The notes under the pieces were generated by a model. That model searched no databases. It was not told where the DNA came from and saw only the letters and a program-made list of their open reading frames with translations. This document shows positions 1 to 35,513 of a stretch of 35,513 nucleotides of DNA, piece after piece. The position numbers and the translations under genes were made by a program. This DNA comes from Actinomycetes bacterium (GTDB taxonomy: Bacteria; Actinomycetota; Thermoleophilia; Miltoncostaeales; Miltoncostaeaceae). The stretch covers positions 1 to 35,513 of the forward strand of contig JAHEIS010000011.1 in NCBI GenBank assembly GCA_024639225.1. The letters run 5' to 3'. Within the stretch, counting starts at the first letter, position 1. The number at the start of each line of letters is the position of its first letter.

Positions 1-663
1 GGCCTCGTGCACGATGCAGGCCGTCCCCGGGGCCAGCTCGCATCGTCGGGCCCAGGGGTCGGATTTCAACGGCAGGAGGTGGCCGTCGGAGCCGATCAGC
101 TCGAACTTGTAGAGCTCGCCCGCTCCGATCTCGGGCACGAAGATCTCCCAGATCCCGCTCGAAGGGTGGCACCGCATCGGGTGAGCCCGTCCGTCCCAAC
201 GGTTGAAGCCGCCGACGACGCTGACCCGGCGCGCATTGGGCGCCCAGACGGCGAAGCGAACGCCGGCGACCCCCAGAGCCGTGTCGGGACGGGCGCCGAG
301 CACGGCGTGGAGCTCGCGGTGGTTCCCCTCGCCGAGGTAGTACTCGTCGGTCGCGGTGACGGCGGCCGGAAACCGGTACGGATCCTGGATCATGTGGACG
401 CCGGCCCGGTCGCTCACGCGCAGCCGATACTCCCCCGGCTGGTCCGCCATCGTGATCGCAAAGACGCCCTCGGCCGCCCGGGGCATCGGGCGAGGCCGCC
501 CGCCGGCGGGGACGAACCACACCGCGTCGGCCTCCGGCTGGACGGTGCGCACGGTCCAGCCGGTTGCCACCCGGTGCGGTCCGAGGTGAGCGAAGGGGTC
601 TCCGTGCTCGCCGCGCGCGAGCGCGAGCAGGTCAGGCGACGCCAGCGCGGGCCTCGTCGGCAT
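1..663 (-). CDS. glgB: 1,4-alpha-glucan branching enzyme, N-terminal part
   Basis: Partial gene; the 3' end lies beyond the window start. The 221 visible residues carry the two N-terminal beta-sandwich (CBM48/E-set) regions of GlgB. Residues about 137-164 show the typical FAVWAPNA and FNRWDGRAHPMR motifs, and residues 88-112 show the conserved AGVHMIQDPYRF and YYLGEGNH stretches. GlgB cuts alpha-1,4 glucan chains and re-attaches them as alpha-1,6 branches in glycogen; its GH13 catalytic domain is not in the window. The ATG at 663 starts inside the end of glgA, a 32-base overlap, so translation is probably coupled to glgA. No other in-frame start is nearby. The family call is safe; catalytic integrity cannot be judged here. 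Confidence 0.93.
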   Translation of the reverse strand, partial: MPTRPALASPDLLALARGEHGDPFAHLGPHRVATGWTVRTVQPEADAVWFVPAGGRPRPMPRAAEGVFAITMADQPGEYRLRVSDRAGVHMIQDPYRFPAAVTATDEYYLGEGNHRELHAVLGARPDTALGVAGVRFAVWAPNARRVSVVGGFNRWDGRAHPMRCHPSSGIWEIFVPEIGAGELYKFELIGSDGHLLPLKSDPWARRCELAPGTACIVHEA

Positions 664-2254
664 CGACCGCGTACAGGTCGTGGAGATAGGCGTCGACGCT
701 GCGATCCCAGGGGAACCGCGACCGGAGCGCGGCCTCGCGGATCCGTCGCCAGGCGGCGGGATCGCGTTCGCGGATGGCCATCGCGTGGCCGAGCCGGGCG
801 ACCATCGATCGCACCTGGGCCCGAGGGTTGCCCCCCTCGAAGGCGAAGCCGTTGACGCCGTCGGTGACCGTGTCACGCAGCCCGCCCACGTGGTGGACGA
901 GCGGGGGCTGACCGGCGCGCATGGCAAGCATCTGGCTGATTCCGCAGGGCTCGTACGAACTCGGCATGACGTAGAGATCGCCCGCCGAGAAGAGGGCGTC
1001 GGCCAGAGCTCCCGAGTACCCGTTGACGAAGACGAAGTTGCGGCGGCGTGCCGAGACCGACGCCAGGAAGTCCACGTACTCCGGATCGCCGGTCCCGGCA
1101 AAGAAATAGATGCCGTCGTCCCCGAGGGTGTCCAGCAGGTGGTGGATCGCCGGCCGCCCGTCCGGTCCGGGCTCGCGCAGGAGCCGGATCTTCTGCTCGG
1201 CGACGCGGCTCACGGTCGTGAGGAGCCATGCCGGGCGCACCGCCGGCACCGCCCGCAGCCGCTCATCGGCCAGGTAGTGGGCGCCGTTCACGACGGGACG
1301 GACCCGCAACAGGCGCCGGACCTCGGCGTGCATCGTCGCGACCACATCGGGCCAGCCGAGCTCATCCGCCGCCTCGACGTGGTACTCGCAGCCGTTGAGG
1401 ATGCCGAAGACGCGACCCGCCGCGTGCGCCGCGCGCAGCTCCTTCTCAAGGCCCTCGCCGCCGTAGAAGCCCGAGACGCGAACAGCGCTCGGGCGCTGGA
1501 TCTCCTCCGCATACGACGGCGAGACGACGTGCACGGCATCGGCCAGGCGGATCCCGGCGGCCATCGGGTTCACCAGCTCCGGCTGATGGGGATCGCGCAA
1601 CGCCGGAGGCGGGGGGCCCAGCCGCGGAAACCAGGCGGCCCAGGAGGACTCGTCGCCATCCGACGGGCGCTGGCCCTGCAGCGCGAGGTTGTGGATCGTG
1701 AACACCGTCCGCAGCTCGCGCAGCGGCCCCAGCCCCGGATCGCTCTCGCACAGCGCGGGGAGGTAGCCGGTGTGCCAGTCGTTGAGATGCAGCACGTCGA
1801 GCTCGCCGAAGGCGCCCGCGACGGCGCCGTGGGCCGCGGCGGCACTGAAGAACGCGAACTTCGACGCGTCGGTGGCGAACGGCGCGTCGGCATCGTGGCA
1901 GTAGATCTTGCCGATGCCGTGCGGCGAGAAGAACTCGTGGTCGAGAACCAGATGGCGGACCCCCTGATGGGTCGTGCGCCCCTGGACCTCCAGGATGCGT
2001 ACGGCGCGGCGCACGCCGCGGAAGGAGACGCGAACCGTGCTGCGGTGGATGGCCCCGGGCAGCAGCGCCAGGTGGCCGTAGGAGGGCGTGACGACGGTGA
2101 CGCTGCACCCCCGCCGCGAGAGCTCCCGGGGCACGTCGCGCACGACGTCCCCCACGCCGCCCGCCTTGGCGCCCGGAAGCGCGTCGTTCTCCGACGCGAC
2201 CAGGAGGATGCGTGGCGCCGAGACACGCCCGAGGTGCTCGGACCTCGCGTTCAA
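632..2254 (-). CDS. glgA: Glycogen (starch) synthase, GT5 family
   Basis: 540 aa, about 60 longer than typical bacterial GlgA. It transfers glucose from ADP- or UDP-glucose to the growing alpha-1,4 glucan. The N-terminal nucleotide-sugar loop KAGGVGDVV starts at K30. HLNDWHTGYLPAL is the conserved central motif, and the C-terminal Rossmann half has the EPCG motif (E435-G438) followed by HHVGGLRDTV. The frame stays open far upstream, but that part is Arg-rich and overlaps the CBM48 gene in another frame. I choose the TTG at 2254, whose bases form a TTGA overlap with the stop codon of the CBM48 gene, implying coupled translation. The 3' end overlaps glgB. Function is secure; the start is inferred. 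Confidence 0.92.
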   Translation of the reverse strand: MNARSEHLGRVSAPRILLVASENDALPGAKAGGVGDVVRDVPRELSRRGCSVTVVTPSYGHLALLPGAIHRSTVRVSFRGVRRAVRILEVQGRTTHQGVRHLVLDHEFFSPHGIGKIYCHDADAPFATDASKFAFFSAAAAHGAVAGAFGELDVLHLNDWHTGYLPALCESDPGLGPLRELRTVFTIHNLALQGQRPSDGDESSWAAWFPRLGPPPPALRDPHQPELVNPMAAGIRLADAVHVVSPSYAEEIQRPSAVRVSGFYGGEGLEKELRAAHAAGRVFGILNGCEYHVEAADELGWPDVVATMHAEVRRLLRVRPVVNGAHYLADERLRAVPAVRPAWLLTTVSRVAEQKIRLLREPGPDGRPAIHHLLDTLGDDGIYFFAGTGDPEYVDFLASVSARRRNFVFVNGYSGALADALFSAGDLYVMPSSYEPCGISQMLAMRAGQPPLVHHVGGLRDTVTDGVNGFAFEGGNPRAQVRSMVARLGHAMAIRERDPAAWRRIREAALRSRFPWDRSVDAYLHDLYAVDADEARAGVA

Positions 2255-2556
2255 ACCGTCACGACGGAATTGTCCGACCCGTACCCGGACGGCGCATAGG
2301 CGTCGGCCGCCCAGTCGTTCTCCCAGGCAACTCCGTCCATCAGATAGCGGAACTGGTACTCGTGCCCCGGCTCGAGATCGAGGGTCGCGCTGAAGTCGCC
2401 GGACTTGAGGCGCGTCATCGGGCACGCTTCGGCGTCCCATCCGTTGAAGTCGCCCACCAGCCGCACGTCCTCGCTGGCGCCGGCGGCCTCGGAGTCGACG
2501 CGGAAGGTGACCTTGCAGACAGGGCGGGTCTTGAGATATCGCTTCGAAACACTCAT
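2251..2556 (-). CDS. Stand-alone CBM48/E-set glycogen-binding protein
   Basis: 101 aa, essentially one early-set (isoamylase N-terminal/AMPK-beta-like) glucan-binding domain. It contains CKVTFRV, then VRLVGDFNGWD, then PMTRLKSGDFSATLDLEPGHEYQFRYLMDG and WENDWAADAY, the usual strand pattern of the CBM48 fold. There is no catalytic domain, signal peptide or membrane segment. Similar small proteins are thought to bind glycogen or oligoglucan. First in the operon with glgA (TTGA overlap) and glgB, it may bring the synthase to its polymer. An ATG 33 bases further upstream is possible, but the extra residues (CPRDPLRETS) look non-conserved and a purine-rich GAGAGAGA precedes the ATG chosen here. 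The fold is clear; the role is inferred. Confidence 0.88.
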   Translation of the reverse strand: MSVSKRYLKTRPVCKVTFRVDSEAAGASEDVRLVGDFNGWDAEACPMTRLKSGDFSATLDLEPGHEYQFRYLMDGVAWENDWAADAYAPSGYGSDNSVVTV

Positions 2557-2935
2557 GCTTGTCTCTCTCAGGGGATCGCGTGGGCACACAGCGCGGAGCG
2601 GCCGTGACCGAATCTATCGGCCGCCACCCGCCCATGACAAAGGTATTGCGTCCCAATTCTCCGAGGTTTCACACGGGCCCGGCCACTGCCCGAGGGCCAG
2701 AAGCCCGGGCACGTCGTTTGGCCGTCTGACCCGCCCGGGCACGTCAGAACGACCTCAGCACTCTCGGGCACGGCGGCCCCGTGCTCGGCCCGGATGACTC
2801 GCCCGTCTGGATCCACGTCGGATTCTGCAGCACCGGCGGGACCGACGTCTGGGACCTCGGGGATCACGCCGACCTGCGACCGGTCACACGCCGACATCGA
2901 CGTCGAGGCCGACGCCTGAGCTGGCGCGACAGCGG
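2557..2935. other. Gap upstream of glycogen operon, with direct repeats
   Basis: No confident gene. A minus-strand frame 2897-2568 (ATG start, 110 codons) has ordinary composition for about its first 70 residues and then turns Arg-rich; it could be a small protein or its remnant. The stretch holds two exact copies of GCCCGGGCACGTC starting at 2703 and 2733, and a partial third copy (CGGGCACG) ending near 2772. The leader and promoter of the glycogen operon should lie here. Confidence 0.5.
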
Positions 2936-3658
2936 TCAGTGCCTGAATGAGATGCGGCGCAGACCCACGCCGTCGGCCAGCAGCCTCAAAGCGACGTAGA
3001 GGAACAGGAGTAGTCCCGCGAGCTCGAGCAGTTCCTCGAGGGTGGAGATGAGGTCGAAGCCCAGATCGCGTGCGCCCTCGCGCTCGAAGTACCAGCCGCT
3101 CACGGCCTCGAGGACGATCGCGCCGCCGACATAGAGCGCCCCGGCCAGCAGGAATCCGGTCCGAAGCGGGCGATCGAGCCGGATGAGCCAGCGGCTGTAG
3201 ACGAGCGCGAGGAGCAGGGTGCCGACCGCGTAGGGGATCACCCACGCCCAGTAGAGCAAGCCCGAGGTGTCGAATCGCTCTTGGACCGGCTCGACGAAGC
3301 GTTCGTGGATCGCGGCGAACTCGTCGAGGGCCAGAAGCGTGAAGACGATCGCCAGCCCGGCCCAGTAGCGACGGTCGCGCGCCGCCGTGCGCCAGAGTAC
3401 GGCGCACACGACAGCCACGTTGAGAATCAGCCAGACCGCGAAGAGCGTGGGCAGGTTCGCCTCGGCGTCGAGGTGCAGCATCGCGACCAGGCCCCGCTCG
3501 CGGGGAAGGTCGAAGCCGTGGCGCCCGACCAGAGCGACGAGGTGCAACGCGAGCAGGGCAGCGACGGCGGCGAGATACCAGCCGATCAGACGACGGACCG
3601 AGAACCGCAGCTCGGAGCTGCCGACCGGGTCCGGACCGATCCTCTGAGAAGTATCCAC
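2936..3658 (-). CDS. Membrane protein of unknown function, about six helices
   Basis: 240 aa. I do not recognise a named family. Hydrophobic segments lie near residues 22-45, 68-90, 97-112, 134-155, 166-187 and 205-227. Charged residues recur in or beside the helices: D112-E113, H118-E119, E184, and E208-E209-E212. This polar pattern (DEx4HE, then Glu, then EExxE) suggests a metal or proton site inside the membrane and is seen in uncharacterised bacterial multi-pass proteins; that reading is inference. Its ATG lies about 60 bases downstream of the ABC permease stop on the same strand, so it may be the last gene of that unit. The gene is probably real; its function is unknown. Confidence 0.75.
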   Translation of the reverse strand: MDTSQRIGPDPVGSSELRFSVRRLIGWYLAAVAALLALHLVALVGRHGFDLPRERGLVAMLHLDAEANLPTLFAVWLILNVAVVCAVLWRTAARDRRYWAGLAIVFTLLALDEFAAIHERFVEPVQERFDTSGLLYWAWVIPYAVGTLLLALVYSRWLIRLDRPLRTGFLLAGALYVGGAIVLEAVSGWYFEREGARDLGFDLISTLEELLELAGLLLFLYVALRLLADGVGLRRISFRH

Positions 3659-3719
3659 AGCCCGACCGTACGGAAGCCCGCGCCGAGTGGGCTCCGGCCG
3701 TTCGGGGGGGATACTCGGC

Positions 3720-4487
3720 TCAGTCGCGCAGCTTGTACCCGCGACGGAACAGGCCCAGGGTCACTGCGAAGAGGATCACGTTGGCCGCCAGGAGCGCTGC
3801 GAAAGCGGCGAACACGTTCGTCTCCGACACCCCGAGGAAGCCGAAGCGGACCAGGTCGATCATGTAGTAGATCGGGTTGAACAGGGTCAGCGTGCTGTAC
3901 GGCTCCGGAAGTAGATCCACCGAGTAGAAGACGCCACCCAGAAAGATCAGCGGCTGGAGGACAAAGGTCTGCGCCAGAGCCACGTCATCGAACTGCTCCG
4001 CGCGCACCCCGACCAGGACGCCCAGTAGCGAGAAGAAGAAGCCGACGAGGATCAGCGACGGGATCAGCACCAGCGGCTCCGCGACCGGGAGATCGACCAA
4101 GAGCGCCGAGGCGCCGAAAGTCAGCAGGGCCACGATGCCCCCGCGAGCGAAACCTCCGAGGGCCATCGCCAGGAGCAGCTCCGCCGGGGAGGCCGGTGAG
4201 GAGAGCTGGTCCTGGATCGCGCCCTGGAACTTCTGCTGGAGGATGGACGAGGCGTTGTTGCTGAACGCGTTGATCGCCCAGGCCATCATGATCAGACCGG
4301 GGATCACGAAGATGATGTACTCGAAGCCCTGCAGCTCCTTGATGCGCGTGCCGAGCGCAGCACCGAACACCGAGATGTAGAGGAAGGTCTCGAGCAGGGG
4401 CGCGCCCAGGGTCTGGCGCTTGATCTTCATGAAGCGGCTGACCTCGCGGCGCCACAGCGAGAAGAACCTGATCTGGGCGGCGGTCAT
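3720..4487 (-). CDS. ABC-2 type transporter permease
   Basis: 255 aa with six predicted membrane helices, typical of ABC-2 exporter permeases (NodJ/YadH-like). Family-like stretches include FVIPGLIMMAWAINAFSNNASSILQQKFQGAIQDQLSSP in the first half and PLIFLGGVFYSVDLLPEPYSTLTLFNPIYYMIDLVR before the last helices. Its ATG shares an ATGA overlap with the stop of the ATPase gene just upstream, so the two subunits are translationally coupled. With that ATPase it should form a two-component efflux pump in the cytoplasmic membrane. The substrate cannot be read from the sequence; drugs, lipids or polysaccharides are typical for the family. Confidence 0.92.
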   Translation of the reverse strand: MTAAQIRFFSLWRREVSRFMKIKRQTLGAPLLETFLYISVFGAALGTRIKELQGFEYIIFVIPGLIMMAWAINAFSNNASSILQQKFQGAIQDQLSSPASPAELLLAMALGGFARGGIVALLTFGASALLVDLPVAEPLVLIPSLILVGFFFSLLGVLVGVRAEQFDDVALAQTFVLQPLIFLGGVFYSVDLLPEPYSTLTLFNPIYYMIDLVRFGFLGVSETNVFAAFAALLAANVILFAVTLGLFRRGYKLRD

Positions 4488-5272
4488 GAGGTGAACTCGT
4501 CCCCCGTCGAGCGCGACAGTTCCTTGCGGCCGACCAGCTCCAGGTAGGCGTCCTCGAGGTTGGCCACTCCGTAGCGCTGAGACAGATCGGCGCTCGTCCC
4601 CTGGGCCACGATTTCACCGTGGTTGATGAAGGCGATCTTGTCGCAGAGCTGCTCGGCCTCCTCCAGGTAGTGCGTCGTCAGCAGGATCGTCGTGCCCTGC
4701 CGATTGATGTCGCGGACGTAGTGCCAGAGCTCCAGTCGCAGCTCGATGTCGACGCCGGCGGTTGGCTCGTCGAGGATCAGCAGCCGCGGCCGGTGCATCA
4801 GCGCCCGGGCCAGGATGAGCCGCCGCTTCATCCCGCCCGAGAGCAGGCGCGTGCGGTCCTTGCGCTTCTCGGTCAGCGAGAAGGTCTCGAGCATCTCGTC
4901 GGTCCGCTCACGCCGCTCGGCGCGGGGCATGCCGAAGTAGCCGGCGTGGTAGTCGAGCGTCTCCTCGACGGTGAGGAACCAGTCGATGTTGAGCTCCTGG
5001 GGAGCCAGGCCGACCGCCTGGCGGGCCAGGCCGTAGTCATGCAGAGCGTCGTGCCCGAAGACCTCGACCACCCCGGATGTCGGCTGCGCCAGCCCGGTCG
5101 AGCAATGGATCAGGGTGGACTTGCCGGCGCCGTTCGGACCGAGAAGACCGAAGAACTCGCCCGGCTGCACGTCGAGCGCGACTCCGCGCAACGCCTCGAC
5201 GCCGTTCGCGTAGCGCTTGACGAGGCCATCGACGTGGAGCGCCGCGGAGCCAGAGGTGTGCGCGTCGGTCAA
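4484..5272 (-). CDS. ABC transporter ATP-binding protein
   Basis: 262 aa, single ABC ATPase domain. Walker A GPNGAGKST at about residues 45-53, Q-loop APQELNID, signature LLSGGMKRR, Walker B LLILDEPTAGVD and H-loop TTHYLEEAEQL are all intact. It resembles the drug/lipid exporter group (CcmA/DrrA type). It is paired with the ABC-2 permease through an ATGA overlap. The frame is open far upstream, but that part belongs to another, degraded gene; the first conserved residues (LHVDGLVKRYANGVEAL) begin about 12 codons after the TTG at 5272, the only suitable start. A decayed copy of this gene's 5' end lies at 8367-8474. Confidence 0.93.
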   Translation of the reverse strand: MTDAHTSGSAALHVDGLVKRYANGVEALRGVALDVQPGEFFGLLGPNGAGKSTLIHCSTGLAQPTSGVVEVFGHDALHDYGLARQAVGLAPQELNIDWFLTVEETLDYHAGYFGMPRAERRERTDEMLETFSLTEKRKDRTRLLSGGMKRRLILARALMHRPRLLILDEPTAGVDIELRLELWHYVRDINRQGTTILLTTHYLEEAEQLCDKIAFINHGEIVAQGTSADLSQRYGVANLEDAYLELVGRKELSRSTGDEFTS

Positions 5273-5360
5273 GACTCGGCACGGTAGCGCAGCGCGCCTG
5301 TCGCCTGTCGCCGGTCGTCGCGGCGGCGCCGGGGGCCCGCTCGCTGCCGGCCCCCGGTTC

Positions 5361-5656
5361 TCAGCGACCCGTCCGGCGTGCCTGGGGAGTCTCACCCTCC
5401 TTCGGCGCGCGCTCCTCCTCCACCGTTGCGCAGACCGCGTCGATCGTGATCTCGTTCGCTGCGCTCGGCCGTTGAAGCGCACCTGCCAGCCGTCGCCGGT
5501 GTCGGCGGGCCGCGTCTCCCGCATGGCGACTGCGGGCGGATTGCGAGTCCGGCCGCCACCGCCGATCACCTTCGTGCCGGTGGGGCAGGTCGCCACGAAC
5601 GTGGCCCTGCAGCTCGCCGCCGTTGCCCGAGACCTGCGCCTGCTCTTCGCGGACAT
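5361..5656 (-). pseudogene. Remnant of a secreted Cys-rich 'CPxGTKVIGGG' protein, frameshifted
   Basis: Three protein fragments of one recognisable pattern follow each other in alternating frames. First comes AQVSGNGGELQ. Then, after one extra G in the GGG at 5605-5607, comes ATFVATCPTGTKVIGGGG to GDGWQVRFNG in the next frame. Then, after a shift of one base near 5464-5475, comes NEITIDAVCATVEEER back in the first frame, ending at the stop at 5361. Actinobacterial exported proteins often end in such a CPAGTKVIGGG ... GW ... AVCA module. No signal peptide is visible, so the 5' end also seems lost. The two shifts compensate each other. A sequencing error is possible; otherwise this is a decaying gene. 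Confidence 0.5.
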
Positions 5657-5751
5657 GATTGATGGGTGCGTTCTTCTGTTGGTCCGGATCGGGTGAGGCT
5701 CTCCGACGCGACGTAATAGGTTCCCGTTCGACGCGACGAAGGATTACCTCG

Positions 5752-8175
5752 GTGAACAACACGGGATCGGACGCCGGCCTGCGCATCGGCCTGCGGGTCG
5801 CCCAGTACGGGCGCAGCTGGCCAGAACTGGAGCGGGCCGCGCTTCGCGCCGAGCAGCTCGGGTTCCACTGCCTCTGGGTGAACGATCACCTCCGCACGCC
5901 CGGGCGGCTCCACGCCACCCCGGCCTTCGACGCGTTCACCGCCCTGGGCGGCCTCGCGCGGTCGACGCGTCGCGTCGACCTCGGAACGATGGTCCTCTCG
6001 GCGTCGTACCGACCGGCGGCGGTCGCGGCCAAGATGCTGAGCGGTATCTCCGCGATCGCCGGCGGTCGCCTCGTGGTGGGGCTCGGTACCGGGTCTGATC
6101 GCGCCGAACACGCGGCGTACGGGATCCCGTTCGCCGACCCCGGAGAGCGCGCCGACCAGCTCGAGACCACCTTCGCGGTCATCCGGGAAATGTTCGGATC
6201 GCCCCGGGGGGCCGCGGCACCCGGGCTCGGAACCGGCGCGGTCAACCTGCCGGCCCCGGTCCCGGCCCCACTGCTGATCGCGGCGAACCATGGTCGCCTG
6301 CTGAGCTTCGCCGGGCGCGAGGCCGACGGCATCGTCGTCGCCTTCACCGATCCCGACGGGGTCGCGCAGCGGCGCGAGATTGCGCTTGCCGAGCGCAAGG
6401 ACGGCCACCATCTGCGCTGCGTTCTCTACGTCTACGTGCTGCCGCGCGATGAGCCCCGCGAGGCGGACCGATGGTTGCGGGACGAAGCCGCGGCCCTCGG
6501 CACCACCCCCGCCCGGCTGACGCGCTGGCTGGGCACCCGGGGGCTGGTGGGAGATGCATCCGAGATCCGACAGCAACTCGACGAGCACGCACAGGCGGGC
6601 GTGGACGAGGTGGCCCTCGTGCTCCCCAATCTGATCCCTGACGAGGCGATCGATGCTCTCGCCGACGCCGTCCTCCCCACTCCCCCTCCGCCTCCGGTGC
6701 CCGCCGCGGACGTCCGCTCAGCCCCGCGGGCGAACCTCGTCGACCTCCTCGTCGAATCGCACCGGCGCGCCGGGCGCGGCGGACAGCTCGCGGCCGTCGA
6801 GGGCGATGATCGCCGGAGCTTCGACGATCTGGCTGAACGGGCATCAGTCGCGGCGGGTGCCCTCTCACGGGCGGGCGTGCGACGGGGCGACCGCGTCGCC
6901 ATCCTCCTGCCGGACGGCCTCGCTTGGCTCGACGCGACCCTCGGTGCGCTCTGGCTCGGCGCGGTCGTGGTCCCGCTCGATCCGGCCATGCCGCCCGAGC
7001 GCCGCAGCGCTGCGCTTGATGACTGCACGCCTGCCGCGATCGTCCAGGCCGGGGCCGAGCCGGGCTGCCTCACGCCCGACGATCTGGACGGGCCTGCCGG
7101 CCCGCCGATCTCGGGGGTGCTGCCCGACGACCTCGCCTACCTCATCTACTCGTCAGGCTCCACGGGCCGGCCGAAGGCGGCCATGCACGCCCATGCCGAT
7201 CCGGCCTTCAGCGTTGAGAGCTACGCCCGCGGTGTCCTTGGGCTGACCGAGGACGATCGATGTCACTCGGTGGCGGGCCTCTTCACCTCTCTGGGTTTCG
7301 GGAACGGCTTCTTCCGCCCCCTTGGCGCGGGCGCGGCCGTGGTGCTCAGCCCGCGCCGGCCGACCGTGCGCTCCGTGCTCGACACGGTCGCGCGCGACAG
7401 GGTCAGCGTGCTCACGGCAGTGCCGACCTTCTGGAGCCAACTCGCGCGATTCCTGGCCCGACACCCGAATGAGGGCTCGCTCGGCGACGTGCGCCGTGCC
7501 GTCTCCTCGGGCGAGAGCCTTCCCGCGTTGGTCGCCGATGATCTCCGCCGCGTAGCGGGGCTCGAGCTGCTCGAGGGGCTCGGCTGCTCGGAATGCTCGA
7601 ACACCTTCATCTCCACCCGACCGGGCGAGCCGATGCCGGGCCTCATCGGCCGACCGGTCAACGGCGTCGAGCTCCGCCTGACCGACGAGGGCGGCACGGA
7701 CGTCGAGCGCGGAGAGGCCGGCCGGCTCTGGGTGCGGAGCCCGTCGAACACGACCGGCTACTGGCGTCGTCGTGAACTCAGCCGGGAGACGGTCCACGGC
7801 GAGTGGTTGCGCCTCGGCGACGTGCTCCGTGAGGTCGAGCCCGGCGTCTACCGCCACGTCGGCCGGGCCGACGCCCGCTTCAAGGTGGACGCCAAGTGGG
7901 TGAACCCGCCGGAGATCGAGGCGGCGCTTCTCGACGAACCCGCGGTCGCGGAGGTGGCCGTCGTCGAGACGCAGGACGCCCGGGGACTCTCGCGCGTCCT
8001 GGCCCACCTCGTCGCCGCCGCCGGGCACAAGCCGGTCGACGATGCGGTCCTGCGCCGGCGCGTCGCGGCCGAGGCCGGGATCCACGCGGCGCCGGCGCGC
8101 TGCATCTGGCATCCGGAGCTTCCCCGCCTGCCCTCGGGAAAGCTTGACCGTCAGGCGCTGAGCGCACTGGACTGA
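5752..8175 (+). CDS. Fusion: LLM-class flavin oxidoreductase + benzoate-CoA-ligase-type adenylating enzyme
   Basis: 807 aa. Residues about 9-300 are a luciferase-like (LLM) TIM barrel of the F420/FMN type, with a conserved AGGRLVVGLGTGSDRAEH core. A Pro-rich linker (about 307-325) joins it to an ANL-superfamily enzyme. The ANL part has A3 YSSGSTGRPK (466-475), the A5-like GLGCSECSN, A7-like LRLGD, A8 GRADARFKVDAKWV (from 704) and A10 PSGKLDR with catalytic K797. The YARGVLGLTEDDRCHSVAGLF and SSGESLP stretches point to the benzoate-CoA ligase group. No carrier-protein domain follows. The GTG start has GAAGGA eight bases upstream. The enzyme could activate an aromatic acid that is then oxidised, or the reverse; the substrate is unknown. 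Confidence 0.9.
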   Translation: MNNTGSDAGLRIGLRVAQYGRSWPELERAALRAEQLGFHCLWVNDHLRTPGRLHATPAFDAFTALGGLARSTRRVDLGTMVLSASYRPAAVAAKMLSGISAIAGGRLVVGLGTGSDRAEHAAYGIPFADPGERADQLETTFAVIREMFGSPRGAAAPGLGTGAVNLPAPVPAPLLIAANHGRLLSFAGREADGIVVAFTDPDGVAQRREIALAERKDGHHLRCVLYVYVLPRDEPREADRWLRDEAAALGTTPARLTRWLGTRGLVGDASEIRQQLDEHAQAGVDEVALVLPNLIPDEAIDALADAVLPTPPPPPVPAADVRSAPRANLVDLLVESHRRAGRGGQLAAVEGDDRRSFDDLAERASVAAGALSRAGVRRGDRVAILLPDGLAWLDATLGALWLGAVVVPLDPAMPPERRSAALDDCTPAAIVQAGAEPGCLTPDDLDGPAGPPISGVLPDDLAYLIYSSGSTGRPKAAMHAHADPAFSVESYARGVLGLTEDDRCHSVAGLFTSLGFGNGFFRPLGAGAAVVLSPRRPTVRSVLDTVARDRVSVLTAVPTFWSQLARFLARHPNEGSLGDVRRAVSSGESLPALVADDLRRVAGLELLEGLGCSECSNTFISTRPGEPMPGLIGRPVNGVELRLTDEGGTDVERGEAGRLWVRSPSNTTGYWRRRELSRETVHGEWLRLGDVLREVEPGVYRHVGRADARFKVDAKWVNPPEIEAALLDEPAVAEVAVVETQDARGLSRVLAHLVAAAGHKPVDDAVLRRRVAAEAGIHAAPARCIWHPELPRLPSGKLDRQALSALD

Positions 8176-8366
8176 CCCCCAACCGCGCTCCGACACTCCC
8201 GGCCCGATGCCGAAGGCGGTGGCGGTCGTAGATGGCGTCATGACATCCCGCCGGCATCGCGGGCACGAGCCTTGGCCTGCCCGAGCCTGTTCCCGCGATG
8301 ACCACGGCGGCCGGTGCTTCGCGCGCCAGGTTGATGCCCCCGCCGATGCGAGCGGGGCTCGCGTTG
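8176..8366. other. Gap downstream of the fusion gene
   Basis: No convincing gene. The minus strand holds a stretch with ordinary amino-acid composition (around NASPARIGGGINLAREAP) but without a usable start, stop or family match. It adjoins the ABC-ATPase fossil and may be further debris of decayed genes. Confidence 0.4.
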
Positions 8367-8474
8367 CTGCACGCCGAGTGCCACACCGCGTTCATGCGTC
8401 GACGCCGCTGGGTAGGGCCTGACGAGGCCATCGACACGGAGGCGGCTCGGGTGCTTCGGGTCCGGGTCGCTCAC
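8367..8474 (-). pseudogene. Fossil 5' end of an ABC transporter ATPase gene
   Basis: The minus-strand frame from the GTG at 8474 reads a short leader, then LRVDGLVRPYPAAS and ERGVALGVQ. This matches LHVDGLVKRYANGV and LRGVALDVQ of the intact ATPase gene at 4484-5272. At DNA level 8367-8445 aligns with 5165-5243, same orientation, with 22 of 24 bases identical across the VDGLV-Y core and one compensating gap pair. Homology stops before Walker A, so no functional ATPase can be made. It lies just downstream of the fusion gene, whereas the intact copy lies upstream of it, which suggests an old duplication or rearrangement around that gene. Confidence 0.6.
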
Positions 8475-8590
8475 CGAAGCCGGCTCGCGGCATCGACCGG
8501 CTGTTGATCGGCGAAAGGAGGGCTGCTCCCTGTAGATTGCCGCCCTCTCGGTCCCCAGTTGACCGCACATCCAAGAAGAAAGGTCATTTC

Positions 8591-8992
8591 ATGCCCGCAG
8601 TCGTCGCGCCACTGCTCGCCATTAGCTTCGGTGAGTTCCTGTGGTCCCTGCTGATCATCTACTTCATGATCATCTTTTTCGTCATCCTGTTCCAAGTCAT
8701 CATCGACGTCTTCCAGAGCCCCGATCTCACAGGCTGGGGCAAGGCCGGTTGGACGATTCTGATCTTCGTTGTCCCCTTGATCGGCCTCCTTGCCTACGTG
8801 ATCGCACGCGGTGACAACATGCACCGTCGGCGCGCCCAGGCCGCGAGCGACAGCCAGCAGGCCTTCGACGACTACGTCCGGGACGTCGCCGGCGGAACCG
8901 CGGCGGAGATCGCCGAGGCGAAGAAGCTCCTGGATGCCGGTGCGATCAGCGACGACGAGTTCCAGGCGATCAAGCAGAAGGCCCTCGCCTAG
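8591..8992 (+). CDS. SHOCT-domain membrane protein (PLDc_N-like + SHOCT)
   Basis: 133 aa. Two membrane helices (about 14-40 and 53-73) resemble the PLDc_N/cardiolipin-synthase N-terminal unit, ending in GLLAYVIARGDNM. A short linker leads to a C-terminal SHOCT motif (about 104-132: AAEIAEAKKLLDAGAISDDEFQAIK), a small helical pair thought to mediate oligomerisation or binding. Such proteins are common in Actinomycetota, and their role is unknown. The ATG at 8591 has GAAAGG a few bases upstream; the longer open frame upstream lacks conserved residues. The gene runs toward the MFS exporter and shares a hairpin terminator with it. Confidence 0.88.
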   Translation: MPAVVAPLLAISFGEFLWSLLIIYFMIIFFVILFQVIIDVFQSPDLTGWGKAGWTILIFVVPLIGLLAYVIARGDNMHRRRAQAASDSQQAFDDYVRDVAGGTAAEIAEAKKLLDAGAISDDEFQAIKQKALA

Positions 8993-9019
8993 CCGACCCG
9001 GTCCGGTGGGGCGTGCTGC

Positions 9020-9046
9020 CCCCGGCAGGAGCTATTCCTGCCGGGG
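9020..9046. terminator. Bidirectional hairpin between convergent genes
   Basis: Perfect 11-bp stem CCCCGGCAGGA / TCCTGCCGGGG with a 5-base loop (9031-9035). It lies between the SHOCT gene stop (8992) and the MFS gene, whose stop codon falls in and next to the loop. There is no clear T-run, so this is a structural call. Confidence 0.65.
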
Positions 9047-10636
9047 TGCCGGCACGGCCTCACCCGTCGGCCGGGCCGGCAGGTGGCGCGTGAACATGAG
9101 CGACAGCAGGCTCAGCAGCGCCGCGATGAGCAGTCCGGTCTTCAGTGCAGTCAACTGTGACTCTTCGTAACCCTCGACGAGCGCGTTGACCGTCGGCTCG
9201 TCCACACCGGCCTCACGGGCGCCGTCCCTGACGAGATCCGAGGCCACGAAACTGACGTCCCCTTCGAGGACGATGCTCACCTGATCCCGGACGGGGGCGG
9301 CGATCCGGGGGTCGTTCTCGACGTTTGTCAGGAAGGCTGTCAGGAGTCCACTGATGACCACGGCGCCGACGAGTGCCGTCCCGAGGGACGAGCCGAGCTG
9401 TTGGGCGGTGAACTGCAGACCCCCCGCTTCGCTGCGGTCATTCTCCGCGACCGACGACTGGACGATGTTCCCGATCTGCGAGGCGATCAGCCCCATGCCG
9501 ATGCCGAGAACACCCATGGCCATGCCGAACGTGAGGTTGTTCAACTCGGCGTCAACGGTTCCCAGCAGCGCGAGGCAGGCCACGAGCATGACCACGAACC
9601 CGGCCCTCACGATCGTGCGCGCTGACCAGCGCGAGGCCAGCACCGAACCGGCCATCGCCGTGATGAACAGCGTGACCGAGACCGGCAGCATCCTCACGCC
9701 TGTCTCGAATGCGTCGAGACCCTGAACGATCTGGAGATAGAGCGGGATCGCGAAGAAGACCCCCATCAGGATCAGGTTTTGCGACGCGGCGGTCGTGAGC
9801 CCGGCGCGCAACGGCGCCTGGGCGAAGAGATGCATGTGCACGAGGGGGTCCTCACCGCGCGATTCCCGCCTGCGTTGCCAGTTCCCGAAGATCCACAGCA
9901 GCACGATCCCGCCCGCCACCACGAACGGCGTGGGCGAGAAGCCCACGACCTCGAAGGGCGGATTGCGCGGCGTCAGCCAGCCCCAGCTCGTCGCCTGGAG
10001 AACGCCGAAGACGATCAGGCAGAGCCCCGCCGCGGACAGGGCCGCCCCGACCCCGTCGAGGCGGGAAGTCTTCGCCGCCTTCGCAGGCGCGGGGATGAGC
10101 ATCGGCGCCGCGATGATCACTGCGGCAGCCACGCCGACCTCGCCGACGAACACCAGCCTCCACGTGAGGTTGGCGGTCACCCATCCGCCCAGGAGCGGGC
10201 CGATCGCGATGCCCGCCCCAGCCACCCCGCCGAGGACTCCGAAGGCAAGCGCCCGGTCCCGGCCCTGGTAGCTGCTGGCGGTCAGCGCGACGAGCGCCGG
10301 GAGCACGAGGGCCGCACCGATGCCTTCGAGAAGCGACCAGCCAACCAGCAGCGCGGGGATGCTCCAGGACACCGCCGTTAGCGCCGAGCCCAGCGCGTAG
10401 ATGACGTGTCCGGCCACGAAGATGCGCCGGCGCCCCAGCAGGTCGCCCAGCTTGCCCCCGACGAGCATCAGCGCGGCCATGACCAGGGTGTAGAAGGTGA
10501 TTACGGCCTGGATGGTCGTGACCGAGGAGTCAAAGTCCTCGACCAGCTGACTGATCGAGACGTTCATCACCGCCTGGTCCAGGACCATCAGGAACTGGGC
10601 CGCCGCGAGCACGATCAGGGGTCCCCACCTGCCCAT
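9032..10636 (-). CDS. MFS drug/proton antiporter, DHA2 (EmrB/QacA) family, 14 helices
   Basis: 534 aa, the usual length for 14-TM DHA2 exporters. Visible family marks are the first helix with FLMVLDQAVMNVSI (motif D1-like), motif A GGKLGDLLGRRR between helices 2 and 3, and motif C GVLGGVAGAGIAIGPLLGGW in helix 5. It probably exports small toxic compounds or metabolites by proton antiport. The C-terminal end is encoded within the shared hairpin terminator. It diverges from the Vps62-like gene; the roughly 200 bases between them should hold both promoters, but I see no clear operator. No regulator gene is adjacent. Substrate unknown. Confidence 0.92.
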   Translation of the reverse strand: MGRWGPLIVLAAAQFLMVLDQAVMNVSISQLVEDFDSSVTTIQAVITFYTLVMAALMLVGGKLGDLLGRRRIFVAGHVIYALGSALTAVSWSIPALLVGWSLLEGIGAALVLPALVALTASSYQGRDRALAFGVLGGVAGAGIAIGPLLGGWVTANLTWRLVFVGEVGVAAAVIIAAPMLIPAPAKAAKTSRLDGVGAALSAAGLCLIVFGVLQATSWGWLTPRNPPFEVVGFSPTPFVVAGGIVLLWIFGNWQRRRESRGEDPLVHMHLFAQAPLRAGLTTAASQNLILMGVFFAIPLYLQIVQGLDAFETGVRMLPVSVTLFITAMAGSVLASRWSARTIVRAGFVVMLVACLALLGTVDAELNNLTFGMAMGVLGIGMGLIASQIGNIVQSSVAENDRSEAGGLQFTAQQLGSSLGTALVGAVVISGLLTAFLTNVENDPRIAAPVRDQVSIVLEGDVSFVASDLVRDGAREAGVDEPTVNALVEGYEESQLTALKTGLLIAALLSLLSLMFTRHLPARPTGEAVPAPRQE

Positions 10637-10836
10637 CGCGGCTAGGAGCCCGGGCAGACGTGTCTCAGCCTGACTCTGCCTGCCATCTGCCGCCCTCCGA
10701 TCGGGGCCCGGAGCTTACGCCTGGCCCCCGCGGTACGTCTCACCGTGCCCGTCGGTGACTGGTAGCGTCACGTCGCCTGCATGTTGGGCTCGGTCGCGTC
10801 GGCGCGCGATCGGAACCGAGTATCGGGGAGGACAGT

Positions 10837-12795
10837 TTGGGCGCGGCCTCGCGGAGGGCGGTGGGCACTGTAGTAGCCATCGGGCTGCTTCTGGCCGCGC
10901 TCGTGCCGGCGGCCTTGCAGGCGGCCGAGCTTGATCCGGCCGAACAACGCCTGGCGGATCGTCACTCGCCGATCCTGATGCTCCAGGAGCAGGTCGAGGA
11001 GTGCGACTCCGACGGAGAGGCCTTCGAGCCCATGGACGTCGAGCTGCTGCTCGGAAACCCGCAGATCCTCCTCCGGCAGGTCGGCGAGAGCAATCCGGTC
11101 ATCCTGCGGGGTCCCGACGCAACGGATATCGCCCAGCTCGGCGAGGGCTTCTACCTCGACTTCCCCGGCGACGCTTTGTCACCCGGATGCATCTACGAGC
11201 GCGACTTCCGGCGATACGCCTCCGGGCGGGACCCGGTCGTCTACGCCCACGTCGCATCGCAGCCCGACGCGCCGGGCAAGCTGGCCCTCCAGTATTGGTT
11301 CTACTGGTACTACAACGACTGGAACAACAAGCACGAGGGCGACTGGGAGGGAATCCAGCTCCTTTTCGACGCCTCCACGGCCGAGGAGGCCCTGCGCACC
11401 GATCCCGTGAGCGCCGGGTACGCCCAGCATGAGGGGGGCGAGCGTGCCGACTGGGACGACAACCGGCTCACGCGCCGCGGCGACCACCCGATGGTCTGGC
11501 CGTCGGCGGGATCACACGCCAGCTACTTTTCGCAGGACCTCTACCTCGGCCGCAGCGCAAGCGAGGGCTTCGGGTGCGACGACGCCGGCGGCCCGGCGCG
11601 GGCCATCGAACCCCGGGCCGTCGCGCTGCCGGACGCCGTGGACGACGCCGCCCATCCGCTCGCCTGGCTCAGCTTCGATGGCCGGTGGGGCGAGCGGCAG
11701 TCCGGCCCCTTCAACGGCCCCACCGGTCCGACCGCCAAGGAGCGATGGACGACTCCGGTCGACTGGCACGACAATCTCCGCCGCTCGAGCGTCGCGGTTC
11801 CGGTCGACGTCGACTCAGGCACAGCGGGGGTCGCGGTGTTCTGCGGCGCCGTGGAGTGGGGATCGGAGACACTGATCCTCCTCAAGCTGAACCCCGAGAT
11901 CATCGTGCTCGGGGTGCTTCTCATCGGCTTCCTGCTGAGCTTCGCCTTCCGGCGGACGGATTGGACGCCGGTCTCGCCACTCCCGCTGCGTCGCCGTCGC
12001 CGAGCCGGACAGATCGTCGGGGCCGCTTGGCGCACCTACACCGCGCGACCTCTGCGCTTCGCCGCCGTGAGCCTGATCTACCTCCCCATCTCCCTGCTCG
12101 TCGGCGCCGTCGTCGTCGCGCTGGGACGGATGCCGCTGGTCGGTCCAGCGATCGAGAGCGACCGCGACCTCGGTCCGGTCGGCACCTTCTTCGCCCTGCT
12201 GCTCGGCAGCGCCGGGCATGTCGTCGGGCTCATCGTGGCGGTCGCCGTGGTCGCGCTCATGATGAGAGGGATCGAAGACGGCGAGGAGCCCACCCCAGGC
12301 GCGATGATCGACCGGCTCCGGTCCGAGCGCGGCGATCTGGCCTCCTCCATCGTCCGGGCCGCCGCCATCGTGGTCGGGCTGCTGGTGAGCATCGTCGGAA
12401 TTCCGTGGGCGATCCGGCAGACGGTTCGATACCAGTTCGTCCCGCAGTCGTCGGCCCTGGAGTCGCACGGGGGCCGGAGCGCGCTGGCGCGCAGTAGCGA
12501 ACTGGTCCGCGGCCGATGGCTGCACACGGCGATCGTCATCATCCTGCTCAACGCCGCCGCGGGAGTGGCCGCGTCGCTCATGGCGATGGTCCTGCTCCTG
12601 ACGCTGACCGGGATCCCGCTGTGGCTCTTCTCGATCATCGTGACCCTCGCCTCTGGTGCGATCGTCCCCTTCGCGGCCATCGCCCTCGTTCTGCTCTTCG
12701 GGGACGCGGTGGCAGAGGACGAAAACCTGCCGGCGGCCGACATCACGACGCAGCAGGCAGGCGTGGACGCTCGCCCTGCGGACGCGAGGACATGA
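10837..12795 (+). CDS. Vps62-like secreted domain fused to a multi-pass membrane domain
   Basis: 652 aa. A signal peptide (about 1-30, VVAIGLLLAALVPAALQAA) is followed by a Vps62/DUF946-like domain to about residue 345. Its hallmark aromatic block (QYWFYWYYNDWNNKHEGDWEGIQ, from about 151) is present, as are the HPMVWPSAGSHASYFS and WGERQSGPFNGPTGP motifs. After a helix at about 352-372 comes a basic linker and a domain of about six helices, with SELVRGRW typical of glycerophosphodiester-phosphodiesterase-like membrane domains. The N-terminal part should therefore face outside. The TTG start at 10837 is preceded by GGGGAGGA. Vps62-like domains have no settled bacterial function; cell-envelope or lipid handling is a guess. 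Confidence 0.82.
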   Translation: MGAASRRAVGTVVAIGLLLAALVPAALQAAELDPAEQRLADRHSPILMLQEQVEECDSDGEAFEPMDVELLLGNPQILLRQVGESNPVILRGPDATDIAQLGEGFYLDFPGDALSPGCIYERDFRRYASGRDPVVYAHVASQPDAPGKLALQYWFYWYYNDWNNKHEGDWEGIQLLFDASTAEEALRTDPVSAGYAQHEGGERADWDDNRLTRRGDHPMVWPSAGSHASYFSQDLYLGRSASEGFGCDDAGGPARAIEPRAVALPDAVDDAAHPLAWLSFDGRWGERQSGPFNGPTGPTAKERWTTPVDWHDNLRRSSVAVPVDVDSGTAGVAVFCGAVEWGSETLILLKLNPEIIVLGVLLIGFLLSFAFRRTDWTPVSPLPLRRRRRAGQIVGAAWRTYTARPLRFAAVSLIYLPISLLVGAVVVALGRMPLVGPAIESDRDLGPVGTFFALLLGSAGHVVGLIVAVAVVALMMRGIEDGEEPTPGAMIDRLRSERGDLASSIVRAAAIVVGLLVSIVGIPWAIRQTVRYQFVPQSSALESHGGRSALARSSELVRGRWLHTAIVIILLNAAAGVAASLMAMVLLLTLTGIPLWLFSIIVTLASGAIVPFAAIALVLLFGDAVAEDENLPAADITTQQAGVDARPADART

Positions 12796-12986
12796 GCCGG
12801 TCGGTCGGAGGGTCGCCGGGTTCCCCCGGGTCAACCGGACGCGCGGAAGCGCTTCGATAGACTCGCCGCCCATGGCCGGCCCCCCGGACTCCCGATGGCA
12901 CGGCCTCGGAACCATGACCGCGGTCGCCCGTCGACCGGCGGGGGGCGCCGGCGGGGCAACGTCGTGACGTGCAGAGGAGGGGCGCC

Positions 12987-13382
12987 GTGAACATCTGGGG
13001 CAGTTGGATCATGTTCGCGGCCCTCATGATGGGACTGATGGGCGCCTACAACGCGCTGCAGGGGCTCGCAGCCGTCTTCGCGGACGACTACTACGTCGTC
13101 AACGAGGACGACCTCCTGATCCTCGACTTCACGGTGTGGGGAGTGGTCATGGTGGCGTGGGGCATCGCCCTTCTCGCCGGGGCTCTCGCCCTGTTCCGCG
13201 GTCGGCCCTGGGCCCGCTGGTTCGCTCTGGCAGTCGTGGGCCTGAACGCCGTCGCCCAGGCCGGTTTCCTCGCCGCTTTCCCGCTCTGGAGCACGATCGT
13301 GATCGGCGTGTCGATACTCGTGATCTTCTCTCTCAGCGTCCACTGGGACGACGTCCAAGCCGACCTCGACAGTCCGGGCTGA
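12987..13382 (+). CDS. Small four-helix membrane protein (DUF7144-like)
   Basis: 131 aa with hydrophobic segments at about 5-27, 46-68, 77-97 and 99-117. The order WGSWIMFAALMMGLMGAYNALQGLAAVF, a short DDYYVV loop, then GRPWARWFALAVVGLNAVAQ matches a widespread actinobacterial membrane family of unknown function. The GTG at 12987 is preceded by GAGGAGG six bases upstream; a GTG six codons earlier would lie inside that ribosome-binding site. It follows the Vps62-like gene on the same strand after about 190 bases and is followed by a strong hairpin, so it may be its own unit. Confidence 0.85.
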   Translation: MNIWGSWIMFAALMMGLMGAYNALQGLAAVFADDYYVVNEDDLLILDFTVWGVVMVAWGIALLAGALALFRGRPWARWFALAVVGLNAVAQAGFLAAFPLWSTIVIGVSILVIFSLSVHWDDVQADLDSPG

Positions 13383-13394
13383 GCACCAGCTGTC

Positions 13395-13421
13395 GCAACC
13401 CGGCGCCCGGAACCGGGTTGC
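13395..13421 (+). terminator. Hairpin after the DUF7144-like gene
   Basis: Perfect 9-bp stem GCAACCCGG / CCGGGTTGC with a 9-base loop, starting 13 bases after the stop codon. No T-run follows. A second inverted repeat, GCGTGCCT / AGGCACGC (13447-13454 and 13466-13473), follows before moaA. Confidence 0.55.
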
Positions 13422-13581
13422 GGTTGAGAACGGCGGCGACAGCGGCGCGTGCCTGCCGCCTTCTGAGGCACGCCTCCAGTGGATGCCCCACAACGCTGGC
13501 GCCCAACGCCGCGGACCGGGCCGAGGTGGCGCCCGGATCCCGGCGCTCACAAGACCCGACGTGGAGCACCCGCGGACAGGG

Positions 13582-14595
13582 ATGAGTAACAATGGGATCG
13601 TGGCTGGGGCGGTCGTGGACGGATACGGACGGATCCACCGCGCGCTGCGGCTGTCGGTGACCGACCGCTGCAACCTGCGGTGCCGGTACTGCATGCCGGC
13701 CGAGGGTCTCGGCTGGATCCCCGGGGACGACGTGCTCAGCGACGACGAGTGCGTCCGCCTTGTCGCCATCCTCGCCCGCGCCGGTGTGACAGAGGTCCGG
13801 ATCACCGGAGGCGAGCCGCTCATCCGCCCCGGCCTGGCGGAGCTCGTCGCGCGGCTGCGCGCGATCATCGAGATCGGTGAGATCTCGCTCACCACCAACG
13901 GTGTCCTGCTCGCCGACCAGATCGACGATCTCGTCGCCGCTGGGCTCGACCGGGTCAACGTGAGCGTCGACAGCCTCGACCCGGAGCGCTACGCCGCGAT
14001 CACACGCCGTCGCGATCTCGAGCGGGCCCTCGACGGCCTCGCGGCCTGCGAGCGCCACGCGCAACTACGGCCGATCAAGGTGAACGCTGTCGCGCTGCGC
14101 GGGGTGAGCGAGCACGACGTTCTGCCGCTGGCCGAGCTCGCCCGGCAACGCCCCTATGTCGTGCGTTTCATCGAGGTCATGCCTCTCGATGCTCCCCGCT
14201 CCTGGACCCCGGAGCTGGTGCTCTCGGGCGAGGAGCTGCGCGAGATGATCGGCTCACGCTGGCCGCTGGAGCCGATGCGCCGCGAGCGCCCGTCCGCACC
14301 AGCCACGCACTGGCGCTTCGCTGACGGGGCCGGCGAGGTGCAGTTCGTCGCCCCCGTCACAGAGCCGTTCTGCGCGGCGTGCGACCGACTTCGCCTCACC
14401 GCCGACGGCCAGTTACGGACCTGCCTCTTCGCCGAATGGGAGACCGACCTGCGTACCCCGCTGCGCGCCGGTGCCCCGGATGACGTGCTCGAGAGGGCCG
14501 TCCGCGACGCCGTCCTCCGCAAGGAGGCGGGACATGGCATGAGCGATCCGGCGTGGACCTACCGTGGTCGACCGATGAGCATGATCGGCGGCTGA
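13582..14595 (+). CDS. moaA: GTP 3',8-cyclase (molybdenum cofactor biosynthesis protein A)
   Basis: 337 aa radical-SAM enzyme that, with MoaC, turns GTP into cyclic pyranopterin monophosphate, the first step of molybdenum cofactor synthesis. The N-terminal [4Fe-4S]/SAM motif is C30-NLR-C34-RY-C37. The GGEPLIRP glycine motif, the TTNG strand and NVSVDSLDPERYAAITRR are present. The C-terminal GTP-binding cluster ligands are C264, C267 and C281 in the FCAACDRLRLTADGQLRTCLF stretch. The protein ends in the functionally important Gly-Gly. The ATG at 13582 sits just before the conserved region; the open frame upstream is Arg/Pro-rich and probably untranslated. No other moa gene is adjacent. Confidence 0.95.
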   Translation: MSNNGIVAGAVVDGYGRIHRALRLSVTDRCNLRCRYCMPAEGLGWIPGDDVLSDDECVRLVAILARAGVTEVRITGGEPLIRPGLAELVARLRAIIEIGEISLTTNGVLLADQIDDLVAAGLDRVNVSVDSLDPERYAAITRRRDLERALDGLAACERHAQLRPIKVNAVALRGVSEHDVLPLAELARQRPYVVRFIEVMPLDAPRSWTPELVLSGEELREMIGSRWPLEPMRRERPSAPATHWRFADGAGEVQFVAPVTEPFCAACDRLRLTADGQLRTCLFAEWETDLRTPLRAGAPDDVLERAVRDAVLRKEAGHGMSDPAWTYRGRPMSMIGG

Positions 14596-14868
14596 ACCCG
14601 ACTCGCTGGCGTACTGACCGGCGTCTGGGGCGCCTCTATTGGCGGCGTACCCGGCGGCATCGGCATAGGCGGCATCAGAGCCGCGATCGACCCGCACCGC
14701 GGCCCAGCCGATCGATGCCGCGACCTCCGCGTCCGCGAAGGCCTCGGCGATCGTCTTCGGGAATCGGAAGTGGCGGCGGGTCAGTCGGCACACCCGACCC
14801 TTCGGCGCGGCGAGCGCGCGTCCCTTCAGCGCCGTGGGCCACGATGGGCCGCAGGCGCGAGAGACGAC
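14596..14868 (-). other. Gap moaA / membrane hydrolase with a possible small minus-strand ORF
   Basis: On the minus strand a frame from 14793 runs into and antisense to the moaA end. Its first 65 residues (RFPKTIAEAFADAEVAAS, later Ala/Tyr-rich DAAYADAAGYAAN) look protein-like, and the rest looks like antisense noise. No family is recognised. It may be a gene remnant. Otherwise this gap separates two convergent genes. Confidence 0.25.
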
Positions 14869-17253
14869 CTAGTTCCCTCCCCCGGACCGTGGGAGGGTTG
14901 GCAGAGGATCCACCTCGCCGGCCACCCGCTCGATCAGGTGGTTCGCCAGGAGCGCGATATCCCGCTCGTTCCAGTAGCCGGTGTGCGAGCCCGGTGAATC
15001 AAGGCAGTACTCGACGATCTCCGACTCATCGCCGTCGATCAGGACCGGTCCGGCTCCCGGCACAAGAACGGCGGGCTGACTGAGCGGGTCGGCGTGGATC
15101 GCCCGGCCGACGTAGTCGCCCGGTCGGTAGGCGTTGATCCAGGCGGTCGACAACGGCGCGAGATCGCCACCCCGCCTCGAGATCCAGTCGGCGTACTGTC
15201 CGGCGAAGAACCGATCGTAGGTCTGCTGGATCGGTGAGCCACAGGTCAGCAGGGCCACGCCCTGCATCTCGGCCAGCCGAGATGCCGGTCCATCCTCGCC
15301 CATGACGTCCAGCGGGTAGATCGCGGGCTCGCGGTGCCGATCGCCGAACAGCGTCGCCGCGGTGTACACGCTCCCCTGGGAGTGGCTGACGATGACGATC
15401 CCGGCATAGCCGACCTCGCCGTCGGCGTGGGGCATCGTCGTGATCCGGTCGATCAGCGCCCGGTAGCGGGCGACGATCCCAAAGCGCGGCGATGTCGGGT
15501 GTGGCCGAATGTAGTTCGCGACATCGCCGACGATGTCGAGGCCGCTGCGCAGTGGCCCGAGAGCACCACCCGTGGTGGACGTGAGCTCGCCCGGCAGAAA
15601 ACGCGCCGCCACGAGACCGGTGGCGAGGATCGTTGCCATCACGCCGCTGAAGCCCGGTCCGAACAGCCCCAGCAGAGGCTCGATGAGCGACATCTCGCCG
15701 ACCGGCTTGATGAGCCACGAGACCAGGGTGGTGCCGGCGATGATGAAAGACAGCAGGACGAGAACCACGGTGCTGGCCGCGCTGTTCGCTCGCCGGAGCA
15801 GGCGGCTGAGCGCGGGGCCGAGACGCTCGGACACCCCGGAGACCCGGGGAAAGACGCGGCCGATGACGAGCAGCGGCACGTAGTCGGTGACCCGCCGGGG
15901 AACGCGCTTTCGCCCCCACGTCCGGATGAGCGACGCCGCCGTGAACACCATGACCACGAGCAGGGCAAGAAGGCCCAGGCCGACCAGGAGCAGGGTGGCG
16001 ACGCCGAGGGGCTCGAGGATCGTCCCGAACAGATCGATCAGCCAGTCCTTGGGCGTGATCAGAGCCATCGGCTCGTCGCGGAGCGCGTCGCACGAGCCCA
16101 GTGTCCAATCGTTCGCCGAGCCGAGGCAGACGAGATCCCGGTCCGCCTCGCCCCAGGTGTTGCCGCCGAGGATCTGGATGCTGATCGTGCCGGCCGCAGC
16201 CAGCGTGATCGCGGACACCAGACCGAGGAGAACAGAGGGTATTCCCGCCGACAGCAAGGCGACGAAACCCGCGCGCCGGACCGGAGCCTCACGCTTGGAC
16301 GCGCTCATCATGAGCACGACGGTCCAGAACGCAGCGGACACCCAAAGCACCACCAGGACGAGCCAGGCGATGCGCAAGGGCCAAGCCGCCGACACGATGA
16401 CGAGGTTCGCGAGCTCGACGGCGGTCGTGTCCCCCCCGAGCCCGGCAAGCTGCATGCCGGCCCAGGTCGCCCCGACGATGCCCGCGCAGGCGGCGACCGG
16501 CCAGCCGGCCCCGAGGCCCAACGGGCCCCGCCAGCCCGCGTGCTCCAGACCTCGGCCGATCATCAGCAGCAAGATGATGCCCACGCCGGCCACCAGGAGC
16601 GACAGGGTCCAGCCGAGCGTGTCGGACGACGGCGCAAGCAGGGCGACCGTCAGCGCCACCCCGAGTATCCCCATGAGCGCCGTGACCGGGATGACGACGA
16701 TCGCCATCCAACTCGCCAGCGCGCGCAGCGACAGGCAGGCCGCGCCCAGCGCTCGACCCCCGCGCGCCGGGGCGAGGCCGGCGAGGGCCTGCCGGCCCAT
16801 CCGCCCGAGCTCGAGCACGAGGGCGAAGAGGGTGAAGACGATCCTGCGCAGCCCCACCGGGAAGCGCGACAGATCGGCCCAGTGCATCTCGTAGGCATCG
16901 ATCTCCTGGGCAGCGGCGCGTGAACGGCTCGCGCGGTAGAGACGTTGCCGGGCGACGGTCTCGCTGCCCGTGGGCGGCGGCACCCACTCGGTCTCGGAGG
17001 CGCCCTCCGCCGAGCGCGCCCGGACGCTCCAGGCGCCCGCGCACGGGCTTGGGGGCGTGCCGAGGTGCCCGGCCGCGGCCGGCGGGCGCTCCGGTGACGG
17101 GGGCGGGACCGTCACGTCGTCACGGGTGGCCGCGGCGAAGTGGCCATGCCGCACCAGGCCGTCGACGAAGGAGTCCAGGGTCGCCCCGCGCTCGTCATCG
17201 CCGACCCCCGGGGTGACGATCACCGCAACGCGGCTGGGATGTGGGGGCGCCAT
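14869..17253 (-). CDS. Large membrane-embedded serine hydrolase (alpha/beta-hydrolase-like)
   Basis: 794 aa. The N-terminus (VAVIVTPGVGDDERGATLDSF) looks like the first strand and oxyanion loop of an alpha/beta hydrolase. Two groups of membrane helices follow (about 135-330 and 360-560). The C-terminal quarter has the nucleophile elbow IVIVSHSQGS with Ser625, then LLTCGSPIQQTYDRFF, an Asp in AYRPGDYVG, and a candidate catalytic His757 in GSHTGYW. So one hydrolase fold appears to be interrupted by a long membrane insert. Proteins of this plan are annotated as membrane hydrolases or lipases of unknown substrate. The gene stands alone, convergent with moaA. Catalytic assignments are from motif position only. 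Confidence 0.82.
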   Translation of the reverse strand: MAPPHPSRVAVIVTPGVGDDERGATLDSFVDGLVRHGHFAAATRDDVTVPPPSPERPPAAAGHLGTPPSPCAGAWSVRARSAEGASETEWVPPPTGSETVARQRLYRASRSRAAAQEIDAYEMHWADLSRFPVGLRRIVFTLFALVLELGRMGRQALAGLAPARGGRALGAACLSLRALASWMAIVVIPVTALMGILGVALTVALLAPSSDTLGWTLSLLVAGVGIILLLMIGRGLEHAGWRGPLGLGAGWPVAACAGIVGATWAGMQLAGLGGDTTAVELANLVIVSAAWPLRIAWLVLVVLWVSAAFWTVVLMMSASKREAPVRRAGFVALLSAGIPSVLLGLVSAITLAAAGTISIQILGGNTWGEADRDLVCLGSANDWTLGSCDALRDEPMALITPKDWLIDLFGTILEPLGVATLLLVGLGLLALLVVMVFTAASLIRTWGRKRVPRRVTDYVPLLVIGRVFPRVSGVSERLGPALSRLLRRANSAASTVVLVLLSFIIAGTTLVSWLIKPVGEMSLIEPLLGLFGPGFSGVMATILATGLVAARFLPGELTSTTGGALGPLRSGLDIVGDVANYIRPHPTSPRFGIVARYRALIDRITTMPHADGEVGYAGIVIVSHSQGSVYTAATLFGDRHREPAIYPLDVMGEDGPASRLAEMQGVALLTCGSPIQQTYDRFFAGQYADWISRRGGDLAPLSTAWINAYRPGDYVGRAIHADPLSQPAVLVPGAGPVLIDGDESEIVEYCLDSPGSHTGYWNERDIALLANHLIERVAGEVDPLPTLPRSGGGN

Positions 17254-18000
17254 GTCAGGCCCAGACGGGGGATCGTGCTCGTGAGGGAATCATCTGCGGC
17301 GGATCGTAGTCTCGCATCAGGCCGCTCGGCCGAACCTGTGCGTGTCGGTATCCGGCACATGCATCAGAAACCGCGCCGATCACGGGCGGCCACGGGGACT
17401 TCATCACTCGTCGCGAAGCCTCAGAAATCCACGGTGCGGGGGTTGGCCGTCCCCTCCCGCGGTGGAGTTTGCCAGCGTGTCCACTCCACCCGATCCCCCC
17501 GGAATGTGCATGACCCTCGGGCGCCGCACCCTGCTCCGCGTCGCGGATCTCATTCGTGGCTCGCAGCCCAGGTTCGAGCGGTCGACCTACCCGGCCTGTT
17601 GAGCCGGCCGGCGATCCGGACCCGGCTGCGGTTCGACGACCTGAGCGATACGCCGGCCATGTCACGATCGACGACGGGGTCAGCCATGGATTGAATCGGC
17701 TCGGCGCGGCGCTCCGAGCTTTGCTCGCATGGAGGCAACCCTCGCCCGCGCCGTTGCGGGAGGTGGCGCGACGGTCATCGCCGCGGGGCCGGACGCCTGC
17801 GGCTTTCGCCTCGCGCCATCCGGAGGCGATCGGCGCCTGCGCTGTCGTGCCGTGCTGCGACCCGGACGGGCTCCCGGCCATGTGCGCTCCGCACTCCGGG
17901 TACCGAATCCGGCCCGATCGACCCCGGACCGGTCGATGCCGCGACCGCTCTCGCATGAGCGTACGGCCGCCCGATCTCGACCAGGACGCTGTCGCGAGGC
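17254..18000. other. 750-base stretch without a convincing gene
   Basis: All long frames here are rich in Arg, Pro and Ser with no conserved motif on either strand. One inverted repeat stands out: GGTGGAGT / ACTCCACC (17461-17468 and 17483-17490, 14-base loop), about 210 bases upstream of the membrane hydrolase start. A plus-strand stretch around 17650-17890 has more ordinary composition (IDDGVSHGLNRLGAALRALL) and could be gene debris. No tRNA or transposon ends were seen. Confidence 0.5.
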
Positions 18001-18324
18001 TCAGGCCGGCGATTCGGCGCCTGAGGCGAGCGACAACACCCGACCGGCCATCCGCCAGAGGCGGCCGTTCTCGCGTGAGGCCTTCACCACCAGGCCGGCG
18101 GCGTCCGCGAGCGCTTCGGCTTCCAGTTCGTCGAGGCAGCGCACGTGCGCGCCGTCGCGCTCGAGGCAGCGGGTGTTGATCCGGGAGCAGATGTCTTCGA
18201 TCCGCTCGCACAGGTGGTCGTCGTCGGCGATTGCGCCGCCCGCCGCGAGGTGGACCGCGGCGTTCACGACTTCGGTGGTCTCGTCCAGCATGTCGCCGGC
18301 AACGTCAAGAGTGGTGTCGTCCAT
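18001..18324 (-). CDS. Small protein of unknown function
   Basis: 107 aa, acidic, predicted mostly helical, no signal peptide or membrane segment. Four Cys (in CERIEDICSRINTRC and VRCLDELEAEAL) and several His/Asp are spread over the central part. No family is recognised. The ATG at 18324 is chosen because the upstream extension (PPTTSATPAFPDLKGN) has low-complexity, non-conserved character. It lies about 130 bases downstream of the MMPL gene on the same strand and could be co-transcribed with it. The gene is likely real on composition, but this is moderate evidence. Confidence 0.55.
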   Translation of the reverse strand: MDDTTLDVAGDMLDETTEVVNAAVHLAAGGAIADDDHLCERIEDICSRINTRCLERDGAHVRCLDELEAEALADAAGLVVKASRENGRLWRMAGRVLSLASGAESPA

Positions 18325-18454
18325 GCCGGTCGTGTTCTCGGACGGGCGCCGGTTCCCCTTGAGATCAGGAAACGCCGGTGTTGCGGATGTCGTCGGCGGC
18401 CGACCCACCCCCGCCCACTCTGCGCGGACGGACGGGTGGGTCGTGACGAGACGG

Positions 18455-20653
18455 CTAATTCCGCGCGGAGGTCTCGCTCTCGGACGGCGCCTCGATGGTC
18501 AGGCGAGGCAGCAGGCGGTCCAGCCAGCCGGGAATCCACCATCCCTTGTCGCCGAGCCAGTGCATCAGCGCGGGGACCAACGTCATCCGGACGACGAGGG
18601 CGTCGACCAGGATGGCGACCCCGAGGGCGAAGCCGAACTCCTTGATCCCGCGGGACTCTCCGAGGATGAAACCGGCGAACACCGTTCCCATGATCAGGGC
18701 CGCGGCGATGACCACCGGCCCGATCGAGCCCACGCCGCTGACGATCGATGGTCGCGCCTCCCCGGTGCGCACGAACTCTTCGCGCACGCGGCTCATCAGG
18801 AAGACCTCGTAGTCCATCGACAGGCCGAAGAGAATCGCGAAGACGATGATCGGCAGGAAGGACTCGATCGGACCGGTCTGGTCGAGTCCGACGAGGCCGA
18901 GTCCGACCCCTTCCTGGAAGACGAGAACCAGGACGCCGAACGCGAAGAGGGCCGACAGGAGCGTCGTGAGCGCCGCCTTGACCGCGACGACGAGCGAGCG
19001 GAAGGCCATCGTGAGCAGCAACAGGGTCACACCGATAATGAACAGGAGCGTCAGAGGCATGCGGGAGAAGATGCGGCTCGAGATGTCGTCAAACGCCGCC
19101 GTCTGACCGCCGACGTAGACGGTCGCACCCGCGTCGCCGACGAGGTCAGGAACGATCTCCGAGCGCATACGATCGACGAGTTCGGCCGTCTCCTCTGACT
19201 GGGGGCTGGTATCGGGGAACGCCGTCACGATGGCCGCGTCGCGGGCGTCGTTGATGACGGGGGCCGGCACGTCAGCGATGCCGTCGACATCCCTGAGTCC
19301 GGCGGCCAGCGTGGCCCCGGCGCCGGGTGCCTCGCTCTGGTCGACGACCATGAGCAGCGGCCCGTTGAAGCCGGGGCCGAAGCCCTCGGCCAGTAGGTCG
19401 TAGGCCTGGCGGGTCGTCGTGTCGGCCGGGTTCGTGCCGGCATCGGCGAAGCCGAGACGGACGACTCCGAGTGGCAGCGCTCCGATGAGCATCACGACGA
19501 GCACGATCGGGACGACGACCTTGTAGTTGCGCGTGACGGTGCGCGCCCAGCGGGTCGCGAGGCCGCGCTCGCGCGCCTCGGCGTCCCCCCGCCACGCGAT
19601 GCCCGGCACCTTCAGGCGGTCGATCCTGTGCCCGAGCAGGGCGAGGACCGCCGGTAGCAGGGTCACCGCGACGAGCACGGCGGTCACTACGCTCATCGCG
19701 GCGCCAACCCCCATCTTGGTGATGAAGTCGAGCCCCACGAAGGCCAGACCGGTGATGGAGATCGCGACTGTCAGCCCGGCGAAGATCACGGCCCGCCCCG
19801 CAGTCGCCGCCGCGAGGGTGGCCGCCTCGCGCGGCTCAAGCCCGTCGTGCAGGACGTGGCGGAAGCGAGTCACGATGAACAACGAGTAGTCGATCCCGAC
19901 GCCCAGCCCGATCATCAGCGCGAGCACCGGGGTGATCGTGTTGAAGTTGGTGAAGGACGCGGCGATCGTCAGCACCGACAGGCCCAGGCCCACCGACAGC
20001 AGGCCGAAGCCGATCGGCAGGACTGCGGCGACCACGGCGCCGAACACGATGAGCAGGATCACGAGGGCGGCGAGGACGCCGACGAACTCGCGAGGACTGT
20101 TCTCGGGCGCCTCGGAGGCGGAGACGACCGGCCCGGTGAACTCCACCTCGACGCCGGTGCCCTCGGTGGCTTCCTCAGCCGTCTCTTCGAGCATGGGGAC
20201 GGCTTCGGGGTCCACCTCGAACGAGGGCAGCTCGTACTGGACGTCGGCGAAGGCGATTCTCCCGTCGGCGCTGAGCTGGCCCGCCGTGCCCGTGAACGGG
20301 TCGCCGACATCGACGACCTGGTCGAGCTCTGACGCAGCGCTCAGCGTCGCCTCGACCACAGCACGGTTCGCCGGATCCTCGAGACTCTCGCCCTCGGGCG
20401 CCGCGAAGACGGCCTGGGCGGCCTCACCAGCGCGCGCCGGGAACTTCTCTTCGAGAAGATCGAGGGCCCGCTGGGAGTCGGCATCCGGAATCGAGAACTC
20501 GTCGACGAGCGTGCCGCCGAAGGCCCCCGCCCCACCGATCACCAGGACGATGGCCACGATCCAGGCCGCGATCGCCTTCCAGGGGTTGTGGGCGATGGAC
20601 CCGACGAAGCGGGCAAGGGCGCCGGTCGGCATTGTCGGGGTCGTTGTCGGCAC
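18455..20653 (-). CDS. MMPL/RND-family exporter
   Basis: 732 aa with the duplicated RND plan of the MMPL family: one helix, a periplasmic-side domain (about 45-185), six helices, a second soluble domain and five or six final helices. Signature stretches are GLGVGIDYSLFIVTRFRHVLHDG in the first half and FGLSMDYEVFLMSRVREEFVRTG in the second, both with the buried Asp-Tyr pair used for proton coupling. MMPL proteins move lipids, siderophores or drugs outward. The gene diverges from the TetR gene, and a strong operator-like sequence overlaps its presumed promoter (20705-20728), so repression by that TetR protein is likely. Substrate unknown. Confidence 0.93.
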   Translation of the reverse strand: MPTTTPTMPTGALARFVGSIAHNPWKAIAAWIVAIVLVIGGAGAFGGTLVDEFSIPDADSQRALDLLEEKFPARAGEAAQAVFAAPEGESLEDPANRAVVEATLSAASELDQVVDVGDPFTGTAGQLSADGRIAFADVQYELPSFEVDPEAVPMLEETAEEATEGTGVEVEFTGPVVSASEAPENSPREFVGVLAALVILLIVFGAVVAAVLPIGFGLLSVGLGLSVLTIAASFTNFNTITPVLALMIGLGVGIDYSLFIVTRFRHVLHDGLEPREAATLAAATAGRAVIFAGLTVAISITGLAFVGLDFITKMGVGAAMSVVTAVLVAVTLLPAVLALLGHRIDRLKVPGIAWRGDAEARERGLATRWARTVTRNYKVVVPIVLVVMLIGALPLGVVRLGFADAGTNPADTTTRQAYDLLAEGFGPGFNGPLLMVVDQSEAPGAGATLAAGLRDVDGIADVPAPVINDARDAAIVTAFPDTSPQSEETAELVDRMRSEIVPDLVGDAGATVYVGGQTAAFDDISSRIFSRMPLTLLFIIGVTLLLLTMAFRSLVVAVKAALTTLLSALFAFGVLVLVFQEGVGLGLVGLDQTGPIESFLPIIVFAILFGLSMDYEVFLMSRVREEFVRTGEARPSIVSGVGSIGPVVIAAALIMGTVFAGFILGESRGIKEFGFALGVAILVDALVVRMTLVPALMHWLGDKGWWIPGWLDRLLPRLTIEAPSESETSARN

Positions 20654-20700
20654 GCTCGGGACTCCTTGACGGACAGGACATCTGCGGATCGCGGGAGATT

Positions 20701-20734
20701 AGCAGATACTAGAACGTTCGTTTCCTAATCTGTT
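20701..20734. promoter_or_regulatory. TetR operator-like site 1 in the MMPL/tetR divergent promoter
   Basis: On the minus strand 20728-20705 reads TTAGGAAACGA, AC, GTTCTA, GT, ATC. The same pattern with four substitutions occurs at 21353-21376. The centre contains the perfect palindrome GAACGTTC (20712-20719), flanked by imperfect arms (AGCAGAT on the left, ATCTGTT on the right). The TAGTAT at 20711-20706 is positioned like a -10 box for the MMPL gene. Confidence 0.75.
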
Positions 20735-20746
20735 AGCCTCTGCGAA

Positions 20747-21310
20747 ATGGGACGGCCACGAGAGTTCAACGAGGACCGCGTCATCGCCGCGACGCGCGAG
20801 GCGTTCTGGTCGCGTGGCGTCTCGGCGACGTCGGTGGCGGACATCAGCGACGCGACGGGGCTCTCCGTCGGCAGCATCTACAAAGCGTTCTCGAGCAAGA
20901 CCGAGTTGTGTCACCGGACCCTGGACGACTATCTCACCCGGGGTCAGAAGCGGTTGAAGAGCCTTTTCGCCGATGCCCCGACGCCGGTCGACGCGCTCGA
21001 GACCTGGGTCGAGCAGGTGGCCGCCCAGGCCGGTGACGACTCACCCACCGGGGGCTGCTACGCCGTCTTCTGCGCCGCGGAGCTCGCCGAGACCGATCCG
21101 GCCGTACGCGCGCTGCTGAAAGCGCACGACCGGGCGATCCTCGGATACCTCGCCGATGCCCTGCGCGACGGTGAGTTCGCGTGCGAGCCCCACTCCGGTG
21201 CCCGGCTCCTCTACACCACGGTCAACGGGCTGATGATCGAGGCCCGCAAGGGCATCGGCGTCGACGAGGCCCGGGCAACTCTCTCGCTGGCGCTCGACGG
21301 GCTCCGATAG
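20747..21310 (+). CDS. TetR/AcrR-family transcriptional repressor
   Basis: 187 aa. The N-terminal helix-turn-helix (about 10-55) reads EDRVIAATREAFWSRGVSATSVADISDATGLSVGSIYKAFSSKTEL, a classical TetR DNA-binding domain. The C-terminal half (GCYAVFCAAELAETDPAVRALL) is the ligand-binding, dimerising part of the group usually annotated with the TetR_C_16-like fold. The gene diverges from the MMPL exporter over a 93-base gap holding an operator-like inverted repeat, and an SDR gene with a copy of that site follows. It most likely represses itself, the exporter and the SDR until a ligand binds. No ribosome-binding site is evident; the mRNA may be nearly leaderless. Confidence 0.93.
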   Translation: MGRPREFNEDRVIAATREAFWSRGVSATSVADISDATGLSVGSIYKAFSSKTELCHRTLDDYLTRGQKRLKSLFADAPTPVDALETWVEQVAAQAGDDSPTGGCYAVFCAAELAETDPAVRALLKAHDRAILGYLADALRDGEFACEPHSGARLLYTTVNGLMIEARKGIGVDEARATLSLALDGLR

Positions 21311-21352
21311 CCGATCGCGACCCGTGATCAGGGGCGCAGCGCGGCGCCGGCG

Positions 21353-21376
21353 TTAGGAAACGATAGTTCTACAATC
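21353..21376 (+). promoter_or_regulatory. TetR operator-like site 2 at the SDR promoter
   Basis: Reads TTAGGAAACGA, TA, GTTCTA, CA, ATC; 20 of 24 positions match site 1 (20728-20705, minus strand). It contains TACAAT (21370-21375), a good -10 box, about 30 bases before the SDR start codon. A bound repressor would block RNA polymerase. Confidence 0.72.
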
Positions 21377-21405
21377 GGGCCCACGCCCCACGACAAGGAG
21401 AAGAG

Positions 21406-22146
21406 ATGCAGCGATTCACCGACAAGAACGTCGTCGTCACGGGCGGCACGGGCGGCATCGGCCTCGAGACCGCAAAGCGGATCGTGGCGGAGGGCGGCAC
21501 CGCCCTGGTGACCGGCCGCAACCCTGAGCGACTCACCGAGGTCGGCGCGCTCGAGGGCGTCACGGCCATCGCCAACGACGCGGCCGACACCGAATCGCCC
21601 GCCGCTCTGCGCGAGGCCGTCGACCAGCGCCTCGACGGACGGATCGATGGACTCTTCCTCAACGCCGGTCTTGGCGCCTTCGCTCCCGTCGAGCAGATCG
21701 ACGCGGAGGAGTTCGACCGCCAGCACGCCATCAACGTGCGCGGGCCGCTCCTGCAGACGCGGGCGCTCGAGTCCGCGCTCTCCGACGGGGCATCCGTGCT
21801 GCTCAACACCTCCGTCGTGACCGACGCCGGCTTCCCCGGCTCGGCGGTCTACTCCTCGACCAAGGGCGGGCTACGATCAGCCATGAAGGTGCTCGCGTCC
21901 GAACTCGGGCCCCGCAACATCCGCGTGAACTCCATCAGTCCCGGCCCGATCGAAACCGGCTTCTTCGATGGGATGGGCCTGAGCGACGAGCAGATGCGGG
22001 GCATGGCCGAGCAGCTCATCTCGATGGTGACGCTCGGCCGCTTCGGACGACCCGAGGAGATCGCGGGCGCCGCGGCCTTCCTGCTGTCGGATGACGCGAG
22101 CTTTGTCACCGGCACCGAGTTGGTCGCCGACGGTGGCCTGAGCTGA
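21406..22146 (+). CDS. Short-chain dehydrogenase/reductase (SDR)
   Basis: 246 aa classical SDR. It shows the cofactor motif TGGTGGIG (12-19), NAG at 86-88, and the catalytic Ser136, Tyr149 and Lys153 (YSSTK). The C-terminal SPGPIETGFF and DDASFVTGTELVADGG are typical of the FabG-like group. G36-R38 after the second strand (TGRNPERL) suggests NADP(H). AAGGAG at 21395-21400 precedes the ATG. It reads in the same direction as the TetR gene, 95 bases downstream, but has its own operator/promoter copy. It may modify the compound sensed by the TetR protein or exported by the MMPL pump; the substrate is unknown. Confidence 0.94.
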   Translation: MQRFTDKNVVVTGGTGGIGLETAKRIVAEGGTALVTGRNPERLTEVGALEGVTAIANDAADTESPAALREAVDQRLDGRIDGLFLNAGLGAFAPVEQIDAEEFDRQHAINVRGPLLQTRALESALSDGASVLLNTSVVTDAGFPGSAVYSSTKGGLRSAMKVLASELGPRNIRVNSISPGPIETGFFDGMGLSDEQMRGMAEQLISMVTLGRFGRPEEIAGAAAFLLSDDASFVTGTELVADGGLS

Positions 22147-22150
22147 TCGG

Positions 22151-22186
22151 GGCGGCCCGAGCGCGGGTCTCGGCGCTCGGGCCGCC
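22151..22186 (+). terminator. Strong hairpin after the SDR gene
   Basis: Perfect 14-bp stem GGCGGCCCGAGCGC / GCGCTCGGGCCGCC with an 8-base loop, starting five bases after the SDR stop. No T-run follows, as is common for GC-rich terminators. Confidence 0.7.
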
Positions 22187-22446
22187 ATCCAGCCGACTGG
22201 AGTAGAATCTCGTTCCCCGTCCGGGCGAAAGGGGCCTGATAGCGCGCCTTTCCTCTAGTTTTCGGCCCGTCCCGGTACTTTGTCCCGGCGACGTTCCGGC
22301 CCGCTCCGACGCACATCGGATCGGAAAACCGCAGATCCCCACGCCCGGCGGGCCGGACCGGGAGGGCGCGCCCCGCGTCGCGGGAATATCGTTCACGCCC
22401 GCCTCGCAGGACTCACACCGGCAAGGACACGGATACGCCTCAGAGC
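22187..22446 (+). promoter_or_regulatory. Leader/promoter region of gltBD
   Basis: About 260 bases without a gene. A possible -10 box TAGAAT lies at 22204-22209. The region then has GC-rich potential stems, such as CCCGC / GCGGG at 22372-22384. No recognisable glutamine riboswitch was seen. A long untranslated leader is possible. Confidence 0.35.
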
Positions 22447-26997
<4,551 letters not shown>

Positions 26998-27008
26998 GGG
27001 GACACATC

Positions 27009-28586
27009 ATGGGCAAGCCGACAGGATTCAAGGAGTTCGACCGCGAGCCGGTCCCCTACCGTCGTCCCGCCGAGCGGGTGAGCGACTACGGCGAGATCTT
27101 CGGTGAGCCGGATGAGGAACACCTCAAGGTCCAGGGCGCACGCTGTATGGACTGCGGCGTGCCGTTCTGCCAGTCGGACAGCGGATGCCCGATCGACAAC
27201 CTGATCCCCGAGTGGAACGACCTCGTCTACCGGGGACGGTGGCGTGAGGCCCTCGACCGCCTCCACAAGACCAACAACTTCCCGGAGTTCACCGGACGAG
27301 CGTGCCCGGCACCCTGCGAGGGCGCGTGCGTGCTGGGGATCATCGAGCCCGCCGTCACGATCAAGAACATCGAGAACGCGATCATCGACAAGGGTTTCGA
27401 CGAGGGCTGGGTCGTCCCACAGCCCCCGGAGATGCGCACCGGCAAGAAGATCGCGATCGTGGGCAGCGGCCCGGCCGGCCTCACCTGTGCCGACCAGCTC
27501 AACTCGATCGGCCACGACGTCACGGTCTACGAGCGCGCGGATCGCATCGGCGGCCTGCTGATGTACGGCATCCCGAACATGAAGCTGGGCAAGGACGTGG
27601 TCGAGCGGCGCATCAATCTGCTGCGCGAAGAAGGCATCACCTTCGTCACCCGCACTCACGTTGGCCGCCGAGAGGACTTCGCCCCGGGCCACATGAGCCA
27701 GATCATGGAGGAGTACGGCGATCTCACGTTCGTGGACCCGGCCGAGCTCCAGGCCTCGTTCGACGCTGTCGTCATGGCGACTGGCGCCACGGTCCCCTTC
27801 GACCCGACCACCTCGGCTCCCGGACGCGGCGAGCTGGGCGGCATCCACTTCGCCATGGACTTCCTGACGCGCAACACGAAGAGCCTCCTCGACTCGAACT
27901 TGGAGGATGGCCATTTCCTGTCGGCCGAGGGCAAGCACGTGATCGTCATCGGCGGCGGTGACACCGGCGCCGACTGCATCGGCACGTCCCTGCGCCACGG
28001 CGCCGCGAGCGTCGTGAACTTCGAGCTGCTCGACAAGCCGCCCGACGAGAGGGCCACCGACAACCCCTGGCCCGAGTGGCCGCGAATCTTCCGCGTCGAC
28101 TACTCCCACGCGGAAGCCGAGGCCAAGCATGGGGCCGACCCGCGGGCCTACACGCTGCTCACCAAGGAGTTCATCGGTGACGAGGACGGCAACGTATCCG
28201 GCGTCCGCACGGTCGAGGTCGACTGGTCGACCCCCGGCGAGTCCGCACCGTTCAGCGAGGTCGAGGGCTCGGAGCAGGTGTGGCCCGCGGACCTGGTGCT
28301 GCTCGCAACCGGATTCGTCGGGCCGGAGCTGGAGGTCGGCGAGATGCTCGGCATCGAGACCGACAACCCACGCGGCAACTGGCAGACCTTCAGGGCCGAG
28401 CACGGCGACTTCGCAACCAACGTCGAGGGCGTCTTCGCCGCCGGCGACTGCCGACGGGGCCAGTCGCTGGTCGTCTGGGCGATCAACGAGGGGCGCGGCG
28501 CGGCGCGGTCCGTCGACGCGTACCTCATGGGCGAGAGCTCGCTCCCGGCGCCGGGGATCACCACCGGCATCGCCGTCGCCCGCTAG
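27009..28586 (+). CDS. gltD: Glutamate synthase (NADPH) small (beta) subunit
   Basis: 525 aa. It oxidises NADPH on FAD and passes electrons through iron-sulfur clusters to GltB. The N-terminal cysteine region (C46, C49, C54, C60, then CPAPCEGAC from about 99) binds the [4Fe-4S] clusters. The FAD dinucleotide fold GSGPAGLTC begins near 152, and the second nucleotide fold is [12 protein letters not shown]. The C-terminus carries [22 protein letters not shown]. It is somewhat longer than the usual 470-490 aa, partly because of an insertion around [23 protein letters not shown] between the two folds. It forms an operon with gltB (11-base gap). Confidence 0.97.
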
Positions 28587-28589
28587 CCC

Positions 28590-28721
28590 TCAATCAGCCG
28601 TCGCCGCGCGCACGGGATCCAAGCCGCCAACAACGTCCCGATCCGTCGCTGATTGACACCCGAAAGGGTGAACTTGAACAGGTCCCTCCCACCCTGACCC
28701 GTCTCGCCCGTTACCAGGGTG
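28590..28721 (+). promoter_or_regulatory. Structured leader with alternative CACCC/GGGTG pairings
   Basis: Inverted repeat TCAATCAGC (28590-28598) / GCTGATTGA (28648-28656), then a tight hairpin CACCC-GAAA-GGGTG (28657-28670), then CACCCTG (28690-28696) / CAGGGTG (28715-28721), the last overlapping the start region of the next gene. The repeated arms can pair in more than one way, as in attenuators. It could instead be simple termination after gltD. Confidence 0.4.
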
Positions 28722-29156
28722 ATGATCGACTGGTATCCACCCGATGAGGCGATTCCCGGGGAGCCCCCCGCCGATCGCCATCCACCCTCAACCACGCCGC
28801 TCCCGGGCTCGGGACGTGACAACTGCGGCTGTGTGCGCGAGACGTGCCTGTATCTGTCCGCCGAGCTCGGTTGGACCGATGCGCAACGGGTCACTCTGGG
28901 ACGCTCCGGCGACGGGATGCTGGCCGAGGCCGTGGCGCTCGCCCCGGACGGAGGTGCCGTGCTCGCCGTAGCGGAGGCCTGGTGCGCGCTGCGCCACCCC
29001 ATCCGGGGGCGCGCGGCCGCCCCGCCCTCGGTGGCGCTCGCCGCGCTGCGACTGCGCTTCGGAAGCGGTGCGGAGGCGGCGATCCTTCGCGCGCTGGGAC
29101 GCCAGCTCGCCTCCGGTGCCTCGCGTGAACCCGAGGTCTTCGCCCGTCAGGCCTGA
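28722..29156 (+). CDS. Small protein of unknown function
   Basis: 144 aa, no recognised family. The N-terminal 35 residues are Pro-rich. A Cys cluster follows (C35, C37, C42 in DNCGCVRETC), then an Ala-rich, probably helical C-terminal half (AVAEAWCALRHPIRG and SVALAALRLRFGSGAEAAILRAL). No signal peptide or membrane segment is seen. The ATG at 28722 follows AGGGTG closely, so the ribosome-binding site is poor; a GTG at 28719 or a later GTG (about codon 38) is possible. The stop lies in a ten-base palindrome shared with the convergent recombinase gene. Expression may depend on the structured leader upstream. Confidence 0.6.
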   Translation: MIDWYPPDEAIPGEPPADRHPPSTTPLPGSGRDNCGCVRETCLYLSAELGWTDAQRVTLGRSGDGMLAEAVALAPDGGAVLAVAEAWCALRHPIRGRAAAPPSVALAALRLRFGSGAEAAILRALGRQLASGASREPEVFARQA

Positions 29157-29794
29157 CCGACTCCCGGCGAGCTGCCGTCGGTTCGCAGGATCGAACGCAG
29201 GGAGGTCGGCCGCCAGCGCTGGCCTCCCCGCGGCGTCGGCACGCCCTCGTCGTTGAGGACATCGCAGATCGCCTGAAGGGTCGTACCCTCGCGTCGCATC
29301 GAACGGATTCGCTCGGCGACCTCGACCGGCGTCGACGACGGCCGGCCGCGGGGACGACCCGAGAGAGGGCGGGCGGCGCGCTCCAAGGCGCTGGGGATCC
29401 AGGACGCGGCCTCGGTGAAGATCCGTAGCGACTGGGCCGAGTCCGCCTCGGCGGTGTCCAGCCCCTCCTTGAGGGCCACGATGTGCAGCCCGTCCCGGGC
29501 GGCACCCGCCATGAGCTGGGCAAGGTCGGCGGGCGAATAGGTCAGGCGATCCAGCCGGGCAACCACGATCGCCTCGGCGCTGCCCTCCCGGCACGCGTCC
29601 AGGGCCCGCTGGAGCCCGGGGCGTCGGAGCGAACGACCTGAGCGTTGATCCTGCTCCACGGACACCAGGACCCAGCCGTTCCCCTCGACCGCGTCGACGA
29701 TGCCGGCCCGCTGCTGATCGAGCGAGGGGCGGTCCTGCGGCAGCTCGCGAGGAGCGGTCCGCAGATAGCCGATGACCGGGCGGGGCCGACTCAC
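29147..29794 (-). CDS. Serine-recombinase-like protein lacking the catalytic serine
   Basis: 215 aa. Residues 7-135 match the resolvase/invertase domain: VIGYLRT, SLDQQRAGI, DQRSGRSLRRPGLQRAL and VVARLDRL. The C-terminal part (GRPRGRP, then ERIRSMRREGTTLQAICDVLNDEGVPTPRGGQRWRPTSLRSIL) is the following DNA-binding helix-turn-helix. In active enzymes the first strand ends YxRxS with Ser as the nucleophile; here it is YLRTA, so the Ser is Ala14. The Arg of the LDRLxR motif is also replaced (LDRLTYS). DNA cleavage is therefore unlikely, and a DNA-binding regulatory role is more plausible. The GTG start lies inside the palindrome CTCACG-CGG-CGTGAG (29790-29804). No att-like repeats or transposon ends are nearby. 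Confidence 0.85.
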   Translation of the reverse strand: MSRPRPVIGYLRTAPRELPQDRPSLDQQRAGIVDAVEGNGWVLVSVEQDQRSGRSLRRPGLQRALDACREGSAEAIVVARLDRLTYSPADLAQLMAGAARDGLHIVALKEGLDTAEADSAQSLRIFTEAASWIPSALERAARPLSGRPRGRPSSTPVEVAERIRSMRREGTTLQAICDVLNDEGVPTPRGGQRWRPTSLRSILRTDGSSPGVGQA

Positions 29795-29804
29795 GCGGCG
29801 TGAG
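29790..29804. promoter_or_regulatory. Palindrome at the start codon of the recombinase-like gene
   Basis: CTCACG, CGG, CGTGAG: perfect 6-bp arms around three bases, covering the GTG start (29794-29792, minus strand). It could be an operator, for example for autoregulation, or an mRNA hairpin at the start site. No protein is known to bind it. Confidence 0.35.
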
Positions 29805-29856
29805 ACCTCAACGGAGTCATGGACGAAAAGTGCCTGAGACCAGCATGAAAGCGAGC

Positions 29857-30714
29857 CTACATGCCCGTCCGGGCCGCCCGCTGATGCGCGTTGAGAAGGG
29901 CGTCGACGAGGACCAGGCCCGCCAGGGCGATGAAGGGCACCGCGAGCACGAAGCTCGTGTTCGCCAGAAGGAACCCGGGCAGCTCGCCCAAGTTTCTGCG
30001 AGCCCCGATGATCAGCAGCGCCAAACCGCCCGCGAGGCCGAGAACGGCACCGAGGATCGGACCCCGGCCGCCGAGCTCGTGCCCGCCGTCCGCTCCGGCG
30101 ACGAGCGCCGCGATGGCGGCCCAGGCGATGGTCATGAGATATGCGCCGATGACGTCGCTCGGGAAGTGCCAGCCCATCGCAACGGTCGCGATCCCCACGC
30201 CCACCCCGTACGCGACGGCGATCGTCGCCGCGATCCGCCGCAGTGCCGCGGGGCTCACCAGGACCAGGGCGAGCCCGAGCGACAGCGCCGCAGTCGCATG
30301 ACCGCTGGGAAAGGCCCCGCCGAGAAACTCACCCACATCCCGACGTGCGCTCTCCCCACCGAACGGATCCGCATCGCTCAGGGCGGGCTTCATGATCTGC
30401 GCCGTGACGTTGGCCCCCGCCACGAGCAGGATGGCGGCCACCGCAGCGCGAGGTCGCTCGCGCAGCAGGGCGACGACCACCGCGAGGACGACCACGACGC
30501 CGATCGACGCCACGCTGATGCTCGCGAGGAGCCGGCCCGACTCGCGGGCGATGCCGAGGTCGTCGGCGGCCTCGGCGAAGAGGGCGCTGCGGTCGATGTG
30601 CCGGCCCACCGCCGTCAGCAGCGCGAACCCGTAGAGCAGCCCCATGGCCGCGACGCAGCCGACCGCCAGCAGAGCGAGGCGCGTGCGACGGCCGATCACG
30701 AGTGGAGAGAACAC
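29857..30714 (-). CDS. PAP2-superfamily membrane protein with altered phosphate-binding motifs
   Basis: 285 aa with about seven to eight membrane helices. It has the PAP2 phosphatase core PSGH (136-139) and a second His/Asp pair (H183, D187 in GWHFPSD). The first motif, normally Kx6RP, reads K109 PALSDA D116 P117, so Arg is replaced by Asp; the Arg of the third motif (SRx5HxxxD) is Thr177. Both phosphate-contacting arginines are therefore absent while the catalytic His residues remain. Classical members remove phosphate from lipid phosphates. Three or more extra helices follow the core. The GTG at 30714 is one of two close candidates (the other at 30699). It follows the DCC gene after 59 bases, same strand. 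Confidence 0.82.
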   Translation of the reverse strand: MFSPLVIGRRTRLALLAVGCVAAMGLLYGFALLTAVGRHIDRSALFAEAADDLGIARESGRLLASISVASIGVVVVLAVVVALLRERPRAAVAAILLVAGANVTAQIMKPALSDADPFGGESARRDVGEFLGGAFPSGHATAALSLGLALVLVSPAALRRIAATIAVAYGVGVGIATVAMGWHFPSDVIGAYLMTIAWAAIAALVAGADGGHELGGRGPILGAVLGLAGGLALLIIGARRNLGELPGFLLANTSFVLAVPFIALAGLVLVDALLNAHQRAARTGM

Positions 30715-30773
30715 CGCTCCAGAATACGAGGCATACGTACGCCGCCCGCGTGTGCCTGTCGGACCCCTGACCG

Positions 30774-31115
30774 CTAGCGGCGGTGGCGCGCGATGAAGCG
30801 GTAGACCGGGTCGGCGATCGGGCGGGCCCACCGCAGGAGGGCGGCCAGTGGACGGCCGACGAGGGGAACGGCCTCGATGACCGCCGCCACGGCCCGTGAC
30901 TCGCTCAGAAGGTCGCCCTCTGCGGTCTGCACCAGCAGGCTCCCGGGGCGGCCCGCCTCCATATCGAGGCCGCAGGCGTGCAGCTCGCCACGCGCCGACG
31001 ACCCGACGAAGCGGAGTCGCCCGCGCGTGTCGGCGCGCGCCGCGAATCGGGCCGAGGCGCTGCAGAAGCGGCATTCGTCGTCATAGACCACGATGCGGGA
31101 GGACGGCGAGGTCAT
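30774..31115 (-). CDS. DCC-family thiol-disulfide oxidoreductase
   Basis: 113 aa. The N-terminus has the defining DxxCxxC motif: YDDECRFC, with C15 and C18. LRFVGSSARGE and SESRAVAAVIEAVPLVGRPLAALLRWARPIADPVYRFIARHR match the rest of the DCC (DUF393, YuxK) family. These are small thioredoxin-fold-like cytosolic proteins assumed to act in thiol-disulfide exchange. The ATG shares an ATGA overlap with the trpA stop, so it is translated as the last member of the overlapping kinase-trp array. Why it sits with trp genes is not known. Confidence 0.93.
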   Translation of the reverse strand: MTSPSSRIVVYDDECRFCSASARFAARADTRGRLRFVGSSARGELHACGLDMEAGRPGSLLVQTAEGDLLSESRAVAAVIEAVPLVGRPLAALLRWARPIADPVYRFIARHRR

Positions 31116-31903
31116 GCGCGCAAGGCCGCCGCGACCCCCTCGCAGACCGCCTCGAGTCGCTGCTCGGCCGTCGCCGCATCGGGCGCGTCAGCGATCGACC
31201 GGACCAGCTGGCTCGCCATCACCACGCCGTCCGCATATGCGCCGATCGCCACGGCGTGCTCAGGCGTGCGGACGCCGAAGCCGACCGCCAGCGGGACGTC
31301 GATATGGCTGCGCGCCCGCGCCAGGAATTCCTCCAGCTCGCGGTCGACCGAGACCTCGCCGCCGGTGACGCCGGTGACGGCGACACAGTAGACGAACCCC
31401 TCGGCCGTCCGGCCGATCGCCTCGAGCCGCTCATCGGTGCTCGTCGGCGCCGCGAGCGCGATCAGGGCGACCCCCGCGCGGGAGGCCGCCCGGCGGATCG
31501 GCTCCGACTCCTCGACCGGAACGTCCGGCACGATGACGCCAGCGACGCCGGCGGCCGCGGCGCGCTCGAAGAACGCCCGCTCACCGCCGGCCAGGACGGC
31601 ATTGACGTAGCTCATCATCACGACGGGAGCGTCGCCGGCGAGGTCAGCCGCGATGGAGATGACGTCATCGGGCCGGGTCCCCGCCTCGAGGGCGGTCTGC
31701 CCCGCCGCCTGGATCGTCGGGCCGTCGGCGAGCGGGTCGGAGAACGGCACGCCGAGTTCGATGATGTCAGCGTGGCGGGCGACGATGCGGGCATGCGCCG
31801 TGCTCGTCGCCGGATCCGGATAGCCTCCCATCACATACGGGATGAACAACGGGCGACCGGCCTCGGCGAAAGTCCGCGCGAGACGATCTGCCCCCTCAGA
31901 CAT
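31112..31903 (-). CDS. trpA: Tryptophan synthase alpha subunit
   Basis: 263 aa. It cleaves indole-3-glycerol phosphate to indole and glyceraldehyde 3-phosphate and passes indole to TrpB through the inter-subunit tunnel. Catalytic E49 (IIELGVPFSDPLADGP) and D60 are at the classical positions. The VAVTGVTGG loop and VPLAVGFGVRTPEHA phosphate-binding segment are present. The ATG at 31903 overlaps the end of trpB by 8 bases; the longer open frame upstream is antisense-like and Arg-rich. The stop overlaps the DCC gene start (ATGA). Confidence 0.97.
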   Translation of the reverse strand: MSEGADRLARTFAEAGRPLFIPYVMGGYPDPATSTAHARIVARHADIIELGVPFSDPLADGPTIQAAGQTALEAGTRPDDVISIAADLAGDAPVVMMSYVNAVLAGGERAFFERAAAAGVAGVIVPDVPVEESEPIRRAASRAGVALIALAAPTSTDERLEAIGRTAEGFVYCVAVTGVTGGEVSVDRELEEFLARARSHIDVPLAVGFGVRTPEHAVAIGAYADGVVMASQLVRSIADAPDAATAEQRLEAVCEGVAAALRA

Positions 31904-33074
31904 CGAGTCCCATCGCGCGTCCCGCCACCTCGACATCCTTGTCGCCGCGGCCGGAGAAGGACAGAAGGACCGGGCCCGGGCCCAGCGCGGCTCCTTCACG
32001 TGTGACGAGCGCGATGGCGTGAGCGGTCTCGAGCGCCGGGATGATCCCCTCCGCCCGCGAACAGGCTCCGAGCGCCTCCAACGCATCCGCGTCGGTGGCG
32101 CTGCCGTAGCGCACGCGACCCTCGTCGTGCAGCAAGCTGTGCTCCGGGCCGACGCCGGGGTAGTCCAGGCCGGCGGAGATCGAGTGGGGCTCGATCACCT
32201 GACCGTCGGAGTCCTGCAGGAGGTAGCTGTAGCTGCCGTGCAACACACCCGGCGTCCCCCGCGAGAGCGGGGCGCCGTGGCGTCCTGAGTCGAGACCGTC
32301 GCCGGCGGCCTCCACCCCGATGAGGGCGACGTCGTCCTCGAGGAACGCTCGGAAGATCCCGATCGCGTTCGATCCTCCGCCCACGCAGGCGACCACGCTC
32401 TGCGGCAGCCGCCCGCATTCGGCCTGGATCTGCTCGCGCGCCTCGTCCCCGATGACCGACTGGAAGGCGGCGACCACCTCCGGGTACGGCGCGGGACCGA
32501 CCGCGGAGCCGATGACGTAGTGGGTGGATCGCACGTTCGTGACCCAGTCGCGGATCGCCTCGCTCGTGGCGTCTTTCAGCGTCGCCGTACCCGAGTCGAC
32601 CGGCGTGACCTCCGCACCCAGCATCTTCATCCGGATCACGTTGAGCCGCTGCCGCTCCATGTCCGTGCGCCCCATGTAGACGCGACACTCCATGCCCGCC
32701 AGAGCCGCGGCGGTGGCAGTGGCGACGCCGTGCTGCCCGGCACCGGTCTCGGCGATGATCCGCTCTTTGCCCATGCGCTCGGCGAGCATCACCTGCCCGA
32801 GGGCGTTGTTGATCTTGTGGGCGCCCGTGTGGCAGAGGTCCTCACGCTTGAACCACAGATCGTCGATCCCGCACTCCGCCCCGAGCTTCGTGGCGTGGTA
32901 GAGCGGGGTCGGCCGGCCGACGTAGCTCCCCAGGCGACCTGCCAGCTCAGCGGCGAAGGCCGGGTCATCCCGGAACGACGAGAAGGCCTCCTCGAGCTCG
33001 TCGAGGGCGCCGATCACCGTCTCGGGTACGTACCGGCCCCCGTAGCTGCCATACCGCGGCGAGATCTCACCCAC
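31896..33074 (-). CDS. trpB: Tryptophan synthase beta subunit
   Basis: 392 aa, standard length. A PLP enzyme joining indole and serine to tryptophan. The PLP Schiff-base lysine is K87 in HTGAHKINN. ETGAGQHGVATATAAALAG carries the conserved catalytic Glu region, GGGSNAIGIF is the phosphate-binding loop, and HSISAGLDYPGVGPEHS is the conserved C-terminal domain motif. This is the TrpB1 type that works with TrpA. It overlaps trpF by 8 bases upstream and trpA by 8 bases downstream. Confidence 0.98.
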   Translation of the reverse strand: MGEISPRYGSYGGRYVPETVIGALDELEEAFSSFRDDPAFAAELAGRLGSYVGRPTPLYHATKLGAECGIDDLWFKREDLCHTGAHKINNALGQVMLAERMGKERIIAETGAGQHGVATATAAALAGMECRVYMGRTDMERQRLNVIRMKMLGAEVTPVDSGTATLKDATSEAIRDWVTNVRSTHYVIGSAVGPAPYPEVVAAFQSVIGDEAREQIQAECGRLPQSVVACVGGGSNAIGIFRAFLEDDVALIGVEAAGDGLDSGRHGAPLSRGTPGVLHGSYSYLLQDSDGQVIEPHSISAGLDYPGVGPEHSLLHDEGRVRYGSATDADALEALGACSRAEGIIPALETAHAIALVTREGAALGPGPVLLSFSGRGDKDVEVAGRAMGLDV

Positions 33075-33714
33075 GCGCGGCTCCCCGCTCCCATCCCAGC
33101 GTCGCGCCGCGCGTGAACGCGCGGATACGCTCGGGCTCCTTGAGACCCGGGGCGCTCTCGACGCCGGTGCTCACGTCGACGACGTCGGGGGACAGGCGCG
33201 CGACCGCGTCGACCACATTCTCCGGCGTCAACCCACCGGCGAGAATCCAGGGGCGGCCCAGATCCTTGCCCTCAAGCAGACTCCAGTCGAATGTCGCACC
33301 GGTGCCCCCTGCCTGCCCCTCGACCGCAGCGTCCAAAAGGATGAGGTCCGCCGTCGACGCCCGGGCGGCGTCCAGCGCCGAGGGGCCGTCGATGCTGAAC
33401 GCCTCGATGACCGGCAGCGGCACCGCTTCCTTGACGGCCGAAACACTCCCCCCGTGGATCTGGATGTGCGTCAGACCCGCGATGGGAACGATCCGGGCGA
33501 CCTCGGCGGGGTCGGGGTCAACGAACACTCCCACTTTGCTCGACATGGGATCGAGCACTCCGGTGATCGATGCGGCGGCCTCGGCATCAACCTGACGGCT
33601 GCTGCCCTCGGCGAAGACGAGGCCGATGGCCCACACGTCGAGCGCGGCACAGGCCATCGCGTCCTCGGGCCGCGTGATGCCGCAGACCTTGATGAGAGGC
33701 GGCTCAGCCGACAT
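33067..33714 (-). CDS. trpF: Phosphoribosylanthranilate isomerase
   Basis: 215 aa TIM barrel catalysing the Amadori rearrangement of phosphoribosylanthranilate. The catalytic base Cys11 is in IKVCGITRPEDA and the acid Asp128 in ADLILLDAA. SSKVGVFVDPD, PWILAGGLTPENV and VVDVSTGVESAPGLKEPERIRAF (phosphate site and C-terminal signature) are present. Its ATG lies 11 bases inside the end of the histidine kinase gene, which places it second in an overlapping five-gene array. The remaining trp genes (trpE, trpG, trpD, trpC) are not in the window. Confidence 0.97.
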   Translation of the reverse strand: MSAEPPLIKVCGITRPEDAMACAALDVWAIGLVFAEGSSRQVDAEAAASITGVLDPMSSKVGVFVDPDPAEVARIVPIAGLTHIQIHGGSVSAVKEAVPLPVIEAFSIDGPSALDAARASTADLILLDAAVEGQAGGTGATFDWSLLEGKDLGRPWILAGGLTPENVVDAVARLSPDVVDVSTGVESAPGLKEPERIRAFTRGATLGWERGAARG

Positions 33715-34915
33715 CGGCGCTCGAGTCGGCGTCGGCCGGAGCCTGCCACTCGGGGAGGAAGACCCTCACCCGGGATCCTTCGCCGGGCACGCTCGAGATC
33801 TCGCACACCCCCCCGAGCAGCTCGGCCCGGTCCCGCATTCCGTGAATGCCGAAGCGCGCGATCGGCACGCCGGGGCGGGGGCGAAGCGCGTGATCCACAT
33901 CGAAGCCGGAGCCGTCGTCCTCGACCACCAGCGATATCCCGCCGGGCTCCTGGGTGAGATCGACCCCGCACCGGCGCGCCTGGCCGTGGCGGTAGGCATT
34001 CGTGAGCGTCTCCTGGAGCACGCGGTAGAAGGTGATCCGCTGGGTCACCGACACCCCGTTGACGGGGAAATCGCCGTCGATGTTCACGACGACCTCGGCC
34101 CCACTGCGGGCCTCGAAGGCGGTCACCGCATCAGCGAGGATGTCCGGCAGGGCCCGGTCCTCGAACTGTGCGGGGCGCAGGTGACCGATCAGCTCGCGCA
34201 TCTCATGGAGCGCGCCGCCAAGGGTCTCGTAGATCCGGCTGAGCGCCTCCTTGATGTTGTCGCTGCCCTCGTCCGCCAGCTCGGCGTCGAGAAGCTGGAC
34301 CTCGAGCAGGGCGACCGACAGCTGCTGGGTCGGGCCGTCGTGGATGTCGAGGCCGATTCGCCCGAGCATCCGCTCATCGCTCTCGAGAATCTGGGCCATG
34401 GCGCGTTCGAGGCTCTCGTGGAGGCTCAACTTCTCCAGCAGCGCCCCGACCCGCTCGCAGCCGACCCGCGCCGCCCAGAGGCGGAGCTCATCCTCGGCCA
34501 GCGGCGCGCTGCCCGCGACCCACAGTGCCCCTTCGACCCGGCCCTGGGATCGGATCGGGAAGGCCCGCGCTTCGCTGAAGCCGCGCTCCGCGAGCCCGGT
34601 CGGCAGCAGATCGGCGGGACGGCCGCCGTTGACGATGACCTCCCGCTCCTCGCGTGCGGCCGTCCGGGCGATCTCAGCGTCGGCCTCGAGTATCGCCGCC
34701 AGCTCATCGTCCGCCGCCGTCGCCCGGACCTCGAGCTCCTCACTCGGCCCGCGCAGCACCTCGAGCACGCCCAGCTGCGCGCCGAGGGCCCGCACGACCT
34801 CCGCGACGAGGGCGCCGAGCCGGTCATCGGCCGACTGATCCGGCCCGGTCTCGGCGACGGCGGTGACGCGGACGAGAGCGTCAAGTTCGGGGCTCTGCCC
34901 CCGCGGCGCGTTCAA
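33704..34915 (-). CDS. NarL-type (HisKA_3) sensor histidine kinase with GAF-like input domain, cytosolic
   Basis: 403 aa from the TTG chosen here. The N-terminal half (about 10-165) looks like a GAF sensory domain (ADDRLGALVAEVVRALGAQLGVLEVL). The dimerisation helix has the phospho-acceptor His (about 192) in GRIGLDIHDGPTQQLSVALLEVQLL. The ATPase part shows N-box ETLTNAYRHGQA, VEDDGSGFD and FGIHGMRDRAELLGG. There is no membrane segment, so it should sense an internal signal. The response regulator gene diverges from it at 35197. Start: GGGAG stands five bases before the TTG at 34915; a GTG at 34921 overlaps that site. Its 3' end overlaps trpF. Confidence 0.92.
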   Translation of the reverse strand: MNAPRGQSPELDALVRVTAVAETGPDQSADDRLGALVAEVVRALGAQLGVLEVLRGPSEELEVRATAADDELAAILEADAEIARTAAREEREVIVNGGRPADLLPTGLAERGFSEARAFPIRSQGRVEGALWVAGSAPLAEDELRLWAARVGCERVGALLEKLSLHESLERAMAQILESDERMLGRIGLDIHDGPTQQLSVALLEVQLLDAELADEGSDNIKEALSRIYETLGGALHEMRELIGHLRPAQFEDRALPDILADAVTAFEARSGAEVVVNIDGDFPVNGVSVTQRITFYRVLQETLTNAYRHGQARRCGVDLTQEPGGISLVVEDDGSGFDVDHALRPRPGVPIARFGIHGMRDRAELLGGVCEISSVPGEGSRVRVFLPEWQAPADADSSADVG

Positions 34916-35196
34916 TGTCACTCCCAGATGGTACCGAGCGCCTCAATACGGCGGCAGAACCGGTCCAGGTGCACCGATTGACTGCAGTTTTCTTGATCTT
35001 TCGCTCACAACCTATACGGGCAGCGAATCCGTTCGATTGCCGGACTACCAGCCCGTCTAGGGGTGCAGGGGCCGGCGAGAACTTAGTGTGCGACCCGCGC
35101 CAGCCACGCGGCCCGGTCCCCCTTTTGGGGGAACATCAGAAGAATGTCGTCGAAGGGCTGGTAGCGGCCATTGAGTTCAGTGCTATTAACGACGAG
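34916..35196. promoter_or_regulatory. Divergent kinase/regulator promoter region with a perfect dyad
   Basis: About 280 bases without a gene. A perfect inverted repeat TCCCCC-TTTT-GGGGGA occupies 35117-35132, about 65 bases before the regulator ATG. It could be an operator for a NarL/DevR-type regulator or an mRNA hairpin. Weak promoter-like pieces for the regulator are TTCTTG (34990-34995) and TATACG (35013-35018), 17 bases apart. Confidence 0.45.
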
Positions 35197-35513
35197 ATGA
35201 GCGCGGTGCGCGTACTACTCGCAGATGACAACGCCCGGTTCCGAGGACTGCTCCGACAACTGTTGGAGCGTGATCCGGACATCGCGGTCGTTGCCGAGGC
35301 CGGCGACGGCAGTGAAGCCGTGGATCTCAGCGAGGAGCATTCTCCGGACGTGGTCCTGATGGACCTGTCCATGCCCGGGGTCGACGGCCTCGAGGCCACC
35401 TACGAGCTCAAGAACCGCTTCCCGGATCTGACGGTCCTCATGCTCTCGGTCGGCGACAAGGAACAGGAGATCGCGGCGGGACTCGCCCGCGGCGCCTCCG
35501 AGTACCTGATCAA
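35197..35513 (+). CDS. Response regulator receiver domain, NarL/LuxR family (partial)
   Basis: 105 codons, cut by the window end. A receiver domain with acidic pair D10-D11 (LLADDNARFR), phospho-acceptor D56 in VVLMDLSMPGVDG, switch residue S84 in LMLSV, and the start of the GASEYLIK motif whose Lys falls at the window edge. The sequence style is that of NarL/FixJ regulators, so a C-terminal LuxR helix-turn-helix is expected outside the window. It diverges from the HisKA_3 kinase gene, its likely partner. The ATG at 35197 is preceded by a weak GACGAG. Confidence 0.93.
   Translation, partial: MSAVRVLLADDNARFRGLLRQLLERDPDIAVVAEAGDGSEAVDLSEEHSPDVVLMDLSMPGVDGLEATYELKNRFPDLTVLMLSVGDKEQEIAAGLARGASEYLI

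Follow-up and report, generated by a model that had tools for sequence, protein, structure and literature searches.

A 35,513-nt stretch of DNA from a Miltoncostaeaceae assembly (the window) carries a gene that appeared, in a first-pass annotation, to fuse a luciferase-like (LLM) oxidoreductase to an ANL enzyme of the benzoate-CoA-ligase type. This raises the question of whether the two halves form one genuine protein and, if so, which reaction would bring a redox barrel and an acid-activating enzyme together in one chain.

A complete two-domain protein of the Miltoncostaeaceae

The open frame extends over 5659..8175 on the forward strand with zero internal stops. A GTG at 5752, with AAGGA just 5' of it, starts an 807-residue protein (5752..8175, +) whose N-terminus is in register with those of its relatives. 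Pfam identified three domains and no others: Bac_luciferase (residues 19–258, 112 bits against a cut-off of 27.9), AMP-binding (residues 342–671, 222 bits) and AMP-binding_C (residues 721–797, 39 bits). The LLM barrel occupies 5779..6666 (+) and the ANL enzyme, delimited by Pfam, family profile, PDB matches and structural model, covers residues 327–803 (6730..8160, +). Between them lies a Pro-rich linker (residues 311–326; 6682..6729, +), conserved among relatives in neither sequence nor length. An AlphaFold2 model from a 20-sequence alignment (mean pLDDT 82, pTM 0.59) contains eight LLM strands (β1–β8: residues 11–15, 40–43, 76–83, 107–112, 174–177, 193–197, 222–231 and 286–290), a disordered linker and a whole ANL fold; the model is good for each domain, and its pTM leaves their relative placement unfixed. 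A profile score above cut-off and an eight-strand (β/α)8 barrel assign the first half to the LLM superfamily (PF00296). The second half has both domains of the ANL superfamily (PF00501/PF13193), with the P-loop, A5 Glu, A7 Asp, A8 Arg and A10 Lys. The first-pass description of a single polypeptide with two complete halves and a Pro-rich hinge is thus borne out.

A frameshift or assembly join at about 6670–6730, separating two genes, was considered and ruled out, since the same single frame is kept in 30 Miltoncostaeaceae genomes. LLM domains occur inside NRPS/PKS assembly lines, where, as in the fusion, they stand beside an adenylate-forming domain. In contrast to those modules, the ANL half here is of the CoA-ligase rather than the amino-acid type, and carrier, condensation/ketosynthase and thioesterase domains are absent from the protein, as carrier, condensation and thioesterase domains are from its conserved neighbours (a helicase, LytR_C and hydrolases). 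With three Pfam domains only, the protein is not an NRPS fragment, and its earlier portrayal as a self-contained, non-NRPS enzyme is supported.

Three overlapping sets were searched for the fusion: 61 relatives, 399 genomes from the class and 397 from the phylum. Among 42 sampled Miltoncostaeaceae genomes, it is present in a single frame in 30, is cut by a contig end in six, is split into LLM and ANL genes in three (G005, G007 and G016) and was not found in three (G001, G013 and G022). Outside the family, no full-length fusion was found in ~700 other actinobacterial genomes; one full-length candidate, G735 (31% identity), is interrupted by a stop and is in fact two genes, LLM and then ANL. A plasmid search returned no full-length match, and a viral structure search no two-domain relative, its strong matches being ANL-only or LLM-only proteins. 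Each half belongs to a known superfamily, and the stand-alone combination was without a match in the open-access library searched, which covers few subscription journals.

The window protein is ~48–60% identical to its orthologues across ~800 residues, and the frame has therefore long been under selection. Of 163 alignment sites that are otherwise invariant, it differs at eight, more than any other row does. Trees of the LLM and ANL halves agree in placing it beside G008, G017 and the copy on contig C111. The LLM–ANL fusion is a real, complete, family-wide protein of Miltoncostaeaceae.

In the ANL tree, the sister of the fused clade is a group of single-domain Miltoncostaeaceae ANLs, most of which adjoin an SDR gene (L072–L075, L050:1546 and L056:16367; within ~0.5 kb in L050). 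Five sampled rows of these single-domain paralogues have Gly at the A8 Asp (position 707), a change that may mean altered or lost activity.

A canonical locus and a probable relocation

Clustering of the genes around fusion loci revealed a conserved arrangement: a DEAD/ResIII helicase gene reads away, and a LytR_C gene and the fusion gene are co-directional. On the 3' side, the convergent genes are of two kinds: an alpha/beta hydrolase with NnrE at some loci, and at others a HAD phosphatase beyond which lies UppP. None of these conserved neighbours is a pathway gene that would name the substrate. LytR_C, a single-pass membrane-protein gene, lies directly upstream of the LLM start wherever a canonical locus was read and overlaps the fusion gene by 4 nt in one genus. 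Long open reading frames at L044, L048, L050 and L056 had the appearance of in-frame LytR_C–LLM–ANL fusions and were ruled out as such, LytR_C being in a different frame.

This constant association would be expected if the fusion acted in the cell envelope as an enzyme partner of the LytR_C membrane protein. We regard that as distinctly improbable: neither the window copy nor the split genes of G007 and G016 have LytR_C next to them, which makes the LLM–ANL bond the tighter of the two, and LytR_C persists on contig C135 where the fusion is missing.

Contig C135 bears on the history of the window gene. The source assembly carries two helicase loci, on C111 and C135. C111 (L041) has the complete canonical unit, fusion included; relative to G017, its helicase is 93% and its fusion 84–90% identical. 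C135 (L129, 7137-11222) holds helicase, LytR_C, alpha/beta hydrolase and NnrE without LLM–ANL, a natural empty site where the convergent LytR_C and hydrolase genes end at 10356 and 10353, respectively. The two helicases are 75% identical to each other. The 73–75% identity of the C135 helicase is in line with that of the window-contig glutamate synthase, which occurs once in the assembly and shares 78% identity with the G017 version. Tetranucleotide usage, a weak signal on such short contigs, placed C71 closer to C135 (0.92) than to C111 (0.87), with 0.81 for C135–C111; the reported contamination of the assembly is 6.28%. An initial reading of the C111 gene as a second paralogue in the same organism was revised on the grounds of the duplicated helicase locus, the fusion-free C135 and the closeness of C111 to G017. 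C111 is probably foreign contamination. Because the canonical C135 locus lacks a fusion, the organism probably has no LLM–ANL gene other than that of the window; the combined evidence argues strongly that this gene was inherited vertically and moved beside a drug-type ABC exporter of the DrrA/NodI kind. The large subunit of glutamate synthase (window 22447-26997) itself occurs as two types in Miltoncostaeaceae, ~55–81% and ~34% identical to the window's.

At its present site, the fusion diverges from the DrrA/NodI-type ABC ATPase gene (4484..5656, −), whose true start is probably further in, since homology begins only at about residue 70; its partner is an ABC-2 permease gene (3720..4487, −). 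Homologues of the ATPase in relatives are 37–51% identical and are found on other contigs only. The upstream exporter pair of the first-pass annotation is therefore present, but it is divergent, shares no operon with the fusion and adjoins the relocated copy alone. What had been taken for exporter fossils on the far side are in fact an intact EmrB-type MFS exporter gene (9032-10636, −, 534 aa) and a small PLDc_N/SHOCT membrane-protein gene (8591-8992, +). In G014 (L057:1675) and G005 (L068:233), clustered relatives of the MFS gene also lie close to the fusion, which may be coincidence.

Active sites and cofactor

The ANL half keeps its ATP-site and catalytic residues: the alignment retains the SSGSTGRPK stretch with S468–K475, and E614, D690, R705, D707 and K797. 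The A3 P-loop region, YLIYSSGSTGRPKAAMHAH (7138..7194, +), and the catalytic Lys797 of A10 (8140..8142, +) are intact, as had been claimed. Among PDB sequences, benzoate- and anthranilate-CoA ligases are closest, and Foldseek places the model nearest to enzymes of the same two kinds (4rm3 and 4zjz, TM 0.85 by target). The best family is likewise benzoate-CoA ligase (TIGR02262), at 308.9 bits, under the cut-off of 375.25, which the C111 orthologue also misses (358.7 bits).

Ligases of this family (BadA, 4zjz/4rm3; with the anthranilate-CoA ligase AuaEII, 4wv3) share the ANL fold and the A3, A5, A7 and A10 residues with the fusion, which differs from them in its attached LLM and at three positions. 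The A4 aromatic, Phe, His or Trp in 45/45 outside relatives, is Thr (Thr512), rarely Ala, in the fused clade. A pocket His present in 42 of the 45 is Asn617, a clade-marking change, in the window protein; we equated this position with His333 of BadA through the PDB sequence match. The third change lies in the A8 motif, RADARFKVDAKWVNPPEIE (7864..7920, +), where Ala714 replaces the CoA-tunnel Gly, so that the protein departs from the aryl-CoA-ligase pattern Rx(D/K)x6G, whose Gly lines the pantetheine tunnel (PMC8388817). All 30 readable unsplit fused rows have Ala here, whereas Gly is retained in two of three split proteins and in 45/45 outside relatives. The label 'benzoate-CoA-ligase-type' thus holds for fold and nearest family, but not for the score or for residues 512, 617 and 714.

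Ala714 puts ordinary thioester formation in question. It is consistent with a reaction that activates first and then oxidises or reduces, without CoA: an acyl-AMP that is poorly thioesterified would pass, as the adenylate or a derived amide or ester, to the LLM site. The Gly409Leu exchange in 4-chlorobenzoate:CoA ligase, at the corresponding lining of the pantetheine tunnel, abolishes thioesterification alone (PMC6122825). Ala is far smaller than Leu and the milder change, the rows share ancestry, and four of five single-domain ANL paralogues of the family also have Ala at A8, so that the substitution is suggestive only. To our knowledge, no LLM enzyme is known to use an acyl-adenylate as substrate, which counts against this order. 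On balance, we consider it unlikely.

The LLM half scores best against F420-type families (TIGR03621 and TIGR03560) and misses every subfamily cut-off (116.3 bits for TIGR03621, cut-off 213.15). With LLM oxidoreductases such as Mer and fHMAD, it shares the complete barrel and the NDH motif (residues 44–46); it differs in its sub-cut-off scores, its attached ANL and its presence in genomes without F420 biosynthesis. As markers of that pathway, we scored CofG (TIGR03550) and CofD (TIGR01819) against their profile cut-offs. Both are above cut-off in the genome of the window, which, with the family matches, would suit an F420-dependent LLM reductase or dehydrogenase fused to a ligase. However, neither exceeds its cut-off in 11 genomes carrying the fusion or its contig-cut pieces (G002, G003, G004, G010, G011, G014, G015, G017, G019, G026 and G032). 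Completeness is 92% or more in seven of them, and the G011 assembly consists of one contig. Unless F420 is scavenged, a strict need for it is therefore unlikely, and the F420-dependent enzyme as a whole appears rather unlikely; the earlier suggestion of F420 dependence is weakened accordingly. FMN is the usual alternative to F420 for the LLM fold, and we infer that the LLM half most likely uses FMN.

LLM–ligase pairs and the proposed reaction

Related gene pairs exist outside the family. Among the neighbourhoods of ~40 single-domain ANL relatives from the class and phylum, five (L086, L099, L104, L105 and L123) have a separate LLM gene directly upstream of the ANL gene and co-directional with it, and an LLM gene is close by in L109, L094 and L097. 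The LLM–ANL gene pairs span three other families. At a rough expectation that LLMs make up well under 1% of genes, five pairs are more than chance, with L104 and L105 sharing a genus. They match the fusion in protein types and order and differ from it in being separate genes with ANLs of other clades. L104, L105, L109 and L123 are related clusters. L104 includes an acyl-CoA dehydrogenase gene and an anthraniloyl/salicylyl-CoA-type monooxygenase (825 bits to NF006101, under its 1078 cut-off), and L105 shows a partial match to tryptophan 2,3-dioxygenase. Reading by eye added a kynureninase-like gene in L105 and the corresponding genes of L109 and L123. By these sequence matches, one pair stands in what appears to be a tryptophan/anthranilate-CoA-type catabolic cluster; such genes are missing from Miltoncostaeaceae or lie elsewhere. 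Transfer of the anthranilate-CoA pathway from L104, L105 and L123 to this family is unsupported: in the ANL tree, the outside pairs are not sister to the fused clade, and the NF006101 enzyme is absent from Miltoncostaeaceae. An LLM tree that includes the outside LLMs lacks the resolution to show that the pairs share an ancestor.

In two Thermoleophilia families, a creatininase/MftE-like gene lies directly upstream of a benzoate-CoA-ligase-like ANL (L094 8884-9729; L097 5149-5895) with the LLM gene further upstream, a possible LLM–creatininase–ANL module.

The recurrence of the pairing in other families bears on whether the two activities might be independent, tethered by chance and sharing no metabolite. 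Such a tether would accommodate the unconserved linker and the separation of the halves in three genomes, by ~3.7 kb in G005; yet the fusion is kept in 30 genomes, and in G007 and G016 the LLM gene is still directly upstream of the ANL gene, making chance quite improbable.

Our preferred reading, held at a probability of about 0.4, is a bifunctional enzyme that couples an FMN-type redox domain to the adenylation of an aryl-like acid, oxidising before activating. For the catalysis, the cofactor, the aryl substrate, the order of steps and the acyl acceptor alike, what we infer is as follows. The LLM domain would make or modify the acid first in a redox step, most likely with FMN; the tethered ANL domain would then use ATP to adenylate the same metabolite, an aryl-type carboxylic acid or a similar small one, and the acyl-AMP would be converted to a thioester of CoA or some other acyl product. 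By analogy, the fusion would do in one chain what the LLM-then-ligase two-gene pairs do beside aryl-acid genes. We slightly prefer this order of steps. The reading is favoured because both domains are complete with ATP-site and catalytic residues kept; because the fusion is found in 30/42 family genomes and both trees co-place the window copy; because separate LLM genes directly precede ANL genes both within the family (G007 and G016) and outside it, with aryl-CoA catabolic genes in L104 and L105; and because the nearest folds are aryl-CoA ligases and 11 fusion genomes lack CofG and CofD. Against it count the closeness of the LLM half to F420-labelled families, the A8 Ala in 30/30 rows, contrary to an ordinary CoA ligase, the non-sister position of the outside pairs, the lack of the anthraniloyl/salicylyl-CoA monooxygenase in Miltoncostaeaceae, the missing substrate-naming neighbour and the unfixed placement of the halves in the model.

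The recurrence of LLM–ligase pairs elsewhere suggests that aryl-acid activation is linked to a redox step more often than annotations show. There is also a small chance, well below that of the preferred reading, that an acyl-adenylate, or a non-thioester product derived from it, is channelled directly to the flavin site in an ATP-driven, CoA-free reaction that is a core function of the family. If true, this would unite the superfamilies of firefly luciferase (ANL) and bacterial luciferase (LLM) in one chain. The tunnel Ala offers a handle on the acceptor, the genomes without CofG and CofD one on the cofactor, and the relocated copy one on genetic autonomy. As a near-universal family gene retained in genomes of 1.5–2 Mb, the fusion points to an unrecognised piece of Miltoncostaeaceae metabolism.
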